A stretch of DNA of 64,000 nucleotides from Marivita sp. (GTDB taxonomy: Bacteria; Pseudomonadota; Alphaproteobacteria; Rhodobacterales; Rhodobacteraceae): the NCBI RefSeq assembly GCF_022763305.1, contig NZ_JALEGT010000085.1, positions 1 through 64,000 on the forward strand. The letters are read 5' to 3'. Within the stretch, counting starts at the first letter, position 1. Each line of letters begins with the position of its first letter. Below, piece by piece: positions 1 through 64,000 of this stretch. A model generated the notes under the pieces. The model worked only from the letters and a program-made list of their open reading frames with translations, was not told the DNA's origin and did no database searches. The position numbers and the translations under genes were made by a program.

Positions 1-8
1 GCCGGAAC

Positions 9-29
9 GGCGACGGGGGCAGCGCCCCC
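9..29. repeat. GC-rich stem-loop repeat, copy 1
   Basis: A 21-base element running from GGCGAC through GGGGGC-AGC-GCCCCC, an almost perfect hairpin. The identical 21 bases recur at 42003-42023. Here it lies 31 bases before lpdA and probably at the 3' end of whatever gene precedes the window. There is no clear T-run here (CTCTCC follows), so intrinsic termination is less convincing than at copy 2. Confidence 0.6.
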
Positions 30-60
30 TCTCCTCACCCAATACAAAGGACACCGCAAA

Positions 61-1449
61 ATGGCACAATACGACGTCATCGTCATCGGCTCCGGCCCCG
101 GCGGCTATGTGGCCGCAATCCGCTGCGCGCAGCTGGGCTTGAAAACCGCCTGTGTCGAGGGACGCGAAACGCTGGGCGGCACGTGCCTCAATGTCGGCTG
201 CATCCCCTCGAAGGCGCTGCTGCATGCCAGCCACCAGCTGCACGAGGCGGAACACAACTTCGCCAAGATGGGCCTCAAGGGCAAAGCGCCGTCCGTCGAC
301 TGGAAGCAGATGCTGGCCTACAAGGACGACGTGATCGGCCAGAACACCAAGGGCATCGAGTTCCTGTTCAAGAAGAACAAGATCGACTGGCTCAAGGGCT
401 GGGGCTCCATCCCCGAGGCGGGCAAGGTCAAGGTCGGCGACGAGGTACATGACGCCAAGAACATCATCATCGCCTCCGGCTCCGAAGCGAGCAGCCTGCC
501 CGGCATAGAGATCGACGAGAAGGTCGTCGTCACCTCCACCGGCGCGCTGGAACTGCCGAAGATCCCCAAGAAGATGATCGTGATCGGCGCAGGTGTGATC
601 GGTCTGGAACTGGGCTCGGTCTACAGCCGTCTGGGCACCGAGGTGCATGTGATCGAATTCCTCGACACGATCACCCCCGGCATGGACGGCGAGGTGCAGA
701 AGACCTTCCAGAAGCTGCTGCAGAAACAGGGCCTGAAATTCACCCTTGGCGCGGCGGTGCAATCCGTCGACGCCAGCAAGTCCAAGGCCAAAGTCACCTA
801 CAAGCTGCGCAAGGATGACAGCGAACACGACATGGACGCCGATGTGGTTCTCGTCTCCACAGGTCGGCGTCCCTACACCGATGGTCTGGGCCTCGATGCG
901 CTCGGGATCGAGATGTCGCAGCGCGGCCAGATCAAGACCGACGCCCACTGGCAGACCAATGTCAAAGGCATCTACGCCATCGGAGACTGCATCGACGGCC
1001 CGATGCTGGCGCACAAGGCCGAGGATGAAGGCATGGCCTGCGCCGAGGTGATCGCGGGCAAGGCGGGGCATGTGAATTACGGCGTCATTCCGGGCGTGAT
1101 CTACACCCATCCCGAAGTGGCCAATGTCGGCCAGACCGAGGAGCAACTCAAGGATGCAGGCCGCGCCTACAAGGTCGGCAAGTTCAGCTTCATGGGCAAT
1201 GGCCGCGCAAAGGCCAACTTTGCCGCCGATGGGTTCGTGAAAATCCTCGCGGACAAGGACACCGACCGCATTCTGGGCGCGCATATCATCGGGCCGATGG
1301 CGGGCGATCTCATTCACGAGATCTGCGTGGCGATGGAATTCGGCGCCTCTGCCGAGGATCTGGCGCTCACCTGCCACGCGCACCCGACCTATTCGGAAGC
1401 CGTGCGCGAAGCGGCCCTCGCCTGCGGCGACGGTGCCATCCACATGTAA
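61..1449 (+). CDS. lpdA: dihydrolipoyl dehydrogenase (E3)
   Basis: FAD-dependent E3 subunit that reoxidises dihydrolipoamide in 2-oxoacid dehydrogenase complexes, passing electrons to NAD+. The 462-residue length is normal. The N-terminal dinucleotide fold reads GSGPGG (about residues 10-15), the redox disulfide is GGTCLNVGC (Cys42/Cys47), a second Rossmann motif [10 protein letters not shown] lies near residue 180, the FAD motif is AIGDC, and the C-terminal active-site His-Glu is in HAHPTYSEA. Start ATG 61 has AAAGGA upstream at 45-50. The preceding gene is outside the window; in this group it is usually the E2 of the 2-oxoglutarate dehydrogenase complex, which is inference. Downstream is the first TTCGAA palindrome array. 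Confidence 0.96.
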
Positions 1450-1463
1450 ACGCATGGAGCGGG

Positions 1464-1557
1464 GGACGCCTTTTCGAAAAGGCGTCCTCCAAGCGCGTTC
1501 GAACGCGCTTGGAGGCGCGGTGTCGAAACCGCGCGTCACAGGGTCTTCGAAGACCCT
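1464..1557. repeat. array of four TCGA-centred palindromes
   Basis: Four consecutive palindromes: 1464-1487 (24 bp perfect), 1486-1515 (30 bp perfect), 1515-1534 (7-bp arms round GTCGAA) and 1540-1557 (18 bp perfect). Three have TTCGAA at the exact centre and the third has TCGA. Their arms differ completely, so each unit is a different sequence with the same core and symmetry. The array starts 14 bases after the lpdA stop and lies between convergent lpdA and the PPOX gene. A relative of this array lies at 21248-21315. Confidence 0.85.
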
Positions 1558-1570
1558 TGTCTGTCTCTGA

Positions 1571-1704
1571 AAGAAGCGGCGCCGCCCCCGTGGGCTGACG
1601 GTTTTCCGAAACTTCGGGGATCATACCCCGGACCTGTGCCCGTCGCCGGGCCTTCGTGAAACCGGTTTCTCAAGGTCGGGGCGTCAGCCCCAATTCGGAA
1701 AACC
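1571..1704. other. highly structured intergenic segment
   Basis: The rest of the 361-base gap between lpdA and the PPOX gene holds no convincing ORF. It has two interleaved inverted pairs: GGGCTGACG (1592-1600) with CGTCAGCCC (1682-1690), and GGTTTTCCGAA (1600-1610) with TTCGGAAAACC (1694-1704). The order A-B-A'-B' is the topology of a pseudoknot rather than nested hairpins. Between them are smaller hairpins, such as CGGGG/CCCCG around 1615-1631 and GAAACCGGTTTC near 1660-1670. Whether it is transcribed is unknown. Confidence 0.5.
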
Positions 1705-1810
1705 ATCGTTCAGATCGCGGTGTGGGAGTGACCCTCTCCGCTCGTTGAGCAACGTGGGGCAGACTGCCGTGCAAGCCGTTAAGGTTTTGGAAACCGGCCG
1801 TACGGTCACC

Positions 1811-2416
1811 CTACCACATGCGCGGGATGGCCTTCACTTCGTAGGTCGCGTCATACTCTGCACCACCCATCGCGCCATCGGTCTGATCGGCAAGGATTTC
1901 ACCCACGGTCGGCAACCCTTCGGGCAGAGGCGCGCCGTCCCACAGGCCCGAGCGCATCAGCGCCTTGGCGCATTGGGTGTAGACCTCCGCCACTTCAGTC
2001 ACGATCACCGTGGCGGGCAGGATGTTCTTCTTCCGGAAAGTTTCCCGCAACTCAAGGTCATCGGTGATCCACGCCTTGCCGTTCACCCGCACCGTGGTCT
2101 TGGTGCCCGGGATCATGAACAAGAACGCGATGCGCGGGTCCTCGATCAGATCGCGCAGCGCATCAAGCCGGTTATTGCCACGCCAGTCGGGCAGCAGGAT
2201 CGTGTTCGGACCCGTCACACGCACCACCGGGTCCACGTCTCCACGCGGCGTGCCGTGGGTGCCGCGTGAACCTGCGGTGGAGATCACACAGAAGCGCGCG
2301 GCCTCGACCCAACGCCGATAGCTCGGCGTCAGGTGATCCGCAACCTTGCTCAGCGAGACAGGTACCGGCGCGTCATAGAGCGCTTCAAGCGCGTCAATGC
2401 TCTCAATGCGGCGCAT
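1811..2416 (-). CDS. pyridoxamine 5'-phosphate oxidase-family flavoprotein
   Basis: A 201-residue split-barrel FMN-binding protein of the PPOX superfamily. The segment FCVISTAGSRGTHGTPRGDV, the strand ILLPDWRGNNRLDALRDL and the ending RIAFLFMIPGT match the MSMEG_1061-like PPOX group. It is not PdxH itself; the substrate is unknown. It is the last gene of an ftsE-ftsX-plsC-PPOX run; its start overlaps the plsC stop by 14 bases, so translation is probably coupled. Its 3' end faces lpdA across the palindrome array. Confidence 0.8.
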   Translation of the reverse strand: MRRIESIDALEALYDAPVPVSLSKVADHLTPSYRRWVEAARFCVISTAGSRGTHGTPRGDVDPVVRVTGPNTILLPDWRGNNRLDALRDLIEDPRIAFLFMIPGTKTTVRVNGKAWITDDLELRETFRKKNILPATVIVTEVAEVYTQCAKALMRSGLWDGAPLPEGLPTVGEILADQTDGAMGGAEYDATYEVKAIPRMW

Positions 2417-3137
2417 GGAACCCGGCCTCCTCGTTCAGGCGGTTCGAGGCGGTCTCGATCCGCGTTTCCAGAAGGGTCAGGAACGCATCGCGGGCAAGCC
2501 CCGGCTGAATCGGTTCAAGAAACTCGACCACGGCGGTTCCCTGTTTGCGGTAGATGCCCCGCTTTGGCCAGAACAGCCCGACATTGGCCGCCACCGGCAC
2601 GCAGGGCTGACCAAGCTGTTCGTAAAGCACCGCCGTCCCCACCTTGTAGGGCGCTTTCACACCGGGCGCGATCCGGGTGCCCTGCGGGTAGATGATCAAC
2701 TGTCCGGGCGTCGCCTTGCCCTTCTTCACCGCCTCGACCATCTGCTTGATCGCAGCCGCGCGCTTGCCCCGGTCCACCGGGATACAGCCAATGCGCAGCC
2801 CGTACTGGCCGACAATGGGCGAGTACATCAGAATGCGCTTCATGATGAACTTCCCCGCAGGCAGGGCCGAAAACACCATGAACACATCCAGAAAGCTTTG
2901 ATGCTTGGAGGCGACGATGCATTCGTAATCCGGTGGGGTGCCCCGGATCTCTGTCTTCAGACCGATCATCCATGGCGCAGCCCAACGCACATAGCGGCAA
3001 ACGCTCATGCACCCGGCGCGCGCGCCTCTGCGCGACACCAGCGCCCACGGGAACAGCCCAAGCCCGACCACCGCGATGGCCACGTAGACCGATATCACGA
3101 ACAGCAGCGAGCGGACCCACTGAATTGCATATGCCAT
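2403..3137 (-). CDS. plsC: 1-acyl-sn-glycerol-3-phosphate acyltransferase
   Basis: Membrane acyltransferase that makes phosphatidic acid from lysophosphatidate. The 244-residue length is usual. A hydrophobic N-terminal segment (about residues 8-32) is followed by the catalytic HX4D motif seen as HQSFLD and by the acyl-phosphate/glycerol binding motif PQGTR (the common EGTR with Glu replaced by Gln). A further motif CVPVAAN is present. The start codon overlaps the ftsX stop by one base (TGATG), so it is translationally coupled to ftsEX. Confidence 0.9.
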   Translation of the reverse strand: MAYAIQWVRSLLFVISVYVAIAVVGLGLFPWALVSRRGARAGCMSVCRYVRWAAPWMIGLKTEIRGTPPDYECIVASKHQSFLDVFMVFSALPAGKFIMKRILMYSPIVGQYGLRIGCIPVDRGKRAAAIKQMVEAVKKGKATPGQLIIYPQGTRIAPGVKAPYKVGTAVLYEQLGQPCVPVAANVGLFWPKRGIYRKQGTAVVEFLEPIQPGLARDAFLTLLETRIETASNRLNEEAGFHAPH

Positions 3138-4042
3138 CAGGCCAAGTCCTCCAAAACCCGACCTGCCGCATAGCGTGTTGCGAGAAAGGCAACCAGCCCC
3201 GACAGCGGCGGGATCAGCAAAACCCAGATCCAGCCCGCTCCCCGGATGCTCAGATCGGTCAACACGCCAGCGGTGTCGCTGCCGGACGGCACCAGCATCA
3301 GCGCCACAATGCCCGTCAGCGTGCCGAAGGCTGCGCCGGTCAGCGCGCGCAGCGCAAAGCGCCGGACAAAGGCGCTGGCGATATAGGTGTCCTTGGCGCC
3401 CACCAGCCGGAGCACCGCGATCACCTGTGCATTGGCGGCAAGGGCGGCATTGGCGGCCAGCGTCACCATCGCGGCGGTGGCCGTGGCGATGAGAAGGATG
3501 GACGCCCAGCCCAGCAGACGCAGCCGGGCCGCCGCGTCGATCAGCGGACGTCGCCAGCGGGCGTGATCGTCCAGCACGGCGGCCGGCGCTTCGGCGGCCA
3601 GACGCAGGCGCAGACCTGCGGCGTCATAGCCTTCGTCGGTTTCGGTGATGTCGATCAGTTGCGGCAGCGGCAGGTCGTCGATGGGCAGGTCGGTGCCGAA
3701 CCACGGCGACAGCAGCGCGCGCTGGTCGTCCAGCGTCAGCGCCTGTGCATCGACGATACCCGGGGTGGTACGCAGCACGCGCAGCGCGGCTTCGGTCTGG
3801 GTCGCCACTTCGCCTGCCGGGGCCGAGATGCGCAGGGTCGAGGATTGCGCCAGCTCATTGCCCCACCGGTCTGCCACCCGGCCCGCCGCGAGCGACAGCG
3901 CCAGGGCAAACACGGCGAGAAAGGACATGGCAAAGGCACTGAACAGCGTGAGCCGCGCGGTGAACCCGGTGGGCGGCACCACCCGGTCGGCCCGTTCGTC
4001 GAATTGCAGCATCCGCGCCGTGGCCCGCAGATCGAACTTCAC
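3137..4042 (-). CDS. ftsX: cell division protein FtsX
   Basis: Membrane partner of FtsE; the FtsEX complex controls septal peptidoglycan hydrolysis. The 301-residue protein has an N-terminal cytoplasmic segment, a first membrane helix (about residues 30-52), a periplasmic domain, and three helices in the C-terminal half, including the ILLIATATAAMVTLAANAAL region and the final IWVLLIPPLSGLVAFLA stretch. This is the FtsX topology. The start is GTG at 4042, overlapping the ftsE stop by four bases (GTGA). Confidence 0.9.
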   Translation of the reverse strand: MKFDLRATARMLQFDERADRVVPPTGFTARLTLFSAFAMSFLAVFALALSLAAGRVADRWGNELAQSSTLRISAPAGEVATQTEAALRVLRTTPGIVDAQALTLDDQRALLSPWFGTDLPIDDLPLPQLIDITETDEGYDAAGLRLRLAAEAPAAVLDDHARWRRPLIDAAARLRLLGWASILLIATATAAMVTLAANAALAANAQVIAVLRLVGAKDTYIASAFVRRFALRALTGAAFGTLTGIVALMLVPSGSDTAGVLTDLSIRGAGWIWVLLIPPLSGLVAFLATRYAAGRVLEDLA

Positions 4043-4716
4043 AGATCCGCTCCCGCCATCTGCAGCCGCCGGTTCGAAATCCGCAGCACGCGGGTCTGCA
4101 CCTGCGCCTTGGCCGCACGGATCAGACCCAGATCATGGGTCGCGACAAGGATCGTCTTGCCCATGCGGTTCAGCTCGACCAGAAGGGTCAGCAGGCGCTG
4201 CGACATCTCCCAGTCGATATTACCAGTGGGTTCGTCTGCAAGGATCACATCCGGTGACATGATCACCGCCCGCGCCAGAGCGGCGCGCTGGCGTTCGCCA
4301 CCCGACAGTTCCGGCGGCAAGGCGTCGGCACGCCCGGTCAATCCGACCCAGGCCAGCAACTCCTTGAGATTGGCCGCCGCTCCATCCGGGTCCTGCCCAG
4401 ACACGGTCAGCGGCAAGGCGACGTTTTCAGTCACCGGCAGATGGTCGAGAAACTGGCAATCCTGGTGCACGACACCGATCTTGCGCCGCAGGACGGCAAC
4501 ATCGTCCCGGCTGAGGCCCCGCACGTCACGGTCGAACAGGCGCACATGCCCGGCGGTGGCCTGCAGCGCGCCATAGCACAGCTTGAGAAACGTGGTCTTG
4601 CCTGATCCGGATGGCCCGGTCAGGAAATGAAACGACCCCGGCGCCACGTTCAGGGTCATGTCGGTCAACAACTCTCCGCCGCCGTAACTGTAGGCCACAT
4701 TTTCCAACTCGATCAC
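4039..4716 (-). CDS. ftsE: cell division ATP-binding protein FtsE
   Basis: ABC-type ATPase of the FtsEX complex. In 225 residues it shows the Walker A GPSGSGKTT, the signature ELSGGERQR, Walker B VILADEPTGN and the switch ATHD. It starts with GTG at 4716, and the first line MIELENVAYSYGGG is typical of FtsE. It is the first gene of the ftsE-ftsX-plsC-PPOX run. Its promoter should lie in 4717-4900, shared with the divergent zinc-ribbon gene. Confidence 0.92.
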   Translation of the reverse strand: MIELENVAYSYGGGELLTDMTLNVAPGSFHFLTGPSGSGKTTFLKLCYGALQATAGHVRLFDRDVRGLSRDDVAVLRRKIGVVHQDCQFLDHLPVTENVALPLTVSGQDPDGAAANLKELLAWVGLTGRADALPPELSGGERQRAALARAVIMSPDVILADEPTGNIDWEMSQRLLTLLVELNRMGKTILVATHDLGLIRAAKAQVQTRVLRISNRRLQMAGADL

Positions 4717-4900
4717 AGCGGTACTGTCCCTGCCCGTGGTTCGGCGTTGTTGTGCCTGAGCATCGTGCCGGTTTCAATGCGTCGGAAGTCTCAGAATAGG
4801 CATTTACATGCGGAAACCCGCCCTTATTGTGTGATTTCAACAGGGAACGAGTGGGTTGGCCGCAAAACCAAGGTCAGCTGGGTTGGGGGCAACAGGCAAA

Positions 4901-5761
4901 ATGCGGCTGAAATGTCCAAGCTGTGGGGCGCAATACGAAGTCCCCGAAGATGTCATCCCCGAAGATGGACGGGATGTTCAGTGCTCGAACTGCGGCAACA
5001 CGTGGTTTCAGACGCGCGACACCTCCAACAGCCCCGAAGCGCTCGAAGCCGAGGCCAAGGCCCCAAAGGATGCGGTCTGGCATCCCGAGGTTGATGCCGA
5101 TCTGAACGACCGCCCGTCCGTCAATCAGGAGGCCGCACCCGGCACAGCGACGCCGCCCGCTCCGCCCAAACGACGTGAGCTTGATCCATCAGTCGCGGAA
5201 ATCCTGCGTGAAGAGGCCGAGCGCGAGGCCCGTGCCCGTCAAAGCGTGGCAGGCGGAATCGAGGAACAGCCGGAACTGGGCTTGCAGGAGCCCGAAGACG
5301 AAGCGGCCAAACGCGCGCGTCAGGCGCAGGAGCGGATGCGCAAGCTGCGCGGCGAAGACCCCGAGGCGGCCGCGGCGGCGGCCGCAACCGCTGCAGTGGC
5401 CGAGCGTCCGAAATCGCGGCGCGACATGTTGCCGGATGTCGAAGAGATCAACCAGACCCTGCGCGCGTCGAACGAACGGCGCGAGATGCGAACGGTACAG
5501 GCAGATCTCGAAGATGATGACGAGTCGAAAGCCGGGTTCGGACGCGGGTTTCTTTATACCGTGCTCATTTTCGCCCTTGGAACGGTCCTTTATGTCTACG
5601 CCCCGCAGGTGGGCGACACCGTCCCGCAGCTCAAGGCACCGATGGACACCTATGTGGCGCTGGTCGATCAGTTGCGCGCCTGGCTCGACACGCAGGTGGC
5701 TCCGCTGGTAGACATGATCAACGGCGCACCACCAGAGCCCCCGACCACCGACGGGTCATGA
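4901..5761 (+). CDS. zinc-ribbon domain single-pass membrane protein
   Basis: A 286-residue protein of unknown role. The N-terminal MJ0042-type zinc ribbon spans residues 1-38 with two CxxC pairs (CPSCG and CSNCG). A long charged, Ala/Glu/Arg-rich, probably disordered or coiled middle follows. One membrane helix lies near the C-terminus (FLYTVLIFALGTVLYVYA), with about 50 residues outside. I chose ATG 4901 because the zinc ribbon begins there; a TTG at 4856 would add 15 residues that look non-coding. It is divergent from ftsE, and proteins of this kind are common beside ftsE in Rhodobacterales (recalled, not checked). Confidence 0.8.
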   Translation: MRLKCPSCGAQYEVPEDVIPEDGRDVQCSNCGNTWFQTRDTSNSPEALEAEAKAPKDAVWHPEVDADLNDRPSVNQEAAPGTATPPAPPKRRELDPSVAEILREEAEREARARQSVAGGIEEQPELGLQEPEDEAAKRARQAQERMRKLRGEDPEAAAAAAATAAVAERPKSRRDMLPDVEEINQTLRASNERREMRTVQADLEDDDESKAGFGRGFLYTVLIFALGTVLYVYAPQVGDTVPQLKAPMDTYVALVDQLRAWLDTQVAPLVDMINGAPPEPPTTDGS

Positions 5762-5804
5762 CGTGCCGCGTCCCTGTGCAGCAAGGGCCAGGGACTGCCA
5801 GAAT

Positions 5805-5837
5805 TTGGACTTATCTGTGAAAATCGTCTGGCCCTAA
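5805..5837 (+). promoter_or_regulatory. two TauR-like direct repeats
   Basis: TTGGACTTAT at 5805-5814 and CTGGCCCTAA at 5828-5837 match CTGGACYTAA at 8 and 9 of 10 positions, are in the same orientation, and start 23 bases apart. From memory, that consensus was reported for the GntR/MocR-type activator TauR in the tpa promoter of Rhodobacter capsulatus. The pair lies 88-120 bases before the aminotransferase start. Confidence 0.55.
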
Positions 5838-5924
5838 CGCCGGGCGGGTGATCTGATCAAGATGAAGACGCCAGAGCGATATCCGCATCCGGCCCATTGT
5901 GATTCTCAAACGGAGGTGACGACC

Positions 5925-7313
5925 ATGGACGGTGTCCTGTCCCAAAACGATCTTTCCCACGTGGTCGAAGCCGATCGCGCCCATGTGTGGCACCACCTGA
6001 TCCAGCACAAGCCCTTCGAGACGAACGATCCCCGGATCATCGTCGAGGGCAAGGGCATGCGCGTCTGGGACCAGAAGGGCAAAGAGCATCTCGATGCCGT
6101 GTCCGGCGGTGTCTGGACGGTGAACGTGGGCTATGGCCGCGAAAGCATCGCGAAGGCGGTTTATGACCAGTTGCTGAAGCTGAACTACTTTGCCGGGTCC
6201 GCCGGGTCGATCCCCGGAGCGCTGTTCTCGGAAAAGCTGATCACCAAGATGCCGGGCATGACCCGTGTGTATTACACGAACTCGGGGTCCGAGGCGAACG
6301 AGAAGGCGTTCAAGATGGTCCGCCAGATCGCGCACAAGCGCTATGGTGGCCAGAAGCACAAGATCCTCTACCGCGACCGCGATTACCACGGCACCACCAT
6401 CGGCTGTCTGTCGGCCGGCGGTCAGGACGAGCGCAACGCGCAGTACGGGCCGTTCACACCCGGTTTCGTGCGCGTGCCGCATTGCCTTGAATATCGCGCG
6501 GGCGATCAGGGCGCCCCGACCGAGAATTACGGCGAATGGGCCGCTGACCAGATCGAACAGGTGATCCTGCGCGAAGGCCCGGACACCGTGGGCGCGCTTT
6601 GCCTTGAGCCGGTCACAGCCGGTGGTGGCGTCATCACCCCGCCGCAGGGCTATTGGGACCGCGTCCAGGAGATTTGCCGCAAGTACGACATCCTGCTGCA
6701 TATCGACGAAGTGGTCTGTGGCGTGGGCCGCACCGGCACATGGTTCGGCTACCAGCATTACGGCGTTCAGCCCGACATGGTGACGATGGCCAAGGGCGTG
6801 GCGTCCGGCTATGCGGCGATTGCCTGCCTTGTGACGACCGAGGACGTGTTCTCGATGTTCAAGGACAACGCCGACGATCCGCTCAACTACTTCCGCGATA
6901 TTTCCACCTTTGGCGGCTGCACCGCAGGTCCGGCGGCGGCGCTGGAGAACATGCGCATCATCGAGGACGAAGGCCTGCTCGACAATACCACGGCGATGGG
7001 CGAGTACATGCTCGACCAGTTGCACGCTTTGGCCGACAAGCACGCCGTCATCGGCAATGTGCGCGGCAAGGGCCTGTTCCTTGGGGCCGAACTGGTCGAG
7101 GACCGGGAAACCCGCAAGCCGATGGCCGAAAAGCGGGTGCAGAAGGTGGTCGCCGACTGCATGCAGCAGGGTATCATCATCGGCGCGACCAACCGCTCCC
7201 TGCCCGGTTACAACAACACGCTCTGCTTCAGCCCCGCGCTGATCGCCACCAAGGACGACATCAACCAGATCATCGCATCGGTTGACGAGGCTTTGGGCCG
7301 CGAATTTGCGTGA
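5925..7313 (+). CDS. tpa: class III aminotransferase, probable taurine--pyruvate aminotransferase
   Basis: PLP-dependent class III aminotransferase, 462 residues. Hallmarks are NSGSEANEKAFK, the YHGTT loop, the PLP-anchoring Asp in HIDEVVCGVGRTG and the Schiff-base lysine in MAKGVASGY. The N-terminus (SQNDLSHVVEADRAHVWHHL) and HCLEYR segment resemble Tpa, which converts taurine and pyruvate to sulfoacetaldehyde and alanine. ATG 5925 is preceded by a strong GGAGGTGA at 5912-5919, so the upstream ATG at 5862 is not the start. TauR-like repeats lie upstream. No tauABC, xsc or tauR is in the window. Another omega-amino substrate remains possible. Confidence 0.75.
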   Translation: MDGVLSQNDLSHVVEADRAHVWHHLIQHKPFETNDPRIIVEGKGMRVWDQKGKEHLDAVSGGVWTVNVGYGRESIAKAVYDQLLKLNYFAGSAGSIPGALFSEKLITKMPGMTRVYYTNSGSEANEKAFKMVRQIAHKRYGGQKHKILYRDRDYHGTTIGCLSAGGQDERNAQYGPFTPGFVRVPHCLEYRAGDQGAPTENYGEWAADQIEQVILREGPDTVGALCLEPVTAGGGVITPPQGYWDRVQEICRKYDILLHIDEVVCGVGRTGTWFGYQHYGVQPDMVTMAKGVASGYAAIACLVTTEDVFSMFKDNADDPLNYFRDISTFGGCTAGPAAALENMRIIEDEGLLDNTTAMGEYMLDQLHALADKHAVIGNVRGKGLFLGAELVEDRETRKPMAEKRVQKVVADCMQQGIIIGATNRSLPGYNNTLCFSPALIATKDDINQIIASVDEALGREFA

Positions 7314-8020
7314 GTGATCCCCTGATCACGGGTCAGTGCCTGAACGCGCTGGCCCAACGCGTCGGCTTGCCTCTTGCCGACACATCGCCCCGCCCGGTGC
7401 CTCCGCGCTCCGATATGGTGGGGCGATATTGTTCTGTGGTGCCGCTTTCGCCGGATCACGCGGACGACCTTTACACCGCCTTCCGCGCGGATGAAGAGGA
7501 CCGCATCTGGACCTACCTGCCCAACGGTCCCTACCACGATCCTGCAGATTTCAACGCATGGGTCGAAGAGGCGGTCACGTGGACCGACCCGCTGATGCAC
7601 GCCATAGTCGTCAAGGACCGCGCGGTCGGTCACGCCAGCTACCTGCGGATAAATCCGACAAGCGCCAGCATTGAAGTCGGGTTCATCAACCTGTCCCCCG
7701 CCCTGCAACGCACCCGTGCCGCGACCGAATTTCAGTTTCTCATGATGCAGCGCGCGTTCGATGAGCTGGGCTATCGCCGATACGAGTGGAAATGCGATGC
7801 ACTGAACGCGCCATCGCGGCGGGCCGCCGAACGGCTGGGGTTCACCTATGAGGGCACCTTCCGTCAGGCGACCCATTACAAGGGCCGAAACCGCGACACG
7901 GCGTGGTTTTCCATCATCGACACCGAATGGCCTGATCTGAAAGCCCGGTTCCTGCGGTGGCTGGCCCCCGACAATTTCGATGCCGAGGGCGTTCAGAAAA
8001 CGCGGCTGCCCGACATCTAG
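7310..8020 (+). CDS. GNAT-family N-acetyltransferase (RimJ/RimL type)
   Basis: A 236-residue acetyl-CoA-dependent acetyltransferase of the RimJ/RimL-like GNAT branch. The middle part reads VVPLSPDHADDLYTAF, then a beta-strand core (HASYLRI...IEVGFINLSP), then YRRYEWKCDALNAPSRRAAE and RLGFTYEGTFRQ, which is the usual C-terminal GNAT pattern. The first 30 or so residues are an extension ahead of the domain. The start is GTG 7310, overlapping the aminotransferase stop by four bases. Its substrate is unknown; coupling to the aminotransferase suggests a shared metabolic setting but no more. Confidence 0.8.
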   Translation: MSDPLITGQCLNALAQRVGLPLADTSPRPVPPRSDMVGRYCSVVPLSPDHADDLYTAFRADEEDRIWTYLPNGPYHDPADFNAWVEEAVTWTDPLMHAIVVKDRAVGHASYLRINPTSASIEVGFINLSPALQRTRAATEFQFLMMQRAFDELGYRRYEWKCDALNAPSRRAAERLGFTYEGTFRQATHYKGRNRDTAWFSIIDTEWPDLKARFLRWLAPDNFDAEGVQKTRLPDI

Positions 8021-8109
8021 CGCCACAGCACGGCCTGTCCCGTATCCTTGAAGCGCTGAAAGTTCGGGCTATGCCAACCCGACAGGGCGGTATTGCGCAT
8101 CGACCACAT
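8017..8109 (-). CDS. candidate 30-residue small protein
   Basis: A short ORF encoding MWSMRNTALSGWHSPNFQRF plus ten more residues. Support: a GGAG eight bases before the ATG, GC-rich third positions, coding-like text that continues in frame upstream, and a tail-to-tail overlap of four bases with the GNAT gene, a style this genome uses repeatedly. I do not recognise the family. It could instead be a remnant of a longer gene, because the frame stays open upstream. Confidence 0.35.
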   Translation of the reverse strand: MWSMRNTALSGWHSPNFQRFKDTGQAVLWR

Positions 8110-8180
8110 GAAGAAAACTCCGGTCACGGTTGCAGAATGTGCAATGGTGTTTTTGATGGGATGCGGTAATAGACACTCAT

Positions 8181-8193
8181 GTTAGCGCTATCG
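8181..8193. promoter_or_regulatory. candidate LacI-family operator before glgP
   Basis: GTTAGCGCTATCG contains the perfect 8-bp palindrome TAGCGCTA (8183-8190) with further matching bases outside. LacI-family sugar regulators typically bind palindromes with a central CG, such as TAGCGCTA cores. It sits 33 bases before the glgP start, where a repressor could block the promoter. The regulator is not in this window. Confidence 0.45.
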
Positions 8194-8225
8194 TAAATCT
8201 GGATCCGACGTTGGAACGCACCTGA

Positions 8226-10610
8226 ATGACCATGAAAACCGATATTCTGAACCGTCTGAAATACTCGCTGGGCAAGGATGCCGAGAACGCCTCGACCTAT
8301 GACTGGCGCATCGCGCTGTCGCTGGTCCTGCGAGATCAGATGGTCGAATCGTGGTTCCGCTCGACCAAGGAAACCTACGCGGCCTCGCCCAAGCGGGTCT
8401 ATTACCTGTCGATGGAGTTCCTCATCGGGCGGTTGATCGAGGACATGATCTCGAACCTGCGGATGGAGGACACGGTCAAGGCGACGCTGGTCGAGCTGGG
8501 TCAGGATTACGATACCATCGTGCATGACGAGCCGGACGCGGCACTTGGCAATGGCGGGCTGGGCCGACTGGCGGCGTGTTTCATGGATTCGCTGGCGACA
8601 TTGGGAATCCCGGCGTTTGGCTATGGTATCCGTTACGAACACGGGCTGTTCGAGCAAAGCTTTGCCCAGGGACAGCAGGTCGAGAAACCCGAGACCTGGC
8701 TGACCCAGCGCCATGCGTGGGAATTCGAACGCCCCGAGGCACGCTATCGGATCGGCTTTGGCGGGCATGTCGATCATCACGAGGGCAAGGCCTATTGGCA
8801 CCCCGGCGAGGTGGTGATGGCCACCGCGCATGACACACCCGTGGTCGGCTGGAAAGGCGCATGGGGCAACACGCTGCGCCTCTGGTCGGCGGAACCGGCC
8901 AAGGAGTTCGACCTCGAAAGCTTCAACCGCGGCGATTACCTTGCCGCCGGTCGGTCAGAGGCGCTGGCGCGCACGATCAGCCGGGTGCTCTATCCCGACG
9001 ACACCACCGAAAGCGGCAAGGAACTGCGCCTCAAGCAGGAGTATTTCTTCACTGCCGCGTCGATCATGGATCTGCTGCGCCGCTACCTGAAGGATCACGA
9101 CGACATTCGCGCCTTGCACGATTACGTGGCAATCCAATTGAACGACACGCACCCGGCCATTGCCGGGCCGGAGCTGGTGCGCATTCTGGTGGATGAGCAC
9201 GCCATCCCGATGGACGAGGCGATCCCGCTGGCGCGCAAATGTCTGGCCTACACCAACCATACGCTGTTGCCCGAGGCACTGGAACGGTGGAGCGAACATC
9301 TGATGGGCCGCATCCTGCCGCGCCATCTGGAGATCATCCGCGCCATCGAACACGCGCATCAGACCGAATTCCCCGGCAGCCCCCGTATTCTGGAACATGG
9401 CGATGTGCGGATGGGGGAACTGGCGTTCATCATGGCGCACAAGGTCAACGGCGTGTCTGCGCTGCACACGGAACTGGTCAAGGAAACGGTGTTCGCCGAT
9501 CTGCACCGCATCCACCCAACGCGGATCATCAACCAGACCAACGGCATCACCCCGCGCCGCTGGCTTTATGGCTGCAACCCGTCGCTGCGGCACCTGATCA
9601 CCGACACGATCGGCGAAGGCTGGGTGACGGATCTGGAACAATTGACCGCGCTCAAATCAAAGCGCGACGATGCCGCGTTCATCGAGGCGTTCACCGCCTC
9701 AAAGCGCGAAAACAAGGTCAACCTGTCCAACTGGATCAGTCAGACGATGGGTGTCAGCCTTGACCCCGACGCGATGTTCGACGTGCAGATCAAGCGCATC
9801 CATGAATACAAACGCCAGTTGATGAACCTTCTGGAGACTGTCGCGCTCTGGAACGACATGCGCGACAATCCGAATGGCGACTGGACCCCACGGGTCAAGA
9901 TCTTCGGCGGCAAGGCTGCGCCGGGATACTTCGTGGCCAAGGACATCATCCGCCTCATCAATGACGTGGCCAGCGTCATCAATGCCGATCCGATCACCGG
10001 CGACCGGCTCAAGATCGTGTATCCGCCGAATTACAACGTCACGATGGCCGAACGGCTGATCCCGGCGGCGGACCTGTCGGAACAGATCTCGACGGCGGGC
10101 AAAGAAGCGTCGGGCACCGGCAACATGAAATTCGCCCTGAACGGTGCGCTGACCATCGGCACGCTGGACGGTGCGAACGTTGAAATCCGCGATCATGTCG
10201 GGTCGGAAAACTTCTTCCTCTTCGGCCTGACCGCACAGGAGGTGATGGAGCGTCGCACGCATCACGGCTATTCCCGCACCGCCATCGAGGCCAGCCCGCG
10301 TCTGCAGCGGGTGCTGGGCCAGATCGCCGAGGGGCGTTTTGCACCACATGACCCAAGCCGCTATCATGGGCTCGTGGGGATGCTGTATGACCATGACTAT
10401 TTTCTCGTGACCTGCGATTTCGACAGCTATTTCGACACGCAGCGCCGCGCCGACACCGCCTATCGCAACCCGGCGAACTGGGCCGCGATGGCGGTTGTGA
10501 ACACGGCCAGCATGGGCTGGTTCTCGTCCGACCGTACGATCAAGGGCTATGCCCGCGACATCTGGGGGGCCGAGAGCCTGACCAAAGCCAAGCTTGGGAA
10601 GACGGCATGA
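8226..10610 (+). CDS. glgP: glycogen/starch phosphorylase
   Basis: Releases glucose 1-phosphate from glycogen non-reducing ends using phosphate and PLP. The 794-residue length is normal. Visible are the N-terminal [11 protein letters not shown], the [14 protein letters not shown] segment, QLNDTHPAI, and the PLP-lysine motif [10 protein letters not shown] (about residues 629-638), followed by [15 protein letters not shown]. Start ATG 8226 lies two codons before an alternative ATG at 8232; the ribosome site is weak. First gene of the seven-gene glycogen operon; its stop overlaps glgB by four bases. Confidence 0.95.
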
Positions 10611-12814
10611 CGGATGCGGCGGCGCTGATCGACGACGCCACGGCGCAAGCGATTGCGCAGGGTAGGCATGGCGACCCGTTTGCGGTGCTGGGCCTGCACG
10701 AGGTGGGTGGCAAGCTGGTGATGCGCACGATGCGCCCCGAGGCGGACAGCGTCGAGGTGATCGACGCCAAGACCGGGAAGACGCTTGTCGCGCTGGACCG
10801 GGTGAAGGACGGGCTGTTCGCAGGCGTGATCCCGCGCCGCAAGAAACGCTTTCCCTACCGTCTGCGCATGACACGCGGCAGCGATGTCTGGGAGGAACAG
10901 GACGCCTACGCCTTTGGCCCCAAGCTGGGCGAGATGGACGAGTATCTACTGGGCGAAGGCACACATAACCAGCTTTGGGATGCCCTTGGTGCGCATGTCT
11001 GCACACATGAGGGTGTGGAGGGCACGCATTTCGCCGTCTGGGCGCCCAATGCTTTGCGCGTATCGGTCGTGGGCGATTTCAACGGCTGGGATGGCCGCCG
11101 CCACGTGATGCGCCGCCGGGGTGCGACGGGTGTACACGAGATTTTCCTGCCGGATCTGGGCGATGGCATCGCCTATAAATACGAACTTATCGACGGCGCG
11201 GGCAATCTGTTGCCGCTCAAGGCCGACCCGGTTGGGTTCGGCGCGGAACTGCCGCCTGCGACGGCCTCGGTCGTGCGCGACCTGCGCGGGTATGAGTGGT
11301 CCGATGCCGGGTGGCTGTCAAAGCGCGGTGCAAAGCAGAAGACAGATCAACCGATCTCGATCTACGAGGTGCATCTGGAAAGCTGGCGGCGCGTCCCGGA
11401 AGAAGGCAACCGGTCGCTGACCTATCTCGAACATGCGTCCATGCTTGTCGATTATGCCAAGGACATGGGCTTCACCCACATCGAGCTGACACCGATCTCC
11501 GAGTACCCGTTTGGGGGATCGTGGGGCTATCAGCCCGTGGGCCTTTTTGCGCCCACATCCCGGTTCGGCACGCCGCAGGACTTCCGCGCCTTTGTCGATG
11601 CCTGCCACAAGGCGGGGCTTGGCCTGATCATCGACTGGGTGCCGGGGCATTTCCCGACCGACCAGCACGGGCTGGCCCGCTTCGATGGCTCGGCGCTTTA
11701 CGAACATGCAGACCCGAAGGAAGGCTTCCATCCCGACTGGAACACGCTGGTCTACAACTATGGCCGGACAGAGGTGCAGAACTTCTTGATCGCAAACGCG
11801 AAATTCTGGTTCGAGGAATATCACATCGACGGTCTGCGCGTGGATGCCGTGGCCTCCATGCTCTACCGCGACTATTCGAGAAAAGAGGGAGAATGGGTGC
11901 CGAACCAGCATGGCGGGCGCGAGAACCTTGAAGCCATCGCCTTCATGCAGCGGATGAATGAGGTGGTTTATGCCGCCGATGACAGCATCCTGACCGCCGC
12001 CGAGGAAAGCACCGCCTTTCCGGGGGTCAGCGCTCCCACCAGCAGTGGTGGACTTGGGTTCGGCTTCAAGTGGAACATGGGGTGGATGAACGACACCCTG
12101 CGCTACATGGCCGAAGACCCGATCAACCGGAAATACCACCACGACAAGATGACTTTCGGTCTGCACTACGCGTTTTCCGAGAATTTCATCCTGCCGCTCA
12201 GCCATGACGAGGTCGTGCACGGCAAAGGCTCGCTTCTGGGCAAGATGCCGGGGGATGACTGGCAGCGCTTTGCCAACCTGCGGGCCTATTACGGGTTCAT
12301 GTGGGGGCATCCCGGCAAGAAGCTGTTGTTCATGGGGGGCGAGTTTGCGCAAGGCGGTGAGTGGAACAACGAAACCAGCCTTGACTGGCACCTGCTGGAC
12401 TACGCGCCGCACAAGGGGATGCAAACCTTGGTGCGCGATCTGAACACGCTCTATCGCAGCACGCCTGCGCTTTACGAAAAGGACACGTCGCAGGACGGGT
12501 TCCGCTGGATCGACGGCGGCAATGCGGCGGAGTCGGTGTTTTCGTGGGTGCGCTATGGCAAGGACGGCAGCGCGCCGGTTCTGGTGGTGTCGAACTTCAC
12601 CCCGGTGCCGCGCACCCAGTACCGGATCGGCGTGCCGCATCCGGGCCACTGGGCCGAGCGGTTCAATTCGGATGCCGCGATCTATGGCGGAACGGACACC
12701 GGAACACCGGGAGGGGCCGACACACAGGAGGTGTCGATGCACGGCTGTCCCTATGCCATCGAGATCACCGTACCGCCGCTGGCGACCGTGTTCTTCGAAC
12801 TGACAACCGACTGA
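10607..12814 (+). CDS. glgB: 1,4-alpha-glucan branching enzyme
   Basis: GH13 enzyme that forms alpha-1,6 branches in glycogen. 735 residues: an N-terminal beta-sandwich ([14 protein letters not shown]), a CBM48 domain ([20 protein letters not shown]), then the catalytic barrel with [11 protein letters not shown], the nucleophile Asp in [11 protein letters not shown] (about residue 413), the acid/base Glu in TAAEEST and the transition-state Asp in [16 protein letters not shown] overlap with glgP couples the two. A 32-base gap and a new strong ribosome site separate it from glgC. Confidence 0.95.
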
Positions 12815-12846
12815 GGCGGCACATGACACAAAGGGGGAGGAAAGAC

Positions 12847-14106
12847 ATGAGAGAAGACAGGTTCAGCCTGGCGCAGCAATCCATGGCGTTCATTCTTGCG
12901 GGCGGACGGGGGAGCCGCCTCAAGGAAATGACCGACATCCGCGCCAAACCCGCCGTCTATTTCGGCGGCAAGACCCGCATCATCGACTTTGCCCTGTCCA
13001 ACGCGGTGAACTCGGGCATCCGGCGGATCGGTGTCGCCACGCAATACAAGGCGCACAGCCTGATCCGCCACATGCAGCGCGGCTGGAGCTTTTTCCGCGC
13101 CGAGCGCAACGAGTCGCTGGACATCCTGCCCGCCTCGCAGCAGATCAACGAGGACAACTGGTACAAGGGCACCGCCGACGCCGTGACCCAGAACATCTCG
13201 GTCATTCGCGGCTATGGGCCGAAATACGTTGTGATCCTCGCGGGCGATCACATCTACAAGCAGGACTATTCGGTGATGATCGAAGAGCATGTCCGCTCGG
13301 GTGCCAAGGTCACGGTCGGCTGCATCGCCGTGCCGCGTGAAGAAGCCAAGGGCTTTGGGGTCATGCATGTCGATGACAGCGACAAGATCCTCGACTTCGT
13401 GGAAAAGCCCGCCGATCCCCCCGCCATGCCCGGTGACGAGACCAAATCGCTGGCGAGCATGGGCATCTACGTGTTCGAGGCGGAATACCTTTACGAGATC
13501 CTCGAAAAGGACGCGCAGAACCCCAAGTCGGACAACGATTTCGGCAAGGACATCATCCCGGCCATCGTCGCCGAGGGCGGCGCGCGGGCGCATCCGTTCA
13601 GCCGGTCCTGCGTCATGTCGGGGCTTGAAACCGAACCCTACTGGCGCGACGTGGGCACCATCGACGCCTATTGGCAGGCCAATATCGACCTCACCGATTT
13701 CGAACCCAAACTGGACATCTACGCAACCGACTGGCCGATCTGGACCTATTCCGAACTGACCCCGCCCGCGAAATTCATCCACAACGAAGAAGGCCGCCGC
13801 GGTCAAGCGGTGTCGTCGATGGTGTCGGGCGGGTGCATCATCTCTGGTTCGTCGCTTTATCGGTGCCTGCTGTTCACGGGTGTCAAAACGCATTCCTATT
13901 CGCAACTGGAAGGCGTGGTCGCACTGCCCTATGCCGAGGTGGGCCGTCGCGCATATCTCAAGAACGTTGTGCTGGACCGGGGTGTGAAGATCCCGCCGGG
14001 GCTGATCGTGGGCGAAGACCCCAAGGAAGACGCGAAACGGTTCCGCCGCACCGACGGGGGCATCTGCCTGATTACGCAAGCGATGATCGACAAGCTGGGA
14101 AAGTGA
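12847..14106 (+). CDS. glgC: glucose-1-phosphate adenylyltransferase (ADP-glucose pyrophosphorylase)
   Basis: Makes ADP-glucose from glucose 1-phosphate and ATP, the committed step of bacterial glycogen synthesis. 419 residues match the family. The N-terminal motif [15 protein letters not shown], the [15 protein letters not shown] region that binds activator and [12 protein letters not shown], and the C-terminal left-handed helix region are all present. ATG 12847 was chosen because GGGGAGG lies at 12832-12838 and GlgC homology starts there; the frame is open much further upstream inside glgB. Confidence 0.96.
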
Positions 14107-14107
14107 C

Positions 14108-15540
<1,433 letters not shown>

Positions 15541-15541
<1 letters not shown>

Positions 15542-17645
15542 TGACCTATCACGCCACCGTATCCGCGCAGCTTGAACCCGGGACACCGTTCCGGCTTGGC
15601 GCGCATTTCGACGGGGGCGGCACGAATTTTGCGGTGTTTTCGGAACATGCCGATCAGGTGCTTCTCTGCCTCTTCTCGCCGGACGGCAAGACGGAAGAAA
15701 TGCGCCTGCCGCTGCCCGAGCGCACCGGTGCCATCTGGCATGGCTACCTGCCCGGCGTGAAGCCGGGCACCGTCTACGGGTATCGCGTGCTTGGCCCGTA
15801 TCGCCCCGAGGCGGGGCATCGCTTCAACCGCAACAAGTTGCTGATCGACCCATACACACGCGAATTTCGGGGCAGCTTTACCGATCACACAGCAACTTTC
15901 GGCTACCTGAGTTCGGCCCCCGAAGCCGATCTGAGCTTTGACAGCCGCGACAGCGCGCCCTTTGTGGCAAAGTCCGTGGTGTCGGACCCGGCCGACTTTC
16001 CGCTGGATGCACAACCGCTCAGTCGTGGCTGGCCGGACACACTGATTTATGAAGGCCATGTCCGGGGACTCACCATGCGCAACCCGGACGTGCCCGCCCC
16101 CCTGCGCGGCACCTTCGACGGGCTGGCCACTCCGGCGATGCTGGATCACCTGACGCGTCTTGGTGTGACGGCGGTGGAATTGCTGCCTGTGCAGGCGATC
16201 AAGTCCGAAGGCGCGCTGTCGGGGCGCGGCCTCGTGAATTACTGGGGCTACAACACAATCGGCTTTTTCGCCCCCGAACCGCGTTATTTGGGCCCTGCGG
16301 GCGTCAGGGGTTTCCGCGCGATGGTGGACCGGTTTCATGCCGCCGGGATCGAAGTGATCCTCGACGTCGTCTACAACCATTCCGCCGAAGGCGATCACCT
16401 TGGGCCAACCCTGTCGTTCCGGGGCCTGGACAACGCGTCCTACTACCGGCTTCAGACCGACGCGCCGCGCTACTACGTCAACGACACCGGCTGCGGCAAC
16501 ACGCTCAACGTCACACATCCCTTCGTCACGCGGCTGATCCTCGACAGCCTGAGGTTCTGGGTGCAGGCGATGGGGGTCGACGGCTTCCGCTTTGACCTTG
16601 CCAGCACGCTCTGCCGCGAGGCTGATGGCTTTGACCGCACCGGGCGATTCATGACCGCGCTGCGGCAGGACCCCGTGCTGGCCGAGGTCAAACTCATCGC
16701 AGAGCCTTGGGACATTGGTCCCGGCGGGTATCAACTTGGCGGGTTCCCGGCCAAGTTCGCCGAATGGAACGACCGCTTCCGCGACACGGTGCGCAAGTTC
16801 TGGCGCGGTGACGCCCATGGCGCGCAGGAGCTTGGATCGGCGCTGTTGGGCACGGCGCATGTGTTCGACAAACGCGGACGGCGGGTGTGGTCGTCGATCA
16901 ATTATGCGGCATCGCATGACGGGTTCACACTGGCTGACACCACGCAATACGAAGAGCGACACAACGAAGCCAACGGCGAAGGCAATCGCGATGGGCACAA
17001 GGTGAACTTCACCGAGAATTTCGGAATCGAGGGCCCGACCGACGACCCGACCATCATCGCCGCCCGTGCGCAGCGGCGGCGCAACATGCTGGCGACCGTT
17101 TTCCTGTCACAGGGAACGCCAATGCTTCTTGCCGGAGACGAAGGCGGCCATACGCAGTTGGGCAACAACAACGCCTATTGTCAGGACAACGAGACCACGT
17201 GGATTGATTGGGCGGCCCTCGACCCCGAACAGATCGCCTTTACCGCCGCGCTGGCGCGCGTGCGTCGCGAGAACGCGGTGCTGCGCCAGATGGATTTCCT
17301 GCACGGTGCCACGCGCGAGACCGACCACCGCAAGGACGTGGAATGGCGCGGGTTTGATGGCAAGCCGCTCAACTGGTCGGACCCGCAATTGGCGCAACTC
17401 TGCCTGCATTTGCGGGGCAACGCGGAAAGCGTGACCGGCAAGGCCCTTGATGACGAGGCGTTCCTTGCTGTGAACCGCAGCGATGCGGATGCCGACCTGC
17501 TCCTGCCGCCCACCGCGCCGGACCTCTGGGTGCGCGAGATCGACACCTCTGAGCCGGAACAGACGGCGACTCCGATTGTTGGCGAACGCATCGTCGTGCC
17601 GGCGCACTCCATCAGCGCCTTCATCCTGCGGCGGGGGTCCGAGAC

Positions 17646-17649
<4 letters not shown>
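15541..17649 (+). CDS. glgX: glycogen debranching enzyme GlgX
   Basis: GH13 isoamylase-type enzyme that hydrolyses alpha-1,6 linkages of phosphorylase-limited branches. 702 residues: CBM48-type N-terminus (GTNFAVFSEHADQVLLCLFS), then the barrel with VVYNHSAEGDHLGPTLSFRG, nucleophile Asp in GFRFDLAS (about residue 351), acid Glu in LIAEPWDIG, and YAASHDGFTLAD. It overlaps malQ by four bases. With glgP and malQ it completes glycogen breakdown. Confidence 0.95.
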
Positions 17650-21241
<3,592 letters not shown>

Positions 21242-21247
21242 GCGCGG

Positions 21248-21315
21248 AAGCCCTTTCGAAAGGGCTTGGCACGCGGTTTCGAAACCGCGTTGGGAAGGAC
21301 TTTCGAAAGTCCTTC
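21248..21315. repeat. array of three TTTCGAAA-centred palindromes
   Basis: Three perfect palindromes: 21248-21267 (20 bp), 21271-21290 (20 bp) and 21294-21315 (22 bp). All are centred on TTTCGAAA and have different outer arms. The array begins seven bases after the pgm stop and ends four bases before the sitD stop, so it fills the 77-base gap between two convergent genes. Same design as the array at 1464-1557. Confidence 0.85.
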
Positions 21316-21318
21316 GCC

Positions 21319-22170
21319 CTACCCCTGCTGGACGCGCAGGCGGGACGCGCGGCGGGTCAGCATCTGGCGACGGATGAAGGCCACAACGAAGACAGCACTG
21401 AGGATCAGGATGATCGTCGGTGCCGGTGCGCTGTCGAGAAAGAAGCTGAGGTAAGTGCCGAGCAGCATTGCCGCCATGTTCACGCCAACCGCAACCCAGA
21501 GCATTGTCTTGAACTGTCGCACCAGCAGGAACGCAATCGCCCCCGGCGCGATCAACAACCCGATGGCGAGGATGAGACCAGCCGCCGACAGTGTGGCCAC
21601 GATGGTCAGCGACAGCGCGGTCAGCATCCCGTAATGCAGCGCGTTGACCCAGAGGCCCGAGGCCTGCGCCTGAGCCGGATCAAAGCTGTGCAGCAGCCAG
21701 TCTTTCCACTTGAGCACGAGCACCCCGGCGACCAGTGCCGAGATGATGCCTGCGGTCCAAAGCTCGTGCGGCTCGACCCCAAGCATGTTGCCAAACAGAA
21801 TGTGATCGAGATGGGCGTTGGTCTCGACCGAGACATAGAGCACGATCCCGAGGCCGAACATGCCGGAAAAGACGACACCCATCACCGTGTCTTCCTTGAC
21901 CCGGCTGTTGGTCGACAGATACCCCGTTGCGATTGCGCAGGTCATCCCGGCGGCGAAAGCGCCCAGGATCAATGGAATACCGAGGATATAGGCCAGCACG
22001 ATCCCCGGCAGAACCGCGTGGCTCACCGCGTCACCCATCAGAGCCCAGCCTTTGAGGACCAGAAAACAGGACAGCAATGCGGTCGGCACCGCCACCATCA
22101 TCGAAATGAGGAAGGCATTCTGCATGAAGGCGAAACGGAACGGGAAGAGCAGGGTCTCGAGATCCATCAT
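21319..22170 (-). CDS. sitD: metal ABC transporter permease (SitD-like)
   Basis: A 283-residue, mostly hydrophobic permease of the ABC-3 family (Mn/Fe/Zn importers), with about eight membrane helices. The segment LKGWALMGDAVSHAVLPGIVLAYILGIPL and the GANAHL-like VETNAHLDHILFGNMLG are family hallmarks. Last gene of sitABCD; start overlaps sitC by four bases. Two permeases plus a manganese-type binding protein point to the SitABCD branch rather than ZnuABC. Confidence 0.8.
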   Translation of the reverse strand: MMDLETLLFPFRFAFMQNAFLISMMVAVPTALLSCFLVLKGWALMGDAVSHAVLPGIVLAYILGIPLILGAFAAGMTCAIATGYLSTNSRVKEDTVMGVVFSGMFGLGIVLYVSVETNAHLDHILFGNMLGVEPHELWTAGIISALVAGVLVLKWKDWLLHSFDPAQAQASGLWVNALHYGMLTALSLTIVATLSAAGLILAIGLLIAPGAIAFLLVRQFKTMLWVAVGVNMAAMLLGTYLSFFLDSAPAPTIILILSAVFVVAFIRRQMLTRRASRLRVQQG

Positions 22171-23069
22171 GCGCCTCCCTCAGCCGGATCGACCCGCACG
22201 AGGCTGTCCTTTGGCCCATCCCGCAGAGCCGCGTCCGCCATGCGGCGGGCCGCGAGCAGGCCATGCCGGGGGGCACCGATGAAAGCGATGAGGAAGATGA
22301 GGGTCTGCAGGCAGACGATGATCCCGCCGGTGGCCCCGTCGAGGAAATAGCTCGCGTAGGCTCCGACGAAGCTGGTCCCGGCACCGATCGCAACAGCAGT
22401 CCCGATCAGACGCGGGAAACGGTCGCAGAGCAGGTAGGCCGTCGCCCCCGGTGTCACGACCATGGCGATCACCAGGAACGCACCCACAGTTTGCATGGCG
22501 GCCACGACGCTGGCCGACAGCAGAACGAAGAACACCGCCTTGAGCAGCTGCGGGCGCAATCCAATGGTCCGCGCATGGTTCTCGTCGAAGAACGTCACCA
22601 TCAGGTCCTTCCACTTGAGCAGCAGAACGCCAAGCGACACGATCCCGATGATGGCCAGCTGCACCGTGTCCTCGGGTGTGATGGCCAGGATGTTGCCCAT
22701 GGTGATGGTCTGGATCGACACGGACATCGGGTTGATCGAGACCATGAAGAGCCCCAGCCCGAAGAAGGAGGTGAAGATCAGCCCGATGATCACGTCAGGC
22801 TTGAGGCCCGAACGTTCCGACAGGAACAGCATCGACCCGGCGGCCAACCCGCCCGCGATGAACGCCCCGAGCGCGAAGGGCAGGCCAAGGATGTAGGCCC
22901 CGGCCACCCCGGGCACCACCGAATGCGAGAGCGCATCGCCGATCAGCGACCACCCCTTGAGCATGAGATAGGCGGACAGGAACGCGCAGACCGCGCCCAC
23001 CATGGCCGACACCCACATCGCATTGACCATGTAGCCATATCCGAACGGTTCGAGCAGCAGATCCATCAC
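22167..23069 (-). CDS. sitC: metal ABC transporter permease (SitC-like)
   Basis: A 300-residue permease of the ABC-3 family, paralogous to the downstream gene. The shared motif [29 protein letters not shown] lies near residues 38-66 and the [13 protein letters not shown] segment near the middle. About eight or nine membrane helices, with a hydrophilic C-terminal tail ([19 protein letters not shown]). Overlaps the ATPase gene by four bases. Confidence 0.8.
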
Positions 23070-23959
23070 GGCTTGGTCTCCGTGACCTGGGTCTTGTCGC
23101 CGTATTGGACGAAGGGCCGTTCATCATCGGTGAAGATCGTCACGGAACGCGCGTCCTCGTCGTCATGCAGGGCATCGCCGCCCAGTGTGAAGTGCCGCAG
23201 CACACCTCCGAAGGCACGTTCGAGGTTCTCGCGGGTGAAGGTTGTTTCGGTCGGCCCATAGCCCAGCACGGTGCCCTTGACCAACACGGTGCGGTCACAG
23301 AATTCCGGCACGGACCCAAGGTTGTGTGTCGAGACCAGCATCACGCGGCCTTCGTCGCGCAGCTCGCGCAGAAGCGCGATGATCTGATCTTCGGTTTTCA
23401 CATCCACGCCGGTGAACGGTTCGTCCAGCAGGATCACCTGCCCGTCCTGAGCCAAGGCGCGGGCCAGGAACACGCGTTTGCGCTGACCGCCGGACAGCTC
23501 TCCGATCTGGCGGTGGCGGAACTCGGTCATGTTCACACGGGCCAGTGCCTCATCGACCGCTTGATGGTCGGCGGATTTGGGGCGGCGCAGGAAGCCCATC
23601 TTGCCGTAACGGCCCATCATCACGACGTCTTCAACCAGCACCGGGAAAGCCCAGTCGACCTCTTCGGATTGCGGCACATAGGCAACAAGGTTCTTCGCGA
23701 GCGCCTCTTTCACGCTCATGCCGAGGATGCGGATGTCACCTTTTGCAGCGGGCACGAAGCCCATGATCGCCTTGAAAAGGGTGGACTTGCCCGCGCCATT
23801 GATGCCCACAAGCGCCGTCACGGTGCCGCGCGGGATCTCGAAACTGGCGTTCCAGAGCGCGGTGTGGCCGTTGCGATAGGTGACGGTCACGTCGCGGGCC
23901 GACAGACCGTCGCGGGTCGTGGCGGTGCTGGTTGTGGTCTGGCTCTGCTCGTCGAGCAT
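23066..23959 (-). CDS. sitB: metal ABC transporter ATP-binding protein (SitB-like)
   Basis: ATPase that energises the metal importer. 297 residues: Walker [11 protein letters not shown]-loop VPQSEEVDW (a sequence typical of Mn/Fe importers), signature ELSGGQRKR, Walker [11 protein letters not shown] and switch STHN. About 20 extra Thr/Gln-rich residues precede the domain, and a 60-residue acidic tail follows it. The gap to sitA is 115 bases and contains a strong stem-loop. Confidence 0.82.
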
Positions 23960-24026
23960 GGCTTGTCCTTGTTGTTGCAGGCCTTGGGCCTGACGGCCTT
24001 GCAGGCCGACGGCCTGACATGTGTGC

Positions 24027-24050
24027 GCCCGCAGCCGTGCAGCTGCGGGC
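24027..24050 (-). other. intercistronic stem-loop between sitA and sitB
   Basis: Nine-base perfect arms GCCCGCAGC / GCTGCGGGC with a six-base loop, in the only real gap of the sit operon. A second GGCC-rich inverted cluster lies at about 23979-24018. No T-run follows on the transcribed strand, so mRNA stabilisation or partial processing fits better than full termination. Binding-protein genes at the 5' end of ABC operons often have such a structure after them. Confidence 0.55.
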
Positions 24051-24074
24051 CATGATTTCGGTGTCCCCGTCGCC

Positions 24075-24977
24075 TCAGTTGGTGACGGCGGTGGTCAGTC
24101 CTTCAGCAACCGTGCGGGTCGTGACGGTCAACAGGTCGAGATAGGTCGGCACCGGGCCTCCTTCCTCGCTCAGCGAATCGACATAGAGCACACCGCCGTA
24201 AACGGCACCGGTTTCGCGGGCGACCTGTTCGGCCGGCGCGGTGTTCACGGTGCTTTCGCAGAAGACGACCGGGATGTCGTTCTCGCGCACCCCGTCGATC
24301 ACGGCGCGGACCTGCTGTGGCGTGCCGTTCTGATCGGCGTTCATCGGCCAGAGATAGAGCTCTCTCAGCCCCATGTCGCGGGCCAGATAGCTGAACGCCC
24401 CCTCGCAGGTCACAAGCCAGCGCTGATCTTCGGGAATCGCCGCAACAGCGCTGCGCAGCGGCTCGATCGTGGCGCGCAGATCGTCTTTGTAGCGCTCCGC
24501 ATTCGCGGCATAGAGCGCGGCATTGTCGGGGTCCTGCTCGGAAAAGGCCTTGGTGATATTGTCGATATAGATCAACGCATTATCCAGACCCATCCAGGCA
24601 TGCGGGTTGGGTTTGCCTTCGTAGCTGCCCGATGAGATCGAGATCGGGTCTATGCCCTCGCTCAACGTGACCGAAGGCACGTCGTCCAAATTGGCGAGGA
24701 ATTGTTCGAACCACAGTTCAAGATTGAGCCCGTTCCACAGGATCAGATCGGCGTCATAGGCCCGCACGATATCCTGTGGCGTGGGTTCGTATCCATGGAT
24801 TTCGGCCCCCGGTTTGGTGATCGAGACGACCTCGGCCGCATCACCGGCCACATTCGCGGCCATGTCAGCCAGTACCGTGAAGGTCGTGACCACCTTCATC
24901 CGCTCGTCCGCGGCTGCACCCTGCGCCCCTGCCACCAGAACTGCGGCCGATATCAGGGCTGAAACGTTCCGTCGCAT
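24075..24977 (-). CDS. sitA: metal ABC transporter substrate-binding protein (SitA-like)
   Basis: Periplasmic metal-binding lipocalin-independent receptor of the cluster A-I family, 300 residues. Signal peptide: [18 protein letters not shown] with cleavage near AAA-DE. Ligand regions are [11 protein letters not shown] and NPHAWM (two His), [12 protein letters not shown] (Glu) and [11 protein letters not shown] (Asp); the absence of a His-rich loop favours Mn/Fe over Zn. ATG 24977 is chosen because GGGAGGT precedes it and the signal peptide starts there; the upstream ATG at 25025 adds 16 unrelated residues. First gene of the sit operon. Confidence 0.82.
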
Positions 24978-25020
24978 GCTGTGAACCTCCCTGTTCAGTA
25001 TGACGGTCGATATTTGAAAA

Positions 25021-25039
25021 TGCAAATCACTCGCAATTA
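25021..25039 (-). promoter_or_regulatory. candidate Mur/Fur-type operator before sitA
   Basis: An AT-rich island in GC-rich surroundings, carrying TGCAAAT (25021-25027) and CGCAATT (25032-25038), 44 bases before the sitA start. In alphaproteobacteria, sitA is usually controlled by the manganese-responsive Fur-family protein Mur through TGCAAAT-like boxes. Assignment is by similarity and position only. Confidence 0.4.
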
Positions 25040-25139
25040 GGTAGCAACGGAATGCACGCCTGCAAGGGCTGCCGCCCGAAATAAGCGCAATCCTGCCGCT
25101 TTGCGCTACGCCTTTGATATCACGATGTTCGGAGATCAG

Positions 25140-25215
25140 TGGTGAGCCGTGCAGGATTCGAACCTGCGACCCACTGATTAAAAGTCAGTTGCTCTACCAA
25201 CTGAGCTAACGGCCC
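25140..25215 (-). tRNA. tRNA-Lys (UUU)
   Basis: A complete 76-base tRNA including an encoded CCA end (TGG at 25140-25142 on the plus strand). The acceptor stem GGGCCGT pairs with ACGGCTC (one G-U pair). The D arm reads AGCTCAGTTGGTAGAGC, the anticodon arm ACTGA-CTTTTAA-TCAGT gives anticodon TTT, and the T loop is GGTTCGAATCC. It reads away from dapF. Confidence 0.97.
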
Positions 25216-25282
25216 ACTGGCGGGCTATCTAGAAAGAGGGCGGAGTGCGGTCAACCCCCAAAACGGCACAATTCCAAGCTAT

Positions 25283-25325
25283 CTTCCAGAATGCCGCAGC
25301 GGGGCCGCTGGCGCGGTCTGGAAAG
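25283..25325 (+). other. stem-loop in the dapF leader
   Basis: CTTCCAGA (25283-25290) pairs with TCTGGAAAG (25317-25325, one bulge) around an inner perfect hairpin CAGCGG-GG-CCGCTG (25297-25310). It lies in the 139-base gap between the divergent tRNA-Lys and dapF, 30 bases before dapF. It could be a leader structure or the processing region of the tRNA promoter; no T-run follows. Confidence 0.4.
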
Positions 25326-25354
25326 ATGCACCTGACAGGCGTATATGCGCGGCC

Positions 25355-26194
25355 ATGATGACCCACGACCCGCGCAATATCGCCTTCATGAAAATGCATG
25401 GCCTCGGCAATGATTTTGTCGTGCTGGATGCGCGTGTGCGGCCTGTCGGAATGACGGCTGCGTTGGCGCAGGCGATCGGGGATCGGCATCGCGGCGTGGG
25501 GTTTGACCAGCTTGCGTTGATCGAACCGGGTACGGACGGGGCGGATGCGCGGCTGGTGTTCTACAATTCCGACGGATCGACGGCCGGGGCCTGTGGCAAT
25601 GCCACGCGCTGCATTGCGCGGCACCTGATGGACGAGGCGGGCCTGACCGAAGTGGTGCTCGTCACCGAACGGGGGCGTCTGATCGCGCAGGATGCGGGGG
25701 GCGGGCTGACCTCGGTGAATATGGGGCTGCCGCAGTTGCGTTGGGACGAGGTGCCGCTCGCGCACGAGATGGACACGCTTGAATTGCCCATCGACGGTGC
25801 GCCGACGGCGACGGGCATGGGCAATCCGCATTGTACGTTCTTTGTCGCGGATGCGGAATCGGTGGACCTTGCCACGCGGGGTGCCGAGATCGAGCATCAT
25901 CCGCTTTATCCGCAGCGCACCAATGTGCAGTTCGCCAGCGTCATCGGACCCGATCATCTTCGGATGCGGGTCTGGGAGCGCGGGGTGGGTGTCACGCTCG
26001 CCTCGGGGTCGTCCTCCTGCGCCACGGCGGTTGCGGCGGCACGGCGCGGCTTGACCGGGCGGCGCGTGAGCATCGACCTTGACGGTGGGCGCATCGAGAT
26101 CGACTGGCGCGAGGATGGCGTCTGGATGACCGGGCCGACAGCGCATGTGTTCTCTGGCACTTTCACGGCGGACTGGCTGGAGGCGGTGTCATGA
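25355..26194 (+). CDS. dapF: diaminopimelate epimerase
   Basis: Converts LL- to meso-diaminopimelate for peptidoglycan and lysine. 279 residues. The N-terminus [13 protein letters not shown], the first catalytic Cys in GACGNATRC (about residue 80) and the second in [10 protein letters not shown] (about residue 222) are all there, as is [16 protein letters not shown] at 25355/25358 are alternative starts; the ribosome site is weak. Overlaps mtaB by four bases. Confidence 0.95.
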
Positions 26195-27444
26195 CCCCGC
26201 CCAAGTTCACCACGCTGGGCTGTCGCCTGAACGCTTACGAGACCGAGGCGATGAAGGACCTTGCCGCGCAGGCAGGGCTTGAGAATGCCGTTGTGGTCAA
26301 CACCTGCGCCGTGACCGCCGAGGCGGTGCGCAAGGCACGGCAGGAGATTCGCAAGCTGCGCCGGGACAACCCGAACGCCAAGCTGATCGTGACCGGCTGT
26401 GCGGCACAGACCGAACCCGAGACCTTTGCCCAAATGGCCGAGGTCGATGCGGTGATCGGCAATACCGAAAAGATGACGCCGGACACCTGGAAAGGGCTGT
26501 CAGCGGATTTCATTGGCGAGACCGAGGCGGTTCAGGTCAACGACATCATGTCGGTGACGGAAACCGCGCAGCACCTGATCGACGGTTTCGGCACGCGGTC
26601 CCGCGCCTATGTGCAGGTCCAGAACGGCTGCGACCATCGCTGCACCTTCTGCATCATCCCCTATGGTCGTGGCAATTCGCGCTCGGTGCCTGCCGGGGTG
26701 ATCGTGGATCAGATCAAGCGGCTGGTGGACAAGGGCTTCAACGAGGTGGTACTGACCGGGGTCGACCTTACCTCCTGGGGCGCCGACCTGCCTGCGCAAC
26801 CAAAGCTGGGCGATCTGGTGATGCGCATCCTGCGGCTGGTGCCCGATCTGCCGCGCCTGCGGATCAGTTCGATCGACAGCATCGAGGTGGACGAGAACCT
26901 GATGCAGGCGATTGCCACCGAACCACGCCTGATGCCGCACCTGCATCTGAGCCTTCAGCATGGCGACGACCTGATCCTCAAGCGGATGAAACGGCGGCAT
27001 CTGCGCGACGACGCGATCCGCTTTGCCGAAGAGGCGCGCAGGCTGCGGCATGACATGACGTTCGGCGCAGACATCATCGCGGGCTTCCCGACCGAGACCG
27101 AGGCGCATTTCGAGAATTCGCTGAAGCTGGTCGAGGAGTGTGATCTGACATGGCTGCACGTGTTTCCCTATTCGCCGCGCGAAGGCACGCCCGCCGCACG
27201 GATGCCGCAGGTGGACGGACGCGCGATCAAGGAGCGTGCCGCGCGGTTGAGGGCAGCGGGTGACGCGGCTGTGTCGCGCCATCTGACGGCGCAGCAGGGG
27301 CTGACTCACAACGTGCTGATGGAAGCGCCGGACATGGGGCGGACCGAGCAGTTCACCGAGGTCAGGTTTGCGGCGGAGCAGCCCGTGGGCCAGATCGTGC
27401 GCGCGACAATCACCGGGCAGGACGGGCACCAGCTGGTCGCGTGA
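26191..27444 (+). CDS. mtaB: tRNA t6A37 methylthiotransferase MtaB
   Basis: Radical-SAM enzyme that converts t6A to ms2t6A at position 37 of ANN-decoding tRNAs, including tRNA-Lys. 417 residues: N-terminal UPF0004 domain with three cysteines ([27 protein letters not shown]), radical-SAM cluster CDHRCTFC (about residues 147-154) and a short TRAM-like end. LGCRLN and the 417-residue length separate it from MiaB and RimO. ATGA overlap with dapF. Confidence 0.92.
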
Positions 27445-27548
27445 TCAGGACGAGCGCGTTTGCAGCGACGTATCGGGGTCCCTCACAACCGCGGGAAAAA
27501 ATCGCGCGACCGATTGCACCGCTCCGACAATTCGGCCAAAACCTCGGA

Positions 27549-28244
27549 ATGAGTGATCAATCCCGCGCGCTGTGCGTCCATCTCCTGACCGCGACCGGAG
27601 CCGTTTTTGCCATGCTGGCTTTGCTGGCAGCGGCGCAGGAAAAGTGGTCCATCATGTTCCTGTGGCTGGTCGTCGCCTTCGCCGTCGATGGCATCGACGG
27701 GCCATTGGCACGCAAATATGATGTAAAGGCAAATGCGCCGCGCTTCGACGGCGTTCTGCTCGACCTCATCATCGACTATCTGACCTACGTGTTCATTCCC
27801 GCTTTCGCGCTGTTCCAGTCCGGCCTTCTGCCGGGTTGGACGGGCTGGTTTGCGATCATCGTGATCACCTTTGCCTCGGCGATGTATTTCGCAGACAGCC
27901 GCATGAAGACCGAGGACAATTCCTTCCAGGGCTTCCCCGGATGCTGGAACATGCTTGTGCTGGTGCTGTTCGCCATCGAACCCAATTTCTGGGTCTCTTT
28001 GGCCATCGTCGCCGTGCTGGCGATTGCGATGTTCCTGCCGCTCAAATTCATCCACCCTGTGCGCACGATGCGCTGGCGCAACCTGTCGCTGCCGATTGCG
28101 CTCGCGTGGACGTTTTTCGCCGGATGGGCGGCGTGGGTCGACTTTCACCCGGAAAGCTGGGCGCATTGGGGCCTCATCGCCACGTCGCTTTATCTGATCC
28201 TCGTCGGGATCGTTCAGCAGATTGTACCGACACGCAGCCAGTGA
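27549..28244 (+). CDS. pcs: phosphatidylcholine synthase
   Basis: Membrane CDP-alcohol phosphatidyltransferase that joins choline to CDP-diacylglycerol, a route known mainly in alphaproteobacteria. The motif DGx2ARx9Gx3Dx3D is seen as DGPLARKYDVKANAPRFDG followed by VLLDLIID. FADSRMKTEDNSFQGFPG and about six to eight membrane helices fit Pcs. I chose ATG 27549 (231 residues, near the family length). The frame opens at a GTG that overlaps the mtaB stop, but the extra 36 residues are Arg/Pro-rich and do not look conserved. Confidence 0.88.
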   Translation: MSDQSRALCVHLLTATGAVFAMLALLAAAQEKWSIMFLWLVVAFAVDGIDGPLARKYDVKANAPRFDGVLLDLIIDYLTYVFIPAFALFQSGLLPGWTGWFAIIVITFASAMYFADSRMKTEDNSFQGFPGCWNMLVLVLFAIEPNFWVSLAIVAVLAIAMFLPLKFIHPVRTMRWRNLSLPIALAWTFFAGWAAWVDFHPESWAHWGLIATSLYLILVGIVQQIVPTRSQ

Positions 28245-28279
28245 TTGCCTTTGGCCGCAAAGCGGCGCAAGGCTGATCC

Positions 28280-29203
28280 ATGTTCGTGCCCAAAGACCAA
28301 AACCCACTTCTAGCCGCGCTGTTGACGCTGCTGGCCTCGGCTTTTGTTGCGGGCACGACGCTGCTGGCCAAGATGCTGGGAACCGACGCGCTGGGGCCTG
28401 CGCTCAACCCGTTGCAGATCAGCCACGGGCGCTTTGTTTTTGCCTGCCTCGCCTTTGCCGTGGCGGCATGGATCATGCGCCTGCGGTTGACCGACATCGC
28501 CTGGAGGACCCACACGGTGCGCGTGGCCTTCGGGTGGGGCGGTGTGACGCTGATGTTCGCAGCTGCCGCGTTCATTCCGCTCTCAGATGCGACGGCGATC
28601 AGCTTTCTGAATCCGGTGATTGGCATGCTTCTGGCCATTCCCTTCCTTGGAGAACGGATTGGTCCGGTGCGCCTGACGGCCGCTGCGATTGCACTTGCGG
28701 GCGCGATGATCCTGCTGCGCCCAACACCCGAGGCGTTCCAGCCCGCCGCTCTGCTTGCGCTTGGGGCGGCGGTTGCGTTGGGGCTTGAGTTGATCGTGAT
28801 GAAACGGCTCACGGGGCGGGAAGGTCCGATGCAGATCCTGCTGGTCAACAACGTGATCGGAGTCTGCATCGCGTCGGCCGCCGCTTTCTGGGTCTGGATC
28901 GCACCGACGCCGGCGCAATGGGCCGCGCTGGCCGGGATCGGGTTTCTGATGGCCTCGGCACAAACCTGTTTCATCAACGCCTTGGCGCGGGCTGATGCGG
29001 GGTTTGTCGGGCCATTCTTCTATGCCACGCTGGTCTTTGCAGCGCTCTACGATTTCGTCGTCTTCGGGGTCCGCCCGGACGGGGTATCCGTGATCGGGAC
29101 GACCATCATTCTCTGCGGTGCCGGGCTTCTGATGTGGCGCGAAGGCCGCATCAGGCCTTCAGCCGGTATCCCCGTTGGAAAAATGACCACGCCAGCAGAT
29201 TGA
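28280..29203 (+). CDS. EamA/DMT-family transporter
   Basis: A 307-residue integral membrane protein with the two-repeat, ten-helix plan of drug/metabolite transporters. Helix pairs such as LAALLTLLASAFVAGTTLLA, the motif FLNPVIGMLLAIPFLGERIG at the end of repeat one, and LVFAALYDFVVFG in repeat two are family features. Substrate unknown; many relatives export amino acids or metabolites. Its 3' end overlaps the convergent ABC permease by 53 bases. Confidence 0.82.
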   Translation: MFVPKDQNPLLAALLTLLASAFVAGTTLLAKMLGTDALGPALNPLQISHGRFVFACLAFAVAAWIMRLRLTDIAWRTHTVRVAFGWGGVTLMFAAAAFIPLSDATAISFLNPVIGMLLAIPFLGERIGPVRLTAAAIALAGAMILLRPTPEAFQPAALLALGAAVALGLELIVMKRLTGREGPMQILLVNNVIGVCIASAAAFWVWIAPTPAQWAALAGIGFLMASAQTCFINALARADAGFVGPFFYATLVFAALYDFVVFGVRPDGVSVIGTTIILCGAGLLMWREGRIRPSAGIPVGKMTTPAD

Positions 29204-29960
29204 TGGCCACGGTGCTGCCAACGGCGATGACCGCGCCCAAAGCGGGGCTGCTGTCGGACACGCCGATGATGCCCCAGCGCACCCCGTCGATCAGGTAGAA
29301 GATCGGGTTGGCGTGCGTGATGTCATACATGATGGGCGGCAGAGCCTCGACCGAGTAGAACGTGCCCGACAGAAAGGCGAGCGGCGTCACGATGAAATTG
29401 GTGATCGCGGCCATCTGGTCGAATTTGTCGGCAAAGATGCCCGCAACCATGCCGATGCCCGACAAGAGCGCAGCGCCCACGATCACGAAGAACAAGGCGA
29501 CCAGCGGGTGTTGAGGCACGATGCCCAGAAACACCCAGAGCGCCAGCACGATGACAACGGCCACCAACAGCCCCCGCGCGACGCCACCGGCAAGATAGCC
29601 CAGCACCAGCTCGCCCGCCGAGAGCGGCGGCATCAGCGTGTCCACGATGTTGCCCTGCACCTTGGAGATGACGATCGAGGACGAGGTGTTGGCAAAGGCG
29701 TTCTGGATCACCGTCATCATCAGGATACCCGGTGCGATGAAGGTGGTGAAATCGACCCCCATCACGCCACCCCGGCGGGGGCCGATGGCGATGGTGAAAA
29801 TCAGCATGAAGAGACCCGCCGTCACCAGCGGGGCCAGCACGGTCTGGGTCCAGACATTGAGAAACCGCAGCACTTCGCGCTGTGCGAGGGTGTAGAGCCC
29901 AAGCCAGTTCACCCGTCCGAAACGGCGTTCGTTCGTGACCATCTGTCCTGTCTGCTGCAT
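29151..29960 (-). CDS. ABC-2 type transporter permease (YadH-like)
   Basis: A 269-residue ABC-2 permease with six membrane helices. The signature region EIL-like PLSAGELVLGYLAGGVARGLLV and the FLSGTFYSVEALPP segment place it with YadH/NodJ-type exporters. A matching ATPase would be expected next door, but none is in the window on either side, so the partner must be encoded elsewhere. It is divergent from gcrA, and its 3' end overlaps the DMT transporter. Confidence 0.82.
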   Translation of the reverse strand: MQQTGQMVTNERRFGRVNWLGLYTLAQREVLRFLNVWTQTVLAPLVTAGLFMLIFTIAIGPRRGGVMGVDFTTFIAPGILMMTVIQNAFANTSSSIVISKVQGNIVDTLMPPLSAGELVLGYLAGGVARGLLVAVVIVLALWVFLGIVPQHPLVALFFVIVGAALLSGIGMVAGIFADKFDQMAAITNFIVTPLAFLSGTFYSVEALPPIMYDITHANPIFYLIDGVRWGIIGVSDSSPALGAVIAVGSTVAINLLAWSFFQRGYRLKA

Positions 29961-30039
29961 TGGGGGTCCTCTTGCCTGTCAGTGCGGGTTGTAACTCGCC
30001 CGCGCATGATTAGAATAGGGTGCGACTTAGAGATTTCGG

Positions 30040-30068
30040 GCGGCCAACGCAAACGGCCGCTCTTTTTG
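30040..30068 (+). terminator. terminator-like hairpin in the gcrA leader
   Basis: GCGGCC (30040-30045) and GGCCGC (30055-30060) enclose a nine-base loop and are followed by TCTTTTTG (30061-30068). The gcrA ribosome site GGAGGG starts three bases later. It has the shape of an intrinsic terminator placed between the promoter region and the gcrA start, so it may be an attenuator or the end of a short upstream transcript. Confidence 0.55.
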
Positions 30069-30080
30069 ATGGAGGGCACG

Positions 30081-30668
30081 ATGTCCTGGACCGATGAACG
30101 CGTAGAGCTGTTGAAGAAGATGTGGGGCGAAGGCCAGTCTGCCAGCCAGATCGCCAAGGAACTTGGCGGCGTGACGCGCAATGCCGTGATCGGGAAGGTG
30201 CATCGCCTGGGGTTGTCGAACCGTGCCGGTGCCGCCGGTCCGGCAGCCAAGCCGGAAGCCAAGCCCGCGCCCAAGCCCGAGGCGAAACCGGCCCCCAAGG
30301 CGGCACCGAAACCGGCACCCGCCCCCAAGCCTGCTGAACCCGAGGTCGTTATGGAAACGAAGTCCGCAACACCACCCGCAAGTCCGCGCCGCCAGATCAT
30401 TCCGGCAGGTCAGCCTCTGCCACCGCAGCCCTCGGCCAACGAGATCAGCCCCGAAGCGCTGGCCAAGGTGAACGCGGTCGAGAAGAAGGCCAAAAAGCTG
30501 ACCCTGATGGAACTGACCGAAAAGACCTGCAAATGGCCCGTCGGCGATCCGGCAACGCCGAATTTCTGGTTCTGTGGTCTGCCCGTCCAGCAGGGCAAGC
30601 CCTATTGCGAGGCGCATGTCGGCGTCGCGTTCCAACCCATGAGCTCCCGTCGCGACCGTCGTCGCTGA
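30081..30668 (+). CDS. gcrA: GcrA cell cycle regulator
   Basis: Alphaproteobacterial transcription factor that works with RNA polymerase sigma-70 and CcrM-methylated GANTC sites to drive cell-cycle genes. 195 residues: N-terminal helix-turn-helix (MSWTDERVELLKKMWGEGQS, then ASQIAKELGGVTRNAVIGKV), a low-complexity Ala/Pro/Lys linker (about residues 52-100), and the C-terminal domain ending in TCKWPVGDPATPNFWFCG and YCEAH. ATG 30081 has GGAGGG at 30071-30076. The linker is built from near-repeats of PKPEAKPAP. Confidence 0.93.
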   Translation: MSWTDERVELLKKMWGEGQSASQIAKELGGVTRNAVIGKVHRLGLSNRAGAAGPAAKPEAKPAPKPEAKPAPKAAPKPAPAPKPAEPEVVMETKSATPPASPRRQIIPAGQPLPPQPSANEISPEALAKVNAVEKKAKKLTLMELTEKTCKWPVGDPATPNFWFCGLPVQQGKPYCEAHVGVAFQPMSSRRDRRR

Positions 30669-30689
30669 GGCGCATTCATCAGACAGACC

Positions 30690-30720
30690 AAGGGGCGGCC
30701 AGACCGCCCCTTTCTTGTTG
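30690..30720 (+). terminator. intrinsic terminator of gcrA
   Basis: AAGGGGCGG (30690-30698) pairs with CCGCCCCTT (30704-30712) around a five-base loop, followed by TCTTGTTG. It lies 22 bases after the gcrA stop and just before the convergent Dabb-GNAT gene. Confidence 0.75.
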
Positions 30721-30724
30721 CAGG

Positions 30725-31600
30725 TTACCAGATGTCTGGGCGATCCAGCGCTGGCGCACAGAGCGACGGACCGACCAACGGTGTCAGGGGCGCGTCCGTC
30801 AAGGACTGCGCGATCCATCCCTCGGGCATGTTGAGTGGCAGCGGTGCGGGTACGGTGTCGGTGGTGACAGGCTCGAACCCCACGCGCCCATAGAACCTTG
30901 GATCGCCATAGGTCACGGCCACGTCCACACCTTCGGCCTGCAAAACCTCAAGAGCGTGACGGATCAGCGCTTGCCCGATGCCCTGCCCCTGAGACGTGGT
31001 GGCCACCGCCATCGGCGACAGCAGAAACGCGGTTCGCGGATCTTTTGCAAAGCGCAACCGGGTAAAGATCGCACAGCCGCGAAGCGTCCCGTCTGCCTCG
31101 GCCACAAAGACGCGAAGGTCGTCTTTCGGGGTCGTGGTCAGCAGATCGCGGGCAAGATCGTGGATCACCGCCCCCTCCTCCGCGCCTTCGGAGTCGGTAA
31201 AGCTGTCCTTGAAAAGTTGAGCGATCTGATCCGCGCGAGACGTGGGGTCTGGCAGAACCTGAAGTGCTGGCCCTCTTCCTGATTGTACGTCATCACATAC
31301 AAGATCGACCACCATGATCCCATCCGCACCACCCTCACACAGATCGCAGAGCTTCGCGCCCAACGCCTTGTGTGTCGGGTGGTCGGCATAGGCTGCCAGC
31401 GCCCGGCGATCCGCAAAGCGGATGACGAAGCCGTCGGTGAACTTGGGCGACTTGCCTTCGAAATCCGCATTTGGGCCATGATCGAAGCCAAGAACGCCCT
31501 CCAGACCAAGGGTGAACCCGGAAAGATCGGTCAAGACCGCCTGCCGTTCGGTCTGGTGGGTGTCGCCCCGGAAGGAACAGAAGACGCAATGCAGGATCAT
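30725..31600 (-). CDS. Dabb-domain / GNAT acetyltransferase fusion
   Basis: One uninterrupted 291-residue ORF with two domains. Residues 1-103 resemble a Dabb (stress-responsive alpha/beta barrel) domain: MILHCVFCSFR, a GPNADFEGKSPKFTDGF segment and a strand ending IMVVDLVCD, with the His-containing YADHPTHKALG. A short linker follows. Residues 115-291 are a YhbS-like GNAT acetyltransferase with LSPMAVATTSQGQGIGQALI (acetyl-CoA loop), GDPRFYGRVGF and a C-terminal tail. It lies 12 bases behind the MFS gene, so they are probably co-transcribed. The substrate of neither domain is known. Confidence 0.72.
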   Translation of the reverse strand: MILHCVFCSFRGDTHQTERQAVLTDLSGFTLGLEGVLGFDHGPNADFEGKSPKFTDGFVIRFADRRALAAYADHPTHKALGAKLCDLCEGGADGIMVVDLVCDDVQSGRGPALQVLPDPTSRADQIAQLFKDSFTDSEGAEEGAVIHDLARDLLTTTPKDDLRVFVAEADGTLRGCAIFTRLRFAKDPRTAFLLSPMAVATTSQGQGIGQALIRHALEVLQAEGVDVAVTYGDPRFYGRVGFEPVTTDTVPAPLPLNMPEGWIAQSLTDAPLTPLVGPSLCAPALDRPDIW

Positions 31601-31612
31601 GGAGTCATCTCG

Positions 31613-32800
31613 TCATGAGTGTCCGCGCGGCTGTCGCGGATCAAGTGGAATGCGGCGGACCCAAATTGCAAGCGCCAGCCAGAGCACAGCGCCCACAATG
31701 GCAAAGCCCCAGAGCACCAGAACCAGATCCGCCACGGGCATTTCCCCGACATCGCTGACATTGCGCGACGCGAACCAGAGGCTTGCCGCAAAGGCGATGC
31801 GGCCGGCAAAGCTCTGGATCGACAGATACGTGGCCCGCATGCCGTCGGTCAGCAACGGTTGGGTGCGGGCGAGGATGAATGGCCGGGACAGAGAATCGGG
31901 CACCATCCGCAGCAAGAGAATGCCGATGGCAAAGAGGCTCTGGTTGAAGGCAAGAACCGCGCAGAGCAAGACCTGCATCGCAAAGGCAATCAGCAGGGTT
32001 GCAGCCAGCCCGGCATGGCGGCGGATCGCGGGCGCAGCAAAGGACGCGGCCACGGACACGGCCATCATCGTGGCCGATACGGCCCCGCTTACCAAAGGCG
32101 CCTCGCCGGAGAGGCCCACTTGTTCCAGCGTCTTCAGAATAAAGGGTTGACCAAAGACAAAGGGCACATGGGAAAACCCGTACATCACCACGCTGAGCGC
32201 AAACAGCCAGAGCAGCACCGGGTTACGGAAGGCGGCGGCAATGGCCGGACCAATGGCGGCGCGCACCGGCGGCGTTTCGGGATCGATGGACGAATCCCGG
32301 AGCTGGGAAGCCAGGGCCAACATCGCCACAAAGGCAGCGCCGGACATCACGAACGGCAGGACAGGGAGAGCCCGCGCCATGATCCCACCGGTGACCGCCG
32401 AGACCATGAGAGCCGCAAAGGTGAACCGCCAGAGCCGCAATTCGTAGCGTTCGACTTCATCTTCACGGCCTTCTGCAGCGAGGCTTTCATAAAGCAACGA
32501 ACTGTCGGTTCCCGATGCAAAGGCCGCCGATGCTCCGAGAAACAACTGTGCCAGCACGAAGACGGCAAAGCTGTCGCCCATCGTGAAACAGACCATCGCG
32601 ATGATCCCGGCCACCGATGACGCCACAAGCGTCACCCGGCGCCCGATACGGTCGGACATGTATCCCGACGGCACTTCGAACACGGTCGTGCAGATGTCGT
32701 AGACCGCGTAGAGCAACACCGCTTCGGCCGCCGACAGCGTGTCCTGAAGAAACAGGAACCACGTCGCCTGCCAGAACAGAAGGTTCTGGGCGAATTTCAC
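31613..32800 (-). CDS. MFS transporter
   Basis: A 395-residue major facilitator protein with about twelve helices; the loop 2-3 motif appears as GYMSDRIGRRVTL. The only usual start is GTG 32800, which gives an N-terminus already at the first helix. The frame stays open for 23 codons upstream to a TGA near 32871, and the text (SRNLTLLPW before VKFAQNLL) looks coding but has no ATG, GTG or TTG. The true start may be further up with a rare codon. Substrate unknown. Confidence 0.78.
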   Translation of the reverse strand: MKFAQNLLFWQATWFLFLQDTLSAAEAVLLYAVYDICTTVFEVPSGYMSDRIGRRVTLVASSVAGIIAMVCFTMGDSFAVFVLAQLFLGASAAFASGTDSSLLYESLAAEGREDEVERYELRLWRFTFAALMVSAVTGGIMARALPVLPFVMSGAAFVAMLALASQLRDSSIDPETPPVRAAIGPAIAAAFRNPVLLWLFALSVVMYGFSHVPFVFGQPFILKTLEQVGLSGEAPLVSGAVSATMMAVSVAASFAAPAIRRHAGLAATLLIAFAMQVLLCAVLAFNQSLFAIGILLLRMVPDSLSRPFILARTQPLLTDGMRATYLSIQSFAGRIAFAASLWFASRNVSDVGEMPVADLVLVLWGFAIVGAVLWLALAIWVRRIPLDPRQPRGHS

Positions 32801-32979
32801 CCACGGCAGGAGAGTCAGGTTGCGGGAGAGATCTTGGCGCGTGATAGGGTTGGCTCGGTTGATGTTTTCTCAACCCGACCACGCAGCCTGTGATTTGGCA
32901 AGCAATGTTGCACAGAATGCCGACGGGTTGAGTGCAATCGGGCCTTCCCCCGCGATGTGCAAATCTCTATATGCCGCGC

Positions 32980-34344
32980 ATGTCCCAGAACCCGCCCTCT
33001 TTACGCCCCGACCTTGCGCCTGCCGCGCGGTTTTCCGATGCGCCCCGTGCAGGCCAGCCGACCATCGGCATGGTGTCGCTGGGCTGTCCCAAGGCGCTGG
33101 TGGATTCCGAGCGGATCCTGACGCGTCTGCGGGCTGAAGGCTATGGCATCAGCCCGGATTATTCCGGGGCCGATGCGGTGATCGTGAACACCTGCGGGTT
33201 TCTCGATTCGGCAAAGGCGGAAAGCCTCGAGGCCATTGGCGAGGCGCTGGCCGAGAACGGTCGGGTGATCGTCACAGGGTGTCTGGGGGCCGAGCCCGAG
33301 TATATCACCGGCGCGCATCCCAAGGTTCTGGCCGTCACGGGCCCGCATCAATACGAACAGGTGCTGGATGCGGTGCATGCCGCCGTGCCGCCTGATCCCG
33401 ATCCGTTCATCGACCTGCTGCCTGCCTCGGGCGTGAAGCTGACACCGCGCCATTACAGCTATCTCAAGATTTCCGAGGGCTGCAATCACACCTGCAAGTT
33501 CTGCATCATCCCGGATATGCGCGGCAAGCTGACCTCGCGCCCGGCCAAAGCGGTGCTGCGCGAGGCGGAAAAGCTGGTCGAGTCGGGCGTGCGGGAACTG
33601 CTGGTGATCAGCCAGGACACCTCGGCCTATGGCACGGACTGGAAGGACCGGGACGAGAAGTTCCCGATCCTGTCGTTGGCCCGCGATATGGGCGGTTTGG
33701 GCGCGTGGGTGCGGATGCATTACGTCTACCCCTACCCGCATGTGCGCGAGTTGATCCCGCTGATGGCGGATGGTCTGGTGCTGCCCTACCTCGACATCCC
33801 GTTCCAGCACGCGCATCCCGACACGCTGAAACGCATGGCCCGACCTGCGGCAGCGGCGCGGACGCTGGACGAAATCGCGGCCTGGCGCGACATCTGCCCC
33901 GACATCACCCTGCGGTCGACCTTCATCGTCGGCTATCCCGGCGAGACCGAGGCCGAGTTCCAGACCCTGCTTGACTGGATGGACGAAGCGCAACTGGATC
34001 GCGTGGGGTGTTTTCAGTACGAAAACGTCGCTGGTGCGCGGTCGAACGCCCTGCCGGATCATGTGCCCGATGAGGTCAAGCAGGAGCGCTGGGACCGGTT
34101 CATGGAAAAGGCGCAGGCGATTTCCGAAGCGAAGCTTGCGGCCAAGGTCGGTCAGCGGATCGACGTGATCATCGACGACATCGACGAAGACGGCATCGCC
34201 ACCTGTAGGACCAAGGCCGACGCGCCCGAGATCGACGGAAACCTGTTCATCGACGAAGGAACGGACGGGTTGTCTGTGGGCGAGATCGTGACGGTCGAGG
34301 TGGACGAGGCCGGGGAATACGACCTTTGGGGTCGGCGCGTCTGA
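32980..34344 (+). CDS. rimO: ribosomal protein S12 methylthiotransferase RimO
   Basis: Radical-SAM enzyme that beta-methylthiolates an Asp of ribosomal protein S12. 454 residues from ATG 32980. N-terminal UPF0004 domain [42 protein letters not shown]; radical-SAM cluster CNHTCKFC (about residues 168-175); C-terminal TRAM domain. The SLGCPK motif marks RimO rather than MtaB or MiaB. ATG 32971 is an alternative start three codons upstream. Confidence 0.93.
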
Positions 34345-34426
34345 TGCCGTGGCGCATCAGCCGTTTCCGGTGACGGAAACGGTGTGTCGCACTTGCCGGC
34401 GGGGCGACCCACCTTACCTCCGGTGC

Positions 34427-34816
34427 ATGCCTGAGACATCAGAAACACGCGTGCTCTATAACGATCAATGCCCGGTCTGTTCCTTCGAGATCAACCATTA
34501 TGCCAACTACGCTCGCAGACAGGGTTTGCCGATCCGGTTCGACGACCTGAACGGACCGGACCGGGCAGCCTGGGGGATTGACGAGGATACCGCCGCGCGG
34601 CGGCTCTACGTGCTGCGGGATGGCGAACTGACCAGCGGCATTCCGGCCTTTCTTGTGTTGTGGCAAGACATGCCGCGCTATCGCTGGCTGGCCCGTGTCG
34701 TGGGGCTGCCGGGGATCCGGCAGGGCGCATCCGTCGTCTATGACCACATCCTTGCCCCCCTGATCTACCGCTGGCACCTGCGCCGCAAGGCGCGTCGCGC
34801 TACCCAATCAGGATAA
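34427..34816 (+). CDS. DCC-family thiol-disulfide oxidoreductase (DUF393)
   Basis: A 129-residue protein of the DCC/DUF393 group, named for the N-terminal DxxC-x-x-C. Here it reads VLYNDQCPVCSFEI, with Asn-Asp-Gln before the CxxC. The middle YVLRDGELTSGIPAFLVLW and the basic C-terminus are typical. The start ATG 34427 directly precedes the homologous part. Role in the cell is uncertain; the fold is thioredoxin-like. It overlaps dgkA tail to tail by 17 bases. Confidence 0.82.
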   Translation: MPETSETRVLYNDQCPVCSFEINHYANYARRQGLPIRFDDLNGPDRAAWGIDEDTAARRLYVLRDGELTSGIPAFLVLWQDMPRYRWLARVVGLPGIRQGASVVYDHILAPLIYRWHLRRKARRATQSG

Positions 34817-35147
34817 CGACCCACGCCACCCCCGCCGCAATCGCCGCAACGGCGACGCCCGCGCTGCCTGCGTCCTTGGCGCGTTTGGCCAATGGGTGAT
34901 CCTCGGTCGAGATGTAATCGACCGCATCTTCGATGGCGGTGTTGAGCAGTTCCGCCGCGAGGATCAGGATCCCGAGCGCAAGGATCAGCGCCCGTTCGCC
35001 CGGTGAGAGCGGCAGGATCAAAGCTACTGCCCCCGAGACAAGGTTCGCCCAGACCCAGCTGCGAAAACTGTGCTCGGACGTCCAGGTTGCGACAACCCCG
35101 GCCCAGGACCAGATGCAGCGCAGTTTCAGGCGTCTGAGGAATTCCAT
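34800..35147 (-). CDS. dgkA: diacylglycerol kinase
   Basis: Small integral membrane kinase that recycles diacylglycerol to phosphatidate. 115 residues with three membrane helices. The family motif is ELLNTAIEDAVDYISTEDHP followed by AKRAKDAGSAGV. ATG 35147 is used because homology starts with MEFLRRLKLR; an upstream ATG at 35189 lies inside yigZ. It follows yigZ by eight bases and is probably in one operon with it. Confidence 0.9.
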   Translation of the reverse strand: MEFLRRLKLRCIWSWAGVVATWTSEHSFRSWVWANLVSGAVALILPLSPGERALILALGILILAAELLNTAIEDAVDYISTEDHPLAKRAKDAGSAGVAVAAIAAGVAWVVILIG

Positions 35148-35155
35148 CCCGGTGC

Positions 35156-35509
35156 CTATCGGGTGTTGTCGAGGTAGTGCCGCACGCAATCCTGCACATG
35201 GCGGAACCGGTCGCCGCCAAGATGCTTGCCGCCATACCAGCGCGTGACGACGATCACGTGATCGGTCAGGCCTTCGCGTTCGAGCATCTGCAGGATGATC
35301 TGCCCTGCCCCGCCTTCGCCGTCATCGTTCTTGAGCGGGGTGCCGTCCGAGAACACGACGGCCCATGTGTTATGCGTGGCCTTGGCGTACTTTTTGGCGC
35401 GTTTCAGGGACTTGAGAAACCCGTCGACATCCGCCCGACTGGACGCCGGTCCGCCGCTGACCGCGTATTTGGAGCCGCGATCCGAGATGACGCCTTCAAA
35501 TTGTCTCAT
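35156..35509 (-). CDS. YigZ/IMPACT-family protein
   Basis: A 117-residue protein matching the N-terminal half of the YigZ/IMPACT family (UPF0029). Seen motifs: FLKSLKRAKKYAKATHNTWA, DDGEGGAGQ and VVTRWYGGKHLGGDRF. Full-length YigZ is around 200 residues with an extra C-terminal domain; here only the IMPACT core remains. Exact function unknown. It overlaps the start region's upstream gene by 14 bases and runs into dgkA. Confidence 0.82.
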   Translation of the reverse strand: MRQFEGVISDRGSKYAVSGGPASSRADVDGFLKSLKRAKKYAKATHNTWAVVFSDGTPLKNDDGEGGAGQIILQMLEREGLTDHVIVVTRWYGGKHLGGDRFRHVQDCVRHYLDNTR

Positions 35510-35954
35510 CTTCGAGATGCAGCTTCATGTCGATCAGCACCTGCTGCAGCGCCAGCGTTTCCCGCAGAAGACGACGCGCTTCATTGGCACTGATCACGCC
35601 ATCCTCGATGGATTGATGATATTCCGCCATCAACATCGCAAAGCGCTGGCTCAGGACAACAACGTCGGAATTCACGCCGCCCTTCTTCTTGGTGTTGTCC
35701 CGGCGTTCGTCGAACGAGAGCGTGATGCCATTCAGTTCAGCCAGCGCAGATGTCACATGAGGATAGCTCGACACCTGTTCGAGAGCGGCAACAGCATCCA
35801 CCGGGATGAAGCGGTCGGCGTGTTCGTCGTGATCGGCGTAGTAGCGGCCAAGAGTGGCTTTGGACTTGCCGGTCAATTCACAGGCTTTCTCGATGCCCAC
35901 ATCCTTCACCAGCAATTCTGTGTGTTTTTTCAGATACGGACCAAATGCCGGCAT
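35496..35954 (-). CDS. putative DNA-binding regulator, phage-CII-like
   Basis: A 152-residue protein. The N-terminal 70 residues resemble the phage regulatory CII/Cp76 pattern: a helix-turn-helix VGIEKACELTGKSKATLGRY, then FIPVDAVAALEQVSSYPHVT, where IPxDxAxALE and a following Pro are typical. The C-terminal half is helical and acidic. There are no other phage genes near, so it is probably a domesticated regulator. It is co-directional with, and overlaps, yigZ by 14 bases. I do not know its target. Confidence 0.5.
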   Translation of the reverse strand: MPAFGPYLKKHTELLVKDVGIEKACELTGKSKATLGRYYADHDEHADRFIPVDAVAALEQVSSYPHVTSALAELNGITLSFDERRDNTKKKGGVNSDVVVLSQRFAMLMAEYHQSIEDGVISANEARRLLRETLALQQVLIDMKLHLEDETI

Positions 35955-36237
35955 CTCATGCCCCCTCGTTATACCCCAAGACCCTATGGGAACAGTTCCG
36001 CTTCTTTCCCCTGACTTTCATCGTAATGCAATGACACAGGTGTTCCAGACCCGAATTCATCGGGCACAACGGCACACTTGGCACAGTTCCTTCACTGTGT
36101 CGGGGGTCGGATGCGCTGCCGGACCGTCGATACAGGCAAGCTTCAGGCCGGGAAACCGCCACTCACGGGACGGACGGCGACGCATCCTGCACCGGGCTCT
36201 CTTGCGCGCCCGGTCCGGTTGGGGCAGATGGCAGGAC

Positions 36238-36819
36238 ATGGCGAAGCTCTATTTCAACTATTCCACCATGAACGCGGGGAAATCGACCCTGCTGCTGCAG
36301 GCTGCGCACAATTACGAAGAACGCGGGATGTCGGTCTATCGCATGACCGCCGCCTTCGATGATCGGGCCGGTCAGGGGCGGATCGGCTCACGCATCGGCT
36401 TTGCGCGCGAAGCGGACACGTTTTCTCCGGCGGATGACCTTTTCGCGCGGATCGAAGGCGTTCTGGCGGAGACAGAGCTGGCCTGCATCTTCATCGACGA
36501 GGCGCAGTTCCTGACGCCCGATCAGGTCTGGCAACTGGCCCGGGTGGCGGATGATCTGAATGTGCCGGTGATGGCCTACGGGCTGCGGGTGGATTTCCGT
36601 GGACAGCTCTTTCCCGGCTCCGCCACGCTGCTTGCCTTGGCGGATTCGCTGCGCGAAGTGCGCACGATCTGCCATTGCGGGCGCAAGGCGACGATGGTTG
36701 TGCGCAAGGATTCCGAAGGCCGCGCCCTGACCGAAGGTGCGCAGGTCCAGATCGGCGGCAACGAAACCTATGTCAGCCTCTGCCGGAAACACTGGCGACA
36801 GGAAACCGGCGCGGCCTGA
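36238..36819 (+). CDS. tdk: thymidine kinase
   Basis: Type II thymidine kinase that phosphorylates thymidine with ATP (salvage). 193 residues: P-loop YSTMNAGKSTLLLQ near residues 8-21, Walker B IFIDEAQFL, the lasso-type motif YGLRVDFRGQLFPGS, and zinc ligands CHCGRKAT and SLCRKHW. ATG 36238 starts the homology. The 283 bases before it carry no gene that I can support. Confidence 0.94.
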   Translation: MAKLYFNYSTMNAGKSTLLLQAAHNYEERGMSVYRMTAAFDDRAGQGRIGSRIGFAREADTFSPADDLFARIEGVLAETELACIFIDEAQFLTPDQVWQLARVADDLNVPVMAYGLRVDFRGQLFPGSATLLALADSLREVRTICHCGRKATMVVRKDSEGRALTEGAQVQIGGNETYVSLCRKHWRQETGAA

Positions 36820-36917
36820 GCAGATAAAGTTCCATCACGACGCAAAAATATACCGTGGAACATCGTGTCCGGCAGCTTGGTTGTGCCTGCAGAAGCAACG
36901 CAACCCAGGAGGATGCA

Positions 36918-37427
36918 ATGACCACCAACAAACTTTTCGCAAGCGCACTTGCCCTGACACTCGGCGCCACCGGCGCATGGGCCGAAAGCCACACATCCGG
37001 CGACATGGCCACCGGGTCTGCGACGACCGAAATGACGGACAGCACCAACATGGCGTCGAATGACGACATGTCGATGGACGATCCGGCCAACCTGATCCGC
37101 ACCCGCGACATCACCGGTGGCACCGTCTACACGACCAATGCCGCCAATGACGAAGGCTGGTCGATGGATACGATCCACACCGAAGTCGGTGCCGATTGGA
37201 ACGATATCGGCGAGATCGAGGACATTATCCTCAACACGAGCGGTCAGATGATCGGCATCGTGGCCGAGGTTGGCGGATTTCTTGATATCGCGGACAAGCA
37301 CGTGATGATCCCGGTCTCGGACGTGAATCTCGTGGCTGTCGACGATCGCAGCTATGCCTTCGTGACCAAGCACAACGAAGAGCAGTTGGAACAGATGGAA
37401 TCGGTCGACGAAGGCTTCTGGAACTGA
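36918..37427 (+). CDS. secreted PRC-barrel domain protein
   Basis: A 169-residue protein with a signal peptide (TTNKLFASALALTLGATGA, cleavage after AWA), a short acidic Ser/Thr/Met-rich linker (about residues 20-55), and a PRC-barrel-like C-terminal domain (WNDIGEIEDIILNTSGQMIG, then VAEVGGFLDIADKHVMIPVS). PRC barrels bind partners or RNA in other proteins; the role of this exported version is unknown. ATG 36918 has a perfect AGGAGG at 36907-36912. A strong terminator follows. Confidence 0.85.
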   Translation: MTTNKLFASALALTLGATGAWAESHTSGDMATGSATTEMTDSTNMASNDDMSMDDPANLIRTRDITGGTVYTTNAANDEGWSMDTIHTEVGADWNDIGEIEDIILNTSGQMIGIVAEVGGFLDIADKHVMIPVSDVNLVAVDDRSYAFVTKHNEEQLEQMESVDEGFWN

Positions 37428-37453
37428 GGCCGGTCGCATTGATCGCGAAAAGA

Positions 37454-37480
37454 GAGAGGGCCAATCGGCCCTCTTTTTTA
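37454..37480. terminator. bidirectional intrinsic terminator
   Basis: AGAGGGCC (37455-37462) pairs with GGCCCTCT (37467-37474) around a four-base loop, with TTTTT following at 37475-37479. It ends the PRC-barrel gene. On the other strand it follows the FabH-like stop (TAA at 37478-37480) and runs into CTCTCTTTT, so it can also serve that gene. Confidence 0.85.
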
Positions 37481-38596
37481 GGCCCGTTCGATCAGCACCG
37501 ACCCGACGGAATAACCTGCACCGAAAGAGCAGATCACGCCGCGGTCGCCCGGCTGCAGATCGTCCGAATATTTCGAGAACGCGATGATGGACCCGGCTGA
37601 TGATGTGTTCGCGTAATCCTGCAGGATGTTCGGCTGTTCGCCGGGTTCGGGCGTACGGCCCAAGACTTTCTTCCCGATGAAGTCGTTCATCGTCTTGTTG
37701 GCCTGATGCAGCCAGAGGCGCTTGAGACTGTCTGCGCCCCATCCTTCGTCTGCCAGATGCCCAAGGATGTGGGCCGACACCATCGGCAGCACTTCCTTGA
37801 AGACCTTCCGCCCGTTCTGCATGAACTGCATGTCGCGGCGGTCTTCCATCTGGTCACGGGTGCGGCGCAGGAAGCCGTCGTTGTTGCGGATGTTGTTGGA
37901 GAACTCGGTCGCGCAGCGGGTGCCATGGATTGTGAAATGCGCGCCTTTGGCGTTGGTTTCCGGCTCGATCACGACGGCTGTCGCAACGTCCCCGAAAATG
38001 AAATGGCAATCCCGATCCCGCCATTCGAGATGGGCCGAACAGATCTCGGGGTTCACCACGATGGCACATCTGACCGAGCCCGACCGTACCATGTCGGCTG
38101 CGGTCTGTATGCCGAAGGTGGCCGAAGAACAGGCGACGTTCATGTCAAAGGCAAAGCCGCCTGCACCGATCAGGCTCTGAATTTCCACCGCGATCGCGGG
38201 ATAAGCGCGTTCGTGGTTCGACGCGGCACAGATCACCAGATCCACCTCGGACGCCGCGCGCCCGGCCTGCGCCAGCGCCCTGGTGATCGCATCGACCGCC
38301 ATCTCGGCCATGAGCGATGGCTCTTCATCCGTCCGCGCACGAAGGTGCGGGAACATGCGATCAGGATCGAGAACTCCGGATTTGTCCATTACATAGCGCT
38401 GTTCGATGCCCGAGGCCGACAGAATGAAATCGGCACTGGATTGCGGTACCGGGGCCATCTCGCCGGCCGCTATCGCCTCGGCGTTTTCCACGTTCATGCG
38501 ATCGGCATAGGCATTGAAGGCCACCACCAGTTCGTCATTGGTGATGACATGCTCCGGGGTGAACACACCACTTCCGGTGATTGCAGGCTGGATCAT
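37478..38596 (-). CDS. beta-ketoacyl-ACP synthase III family protein
   Basis: A 372-residue thiolase-fold condensing enzyme. The catalytic triad is visible: Cys156 in NVACSSATFG, His in WLHQANKTMND, Asn in DYANTSSAGS. It carries a longer N-terminal region than E. coli FabH (about 317 residues), with an insert around residues 30-55 and another at 225-260. That suggests a specialised KAS III with a different acyl substrate rather than the housekeeping FabH. The gene appears monocistronic. Confidence 0.82.
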   Translation of the reverse strand: MIQPAITGSGVFTPEHVITNDELVVAFNAYADRMNVENAEAIAAGEMAPVPQSSADFILSASGIEQRYVMDKSGVLDPDRMFPHLRARTDEEPSLMAEMAVDAITRALAQAGRAASEVDLVICAASNHERAYPAIAVEIQSLIGAGGFAFDMNVACSSATFGIQTAADMVRSGSVRCAIVVNPEICSAHLEWRDRDCHFIFGDVATAVVIEPETNAKGAHFTIHGTRCATEFSNNIRNNDGFLRRTRDQMEDRRDMQFMQNGRKVFKEVLPMVSAHILGHLADEGWGADSLKRLWLHQANKTMNDFIGKKVLGRTPEPGEQPNILQDYANTSSAGSIIAFSKYSDDLQPGDRGVICSFGAGYSVGSVLIERA

Positions 38597-38719
38597 GGCA
38601 GGGGTCCTTCTTGTGTGCGGGGACCAGACTGCACCGATGCACCTGGGTCAAGTGCGACGCTGCGGGACTTCGGAACCTGCGCTTTGGCGCACGCGTTTGT
38701 CAGCCAAAGGAGGCAAACA

Positions 38720-38974
38720 ATGGACCGACTTTCGATCATACTTTCGCTACTCAGCGGTGCCTTGATCACCGGCACGTTGGCAACGACAGCTTTTGCCATG
38801 GGCTATTATTCATGGTGGGTGATCGGCGCGGCTGCGGTCATCGGCTTTCTGATGGCATGGCCCAGCGCGTACTATGTCTCGCGCCTGATCAAGAACAACG
38901 ATCCGCAATGGTCGCCGCACCGCGATCCGTTCGAACACGGCCCGATCCCACGCCCCGGAGAGCGCGAGGTCTAA
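38720..38974 (+). CDS. small membrane protein, 84 residues
   Basis: Two hydrophobic helices (about residues 4-28, IILSLLSGALITGTLATTAF, and 30-50, WWVIGAAAVIGFLMAWPSA) followed by a charged tail (SRLIKNNDPQWSPHRDPFEH). AAAGGAGG at 38706-38713 decides the start at 38720. No function recognised. It is divergent from the FabH-like gene and overlaps the 2-hydroxyacid dehydrogenase tail to tail by four bases. Confidence 0.78.
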   Translation: MDRLSIILSLLSGALITGTLATTAFAMGYYSWWVIGAAAVIGFLMAWPSAYYVSRLIKNNDPQWSPHRDPFEHGPIPRPGEREV

Positions 38975-39924
38975 ACCCGGTTCGGCAGGGGCTGCCCCTT
39001 GGCAAAGGCAATCGCGTTGTCGACCGCCATCAGCCCCATCGCCGTCCGCACCTCGAGCGCCGCAGTGCCCAGATGCGGCAGGAGCGTCACGTTCTCCATG
39101 TCGATCAGCGCCTGCGGCACCTTGGGTTCAAACTCGTAGACATCCAGCCCCGCCCCCGCGATCCGGCTTTGGGTCAAGGCGTCGATCAGATCAGCTTCGT
39201 TCACCACATCCCCCCGCGCGATGTTTACCAGATGTGCGTGGGACTGCATGGCAGACAGGACCGCCGCGTCGATCAGGTGATGGGTCTCTGCCCCGCCGGG
39301 CACGGCAATCACCAACACATCCACCCGAGCCGCAAGATCGGTCAGTTCGGCCACCTGTTCGGCAGGGAACGGCGTCTCTTTTGGAGAGCGGTTGTAGAAC
39401 TTCACCGCCATGCCAAAGCCGAAATGGGCACGCTGCGCGATGGCCTGTCCGATACGGCCCATGCCGACCACACCCAGGGTCTTGCCTGACATGTGCAGAC
39501 CCAAAAGCTGCGTCGGATGCCAGCCCTCCCACTGTCCGGACCGCACCAATCGCTCGCCCTCACCGGCCCGACGGCAGGTCATCAGCATCAGCGTCAACGC
39601 GATGTCGGCGGTGGCATCGGTCACGGCACCGGGCGTGTTGGTCACCTCGATCCCCGCAGCCCGAGCAGCCGCAGCGTCGATATGGTTGTACCCGACCCCG
39701 AAATTCGCCAGCAGCTTGGTCCGCTTTTCCGGTACGGCGTCGAAGATGTCGGCGCGATAGGCGTCGCCCAAGGTGGGCAGCACAACGTCATAGGCCGAAA
39801 GGCTCTGGATCAGCTCATCGCGGCTGAGGGGCGCGGTGTTGTCGCGCACGGTGACGTCGAACACCTCCCTAGCCTTGTCTAGGACAGGATCGGGAAGTTT
39901 GCGGGTGATCAATAGGTTTAACAC
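38971..39924 (-). CDS. D-2-hydroxyacid dehydrogenase (glyoxylate/hydroxypyruvate reductase type)
   Basis: NAD(P)-dependent D-isomer-specific 2-hydroxyacid dehydrogenase, 317 residues. Nucleotide motif GVVGMGRIGQAIA (about residues 148-160); catalytic Arg in NIARGDVV, Glu in YEFEPKVP, His in LPHLGTA. NFGVGYNHID is the substrate-loop region. Likely substrates are glyoxylate or hydroxypyruvate. Last gene of the ybjN-proC-csaA run; its start overlaps csaA by seven bases. Confidence 0.85.
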   Translation of the reverse strand: MLNLLITRKLPDPVLDKAREVFDVTVRDNTAPLSRDELIQSLSAYDVVLPTLGDAYRADIFDAVPEKRTKLLANFGVGYNHIDAAAARAAGIEVTNTPGAVTDATADIALTLMLMTCRRAGEGERLVRSGQWEGWHPTQLLGLHMSGKTLGVVGMGRIGQAIAQRAHFGFGMAVKFYNRSPKETPFPAEQVAELTDLAARVDVLVIAVPGGAETHHLIDAAVLSAMQSHAHLVNIARGDVVNEADLIDALTQSRIAGAGLDVYEFEPKVPQALIDMENVTLLPHLGTAALEVRTAMGLMAVDNAIAFAKGQPLPNRV

Positions 39925-40259
39925 AGGCGCGCTCCGTTCGGGGTATCCTTGTCGGGGACGGCCAAGACGATGGCCTCATCCGCGTCATAGAACCCGAGAA
40001 CCAGAGCCTCGGAAATGAACGGCCCGATCTGGCGTGGTGGGAAGTTGACGACACCCATGACCTTCTTACCGATCAAACTCTCCGGGTCGTAATGCACGGT
40101 GATCTGGGCCGAGGATTTCTTGACGCCGATCTCGTCACCGTAGTCGACCCACAGCTTGATCGCGGGCTTGCGTGCCTCTGGAAACGGCTCCGCCTGAATG
40201 ACGGTGCCGACCCGAATATCCACCTTCATGAACTCGTCGAACGTAATCTGGTCAGCCAT
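39918..40259 (-). CDS. csaA: CsaA-type tRNA-binding-domain protein
   Basis: A 113-residue protein made of one OB-fold tRNA-binding domain (FDEFMKVDIRVGTVIQAEPF), with the usual VNFPPRQIGPFISEALVLG. CsaA has chaperone-like activity in Bacillus; in proteobacteria the role is less clear. ATG 40259 overlaps the proC stop by eight bases; the upstream ATG at 40307 lies inside proC and is not needed. Confidence 0.88.
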   Translation of the reverse strand: MADQITFDEFMKVDIRVGTVIQAEPFPEARKPAIKLWVDYGDEIGVKKSSAQITVHYDPESLIGKKVMGVVNFPPRQIGPFISEALVLGFYDADEAIVLAVPDKDTPNGARLC

Positions 40260-41067
40260 TGGCGAGCTCCTTGGATCGTTTCGTGGCCGCGTCAATGGTC
40301 TGCGCAATGAGCGGCGGCAGACCGGCTTCTTCGTCCATCAGCACGTTCAGCCCAGCCTGCGTCGTGCCATTGGGGCTGGTCACATTGACGCGCAACTGGC
40401 TGGGGGTTTCGCCCGCCTGCATCGCCAGCGCGCCGGACCCGGCGACGGTGGCCTTGGCCAACGTCATGGCGAGGTCCGGGGCAAGGCCCTGTGCTTCACC
40501 TGCGCGGGCAAGGCATTCGATCATGTGAAACACATAAGCCGGGCCTGAACCGCTGAGGCCAGTGACCGCGTCCATCTGATCTTCGGTCTCAAGACGCACC
40601 GTCTGCCCGATGGCCGACAGCAACGTCTCGGCCTGCTGCATCTGCGTCTCGGACACCTGCGCATTGCCGATGATCGCGGTGATGCCCTGCTTCACGGCAG
40701 CGGGTGTGTTTGGGATGGACCGGATCACCGGGGTCTTTTCCCCCAGCATCTCTTCGAAGGTGGCGATGGTAATGCCCGCCGCAACGGACAGGAAGAGCGT
40801 GTCGCCGTTGCCCAGAGGGGCCAGCGTGGGCAGCGCCTCACGCATGATCTGCGGTTTGACGGCCACCAGCACGATGGCCGGGCTTTCGGGCAAATCCGTA
40901 TTCAGGTGTACGCCTTGCGCCTGCACCCAGTCGGACGGGTTGGGATCGTTCACCCAGACCGAAGTCGAAGGCAGCCCGCCTGCCAGCCAGCCCTCGAGCA
41001 TGGCCGACCCCATCTTGCCACAGCCCAAAAGAACAAGGCCGCGCTTTGCGATGTTGGAATTCTGCAT
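40252..41067 (-). CDS. proC: pyrroline-5-carboxylate reductase
   Basis: Last step of proline synthesis, reducing pyrroline-5-carboxylate with NAD(P)H. 271 residues: dinucleotide fold GLVLLGCGKMGSAMLEGWLA, PNTPAAVKQGIT, and the C-terminal dimer motif GLSGSGPAYVFHMIECLARA with TSPNGTTQAGL. ATG 41067 follows a GGGGGG stretch; the ATG at 41079 is an alternative four codons up. Follows ybjN by 36 bases. Confidence 0.94.
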   Translation of the reverse strand: MQNSNIAKRGLVLLGCGKMGSAMLEGWLAGGLPSTSVWVNDPNPSDWVQAQGVHLNTDLPESPAIVLVAVKPQIMREALPTLAPLGNGDTLFLSVAAGITIATFEEMLGEKTPVIRSIPNTPAAVKQGITAIIGNAQVSETQMQQAETLLSAIGQTVRLETEDQMDAVTGLSGSGPAYVFHMIECLARAGEAQGLAPDLAMTLAKATVAGSGALAMQAGETPSQLRVNVTSPNGTTQAGLNVLMDEEAGLPPLIAQTIDAATKRSKELANG

Positions 41068-41103
41068 GATGCCCCCCACGTTTTTCTGCGTCGGGGGCCA
41101 GTG

Positions 41104-41604
41104 TTACGCGCGCCCGTAGGCCTCTGCAATGGCGACCTCAAGCGCAGCTTTCGGATCGCGGTTGCCCCACACCATCAACTGGAAGGCGGGGTAATAGCGC
41201 TCCGCACTCATCACCGCGCAGGTGATCATCGTGTCGATCTGTTCGGCACTGGCGACATTCCCGCCCGCCAGAACCAGACCGTAGCGATAGACCATCAGCT
41301 TGGCCTCTTCCCAATAGGTGAAGGCCCCGGCCCAGCACTGATCGTTGACGAGGTTCAAACCGGCATGCAGCGCCGGCATCCGATCTTCCGGCGGGTCCAT
41401 GTCGAATGTACAGATCAGGCGCAGTGTTTCGTCGAAAGCCGACCAGGCCAGCGTGATCGAATAGGTCCGCCACTGGCCTTCGACCGCCATGGCGATCTGA
41501 TCATCCGCAATGCGGTCGAAGTCCCATTCATGGTGGTTGGCGATGCTCTCAACGATATCGATCGGGTGGATGTCGTCTTCAAGATACTGCTCGGACAGGG
41601 CCAT
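41104..41604 (-). CDS. YbjN-domain protein
   Basis: A 166-residue soluble protein of the YbjN family (PF10722-type). The N-terminus IVESIANHHEWDFDRIADDQ and the middle LICTFDMDPPEDRMPALHAG then LNLVNDQCWAGAFTYWEEA match. Members are linked to stress or type III secretion chaperone folds, but the function here is unknown. A perfect AGGAGG lies before ATG 41604. First gene of the operon with proC. Confidence 0.82.
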   Translation of the reverse strand: MALSEQYLEDDIHPIDIVESIANHHEWDFDRIADDQIAMAVEGQWRTYSITLAWSAFDETLRLICTFDMDPPEDRMPALHAGLNLVNDQCWAGAFTYWEEAKLMVYRYGLVLAGGNVASAEQIDTMITCAVMSAERYYPAFQLMVWGNRDPKAALEVAIAEAYGRA

Positions 41605-41760
41605 GATGCCGCCTCCTGTTGCCTGTGCGGAAAGGTGGGCTTTGCCCTACCTTTCGGTGCCTGCTCTAGGGGCTGCGTTGCCGTGACATCCCCCTACAAC
41701 ATATGCTGCATGGCCTGCCGCGTCGCGTAAAGCGAATTTTCGATGACAGACGCAATAAGT

Positions 41761-41816
41761 TGTGGAGAAGTCCAGCCAATGTGGTGGACGCGAATAGTGC
41801 CACAATTTGTGGATAA
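41761..41816. promoter_or_regulatory. DnaA-box pair in a 498-base gap
   Basis: TGTGGATAA at 41808-41816 is the reverse complement of the DnaA-box consensus TTATCCACA. TGTGGAGAA at 41761-41769 differs by one base. The perfect box overlaps a small inverted repeat CCACAA-T-TTGTGG (41800-41812). The gap 41605-42102 between ybjN and the liv operon carries no ORF I can support; its right part holds the hairpins listed separately. Confidence 0.45.
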
Positions 41817-42002
41817 AATCACCGGAAAAATCGTGCAACGCGCCGCGACGGCTGCAACTGCTGCGAAAACGCGTCAATGCATGCCTCTGCAGTCAGGTTC
41901 CGCGTGGCAGCGCTGCCGTCCAAAATTTGGGCACATGCGGTCAGAAGTCCGACACTGACCCGCTTCTCTGGTTCGGAAATACTTCGGGGGAGTCGCCCAA
42001 AG

Positions 42003-42029
42003 GGCGACGGGGGCAGCGCCCCCCTTTTT
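42003..42029 (+). repeat. GC-rich stem-loop repeat, copy 2, with T-run
   Basis: Same 21 bases as 9-29: GGCGAC then GGGGGC-AGC-GCCCCC, followed here by CTTTTT (42024-42029). GTCGCCC-AAA-GGGCGAC just before it (41992-42008) forms another hairpin. Read on the plus strand it would make a good terminator, but no plus-strand gene ends here, so it may be a dispersed element instead. Confidence 0.6.
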
Positions 42030-42036
42030 CGGATAC

Positions 42037-42066
42037 GAAAAAGGACGATGCGATGTCGCATCGTCC
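42037..42066 (-). terminator. intrinsic terminator of the liv operon
   Basis: A perfect 24-bp palindrome (42043-42066) with 11-base arms GGACGATGCGA / TCGCATCGTCC and a two-base loop. On the minus strand it is followed by TTTTTCG. It lies 36 bases after the stop of the substrate-binding protein and ends the seven-gene operon. Confidence 0.88.
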
Positions 42067-42102
42067 CTCTCTCGGATTGGCAGCGCCAATTCGAAACCTG
42101 CG

Positions 42103-43365
42103 TCAGTTCAGCGACGCCATGAAGTCATTCACTTCTGTCAGCGAGAGATATTTCTGCTCTTCGATGCCGCTTTCCGAGAAGACCCATGTCACGGCCGGCG
42201 CGGACACGTCCCCGTTCCTGTCGAACTGCACATTCCCGGTTGCGCCCTGGTAGGACACCGTGCCGCCGCCATCGAGAACCTCTTTCGCCTTGGCAAAACC
42301 TGCTGCATCGGCGGTGACGGGCGTGCCGTTCGGATCGGTGATCGCACCGATCTTGGCCGCGATATCGGCCCCTGTTGCATCCTTGCCCGCCGCGTGCATC
42401 GCCATGAGGGCAATCATGGTGGCGTCATAGCTGTTGGCCAGACCCGGACCGTTGGGGGGACCGTCGAACTTTGCGGTGTAGGCCGCGACAAACGCATCAG
42501 CGGAGTCGGTGCGCGGAGACGCCGTGTCGGTGCCGGTGAAGTTGCCGAGGAACTGCATGCCGACATTGTCGCGGAACTCGTCGGACTTGAGCGCATTGGC
42601 GGCGATCATGTTCTGCGTCCCACCAAGCGAGATCCACTCGCGGACGACCTGAGTGCCTTCCTTCGGATAGAGCGCCATGTAGATCGCTTCGGGATTGCCC
42701 TTCAGCGCCTCTGTGACTTCGGCGCGGAACGAGGCCTGCCCGTCATTGATGGCGATGGAGGCGGTGACGTCTATGCCGAGCGCCTTGAGGTCGTCGGCAA
42801 CCAGACCGCCGATGTCCTGTCCCCAGTCGTCGTTCTTGTAGAACACGGCCACGGATTTGTAGCCCGCATCGCGCGCCACCATGGCGCCGACAGCGGCCTG
42901 CACGCCGGATGTGGCGAAGGTGCGGTAGAAGAGACCGTTGGTCTTGCCCTCTTCGGCCAGACGGGTGAACGCGGTCGAGGACGAGCAGCAGGACATCTGC
43001 ATCACGCCTGCGGGCACCGTGACCGAGGTCAGGATGGGCATGGACACGCCCGAGGACACAGCTCCCAGCAACAGTTGAACGCCATCCAGATCGACCAGCG
43101 CCTTGGCGGCGTCCACGCCGACCTTGGGATCGACCTGCGTATCGCGCAGCACCATTTCGATCTGGCAGCCCGCAACACCGCCGGTCTCGTTCGCGATGTC
43201 CACGGCATATTGCGCGGTGGCCGCAATCGGTTTGCCCCAATCCACCGAGGTCGGCAGCACGGCACCGATCTTGGTCGTGCAATCCTGTGCGGCTGCGTCC
43301 GTGCCGAGGCTGGCAAACCCGGCAGCAAGGCCCAATGCGAGGGCCGAGGTCTTAAGTCCGTTCAT
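42103..43365 (-). CDS. Liv-type ABC transporter substrate-binding protein
   Basis: Periplasmic receptor of the HAAT family, 420 residues. Signal peptide: KTSALALGLAAGFASLGTDA with cleavage near AAA-QD. The mature protein begins CTTKIGAVLPTSVDWGKPIA and has QIEMVLRDTQVDPKVGVDAA, GAVSSGVSMPI, and YKNDDWGQDIGG, all typical of LivJ/K-like receptors. The odd MSCCSSSTAF (two adjacent Cys) replaces the usual ISPASTS-type ligand loop. It is the last gene of the AKR-transport operon, and the ligand is unknown, not necessarily an amino acid. Confidence 0.88.
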   Translation of the reverse strand: MNGLKTSALALGLAAGFASLGTDAAAQDCTTKIGAVLPTSVDWGKPIAATAQYAVDIANETGGVAGCQIEMVLRDTQVDPKVGVDAAKALVDLDGVQLLLGAVSSGVSMPILTSVTVPAGVMQMSCCSSSTAFTRLAEEGKTNGLFYRTFATSGVQAAVGAMVARDAGYKSVAVFYKNDDWGQDIGGLVADDLKALGIDVTASIAINDGQASFRAEVTEALKGNPEAIYMALYPKEGTQVVREWISLGGTQNMIAANALKSDEFRDNVGMQFLGNFTGTDTASPRTDSADAFVAAYTAKFDGPPNGPGLANSYDATMIALMAMHAAGKDATGADIAAKIGAITDPNGTPVTADAAGFAKAKEVLDGGGTVSYQGATGNVQFDRNGDVSAPAVTWVFSESGIEEQKYLSLTEVNDFMASLN

Positions 43366-43383
43366 TCCATAACTCCCAGTTCT

Positions 43384-44334
43384 TCATTTGTTGGGCCGTG
43401 CCGATTGTGACACGACCAGTTTTTCCGGGAAGAGCCCCTGTGGTCGCCACAGAAGCATCCCCACGATCACGAAGCCGATCAGCACGAACTGGATCGACCC
43501 GGTATAGAGCTGCACCTCCAGCGGTGCGAAGCGCGACAAGGCCCAACCGCTGGCCGTCCATGCGGCCCAGATCAGGAAGGTCCCCATCACCGCGCCCTTG
43601 TTGTTGCCTGCACCGCCGACGATCAGCATCGCCCAGATCTGGAAGGTGAGGATCGGCAGCACATCCTGTGGGCTGATGAAGGCATAAAAGGTGGCGTAGA
43701 GTCCACCGGCAAGGCCCATGATCACCGACCCGGCCACAAAGGACGTGAGACGGATGCGCGAGGGCGATTTGCCCAGCGATTGCGCGGCGGTCTCGTCTTC
43801 GCGGATGGCGCGCAGCAGCCGCCCGAACGGGGATTGGATCAGCCGTTCGAGGAAGATGTAGGTTGCGATCAGCAGGATCAGGACAAAGACAAAGAACGCG
43901 AGGTTGTAGGTGAACCCGTTGCCGAGCGTTTCCCGGAGCGGGCGTTCGAAGCCCCGGATGCCCTGCGCCCCGCCCAAAGCGTCGGTGTTGCGCATCACGG
44001 TCTCGAAGGCGACGGCGACGCCGAAGGTTGCGATGGCGAGGTAGTCGTGCCTGAGGCGGATCGTCAGCAGCCCGACGATCCAGGCGACGATCCCGGCGCA
44101 GACCATGCCTCCGAAAAGGGCCAGCAGGTAGGGAAGGCCGAACCCGCCCAACTGCCCGGCCTGGGGCGTACCGCCAAGGATCAGCGTGCCATAAGCCCCC
44201 GCCCCGAAGAACGCGACGACGCCGCCGTTGAAAAGGCCGGTGTTGCCCCATTGCAGGTTCAGGCCCATCACGGCGATGGACAGGATCGACGCCACGGTGG
44301 CGAAGAAGACGAGGTAGGAGATGACGCCGATCAT
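43384..44334 (-). CDS. Liv-type ABC transporter permease (LivM-like)
   Basis: A 316-residue permease with about nine or ten helices. It shows ALNLQWGNTGLFN-type start (GLNLQWGNTGLFNGGVVAFF), GAYGTLILGG, RAIREDETAAQSLGKSPSRI (the EAA-like cytoplasmic loop), and LPILTFQIWAMLIVGGAGNN. These identify the LivM family. It overlaps the LivH-like gene by four bases. Confidence 0.9.
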   Translation of the reverse strand: MIGVISYLVFFATVASILSIAVMGLNLQWGNTGLFNGGVVAFFGAGAYGTLILGGTPQAGQLGGFGLPYLLALFGGMVCAGIVAWIVGLLTIRLRHDYLAIATFGVAVAFETVMRNTDALGGAQGIRGFERPLRETLGNGFTYNLAFFVFVLILLIATYIFLERLIQSPFGRLLRAIREDETAAQSLGKSPSRIRLTSFVAGSVIMGLAGGLYATFYAFISPQDVLPILTFQIWAMLIVGGAGNNKGAVMGTFLIWAAWTASGWALSRFAPLEVQLYTGSIQFVLIGFVIVGMLLWRPQGLFPEKLVVSQSARPNK

Positions 44335-45245
44335 GTGCGCTCTTCCCCGAAGAGCCCATGTGGCCGAAGGATCAGCACGGCAAGGATGATGAGGAAAGGC
44401 ACCGCCGGGCTGTAACCCGATGGCAGGAGCACCAGAGCGAGGTTTGAGGCGAGGCCCACGATGAACCCACCCAGCACCGCGCCATATATGCTGCCGATGC
44501 CACCAACGATGGTGGCGGCAAAGATCGGCAACACCAGATCGCGGCCCAGCACCGGGCTGATCTGGTTGGTCAAGCCGTAGAACACACCTGCGGCGGCCGC
44601 GAGCCCGCCGCCGATCAGCCAGATCAGAACGATCATGCGGCTGAGATTGATGCCCGACACCTGAGCCAGCGTCGGGTTCTCAGCCACCGCGCGCAGGGAA
44701 TAGCCGAAGGTCGTGCGCGACAGGACGAGATGCAGGATGAACATGATCAGCAGCGCCGCCACCAGCGTGAACACCTGATCCGGCTTGATCAGCAGGAACG
44801 GATCGCGGCTGACGACGATGGCGAAGACGATGTCCTGCGAATAGAGCTTTGGGTTCAGGCCAAAGATCAGGCCAAGGATGTTGCGGATGATCATGGCCAC
44901 GCCGAAGGAGGCAAAGACCATCGACAACTCGCCGCCCTTGGCGCGGACGCGTTTGAACACCAGCTTGTCGATCACCACAGCCGACAGACCCGTCAGCGCC
45001 ATCGAGAGCAAAAGCGCTAGCGTCAGCGACCATGTGAGGCTGAGAGGCGGGATCGCCTCGGCCAGTGCGGGGTGGATCGCACCGAAGAGGCCGTCAAACA
45101 CCAATGCAGCATAGGCGCCGATGGAGAGCAGTTCGGCATGCGAGAAATTGGCGAAGCGCAGCATGTGCATCGCCATCGTCAGGCCAATCGCCCCCAGCGA
45201 CAGGATCGAACCAACCAGCACTCCGTCAACAAGGTTCTGGATCAT
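44331..45245 (-). CDS. Liv-type ABC transporter permease (LivH-like)
   Basis: A 304-residue permease with about eight helices. Family marks are GSILSLGAIGLTMAMHMLRF, ANFSHAELLSIGAYAALVF, and GYSLRAVAENPTLAQVSGIN (cytoplasmic coupling loop), then FAATIVGGIGSIYGAVLGGF. The first ten residues (MIQNLVDGVL) match LivH. Overlaps the LivF-like ATPase by four bases. Confidence 0.9.
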   Translation of the reverse strand: MIQNLVDGVLVGSILSLGAIGLTMAMHMLRFANFSHAELLSIGAYAALVFDGLFGAIHPALAEAIPPLSLTWSLTLALLLSMALTGLSAVVIDKLVFKRVRAKGGELSMVFASFGVAMIIRNILGLIFGLNPKLYSQDIVFAIVVSRDPFLLIKPDQVFTLVAALLIMFILHLVLSRTTFGYSLRAVAENPTLAQVSGINLSRMIVLIWLIGGGLAAAAGVFYGLTNQISPVLGRDLVLPIFAATIVGGIGSIYGAVLGGFIVGLASNLALVLLPSGYSPAVPFLIILAVLILRPHGLFGEERT

Positions 45246-45967
45246 GCCGATGCCACCCGTTTGCCGCCAAGGTAGATTTGGCCAACCACCGGATCGCTCA
45301 GCAGATCCTGCGCCGCGCCGTCGACCTGGTTGCGGCCATCGGCAAGGATGTAGCAGTGATCCGCCAACCGCAGCGCCTGTTTGACGTTCTGTTCAACGAG
45401 CAGGATCGTCACGCCCTGTTCGGTCAGGGCACGAATGTATTCCAGCACCTCCTGCGCCGCCTTGGGTGACAGCCCGGCAGACGGTTCGTCCATCAGGATC
45501 ACCTTTGGGTCGATGGCGAGCGCCATCGCCACGGCAAGGAACTGGCGTTGCCCACCGGAGAGGGCGCCCGCCTTTTCGGTCTGTTTGTCAGCCAGAGCCG
45601 GGAAGCGGGTGAACAGCGCTTCGCGCCGCGCTGCGGCCTCTTTCCCGGCATTGCGCAGCACCAGATCGAGGTTCTGTCGGATCGTCAGCGAGCGGAAGAT
45701 GTTGTCGGATTGCGGGACGTAGGCCACGCCCAGCGCGCCCATACGGTCGGGGCGCGGGTTGGTGATCTCGGCCCCGTTCAGGTGGACCGTGCCGCCCGAC
45801 ACCGGCACCAGCCCGGCAATCGCCTTGATCAGCGTGGATTTCCCCGCACCGTTGGGGCCGATGATGACCGTCACTTTGGCCGCTTGGGCGGTCAGCGACA
45901 CGCCTTTGAGGATGGGCAGGTCCGGCACGTAGCCCGCGACGACATTCCGTGCCACCAGCGCCGTCAT
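45242..45967 (-). CDS. Liv-type ABC transporter ATP-binding protein (LivF-like)
   Basis: A 241-residue ATPase: Walker [28 protein letters not shown] (Q-loop), signature ALSGGQRQ, Walker B VILMDEPSAGLSP, and VEQNVKQAL in the switch region, which is the LivF hallmark. Works with the LivG-like ATPase as a heterodimer. Overlaps it by four bases. Confidence 0.9.
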   Translation of the reverse strand: MTALVARNVVAGYVPDLPILKGVSLTAQAAKVTVIIGPNGAGKSTLIKAIAGLVPVSGGTVHLNGAEITNPRPDRMGALGVAYVPQSDNIFRSLTIRQNLDLVLRNAGKEAAARREALFTRFPALADKQTEKAGALSGGQRQFLAVAMALAIDPKVILMDEPSAGLSPKAAQEVLEYIRALTEQGVTILLVEQNVKQALRLADHCYILADGRNQVDGAAQDLLSDPVVGQIYLGGKRVASA

Positions 45968-46743
45968 TCGACCTGCGCCCCCAGATAGGCATCAAGAAGA
46001 ACGGGATTGTTCTGCGCCTCTTCGGCGGTGCCTTCGAAAACCTTGCGCCCTTCGGCCAGGGCGATCACCGGGTCGCAATGCTGCATGACGAAATCCATGT
46101 CATGTTCGATGATGACAAAGGTTTTGCCGCCGCGATTCAGTTCCTCGATTTTCTCGATCAGAGTCCGTGTCAGGGACGGGTTCACCCCGGCGGCGGGTTC
46201 GTCCAGCAGGATCAGCTTGGGATCACCCATCAGGATGCGGGCCAGTTCCAGAAGCTTCATCTGCCCACCCGAGATTTGCCCCGCCGCCTGATCGGCCAAT
46301 GGGGCGAGCGTAACGAAATCCAGCACCTCCATCGCGCGTTTGCGAATGGCCGCCTCCTGATCACGGACCTTGGCAGCGCCAAAGAACGGCCCCCAAAGGC
46401 GCTCGCCCATCTGCGCCTTGGGCGCGAGCATGACGTTTTCCAGAACGCTCATTCGCGAAAATGGGCGCGGGATCTGGAAGGTGCGACCAAGGCCAAGGCT
46501 GAACAGGGCGTCGGGTGCGAACTCGGTCACGTCCTGACCGTCGAGATGGACGGTGCCGCTGGTCGGCTTCAGCATCCCGGTCAGCACGTTGAAGAGCGTG
46601 GTCTTGCCAGCCCCATTGGGGCCGATCAGGCCCGTGATCGTCCCTGCCCTCATGTCGAGAGACACGTCGTTGACCGCACGGAACTCGCCGAAGGTCTTGC
46701 TGACATTCCGGATGCTGAGGATCGGTTCAGCCATGCTACCCAT
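45964..46743 (-). CDS. Liv-type ABC transporter ATP-binding protein (LivG-like)
   Basis: A 259-residue ATPase: GLIGPNGAGKTTLFNVLTGM, GLGRTFQIPRPFSRMSVLEN (LivG-specific), signature ISGGQMKLLE, LILLDEPAAGVNP, and the switch IEHDMDFVMQHCD. Two starts are possible: ATG 46743, overlapping the AKR stop by eight bases, or ATG 46734, one base behind that stop. Confidence 0.9.
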   Translation of the reverse strand: MGSMAEPILSIRNVSKTFGEFRAVNDVSLDMRAGTITGLIGPNGAGKTTLFNVLTGMLKPTSGTVHLDGQDVTEFAPDALFSLGLGRTFQIPRPFSRMSVLENVMLAPKAQMGERLWGPFFGAAKVRDQEAAIRKRAMEVLDFVTLAPLADQAAGQISGGQMKLLELARILMGDPKLILLDEPAAGVNPSLTRTLIEKIEELNRGGKTFVIIEHDMDFVMQHCDPVIALAEGRKVFEGTAEEAQNNPVLLDAYLGAQVE

Positions 46744-47806
46744 GCACCGCGTCGTTCGGGTTGGTGTTCAAGTTGTATTTCATGATCCGGCCATGCCGCC
46801 CCGTCCGGTCGCGTTCGAGGGAATAGACATCACCCTTGGGGCCATCCGCCAGATCGAGCACGGCGTTCAGCGTGGCGTGATCTTCGGCATCGAGTGCGAA
46901 GGCGAAAGTCTGGAGGGTCTGCGGCAGGTGCCGGGCATAACGCGCGCCGACGATCCCGGCGGCGACCTGCGGCTGGTCCAGCACCCAGCGGGTGGCGACC
47001 GCCGAAAGGGACACGCCATGTTTGTCGCCGACGGTTTTCAGCGCCTTGAGCAGAGCCTGGAAGCGGTCCCAAGGGCCGAATTCGTCGATGATGAGGCGAT
47101 ACTTGATCAGGCTGCGGTTTTCGAACTGGAACCCGGGGTCGGGTTCGCCCAGCCATTTTTCGGTGATGAAGCCGCCGGCGAGCGTGCCGTAGCAGATCAG
47201 TTGCAGATCGTTGGCGGCAGCCCAGTCGGTCAGTCCGTTGGCGGGGCGGCGATCAAGCACGGAATACTGCACCTGCGCCGAGGCGATATCGAACCCGGCA
47301 TCGACAAAAGGCTGCATCGCCTGCCGGTCCCAGTTGGTGGTGCCGAGGTTCTTGATCTTGCCCTCTTTGCGCAGGTCCTTCAGCACATCGACAGCCTCGA
47401 CCGCATTGCCGATGCCGAGATCCCACCAGAAGAACTGCACCAGATCGAGTTGGTCGATCTTCAGACGTTGAAGCGAGCGGTCGACGATGGCCGTCACCTC
47501 GTCTGGCCGGAGGTCAGCCAGCCTCGTGAGGTCAGGCACCAGCTTGGTATGCACGCAGACTCGGTCCGCCACAGATGCCCCACGCCGGGCGCGCAGGTCG
47601 GCGATGAAGTCTCCGATCATCTCTTCGACGCCAGTGTAGATGTCGGCGCAGTCGAAGGTGAAGAGACCAGCGTCGACGAACGCCTCCATGTCGCGGATCG
47701 CCTGCGCGCGGTCCACCGGGCCGTGGTCGCCCGCCAGTTGCCAGCCGCCGCGAATGACACGGGCGATGGTATGGCCGGGGCGAAGGTCGATGGTTTCAAC
47801 GCTCAT
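46736..47806 (-). CDS. aldo/keto reductase with Phe at the catalytic His position
   Basis: A 356-residue member of the aldo/keto reductase barrel family. The tetrad is Asp52 and Tyr57 (FDCADIYTG), Lys88 (VHTKL), but LVQFFWWD puts Phe126 where AKRs usually have His (LQxHW). The C-terminus has QAALKALKTV-like helix, SAVATRWVLDQPQV and GARYARHL for cofactor binding. The start ATG 47806 overlaps the preceding stop as ATGA. It is second in the operon before the importer, and only about 40 percent alike to the divergent AKR by eye. Substrate unknown. Confidence 0.82.
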   Translation of the reverse strand: MSVETIDLRPGHTIARVIRGGWQLAGDHGPVDRAQAIRDMEAFVDAGLFTFDCADIYTGVEEMIGDFIADLRARRGASVADRVCVHTKLVPDLTRLADLRPDEVTAIVDRSLQRLKIDQLDLVQFFWWDLGIGNAVEAVDVLKDLRKEGKIKNLGTTNWDRQAMQPFVDAGFDIASAQVQYSVLDRRPANGLTDWAAANDLQLICYGTLAGGFITEKWLGEPDPGFQFENRSLIKYRLIIDEFGPWDRFQALLKALKTVGDKHGVSLSAVATRWVLDQPQVAAGIVGARYARHLPQTLQTFAFALDAEDHATLNAVLDLADGPKGDVYSLERDRTGRHGRIMKYNLNTNPNDAVHG

Positions 47807-48177
47807 GTCTGGACTTTCCAATAGGGTGTGCTGCGCTGGTCCGGCAGGCCCGTGGTTTCAGAGTGGCGGAAGGTGCGTTTGCCCGTGCGTGTCACCCGGA
47901 ACCGACCGCCGCAATTCGGGTCGGGGCAGGCGATCTCGGCGTCGGTGGACATCCAGTCGTTTGGGGAGGTCGGGCGTTGCTTGGCGGGTAGCAGAGGCAA
48001 CAAAGCGGCCAGCGCGTACATCGACACTTTCTGCTGCCCGTCGAAGATCAGCAATTCGCCTTCGACGCGGAAGCTTTCGCCTTCGATGTGTCGGCACACG
48101 GATGTGCGGTCGCCCACCACCGTTTCGACGCGCAGGTCATAAAGCCAGAAGTCGTCCGCGTCCTGCGCCGCGCTCAT
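47803..48177 (-). CDS. TIGR04076-like small protein
   Basis: A 124-residue protein that resembles the uncharacterised TIGR04076 family: YDLRVETVVGDRTSVCRHIE, GESFRV, ALAALLPLLPAKQRPTSPND, and CPDPNCGGRFRVTRTG. The Cys-x-His pair at the start and CPDP near the end are family landmarks; metal binding is possible but unproven. I prefer ATG 48177, which has GGGGA before it; the ATG at 48225 would sit inside the palindrome at 48220-48231. First gene of the operon. Confidence 0.65.
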   Translation of the reverse strand: MSAAQDADDFWLYDLRVETVVGDRTSVCRHIEGESFRVEGELLIFDGQQKVSMYALAALLPLLPAKQRPTSPNDWMSTDAEIACPDPNCGGRFRVTRTGKRTFRHSETTGLPDQRSTPYWKVQT

Positions 48178-48219
48178 CGTTCCCCAGTGCGCGGTTTCGC
48201 GCAGTTGTTCCCTGTTGTT

Positions 48220-48231
48220 AACCATATGGTT
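48220..48231. promoter_or_regulatory. 12-bp palindrome in the divergent control region
   Basis: AACCATATGGTT is a perfect palindrome between the TIGR04076-like gene (start 48177) and the AKR-Rid fusion (start 48304). Position and symmetry fit an operator for a dimeric regulator controlling both transcription units. No regulator gene is in the cluster. Confidence 0.5.
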
Positions 48232-48303
48232 GCTGGGATCTTTCGGGGTTGTCAAACGGGTTCGGGGCGGCAACTCATGGGCAGACAGCCGAAAGGACCG
48301 CTT

Positions 48304-49752
48304 GTGACCCAGCCTGACAGTATCGCCCTGAGTGACCGCCTGACGATCCGCCGTGCACTTGTGGGGCTGTGGCAGGTGGCCGATATCGAGAAAGACGGCG
48401 ACATCATCGACCCCGAGGTGGGCGCGGATCATCTTGCGGCCTATGCGGATGCCGGGTTCGACAGTTTCGACATGGCGGATCATTACGGGACAGCTGAGAT
48501 CATCACAGGCGCGCTCTTGAACCGTGGGGTCAAGGCCACTGTCGGTACCAAGTGGTGTCCTGTACCCGGCCCGATGACGGCGGAGGTGGTGCGCGCCGGG
48601 GTGCAGGAACGGCTGGACCGGCTGGGCGTGGATCGGGTCGATCTGCTGCAATTCCACTGGTGGAGCTTCGAGCACCCGGCATGGCTCGACGCGCTGCACG
48701 AGATGGCCAAACTGCGCGAGGAGGGTCTGATCGGCGAGATCGGGCTGACCAATTTCGATGCCGCGCACCTGCATCTGGCGCTGGCGGACGGGATCCCGAT
48801 TGTCAGCAACCAGGTGCCCTGCTCGCTTCTGGATCGCCGCGCGACCGGGCCTTTGTCGGAAGTTTGTGCCGCGTGGGGCGTGAAGCTTTTGTGCTACGGC
48901 ACGTTGCAGGGCGGGTTCCTGTCGGAGCGTTGGCTGGGCAAGCCGGAACCGGCCGAAATCACCGACTGGAGCAAGATGAAGTACAAGCGCTTCATCGACC
49001 ATGCCGGGGGATGGGACGCGTATCAGACGGTTTTACAGGCGGCGGTGGATGTGGCGGCCAAGCATGGCGTGTCCATTGCCAATGTCGCAACGCGCTGGGT
49101 GCTCGAGAACGACGCAGTTGCCGGGGTCATCATCGGCGCGCGTCTGGGCGAGGCGCGGCATACGGACGATAACCTAAAGCTGTTCCGGTTTGCGCTGGAC
49201 GAAGAGGATCACGCGCGCCTGAACGCGGCCTTTGCCGTGACCACGCCCCTGCCCGGCGATTGCGGTGATGAATACCGCAAGCCGCCCTTCCTGACGGCAA
49301 GCGGCGATCTGAGTCACCACCTCGACACGATGCCTTTGGCCGTCACGGTCGAGGACGTGCCCGGCAGGCCCGGCGAAAAGCGGGTGCTTTCGGGCAGCGA
49401 GTGGGAGGACATTGCGGGTTACTGCCGCGCGCATCGGATCGGGGACCGCGTGTTTGTCTCGGGCACGACGGCAACCGCAGGTCTGAGCCACGCCGTTGCT
49501 CCAAAAGACGCAGGCGCACAAACGACCTTCATCCTCGACAAGATCAGCGCCGCACTGACCGCGCTTGGGGCGTCGATGGAGGATGTCGTGCGGACGCGGG
49601 TCTACCTGAGCGATGCCGATGATGTGCTTGCCGTGTCAAAGGCGCATGGGCGCATCTTTGCGGACATCAAACCGGCCAACACGCTGTTCCAGATCGGTCA
49701 GTTGATCGGTGACTACAAGGTCGAGATCGAGGCCGAAGCGATACTCCGGTAA
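48304..49752 (+). CDS. aldo/keto reductase-Rid domain fusion protein
   Basis: One ORF of 482 residues with two domains. Residues 1-320 are an aldo/keto reductase with a full tetrad: Asp56 and Tyr61 (FDMADHYG), Lys83 (GTKW), His118 (LLQFHWWS), plus cofactor motif NVATRWVLENDAVAGVIIGA. Residues 350-482 are a RidA/YjgF-like trimer-forming domain (YCRAHRIGDRVFVSGTTATA, SMEDVVRTRVYLSD, VEIEAEA). The Arg that RidA uses for imine hydrolysis is Asn459 here (PANTLFQIG). GTG 48304 has AAAGGA seven bases upstream; ATG 48277 is an alternative. Divergent from the transport operon. Confidence 0.82.
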   Translation: MTQPDSIALSDRLTIRRALVGLWQVADIEKDGDIIDPEVGADHLAAYADAGFDSFDMADHYGTAEIITGALLNRGVKATVGTKWCPVPGPMTAEVVRAGVQERLDRLGVDRVDLLQFHWWSFEHPAWLDALHEMAKLREEGLIGEIGLTNFDAAHLHLALADGIPIVSNQVPCSLLDRRATGPLSEVCAAWGVKLLCYGTLQGGFLSERWLGKPEPAEITDWSKMKYKRFIDHAGGWDAYQTVLQAAVDVAAKHGVSIANVATRWVLENDAVAGVIIGARLGEARHTDDNLKLFRFALDEEDHARLNAAFAVTTPLPGDCGDEYRKPPFLTASGDLSHHLDTMPLAVTVEDVPGRPGEKRVLSGSEWEDIAGYCRAHRIGDRVFVSGTTATAGLSHAVAPKDAGAQTTFILDKISAALTALGASMEDVVRTRVYLSDADDVLAVSKAHGRIFADIKPANTLFQIGQLIGDYKVEIEAEAILR

Positions 49753-49784
49753 GTGCGCCGCACCTCGGTTCTTTGACGGACAGT

Positions 49785-49812
49785 CAAAAGGCCCCGGATC
49801 AAGCCCGGGGCC
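49785..49812 (-). terminator. intrinsic terminator of ubiK
   Basis: GGCCCCGG (49790-49797) and CCGGGGCC (49805-49812) pair around a seven-base loop; on the minus strand the stem is followed by TTTTG. It lies seven bases after the ubiK stop and 38-60 bases beyond the stop of the convergent AKR-Rid gene. Confidence 0.8.
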
Positions 49813-49819
49813 CGTGTCT

Positions 49820-50065
49820 TTATTTCTGTGCCGCTTCGAGCGCGTCGAGACGGGCCTTGAGCGTTTCGTTTTCCTCGCGCGCTTTCATCGCCATCGCGCG
49901 GACGGCATCGAATTCCTCGCGAGTCACGAAATCGCGGTCGGCCAACCACCGGTCGATCATCGACTTCATCGCGGTTTCCGCTTCTTCCTTGGCGCCCTGC
50001 GCCACACCCATCGCGTTGGTCATGAGCTGCGACAGGTCTTCGAATACCTTGTTACGGGTTTGCAT
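49820..50065 (-). CDS. ubiK: UbiK-family accessory protein (BMFP domain)
   Basis: An 81-residue, largely helical protein. The N-terminal half FEDLSQLMTNAMGVAQGAKE then EAETAMKSMIDRWLADRDFV, and the C-terminal coiled coil MAMKAREENETLKARLDALE are the BMFP/YqiC pattern. In enterobacteria UbiK helps assemble the ubiquinone-synthesis complex; the protein also fuses membranes in vitro. Divergent from lgt. Confidence 0.85.
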   Translation of the reverse strand: MQTRNKVFEDLSQLMTNAMGVAQGAKEEAETAMKSMIDRWLADRDFVTREEFDAVRAMAMKAREENETLKARLDALEAAQK

Positions 50066-50159
50066 GAGATGCCTCCGGCGTTTGCTTGACCTCTATATGG
50101 GCTGGAGACCCTTTGGGCACAAGGTTGACTTCGCCGCAGAGCAATGAGCATCTGCGCGC

Positions 50160-51062
50160 ATGTCGACCGGTCTGCCTTTTCCGAATGTCTCGCCAGAGCT
50201 GTTTTCCATCTCGATCCTGGGGATGGAGTTCGCTTTGCGCTGGTATGCGCTGGCCTATATCGCGGGTATCCTGATCGGCTGGCGCATTGCTGTCGCGGCT
50301 GTAAAGCGTCCTGCTCTGTGGGCGGGGACCGTCCCCCCAATGCGCCCCGAGCAGGTCGAGGAACTGCTCACCTGGGTGATCCTCGGTGTCATTCTGGGCG
50401 GACGGTTGGGGTTTGTGCTGTTTTACCAGCCGGCCTATTACCTGCAGAACCCAGCCGAAATTCTGGCCGTGTGGCAAGGCGGCATGTCCTTTCACGGAGG
50501 ACTGATCGGGGTGATCCTCGCCGCGCTGGTGTACTGCATCAAGGAGGGCCTCCCGCTGCGGCCCACTGCGGACATGATGGCCATGGCCACACCGCCGGGG
50601 CTGTTTCTGGGGCGCATCTCGAATTTCATCAATGCCGAGCTTTGGGGTCGGCCGACCGATCTGCCCTGGGGGGTGCAATTCCCCGGACAGGCCGCGCAGG
50701 CCTGTGGACAGGCACTTGGCGAGATTTGCGCGCGGCATCCGTCGCAGCTTTACGAGGCGTTACTGGAAGGTCTGCTTTTGGGTGCCGCGCTGCTTTGGCT
50801 GGCGTTCCGGCGCGGCGCGCTGAGAGCACCCGGTCGGATTGTTGGGCTTTTCATCGGCGGATACGGTCTGGCGCGGTTCCTCGTAGAGTTCGTGCGACAG
50901 CCTGATGCGCAATTCGTATCCGAGGGCAATCCGCTCGGGTTGGCGTGGCATGTGAGCGGGTATGGGCTGACCATGGGACAGCTTCTGTCCCTGCCGATGA
51001 TCGTGATCGGCCTCTATCTCTGGACAACCGCGCGGCAGAAGCTGGAAGACCGTCCCGCATGA
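50160..51062 (+). CDS. lgt: prolipoprotein diacylglyceryl transferase
   Basis: Transfers diacylglycerol from phosphatidylglycerol to the lipobox Cys of prolipoproteins. 300 residues, about seven helices. Essential regions are seen: [34 protein letters not shown], and the Lgt signature [32 protein letters not shown] and [11 protein letters not shown] follow. First gene of lgt-midA-pgeF. Confidence 0.95.
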
Positions 51063-52135
51063 CCGCTCTGGCCGATCTTCTGCGCAAACAGATCCGGTCG
51101 ACGGGGCCAATGACGCTGGCGCAATACATGGCCGCCTGCCTGCTGCATCCCGAACATGGATATTACACGACGCAGGATGCGCTTGGGGCGGATGGCGATT
51201 TCACCACCTCACCCGAAATCAGCCAGATGTTCGGAGAGCTGATCGGACTGTGCCTTGCGCAGGCGTGGATTGACCAAGGCGCACCGGAACGCTTTGCACT
51301 GGTCGAGCTCGGCCCGGGGCGGGGCACGCTGATCGCGGACGTGATGCGCGCCACGCTTCAGGTCCCCGGATTTCACGCGGCAGCCGAACTGCACCTGGTC
51401 GAGGCCTCCGAACGCATGCGAGGCAAGCAGGCGGCCGCCCTGCCCGCGGCCCGGCCGACCTGGCACGATACGGCCGAGACCCTGCCCGACGACATTCCGG
51501 TCTATGCCATCGCGAACGAGTTCTTCGACGCCCTCCCGATCCGCCAGTTCCAGCGCGATCCAAAGGGCTGGCGCGAGGTTATGGTGGGTCTTGCACAGGA
51601 CGGACGCCTTGAACGCGGTCTGAGCGATCCAGCCCCGATAGATGCCCTGAACCGGCGTCTTGATGACACAGAGCCGGGCGCGCTGATCGAGACCTGTGCG
51701 CATGGCACTGCCATCATCGACGCGCTGGCCCGGCGCATTGCCGGACAGGGTGGCATGGCGCTGATCATCGACTATGGCGGTTGGCACTCCGACGGAGACA
51801 CATTCCAGGCGGTGCGTGGACATCGCCCTGTCGATCCCTTCGCGGAACCGGGTCGCGCCGATCTCACTGCGCATGTGGATTTCGAAGCGCTGGCCCGCGC
51901 TGCGCTGATCGCCGGATGCGCCGCCACGCAACTCACCAATCAGGGCGTCTTCCTTGAGAGGCTTGGGATCACGCCCCGCGCACAAAGCCTTGCCAAGGGG
52001 CTTGCGGGCGATGCGCTGGACGCGCATGTGGCCGCACATCGGCGGTTGACCCATCCCGATGAAATGGGTTCCTTGTTCAAGGTGCTGGGTCTTTATCCCG
52101 GCACCGAATCGCCTCCGCCCGGACTGGATCCATGA
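51059..52135 (+). CDS. SAM-dependent methyltransferase, MidA/NDUFAF7 family
   Basis: A 358-residue class I methyltransferase of the COG1565 family. The N-terminus [20 protein letters not shown] and [20 protein letters not shown] is diagnostic; SAM-binding is at [28 protein letters not shown] is the conserved catalytic-loop region. The eukaryotic member NDUFAF7 methylates an Arg of complex I subunit NDUFS2; the bacterial target is not settled. ATGA overlaps join it to lgt and pgeF. Confidence 0.9.
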
Positions 52136-52887
52136 CGCTGGAAATCATAACGGCAGACAGCCTAGGCCCCATCCGCCACGGGTTCTTCACGCGGCGAGGC
52201 GGAGCATCATCCGGCGTTTTTTCAGGTCTGAATTGTGGGGCCGGATCATCGGATCAATCCGAGATCGTCGCGATCAACCGCGCCCGGGTGGCCGAGGCCA
52301 TGCAGGTTACCGGCGACCAGCTTGTCAGCGTGCATCAGGTACATTCCGCCAAGGTCGAAGTGGTGGACGGTCCTCTTGGGACGCCGAAGCCACAGGCGGA
52401 TGCGATGGTGACGAACACGCCGGGTGTGGCACTTGGGGTCCTGACTGCGGATTGCCAGCCGGTTCTATTTGCGGATCATGACGCCGGTGTCGTCGGTGCC
52501 GCCCATGCCGGTTGGCGCGGGGCACTGGATGGTGTTCTTGAAGCGACCGTGGACGCCATGATCGCGCTCGGGGCGCAGCGCGATACGATCACGGCCGTGA
52601 TCGGCCCCAGCATCAGCCAGCGCGCCTACGAGGTGGGTCCGGAATTCCTCGATGCCTTTCTGGCCGAAGATCCGCAATACGCGCGCTTCTTCGTCAATGG
52701 CGTGGAAGACAAGTTCCATTTCGATTTGCCGGGGTTCGGGCTGCACAAGTTGCGCAGCGCCGGGGTCGCCGCGGAATGGACACGGCATTGCACCTATTCC
52801 GACGCAGACCGTTTTTATTCGTACCGTCGCGCGACCCACGCCCGTGAGGCGGATTACGGCCGGCTCATCTCGGTCATTCGGCTCTGA
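52132..52887 (+). CDS. pgeF: peptidoglycan editing factor PgeF (YfiH/laccase-domain)
   Basis: A 251-residue multicopper-like (DUF152) protein. Conserved motifs: SVHQVHSAKV, ADCQPVLFAD, GAAHAGWRGAL and GPSISQRAYEVG, which supply the Cys/His metal site. In E. coli PgeF removes L-Ser wrongly placed in peptidoglycan precursors; some members were described as polyphenol oxidases. Follows midA with an ATGA overlap. Confidence 0.9.
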   Translation: MTLEIITADSLGPIRHGFFTRRGGASSGVFSGLNCGAGSSDQSEIVAINRARVAEAMQVTGDQLVSVHQVHSAKVEVVDGPLGTPKPQADAMVTNTPGVALGVLTADCQPVLFADHDAGVVGAAHAGWRGALDGVLEATVDAMIALGAQRDTITAVIGPSISQRAYEVGPEFLDAFLAEDPQYARFFVNGVEDKFHFDLPGFGLHKLRSAGVAAEWTRHCTYSDADRFYSYRRATHAREADYGRLISVIRL

Positions 52888-53024
52888 CGCACTGCCGCGC
52901 CTTTGGCGCGCTGCCCAAATCAATCACAGGAATACACCGGGATTGTCCACGTTTGGTCACAAACGCGCCCCATTGCGTGGGTTAATTGGCATCATCACAC
53001 ACAAAACACCCTTGGAGCAGTCCA

Positions 53025-53177
53025 ATGTCGCGCACTTCGAAATTCATCGCCTCTGTCGTTGCAACCTCGAAAGAGGACATGCCCGCACTGCCTTTCCAGC
53101 GCGGCGCGGCACGCAAGGCCATGTTTGCCCGGATCAAGGCGCGGGCCGCGGAAGAGGCTGCGCGCAAACGCGCCTGA
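53025..53177 (+). CDS. 50-residue basic small protein
   Basis: A small ORF, MSRTSKFIASVVATSKEDMP followed by 30 residues ending in an Ala/Arg/Lys-rich helix (ARIKARAAEEAARKRA). GGAG at 53013-53016 fits the start, and third positions are GC-rich as in neighbouring genes. It sits in the 528-base gap between pgeF and the Hint gene. Downstream 53178-53217 has a hairpin CCACAAT/ATTGTGG whose loop complements GTCTGG at 53178-53183. Function unknown. Confidence 0.6.
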   Translation: MSRTSKFIASVVATSKEDMPALPFQRGAARKAMFARIKARAAEEAARKRA

Positions 53178-53269
53178 GTCTGGTCCGCGACAAGGCATTG
53201 CCGCCACAATCCAGACCAATTGTGGCAAGGCTGTTCCCGCCCTCCTGACAATCCCCGATGATTTTCCAG

Positions 53270-53308
53270 ATTGGCCGCGATTTCGCGGCCAATTTTCGTT
53301 GTTTTTTG
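53270..53308 (+). terminator. intrinsic terminator after the small ORF
   Basis: A perfect 24-bp palindrome: ATTGGCCGCGA (53270-53280), TT, TCGCGGCCAAT (53283-53293), followed by TTTCGTTGTTTTTT. It lies 93 bases after the stop of the 50-residue ORF, supporting a plus-strand transcript through that region. Confidence 0.82.
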
Positions 53309-53415
53309 ACGAATCAAACACGGATCAGCCATCTTTTGCCTACCGAAATTGCACCGTCCTTCTGGTGTTGTTGGTGGGGGCCAACGCGGATGTGACCTCA
53401 TGTTAAAGGGTACAC

Positions 53416-54195
53416 ATGGCTCAGACCTCGACCGATCGCGCCGCGACGACTGACTTCAATGCCTATGCAGTTTCTACCGATAAAGTTGCCACGTTCGACG
53501 GGCAGCCTCGACGCGACACCCCTCTCACCCGCACCATCGAGGCTGCCGCCCTTCTCGCGGACCAGACCGTGTCCGAGTCCAGTTTTACCGTTCCGGCCTC
53601 GGCCACGTTCGAAGCCTGTGCATCCGCCTTTGCGCGGGGCACATTGATTTCGACGGTCATGGGGCCGGTCGCCGTAGAAGACCTGATCCCCGGTGATCTG
53701 GTCGAAACCCACCGGGGACCGCAGCCCGTAATGTGGATCGGCAGCACGCCGTATCTGCCGGACTTCGGCGGTGACACGACCTCTCTCACACATTTGCTCC
53801 GTTTGCCGGGCTACGGCATGGGCCAGGGTGATCTCCCCCTTGGTCCTGCCGCCCGGTTGGTGATCCGGCAGGATCGCTTTGCCGATCTTCTCAATTGTGA
53901 CGCGGTGCTGGCACCGGCCAGCGACTATGTCGATGGCGATCGCGTGCTGCGGATCACCCCGCCCGGGCCGGTGCAGCTCTATCATATCGCGCTGCGCCGC
54001 CACGGGATCATCCGTGCCAACGGTCATGAGCTCGAAAGCTATCATCCGGGGCGCGTGTCCGCCGCAGAGATCGGGACGTCTGTCCGTGCGATGCTGCAGT
54101 CGATGTTCCCGCATCTGGATGCGCTGGAATCGTTCGGTGATCTTGCCTTTCCGCGCACCACCCGCGAGGTTATCGAAACCTTGCGCGTCGCGTGA
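53416..54195 (+). CDS. Hint-domain protein with degenerate nucleophile site
   Basis: A 259-residue protein. After about 70 low-complexity residues comes a Hint-type core: FARGTLISTVMGPVAVEDLI, PGDLVETHRGPQPVMWIGS, and later YHIALRRHGIIRANGHELES with YHPG. In self-cleaving Hint domains a Cys or Ser stands directly before the F-x-x-GT; here it is Ala71 (SAFARGT), with the nearest Cys at 68. There is no N-terminal signal peptide visible. AAAGGG precedes ATG 53416. Function unknown; relatives occur in many copies in roseobacters beside RTX-like proteins (recalled). Confidence 0.75.
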   Translation: MAQTSTDRAATTDFNAYAVSTDKVATFDGQPRRDTPLTRTIEAAALLADQTVSESSFTVPASATFEACASAFARGTLISTVMGPVAVEDLIPGDLVETHRGPQPVMWIGSTPYLPDFGGDTTSLTHLLRLPGYGMGQGDLPLGPAARLVIRQDRFADLLNCDAVLAPASDYVDGDRVLRITPPGPVQLYHIALRRHGIIRANGHELESYHPGRVSAAEIGTSVRAMLQSMFPHLDALESFGDLAFPRTTREVIETLRVA

Positions 54196-54206
54196 TCAAA
54201 CCATGA

Positions 54207-54707
54207 TCAGGGCGCGTCACCAAGGCGCGCCTCGAGCACGTCGAACGGTACGCCCGGTTCATCCTTTGCACCCCGAATGACCAGCGAGGTCTTGACGCTG
54301 CCCACATTGGGCGATGTCAGAAGGCTTCCCGTCAGAAAGCTTTGGAACGTACTGAGATCGGGCGCCACGCATTTCAGGATGAAATCGACCTCGCCGTTCA
54401 GCATGTGGCATTCCCGGACTAGCGGCCAGCTGCGGCAACGGTCTTCGAAGGCACGCAGATCCGCTTCGGCCTGGCTTTGCAGACCAACCATGGCGAAGAC
54501 CTGAACTTCAAAGCCGAGCTCGCGCGGGTCAACATCCGCGTGGTATCCACGAATGAAGCCTTGCTCTTCGAGCGTACGGACACGGCGCAGGCAGGGCGGC
54601 GCCGAAATACCCACCCGGCGGGCCAGTTCCACATTGGTCATCCGCCCGTCAGCCTGAAGCTCTGCGAGGATTTTGCGATCGATGGGATCCAGACGATGTG
54701 ACGGCAT
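54207..54707 (-). CDS. Lrp/AsnC-family transcriptional regulator
   Basis: A 166-residue regulator. Helix-turn-helix: LDPIDRKILAELQADGRMTN then VELARRVGISAPPCLRRVRT; C-terminal RAM ligand domain: VQVFAMVGLQSQAEADLRAF, VRECHMLNGEVDFILKCVAP. The ligand should be an amino acid or similar. Divergent from trxB across a 205-base AT-rich region, an arrangement I recall in many Rhodobacterales, so it may control itself and trxB. Confidence 0.88.
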   Translation of the reverse strand: MPSHRLDPIDRKILAELQADGRMTNVELARRVGISAPPCLRRVRTLEEQGFIRGYHADVDPRELGFEVQVFAMVGLQSQAEADLRAFEDRCRSWPLVRECHMLNGEVDFILKCVAPDLSTFQSFLTGSLLTSPNVGSVKTSLVIRGAKDEPGVPFDVLEARLGDAP

Positions 54708-54729
54708 TCAAAGCACCCTTGCTGTTGCG

Positions 54730-54765
54730 GCAATATTATATCACCCCCAAGCCACACGCAATATT
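54730..54765. promoter_or_regulatory. repeated GCAATATT boxes between lrp-type gene and trxB
   Basis: GCAATATT occurs at 54730-54737 and 54758-54765, in the same orientation 28 bases apart, each followed by a T-rich stretch; a related GCAACAATC follows at 54779-54787. They sit 22-80 bases before the Lrp-type start in an AT-rich segment, as expected for cooperative Lrp binding. Confidence 0.45.
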
Positions 54766-54837
54766 GTTTCAACAACGCGCAACAATCTTAAACGATTGCA
54801 GACTGCCTTGTCTGCCTTGCATACCGGCCTGCATTGA

Positions 54838-55917
<1,080 letters not shown>

Positions 55918-55922
55918 AACGT

Positions 55923-55946
55923 CGCTCGGACAATTGCGTCCGAGCG
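55923..55946 (+). other. stable stem-loop after trxB
   Basis: CGCTCGGAC (55923-55931) and GTCCGAGCG (55938-55946) form nine perfect pairs around a six-base loop, six bases after the trxB stop. No T-run follows, so it is more likely an mRNA 3'-end stabiliser or a Rho-dependent boundary than a classic terminator. Confidence 0.55.
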
Positions 55947-56103
55947 TCCACTCTGATCTGACCGCGATTTTCGGTAATCTGTCGTCAAAACTGGCGCAAA
56001 TCCCGCACATCTTCCCGAATTGATGGGCTGCGTGGCCTTGTCACTGGACTTCTGTCCTGCTGCGGGCGTAACCAGCGCGCAAATTTGAATAGTGAGCAGA
56101 CAG

Positions 56104-57819
56104 ATGTATCCCCAGAACCTTGCCCCGATCCCGGAACTTTTTGTTTCCTATGACAGCGCGCAGAAGCTGAAAGTCGAAGCGGCTGAACTGGTCAGCCACG
56201 ACCTGACGCCGCGCCAGATCTGTGATCTGGAACTGCTGATGAACGGCGGTTTCAACCCGCTTAAAGGGTTCCTGAGTGAGGCGGATTACGACAGCGTCGT
56301 CGAAAAGATGCGTCTGGCAGACGGCACGCTTTGGCCGATGCCGATCACACTGGATGTGTCCGAGGCGTTTGCCGACAGTCTCGAGATCGGTCAGGACATC
56401 GCGCTGCGCGATCAGGAAGGCGTGATCCTTGGCACGATGACCGTGACCGACCGCTGGGTGCCCAACAAGGCGCGCGAGGCGGAAAAGGTGTTCGGGGCGG
56501 ATGACGACGCGCATCCGGCGGTGAACTACCTGCACAACACGGCGGGCAAGGTCTATCTGGGCGGTCCGGTCACGGGCATCCAGCAGCCGGTGCATTACGA
56601 TTTCCGGGCCCGCCGCGACACGCCGAACGAATTGCGCGCCTATTTCCGCAAGCTGGGTTGGCGCAAGGTCGTGGCCTTCCAGACCCGCAACCCGCTGCAC
56701 CGCGCGCATCAGGAACTGACCTTCCGCGCCGCGAAAGAGGCGCAGGCCAACCTGCTGATCCATCCGGTGGTTGGCATGACCAAGCCCGGCGACGTGGATC
56801 ACTTCACCCGCGTGCGCTGCTACGAGGCGGTGCTGGACAAGTATCCGCAATCCACCACCACGATGAGCCTTCTGAACCTCGCCATGCGCATGGCCGGCCC
56901 GCGCGAGGCGGTCTGGCATGGGCTGATCCGCAAGAACCACGGCTGCACGCATTTCATCGTCGGCCGCGATCACGCGGGCCCCGGCAAGAATTCGGCAGGA
57001 GAGGATTTCTACGGGCCCTATGACGCGCAGGATCTGTTCCGCGAGCATGAAGAGGAAATCGGCATCGAAATGGTCGATTTCAAACACATGGTCTACGTGC
57101 AGGAACGCGCCCAGTACGAACCGATGGACGAGATTGCCGACAAGGACAACGTGACCATCCTCAACATCTCGGGCACCGAACTGCGCCGCCGCCTGTCCGA
57201 AGGCCTGGACATCCCGGAATGGTTCAGCTTTCCCGAGGTGGTGGCCGAGCTTCGCAAAACCAAGCCGCCGCGCTCGCAACAAGGCTTTACGGTATTCTTC
57301 ACCGGCTTCTCGGGTTCCGGCAAGTCGACCATTGCCAACGCGTTGATGGTCAAGCTGATGGAGATGGGCGGGCGTCCGGTCACGCTCCTGGATGGCGATA
57401 TCGTCCGGAAGAACCTGTCCTCCGAACTGGGCTTTTCGAAGGAGCATCGCGACCTGAACATCCGCCGCATCGGGTATGTCGCCTCCGAAATCACCAAGAA
57501 CGGTGGCATTGCGATCTGTGCGCCGATTGCCCCCTACGCCACGACGCGCCGCGCTGTGAGGGAAGAGATCGAACAGTTTGGGGCGTTCATCGAAGTGCAT
57601 GTCGCCACGAGCCTCGAGGAATGTGAACGGCGCGACCGAAAGGGGCTCTACAAACTGGCGCGCGAAGGCAAGATCAAGGAATTCACCGGAATTTCCGATC
57701 CTTACGACGTGCCCGAGAACCCGGAACTGCGGGTCGAGACCGAGAATGTCGAGGTCGACAACTGTGCGCATCAGGTCATCCTCAAGCTGGAAAGCCTGGG
57801 TCTGATCGCCGGGCAGTAA
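56104..57819 (+). CDS. bifunctional sulfate adenylyltransferase / adenylylsulfate kinase
   Basis: Activates sulfate to APS and then to PAPS. 571 residues: an N-terminal PUA-like part, the ATP-sulfurylase core with QTRNPLHRAH (about residues 193-202) and GRDHAGPG (about 286), then an APS-kinase domain with P-loop GFSGSGKST (about 401-409), DGDIVRKNLS and ICAPIAPYA. ATP sulfurylase of this single-chain type fused to APS kinase is common in Rhodobacterales in place of CysDN/CysC. ATG 56104 is preferred over GTG 56092; ribosome sites are weak for both. Confidence 0.93.
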   Translation: MYPQNLAPIPELFVSYDSAQKLKVEAAELVSHDLTPRQICDLELLMNGGFNPLKGFLSEADYDSVVEKMRLADGTLWPMPITLDVSEAFADSLEIGQDIALRDQEGVILGTMTVTDRWVPNKAREAEKVFGADDDAHPAVNYLHNTAGKVYLGGPVTGIQQPVHYDFRARRDTPNELRAYFRKLGWRKVVAFQTRNPLHRAHQELTFRAAKEAQANLLIHPVVGMTKPGDVDHFTRVRCYEAVLDKYPQSTTTMSLLNLAMRMAGPREAVWHGLIRKNHGCTHFIVGRDHAGPGKNSAGEDFYGPYDAQDLFREHEEEIGIEMVDFKHMVYVQERAQYEPMDEIADKDNVTILNISGTELRRRLSEGLDIPEWFSFPEVVAELRKTKPPRSQQGFTVFFTGFSGSGKSTIANALMVKLMEMGGRPVTLLDGDIVRKNLSSELGFSKEHRDLNIRRIGYVASEITKNGGIAICAPIAPYATTRRAVREEIEQFGAFIEVHVATSLEECERRDRKGLYKLAREGKIKEFTGISDPYDVPENPELRVETENVEVDNCAHQVILKLESLGLIAGQ

Positions 57820-57826
57820 ACATCGC

Positions 57827-57860
57827 AAAAGGGTCGGGTCATTTCCCGGCCCTTTCCTTT
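57827..57860 (+). terminator. intrinsic terminator of the sulfate-activation gene
   Basis: AAAGGGTCGGG (57828-57838) pairs with CCCGGCCCTTT (57845-57855, one G-U pair) around a six-base loop and is followed by CCTTTTC. It lies eight bases after the stop. Confidence 0.8.
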
Positions 57861-57945
57861 TCGGCGCAGCCGCTGCGGGAACACCGTTGCGCATGGTCCC
57901 GCATCATGCCCAAATGATCCCGGATCTCGACAAGGGGCGTGCGCC

Positions 57946-58782
57946 ATGTTAAGAAGATTGCTGTTTGTTCTGACGCTGTGTGCGCCAAGCCTTGCCGCTG
58001 CTGACCGGTCCTGTGACACGAAGTTCCAGAAAGTCTGCATCGAAACCGTGCAAAATGACGGCGAAATCGCATTCTTTGCAGAGAACCGCTATCCGTTCCT
58101 CCCGGTCACGTTGGACATCACGCTGGACCTGAAGAACCTGGAACGCACCAAAGGCAGCGCCGGACCTTTCGTGCTGGACGGCAACGCGCGGGTGCCGCTT
58201 TTCACGTTGTCACAACGGCAGAATGGTGCCTGGTCCTATCGCTACAATTTCACGTGGAGCCGTGGTGATTTCACGGCCCGGCACGACGATCGGCAGACCT
58301 ATCGTTTGCCGTTTGCTCCGGGTCAGGCCTTTACCGTGGGCCAAAGCTGCAACGGCAGGTTCACCCATGTGGGCGCGCTGCGCTATTCGGTCGATTTCGA
58401 CATGCCTGAAGGCACACCGATCCACGCTGCTCGCGATGGGATTGTCGTCGATCTCAAAGAGGATTCACGAAGCGGTGGGGCGGGCGCTCAGTACAAGGAC
58501 TTGGGGAATTATGTCATTGTCGAGCATTCGGATCGAACACTCGCGCAGTATTTCCACCTGAGACAGGGTGGCGTGATCGTCGATTTGGGAGACCGCGTTC
58601 GGGCCGGCACGTTGATCGGATATTCGGGAAACACCGGTCAATCCACCGGACCCCATCTGCACTTTGATGTCATCCGGGGCCAGGTTGGCGTGACAAGCCA
58701 AACGCTGCCGTTCCGCTTTGCCACATCTTCTGGTCCGGTGAAATGCCCCGCGGTCGGCGCAAGATTGCGCGCGGGCAACTAG
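57946..58782 (+). CDS. secreted M23-family peptidase-like protein
   Basis: A 278-residue exported protein. Signal peptide MLRRLLFVLTLCAPSLAAA; then a beta-rich domain with Cys23/Cys31; then a LytM-like domain (about residues 135-245) with VDFDMPEGTPIHAARDGIVV, YVIVEHSD, and the second zinc motif GPHLHFD (His237, His239). The usual HxGxD of LytM reads RYSVD (146-150), so the first His is not at the standard place; His141 upstream may substitute, as in some cell-wall endopeptidase relatives. AAGGGG lies before ATG 57946. Confidence 0.82.
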   Translation: MLRRLLFVLTLCAPSLAAADRSCDTKFQKVCIETVQNDGEIAFFAENRYPFLPVTLDITLDLKNLERTKGSAGPFVLDGNARVPLFTLSQRQNGAWSYRYNFTWSRGDFTARHDDRQTYRLPFAPGQAFTVGQSCNGRFTHVGALRYSVDFDMPEGTPIHAARDGIVVDLKEDSRSGGAGAQYKDLGNYVIVEHSDRTLAQYFHLRQGGVIVDLGDRVRAGTLIGYSGNTGQSTGPHLHFDVIRGQVGVTSQTLPFRFATSSGPVKCPAVGARLRAGN

Positions 58783-58788
58783 ACGGGA

Positions 58789-59016
58789 TCAGTGCACCGT
58801 GACAGGCGCGAAATCATTCTGTCGCGCCAGCATGAACGCCAGCTTGCGGTCCTTGACCAGCGCAAGACGTTCCCCATCCGCGCGGTGCACGGCATAGATG
58901 GTTTTCTTGTCTCCCAGTTCGACGCGGACTTCGTCGGGCAGGTCTGCCACGGCAACCGGGCGCACGTAGACAAGGTTGGACTGATCTGCATCTTTGAAAT
59001 CGAACGGCGTATTCAT
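58789..59016 (-). CDS. DUF1150-family protein
   Basis: A 75-residue protein with the DUF1150 pattern: NLVYVRPVAVADLPDEVR, then YAVHRADGERLALVKDRKLA and FMLARQNDFAPVTVH. The family is alphaproteobacterial and nearly always follows an hsp20 gene, as here with a three-base gap. Function unknown; probably induced together with Hsp20. Confidence 0.88.
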   Translation of the reverse strand: MNTPFDFKDADQSNLVYVRPVAVADLPDEVRVELGDKKTIYAVHRADGERLALVKDRKLAFMLARQNDFAPVTVH

Positions 59017-59019
59017 GGT

Positions 59020-59433
59020 CTACCCCTTCCTGATCTGGATTGTCTGAACCACGGTCTCGGGACGCAACAGGGTCAGATCGACATGCAGCAGCCCGTTTTC
59101 CATGATCGCCTCTCCCACTTCGACACCGTCGGCGAGCACAAAGCTCCGCTGAAACTGCCGGGCCGCGATCCCGCGATGAAGGAAAACCCGGTCAGAGGCG
59201 TCGTCCTGCTGTCGGCCGCGGATCACAAGCTGTCTGTCCTCAACGGTGATGGCCAGATCTTGTTCCCGAAAACCTGCAACAGCGAGGGTGATCCTGTAGG
59301 ACCCCTCGGAAGTCTGTTCGATATTGAAGGGTGGGTATCCCTCGTTGCCGGATTTCGCGGTGCGTTCCAGCAGGCGCTCAAGCTGTTCGAACCCAAGCAG
59401 ATGGGGATAGGATCCCAAGGTCAGTTTCGTCAT
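59020..59433 (-). CDS. Hsp20-family small heat shock protein
   Basis: A 137-residue alpha-crystallin-type chaperone that holds unfolding proteins. The crystallin domain covers about residues 33-125: YPPFNIEQTSEGSYRITLAV, AGFREQDLAITVEDRQLVIR, and ENGLLHVDLTLLRPE; the C-terminal IQI replaces the I-x-I tail motif. ATG 59433 has AAAGGA upstream and begins MTKLTLGSYPHLLGFEQLER, the usual alphaproteobacterial IbpA start. Confidence 0.92.
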   Translation of the reverse strand: MTKLTLGSYPHLLGFEQLERLLERTAKSGNEGYPPFNIEQTSEGSYRITLAVAGFREQDLAITVEDRQLVIRGRQQDDASDRVFLHRGIAARQFQRSFVLADGVEVGEAIMENGLLHVDLTLLRPETVVQTIQIRKG

Positions 59434-59499
59434 CGACACGTCCTTTTGCGCAAGCGACTGTGTTGGTGCGGCCCCATTCTGGCGACCGGTCTGTTGGAA

Positions 59500-59528
59500 A
59501 TATGGGGAGGTAAAAGCCAAGACGCAAG
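59500..59528 (-). promoter_or_regulatory. sigma-32-type heat-shock promoter of hsp20
   Basis: On the minus strand CTTGCGT (59528-59522) and CCCCATAT (59507-59500) are separated by 14 bases. The sigma-32 consensus is CTTGAAA, 13-15 bases, CCCCATNT. Transcription would start near 59492, leaving a 5' leader of about 60 bases before ATG 59433. Confidence 0.75.
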
Positions 59529-59597
59529 GGCTTTGCGGAATCACGGATTGGCGCTATCTTCCGGGTCTCAGCCATTATCCGGGGACTGCGCAGCTTC

Positions 59598-59822
59598 ATG
59601 AATGCACCTACCGATCTGTCGATGAAAACAGACGACGTCCTCAAGGTCGAACTCGAGGTGTTCCGCCGCGAGCACCGCGATCTTGACGAAGCGATCCGGG
59701 CCCTGCAGCAGACCGGAACGGCGGATCAGCTGACGTTGCAGCGTCTCAAGAAGAAAAAGCTGATGCTGAAGGATCGGATTTCCCTGATCGAAGACCGGCT
59801 GCTTCCAGATATCATCGCCTGA
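59598..59822 (+). CDS. YdcH-family protein (DUF465)
   Basis: A 74-residue helical protein with the DUF465 features: LEVFRREHRDLDEAIRALQQ, LTLQRLKKKKLMLKDRISLI and EDRLLPDIIA. LKKKKLxLKD is the family core. It probably forms a coiled coil. Function unknown. Divergent from hsp20 and 74 bases before purE. Confidence 0.85.
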   Translation: MNAPTDLSMKTDDVLKVELEVFRREHRDLDEAIRALQQTGTADQLTLQRLKKKKLMLKDRISLIEDRLLPDIIA

Positions 59823-59896
59823 GGTTCGGCCCGAGTTGCCCCCCGATCCGATCTGGCTATAGTGCGCGCTCCGAACAGCTGTAGGGGCAAAGCGCC

Positions 59897-60391
59897 ATGC
59901 CAGAATCGATCAAGGTCGGCATCATCATGGGAAGCCAGTCGGACTGGCCCACGATGAAGGAAGCCGCTGACATGCTGGGCGCGCTCGACGTGCCCTACGA
60001 GGCCAAGATCGTGTCGGCGCATCGCACGCCCGACCGGCTGTGGGACTATGGCAAGACCGCCGTGGATCGGGGTCTGCAGGTCATCATAGCAGGGGCAGGC
60101 GGTGCGGCGCACCTGCCGGGCATGATGGCCTCGAAAACCCGCGTTCCGGTGATTGGCGTTCCTGTCCAAACGCGTGCCCTGTCCGGCGTCGACAGTCTTT
60201 ATTCGATCCTCCAGATGCCGCGCGGCTTTCCTGTGGCGACCATGGCCATCGGGGCCGCCGGTGCAGCCAATGCCGGGTTGATGGCAGCGGGCATTCTCGC
60301 CCTGCAGGATCCCGCCTTGGCAGCCCGTCTTGACCAATGGCGCGCGGATTTGTCAGCCTCCATTCCCGATGCCCCCTCTGACGACGGATAA
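59897..60391 (+). CDS. purE: 5-(carboxyamino)imidazole ribonucleotide mutase
   Basis: Purine-pathway mutase converting N5-CAIR to CAIR. 164 residues: [20 protein letters not shown], [11 protein letters not shown] (catalytic His), [17 protein letters not shown] and the tail [14 protein letters not shown]. This is class I PurE. AGGGG precedes the ATG. It is followed after four bases by purK. Confidence 0.96.
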
Positions 60392-60395
60392 TGAC

Positions 60396-61466
60396 ATGAC
60401 ACAGGCGCTTCCCATCGGATCGACCATCGGCATCATCGGCGGCGGTCAGCTTGGCCGGATGCTGTCGGTTGCGGCCAGTCGCCTTGGCTTTCGCTGCCAT
60501 ATCTTCGAACCCGGTGCCAACCCGCCGGCGGGACAGGTCGCGGATCAGGTGACAACCGCCGCCTATGATGACGAAGCGGCGCTGCGCGCTTTTGGTCAGT
60601 CGGTGGATGTGATCACCTACGAGTTCGAGAACATCCCGACGGCAGCGCTGGACCTTCTGCAGGACCTCGCCCCGATCCATCCGGGACGCGAGGCGCTGCG
60701 CGTAAGTCAGGACCGGCTGACGGAAAAGACGTTCCTGCAGGATTTGGGCCTGCGGACTGCCCCCTTCGCAGACATCACAGATGCGGAGAGCCTTGAGGCC
60801 GCGCTTGACCAGATCGGCACACCGTCAATCTTGAAGACGCGGCGCTTTGGCTATGACGGCAAAGGACAGGCCCGGATCATGTCACCCGATGATGCGATGC
60901 AGGCGCTGGCCGACATGCAGGGCGCTCCTTCCATCCTTGAAGGGTTCGTGGACTTTTCGCACGAAGTGTCGGTGATCGCGGCACGCAGTCTGGATGGCGC
61001 GGTTGCCGCCTTTGATCCCGGCGAGAACGTTCACAGGGACGGCATTCTGCGCACAACGACTGTCCCGGCCCGGCTGAGTACCAGCCAGCGGACGGATGCT
61101 GTGCTTCTGGCGGCGAAAATTGCCAATGCGCTGAACTATGTCGGGGTGATGGGTGTCGAACTGTTTGTCACCCAAGGCGGATTGATCGTGAACGAGATTG
61201 CGCCGCGCGTGCACAATTCAGGACATTGGACGCAGAACGGCTGCACGGTGGATCAATTCGAACAGCATATCCGCGCCGTGACCGGCTGGCCGTTGGGGGA
61301 CGGAAAGCGGCATGTGGATGTCGTGATGGAAAACCTGATCGGCGATGACATGGATCGTGTCCCCGAACTGGCAAAGACACCTGATTGCGCGCTGCACCTC
61401 TACGGCAAGGCGGACACCAAGCCCGGGCGCAAGATGGGTCATGTGAACCACATCAAGCGGGGTTAG
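60396..61466 (+). CDS. purK: 5-(carboxyamino)imidazole ribonucleotide synthase
   Basis: ATP-grasp enzyme making N5-CAIR from AIR and bicarbonate; the partner of class I PurE. 356 residues: GIIGGGQLGRMLSVAASRLG, ITYEFENIP, TRRFGYDGKGQ, EGFVDFSHEVSVIAARS, and NEIAPRVHNSGHWT. ATG 60396 starts the homology. It overlaps phnM tail to tail by four bases. Confidence 0.96.
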   Translation: MTQALPIGSTIGIIGGGQLGRMLSVAASRLGFRCHIFEPGANPPAGQVADQVTTAAYDDEAALRAFGQSVDVITYEFENIPTAALDLLQDLAPIHPGREALRVSQDRLTEKTFLQDLGLRTAPFADITDAESLEAALDQIGTPSILKTRRFGYDGKGQARIMSPDDAMQALADMQGAPSILEGFVDFSHEVSVIAARSLDGAVAAFDPGENVHRDGILRTTTVPARLSTSQRTDAVLLAAKIANALNYVGVMGVELFVTQGGLIVNEIAPRVHNSGHWTQNGCTVDQFEQHIRAVTGWPLGDGKRHVDVVMENLIGDDMDRVPELAKTPDCALHLYGKADTKPGRKMGHVNHIKRG

Positions 61467-62611
61467 GCGCGCAGGAACCGCTCTGCCACCGCACCGGTCA
61501 TATGCGCCATACATCCGGCGGCCAGCGTGGCCTCGACGCGTCGGGTCTCCGGATCGACCACGATCAGGTCGGCACGCTGGCCGGGCAGGAGATCACCGCG
61601 ATCCGTCAGCCCCAACAGACGCGCAGGCCCGGACGACAAGAGCGCCCATGCGGACGCCAGATCGCACAGGCCCAGCTCTTCCAGACGGAACGCGGCACGG
61701 AGCGGCGACGGGTAGTGGTAGTCTGAGGCCAGCGCATCGCACAGCCCCTCTGCAATGAGGTCCGCTGCGGCGATATTGCCTGCATGACTGGCCCCGCGCA
61801 CGACGTTGGGTGCACCCAGAACGATATGTGCCCCATCCGCCCGCGCCGCCTCTGCCGCTTCACGGGTTTCCGGAAACTCACTGACGCTCGCTCCGCGTGA
61901 CGCCCATTCGGCACGATCCGCAACCGTGCTGTCATCATGGCTGCCCAAAACAATGCCTTTTGCAGCCAATCGCGCAGTCAACTGATCCAGCGCCGCGGGG
62001 ACTTCGGCGGACCGGGCATGCAGATTCTGCATCAACGCCAGATGCGCTTCGGGGTTGCGTCCGCTCTTGAGTGCCTGACCGGTGAGGCGTGGCGGTTTGC
62101 GCCCTTCGGCAAGGCGCTGATGCGGCAGGTGGTCGTTGAACACCACATATCGAATGCCGAACCGGTCGACCGCCGCTTCGGCCCGGGCAAAGTCGTCGAG
62201 CAGATGGGTTTCCAGACGGAGTTGCAAACGCAGATCAACCGCGACGCTGTCGCGCACAGCGGCCACGCTTTCGAAGACATGCTCGGCAAAATCAGGTCCG
62301 CGCATCCCCCCTTCCCACGAAAAGAACTGCGCCAGCACGGCTGTGGTGATGCCGTTCGCGGCAAGCTCGGATGCGGCGGCGACGACGCCATGTTCCGCTT
62401 CGCGCAGGGCGCCACGGCGCGGGGCCATGTGGCGTTCGAACCCATCGCCATGCGGGTCCACGATCCCGGGCAAAACGAGGTAGCCGGACAGGTCGACCTT
62501 TCGCCCGGCCGGGTCAGCAACCACGACTCCCTGCGCCAAGGAGATCGGCGCATCGGTCCAGCCATCGGGGGTCAGGACAGTGGCCCCAGAAAGGGTCAGT
62601 TCAAGGCTCAT
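61463..62611 (-). CDS. phnM: PhnM-type alpha-D-ribose 1-methylphosphonate 5-triphosphate diphosphatase
   Basis: A 382-residue amidohydrolase-fold protein. The PhnM signature [19 protein letters not shown], the substrate region [29 protein letters not shown] and LGSHDDST, and the end [16 protein letters not shown] match PhnM of the C-P lyase pathway. No phnG-L genes are in the window. It overlaps the upstream lipase-like gene by 11 bases, so ATG 62611 is coupled to it. It may be a paralogue with another substrate. Confidence 0.82.
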
Positions 62612-63380
62612 CGGCAGGCTCCGGGCAAAGACCGAAAAAACAGACCAGATCGCTCGTGTTGAAACTCTCGGTCCAGTCGAGCTCGGGATCGAAGCGTCCT
62701 GTTCGCAGGAAGAGATCGACCTGCGCAATGACCGACGGTGCCTGCATGATGAAGGTGTGCGTCACCGGCATGGTCAGGTGCGCGCGCATGCCGGCCACCT
62801 TTGTCGACTCGACGGACACCTTGCCATCGTCGGGACCGGGGATGAGGCTGGAAAACACAGGGTTGAGCGACCGCGTGCCCGCAATCACCCCAAGCTCGAA
62901 ATTCACGGGCGGCAACGATTTCGGCAAATCATTGGGCGCCGTCCCCAATTGCTGACCTGCCGGACCGTTGAGCCATTCAAAGAGCTCCAGCCCTCCGAGT
63001 TCGTCGACCAGTTCGCTGCCCTGGTTCGGCGGGGCCAGCATCACCACGCGCCCCAGATTGGCGGGACGATTGTCCTTGAGCCAGAACCGCAGAAGAATGC
63101 CGCCCATCGAGTGGGTGACAAAATGGATGCGGTCCTTTTCGCAACTGGCCACCGCGTCGGGCAGCGTTTCCTCGACCAGCGTCTGGATGCGGGCGGAGGT
63201 TGACGGATAGCCAGGGGCCTTGACCGTGTAACCCTTGGCCTCGAGCACGGATTGCATGAGCGCGAAGGACGTTTCGGTCCGCGCCAGCCCATGCAGCAGC
63301 ACAACGCATTCCGCACGCGCGGGAGCTGCGACAGTCATGGCGATGCAGGAAACCAGGGACAGGATGAAGGCACGGATCAT
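62601..63380 (-). CDS. secreted alpha/beta-hydrolase (lipase-like)
   Basis: A 259-residue exported hydrolase. Signal peptide [20 protein letters not shown], cleavage after [21 protein letters not shown] gives the oxyanion strand, [13 protein letters not shown] the nucleophile Ser elbow, and [11 protein letters not shown] the probable catalytic His; the acid is likely in [11 protein letters not shown]. This is the small LipB/EstA-like alpha/beta hydrolase pattern with [10 protein letters not shown]. Substrate unknown. It is co-transcribed with phnM by overlap. Confidence 0.82.
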
Positions 63381-63419
63381 GCCCGTCAGATACGCGGTGC
63401 CGTGGGGATTAGAAAGGGT

Positions 63420-64000
63420 CTAGCGTCGCGACGTCACGGCGAGAAGGACACCGCCCAGCACCAGAAGCGCGGCCACGACAAGACGCGCGGTCACGGGTTC
63501 GGCGAGCAGAACGGCACCGCCGGCAATCGCGATCACCGGAACCGTCAGTTGGGTCACCGCGGCGGTACTGCCCCGCAGATGCGGCAACACGGTGTACCAC
63601 ATCGAATACCCGACACCGGACGTCACGGCCCCGGCCAGGATCGCCATTGCCAGTCCAAAGGGTGTGGCTGCCCCAAGGTGGATCCCTTCGAAAAGGGCCG
63701 TGAAGGCCACCGCGCCGACAGCGGCGATTGCAGCGGATATGCAGAAATTCGTCGCCGTCGCCCCCAAGGCATCGGATGTGCCACGCCCGTTGAGCGAATA
63801 GACCCCCCAAGCCACTCCGGCGATGGCCATCAGGCCCGCATGTTGCAGGCTGGGCGCCGCAGCGTGACCGGGCCAAAGCAGCCAGACGAGTCCTCCAAAC
63901 GCAACGGATGCGCCGATCCAGCGGCGCAGCGCGGGTCGTTCGCCTTGGATCAGGGCACCGGCAAACATCGTGATCTGCACGAGACCGAAGAGCACAAGCG
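63420..64000 (-). CDS. EamA/DMT-family transporter (5' end outside window)
   Basis: The C-terminal 190 or so residues of a DMT transporter; the frame runs open through the right edge. The end of repeat one (FGLVQITMFAGALIQGERPA) and most of repeat two are present, with about six or seven helices and a closing TARLVVAALLVLGGVLLAV. Substrate unknown. It ends 39 bases before the lipase-like gene's start, in the same direction. Confidence 0.82.
   Translation of the reverse strand, partial: LVLFGLVQITMFAGALIQGERPALRRWIGASVAFGGLVWLLWPGHAAAPSLQHAGLMAIAGVAWGVYSLNGRGTSDALGATATNFCISAAIAAVGAVAFTALFEGIHLGAATPFGLAMAILAGAVTSGVGYSMWYTVLPHLRGSTAAVTQLTVPVIAIAGGAVLLAEPVTARLVVAALLVLGGVLLAVTSRR

Follow-up and report, generated by a model that had tools for sequence, protein, structure and literature searches.

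A conserved alphaproteobacterial gene module joining a Liv-type importer, aldo/keto reductase family proteins and a Rid-domain fusion, with a possible link to kynurenine and anthranilate catabolism

Eight genes within the window, the whole stretch of 64,000 nucleotides analysed here, almost certainly form one functional module, whose probable task is to take up a small compound and act on it through two atypical reductase-like proteins. That importer, reductases and Rid domain belong together had been proposed from the sequence alone, and the proposal is supported by the fact that these genes stay together in altered gene orders across the Alphaproteobacteria. Taking the evidence as a whole, the explanation we prefer, tentatively, is that these genes make up a conserved catabolic module feeding the tryptophan/kynurenine route. 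Open reading frame and profile checks confirmed all eight genes in place, each with a match to its named family, and the locus is laid out as follows:

42038..42066, minus strand: intrinsic terminator closing the operon of seven genes, a perfect 11-bp stem (42043-42066) followed by TTTTT
42103..43365, minus strand: binding protein of the Liv/HAAT type (Peripla_BP_6; profile match)
43384..44334, minus strand: LivM-type permease (PF02653)
44331..45245, minus strand: LivH-type permease (PF02653)
45242..45967, minus strand: LivF-type ATPase (profile match)
45964..46743, minus strand: LivG-type ATPase (profile match)
46736..47806, minus strand: AKR1, a protein of the aldo/keto reductase (AKR) family with Phe instead of the catalytic His (VQFFWWD; profile and motif)
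47803..48225, minus strand: TIGR04076 protein, likely true start 48177 (55.6 bits, cut-off 33)
48178..48276, no strand assigned: divergent control region, containing a non-conserved palindrome at 48220-48231
48277..49752, plus strand: AKR-Rid fusion, an AKR domain with a C-terminal Rid domain

Both the seven packed minus-strand genes and the divergent plus-strand fusion of the sequence-only reading are therefore real. Adjacent minus-strand genes overlap by 4 bases (LivG and AKR1 by 8); only LivM and the binding protein do not, their genes lying 18 bases apart.

Conservation beyond close relatives, the lack of which had been named in advance as one observation that would refute the proposal, is evident. 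Under strict thresholds the full set is present at 17 of 29 loci from the same family and at 58 of 80 loci from public genomes, the latter being the 80 top-scoring among at least 550 confirmed relatives; the two sets share at least seven records (L038/L114, L047/L119, L051/L126, L042/L090, L049/L102, L045/L094 and L050/L130), many of the incomplete loci are truncated by contig ends, and the strict count understates LivH through its overlap rule (LivH was found at L049, L050, L061, L130 and L143). The set is kept in at least three gene orders and persists down to 35–50% identity, the binding proteins ranging down to about 35%. Its core is the pair of TIGR04076 protein and AKR: of 20 AKR1 loci from across the class, 19 have the former (18 under a stricter rule), and it adjoins an AKR even in the haloarchaeon Natronosalvus. 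The composition also varies. AKR1 is missing while the remaining set is present at L042/L090 (one record) and L079, and some distant relatives (L180, L183, L186 and L187) encode AKR and Rid separately. Several rhizobial loci have an FAD oxidoreductase gene and no AKR-Rid. An FAD gene without AKR-Rid is seen at L231, L232, L233, L236, L237, L221, L224 and L179; FAD oxidoreductase genes also occur at the AKR-Rid loci L116, L117, L039 and L235, so neither strictly excludes the other.

The transporter has the composition of a HAAT-type ABC importer (a PF13458 binding protein, two PF02653 permeases and two PF00005 ATPases), that is, the same five genes and Pfam families as importers of the branched-chain amino acid type. 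It differs from these in that its subunits score under the curated thresholds of every listed Liv and Urt model, with none reaching the NCBIfam cut-offs for LivF/G/H/M (for example LivG, 208.3 vs 362) or the equivalog cut-offs for the urea importer UrtABCDE (for example UrtE, 199.3 vs 285.8). The binding protein differs further by its SCC motif (SCCSSST) and by Asn257 at the predicted amino contact, the position of an Asp in Atu2422. Binding proteins of gene orders I and II differ at this predicted contact, so their ligands may differ, which counts against the kynurenine-linked explanation.

A catalytically canonical AKR is defined by its Asp-Tyr-Lys-His set. Both AKR1 and AKR-Rid exceed the PF00248 gathering score, and the AKR domain of the fusion, whose nearest solved relative by sequence is 4xk2, has the full catalytic set, with the His present in 121 of 122 matches and the remaining one unreadable; its departure from other AKRs is the fusion to Rid. 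AKR1 (nearest solved relative by sequence, 1pz1) is an AKR by family match and differs from the canonical members by the Phe in place of the catalytic His, a position held in 127 matches by Phe or Tyr in 54, His in 66 and Ser or Cys in 4, with 3 unreadable. The Rid domain shares PF01042 with the RidA/YjgF family (76.8 bits, above the gathering score), is Rid4–Rid7-like, and has 3i7t as its nearest solved relative by sequence. It differs from the archetypal RidA imine hydrolase in being fused to an AKR, in falling below the TIGR00004 cut-off and in having Gln at the position of RidA Arg105, a residue that archetypal imine hydrolysis requires. This position is variable in relatives: among 122 AKR-Rid matches judged by motif, 11 have Arg, 103 another residue and 8 are unreadable. 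The overall interpretation given by the sequence-only reading is supported as regards the module and its link to amine or imine chemistry, and is unsupported in its wording as regards "two reductases" and a Rid domain of the standard, imine-handling kind.

The third enzyme-like component, the TIGR04076 protein, has three Cys that are invariant in a 15-row bacterial alignment. Its structure model is of moderate confidence (pLDDT 76.7) and its best match in the PDB has an E value of 0.21, so the fold gives no function; the solved relatives found by sequence, two designed barrels (E 0.004 and 0.046), were taken as chance matches. The part consulted of the sole paper found to name the family (PMC8667426) guesses at redox or iron-cluster work.

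Amine, imine or carbonyl chemistry is the likely occupation of the module because genes for FAD oxidoreductases, aspartate-dehydrogenase-like proteins and stand-alone Rid proteins recur at the loci of relatives. From these observations we infer a substrate class, an order of steps and an activity for each enzyme. The importer would take up a small compound that contains nitrogen. Once this is in the cytoplasm, AKR-Rid would use NAD(P)H to reduce a carbonyl, or would catalyse the oxidation in the opposite direction, and its Rid domain would remove or channel an enamine or imine on the same substrate. The His-less AKR1 and the TIGR04076 protein may perform another step, perhaps reduction of a C=C bond or an enone and not of a plain carbonyl, and the product could join the route from tryptophan and kynurenine through anthranilate to 2-aminobenzoyl-CoA. 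A Rid fold acting as a catabolic deaminase in aromatic-amine catabolism has a precedent in the 2-aminomuconate deaminase AmnE, a Rid-family protein which, in the excerpts of its description consulted, is stand-alone with no AKR partner mentioned, unlike the fusion here, and has Arg117 among its conserved cleft residues, unlike the Rid domain here (PMC6742747).

The sequence-only reading named no substrate; the suggestion of this particular route comes from neighbouring genes in some of the 62 genomes that carry the cassette, AKR-Rid or AKR1. A kynureninase gene (TIGR01814) lies within 20 kb in five of them (G020, G322, G452, G663 and G965), against about 0.65 by chance, and a gene of NF006101, a 2-aminobenzoyl-CoA monooxygenase-like family, lies within about 20 kb in six (G020, G024, G250, G322, G452 and G965), against about 0.47. 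For NF006101 the uncorrected Poisson P is about 1e-5 when genomes are counted and 1.3e-4 when genera are, assuming 4.6-Mb genomes and ignoring contig ends, with both neighbour families picked post hoc, after looking. At L101, genes for tryptophan 2,3-dioxygenase, kynureninase, a benzoate-CoA-ligase family protein and NF006101 lie downstream of AKR-Rid, and in the haloarchaeon at L220, genes annotated as indoleamine 2,3-dioxygenase and kynureninase (the latter confirmed) lie about 9 kb from the TIGR04076-AKR pair. Within the same family NF006101 is present in 13 of 23 cassette genomes and in 18 of 60 controls (Fisher one-sided, 0.025), where the former have a locus with TIGR04076, importer genes and AKR-Rid (five incomplete by the strict rule), the latter were sampled from 265 genomes without an AKR-Rid match, and the positives include G142 (partial match) and, among controls, G055 (match under the cut-off). 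Since these genes occur near the cassette above chance, a compound linked to tryptophan, kynurenine or anthranilate is favoured; this moderate, post hoc evidence leaves the link to the kynurenine/anthranilate route a tentative one. In several lineages, likely genes of aerobic catabolism via 2-aminobenzoyl-CoA are thus found close to the cassette, but the cassette encodes none of the known enzymes of this pathway, and its copy in the window and most others have no kynureninase or NF006101 genes nearby, which counts against the link. Mere presence of kynureninase does not go with the cassette (51 of 62 genomes with it, 50 of 60 without). We also rejected the idea that AKR-Rid is the needed deaminase of 2-aminobenzoyl-CoA clusters: the three NF006101 clusters examined (L247, L250 and L252) each have a small Rid gene of their own, so AKR-Rid is not required for deamination there. 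The loss of the RidA Arg, the loci that have the rest of the set but no AKR1, and the occurrence of FAD oxidoreductase genes at some AKR-Rid loci also count against the preferred explanation.

It is possible, though slightly less likely than the kynurenine-linked reading, that the module serves instead another amine, an N-methyl amine, a lactam or a hydantoin-like compound, and that the kynureninase and NF006101 neighbours reflect chance or shared catabolic islands. Genes for hydantoinase A/B and a class V aminotransferase at L180, L183, L186 and L187 point this way, as do an L-pipecolate-oxidase-like FAD gene (303 bits, cut-off 600) at L180 and L183, an Amdase/racemase-type gene at L186 and L187, the eight loci with an FAD gene in the absence of AKR-Rid, and relatives of AKR-Rid (54–58% identity) that accompany a polar-amino-acid-type importer. 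Such a substrate, however, leaves unexplained the recurrence of kynureninase and NF006101 in several genera and the haloarchaeal case. Rather improbably, the importer might recover leaked reactive carbonyls or enamines for the AKR and Rid proteins to quench. AKRs are a known damage-control family. Rid proteins are another (Niehaus 2015, PMC4433059); yet an importer of five genes devoted to the task, frequently accompanied by a GntR-type regulator, fits nutrient use better, and the Rid Arg is lost. That unrelated neighbours merely share an operon, a general possibility alone, is very improbable and is contradicted by the persistence of one set through three gene orders and such low identities.

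Returning to the kynurenine-linked reading, its most far-reaching form, which we think unlikely, would be a so far undescribed way into tryptophan and anthranilate catabolism, in which TIGR04076 and the His-less AKR make a new two-part enzyme and AKR-Rid is a one-polypeptide reductase-deaminase channelling an enamine. If so, TIGR04076 proteins and the Arg-less Rid domain would gain a function; if the kynurenine/anthranilate link alone is true, these bacteria have an uptake route for tryptophan-derived compounds. No description of the eight-gene set was found among the matches listed from the CC-licensed PMC literature or in the excerpts consulted (PMC8667426, PMC4433059, PMC4539516 and PMC6742747). 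The module is widespread in Alphaproteobacteria, including marine and plant- or soil-associated genera, and because its members keep together, three little-understood groups (TIGR04076 proteins, Arg-less Rid domains and His-less AKRs) gain a testable common context, with the binding protein as a direct way to the substrate.

It is also worth considering how the locus may be controlled. The proposed palindromic control region has the palindrome AACCATATGGTT at 48220-48231. The sister locus L064 (AKR-Rid 93% identical) lacks it, as do all the loci compared apart from copies of the window, so a conserved operator was rejected. A scan for sigma-70 promoters found none, where shuffles give 1.5. In many relatives the divergent gap is occupied by a GntR-type regulator gene, which that of the window does not have; the GntR, SRPBCC, M20 and deacetylase labels were assigned by eye or similarity where records carry no annotation, and those for GntR and deacetylase are consistent with how named records are annotated. 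Translation of the TIGR04076 protein more likely starts at 48177 (MSAAQ...) than at 48225, as relatives begin nearby. The automated terminator scan did not list the element at 42043-42066, perhaps because its fully paired stem leaves a 2-base loop. The perfect-stem terminator proposed to close the operon is nonetheless borne out, folding at -25.5 kcal/mol (z -5.5) with 0 of 200 shuffles as good, and its minimum-energy fold pairs part of the T run as well.

It is informative to begin with the cassette itself, which lies in a 4.4 Mb genome of 121 contigs. Open frames were found for all eight genes at the coordinates given by the sequence-only reading, and family scans matched every product to its expected family. 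On the minus strand, neighbouring genes among the seven share 4 or 8 bases, apart from a single 18-base gap, and a strong hairpin with five T after it closes the operon. The score of the TIGR04076 protein, 55.6 bits, exceeds the curated cut-off of 33, and the fusion protein carries both an AKR domain (PF00248, 190.6 bits) and a Rid domain (PF01042, 76.8 bits). Frames, family matches and folding thus confirm the sequence-only reading of seven packed genes, a hairpin terminator and a divergent AKR-Rid gene. Two other features were seen in the window:

42009-42024, plus strand, terminator-like hairpin with a T run, directly beyond the operon terminator
53416-54195, plus strand, protein resembling, by eye, a Hint/intein-type domain

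At a threshold of E 1e-60, AKR-Rid was found in 30 of 295 sampled genomes of the same family, the window's own included, and the strict full set is present at 17 of the 29 other loci. Those without the full set include some cut by contig ends, and seven have AKR-Rid without any other core gene, five of them with a polar-amino-acid-type binding protein. AKR1 is absent from locus L042. Among the best 80 of 550 relatives in genome_contigs, the full set occurs at 58 loci; taxa given in the titles of these records include Rhodobacterales, Rhizobium, Mesorhizobium, Labrenzia/Roseibium and Inquilinus, and AKR-Rid has its best matches there in L064, a Rhodobacteraceae MAG (93%), and L065, Marivita sp. 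S6314 (89%). Three gene orders are seen among the loci compared:

Order I, the arrangement of the window, in many cases with a GntR-type gene in the divergent gap
Order II, binding protein, AKR1, TIGR04076 and GntR facing LivG-F-H-M-AKR-Rid
Order III, AKR1-LivGFHM-binding protein-Rid-SRPBCC-like-AKR-Rid

The order II binding protein is about 35% identical to that of the window. The neighbourhood is conserved beyond close relatives, the point on which the sequence-only reading had chosen to be judged, and the retention of its content despite rearrangement is strong evidence that the set functions jointly. Two loci are unusual: L109, titled Mycobacterium sp. KBS0706, holds an order II cassette resembling the Inquilinus loci and is perhaps from a mislabelled genome, and L092, from an Azospirillaceae MAG, has within the one locus a second, incomplete match to each of AKR-Rid and TIGR04076, perhaps a decayed duplication.

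An AKR1 profile matched 21 of 385 class genomes, the window's own included; 20 AKR1 loci from 18 other genomes, together with three AKR-Rid loci, were taken. TIGR04076 has a hit at 19 of these 20 AKR1 loci (18 under the strict rule; L181 is without it). Among 398 genomes of the phylum, 13 match, all from the same family or class. The TIGR04076-AKR pair is also present in the haloarchaeon Natronosalvus, and in Natrinema the two genes lie about 3.4 kb apart. Other parts of the cassette vary. AKR and Rid are encoded separately at L180, L183, L186 and L187, and five of the eight phylum-search loci (L231, L232, L233, L236, L237) lack AKR-Rid and have a DAO-type FAD oxidoreductase at the importer end; their genomes have a single match at E 1e-60, and G842, G845 and G965 have a second, for AKR-Rid. 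FAD oxidoreductases without AKR-Rid likewise occur at L221 (importer end) and at L224 and L179 (binding-protein end). The exclusion is not strict, because such hits also occur at the AKR-Rid loci L116, L117, L039 and L235. At four loci in each of the family and genome_contigs sets (counting records common to both) the gene after the binding protein is aspartate-dehydrogenase-like; L222 has one in that position too, confirmed by Pfam. These neighbours point to a putative amine, imine or carbonyl chemistry.

In AKR-Rid the Asp-Tyr-Lys-His motif is found in 121 of 122 matches, the last being unreadable. At the catalytic His position of AKR1, the 127 matches have His in 66, Phe or Tyr in 54 and Ser or Cys in four (three unreadable); alignment to GSP69 (1pz1) gives the same substitution. 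Loss of this His marks order I, the window included, and extends to L184, L186, L187, L188, L190 and L240. The Rid domain in the window has Gln at the position of RidA Arg105, where Arg occurs in 11 of 122 matches and another residue in 103 (eight unreadable). Niehaus et al. (2015, PMC4433059) describe this Arg as essential for imine hydrolysis by RidA and absent from Rid4-Rid7. In TIGR04076, for which the structure model has moderate confidence and gave no convincing relative among solved structures, Cys 44, 100 and 105 are invariant across the 15 rows of one alignment (A4), and the haloarchaeal row of another (A3) has other residues at all three positions, a joint loss as expected of a putative joint metal site. 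Binding-protein residue 257, predicted to contact the ligand amino group, is Asn in all 49 order I sequences, Asp in 48 of 50 of order II and Asn in 11 of 14 of order III; Atu2422 (3ip5) has Asp at the aligned position.

Clues to the substrate come from neighbouring genes. Close to the core at L184 and L186/L187 are genes for kynureninase and alpha/beta hydrolases, the TIGR01814 score being over the cut-off in L184 and just under it in L186. At L101, from a Mesorhizobium MAG, AKR-Rid is followed by genes for tryptophan 2,3-dioxygenase, kynureninase, a benzoate-CoA-ligase-family protein, acyl-CoA dehydrogenase, enoyl-CoA hydratase and NF006101. From NF006101 and the ligase gene we infer a 2-aminobenzoyl-CoA route, and put it no more strongly because it is drawn from gene content and NCBI names NF006101 salicylyl-CoA 5-hydroxylase. 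L047 has kynureninase and a benzoate-CoA ligase just under cut-off, NF006101 comes about 0.1-0.2 kb after the binding-protein gene in G024/L114, kynureninase and NF006101 are both present in G965/L244, and L089 is grouped here by one 475-aa frame alone.

Across 62 genomes with the cassette, AKR-Rid or AKR1, and for these two families chosen post hoc, kynureninase lies within 20 kb in five (about 0.65 expected), with G250 a sixth at about 23 kb, and NF006101 is found in six at up to about 20 kb (about 0.47 expected). Within the family, NF006101 is present in 13 of 23 genomes with the cassette versus 18 of 60 sampled without AKR-Rid (Fisher 0.025), and at 3.5 Mb or more in 13 of 21 versus 14 of 43. 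Kynureninase presence does not differ (51/62 with, 50/60 without). In the window's own genome, neither of the two kynureninase genes nor the NF006101 cluster shares a contig with the cassette.

Because the three NF006101 clusters examined (L247, L250 and L252) each have their own small Rid gene, AKR-Rid would more likely act upstream, on a similar structure in the imported compound. A precedent is AmnE, described in PMC6742747 as a Rid-family deaminase in aromatic-amine catabolism. In the scheme proposed, the substrate would be imported and processed by AKR-Rid, AKR1 and TIGR04076 would carry out a further step, and the product would enter the anthranilate route; what is shown directly is the gene content and its conservation, the neighbouring genes and the changed residues. 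The proposal that an importer, two reductases and a Rid domain handle a carbonyl- or imine-forming nitrogen compound is partly supported: amine or imine chemistry is probable, but the substitutions at the catalytic His of AKR1 and at Arg105 of the Rid domain speak against two ordinary reductases and a typical imine-handling Rid domain. A literature search of CC-licensed PMC articles found no description of this gene set.

It is also worth considering relatives in other settings. At L057, L058, L059, L060, L034, L194 and L197, AKR-Rid relatives (54-58% identical to the window's in the first five) stand beside a polar-amino-acid-type ABC importer; some of these loci have a polysaccharide deacetylase, an M20-like hydrolase (by eye) and an XRE-type regulator, and the annotation of L197 includes N-formylglutamate amidohydrolase and glutamine synthetase family genes. 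These loci would form a second AKR-Rid module. On a Natronosalvus halobius plasmid (L220), indoleamine 2,3-dioxygenase and kynureninase genes lie about 9 kb from the TIGR04076-AKR pair, in which TIGR04076 has none of the three conserved Cys. At L180, L183, L186 and L187, hydantoinase A/B and class V aminotransferase genes surround the core, in some with an Amdase/racemase-type gene or FAD oxidoreductase added; these extended clusters are possibly the ancestral pathway.
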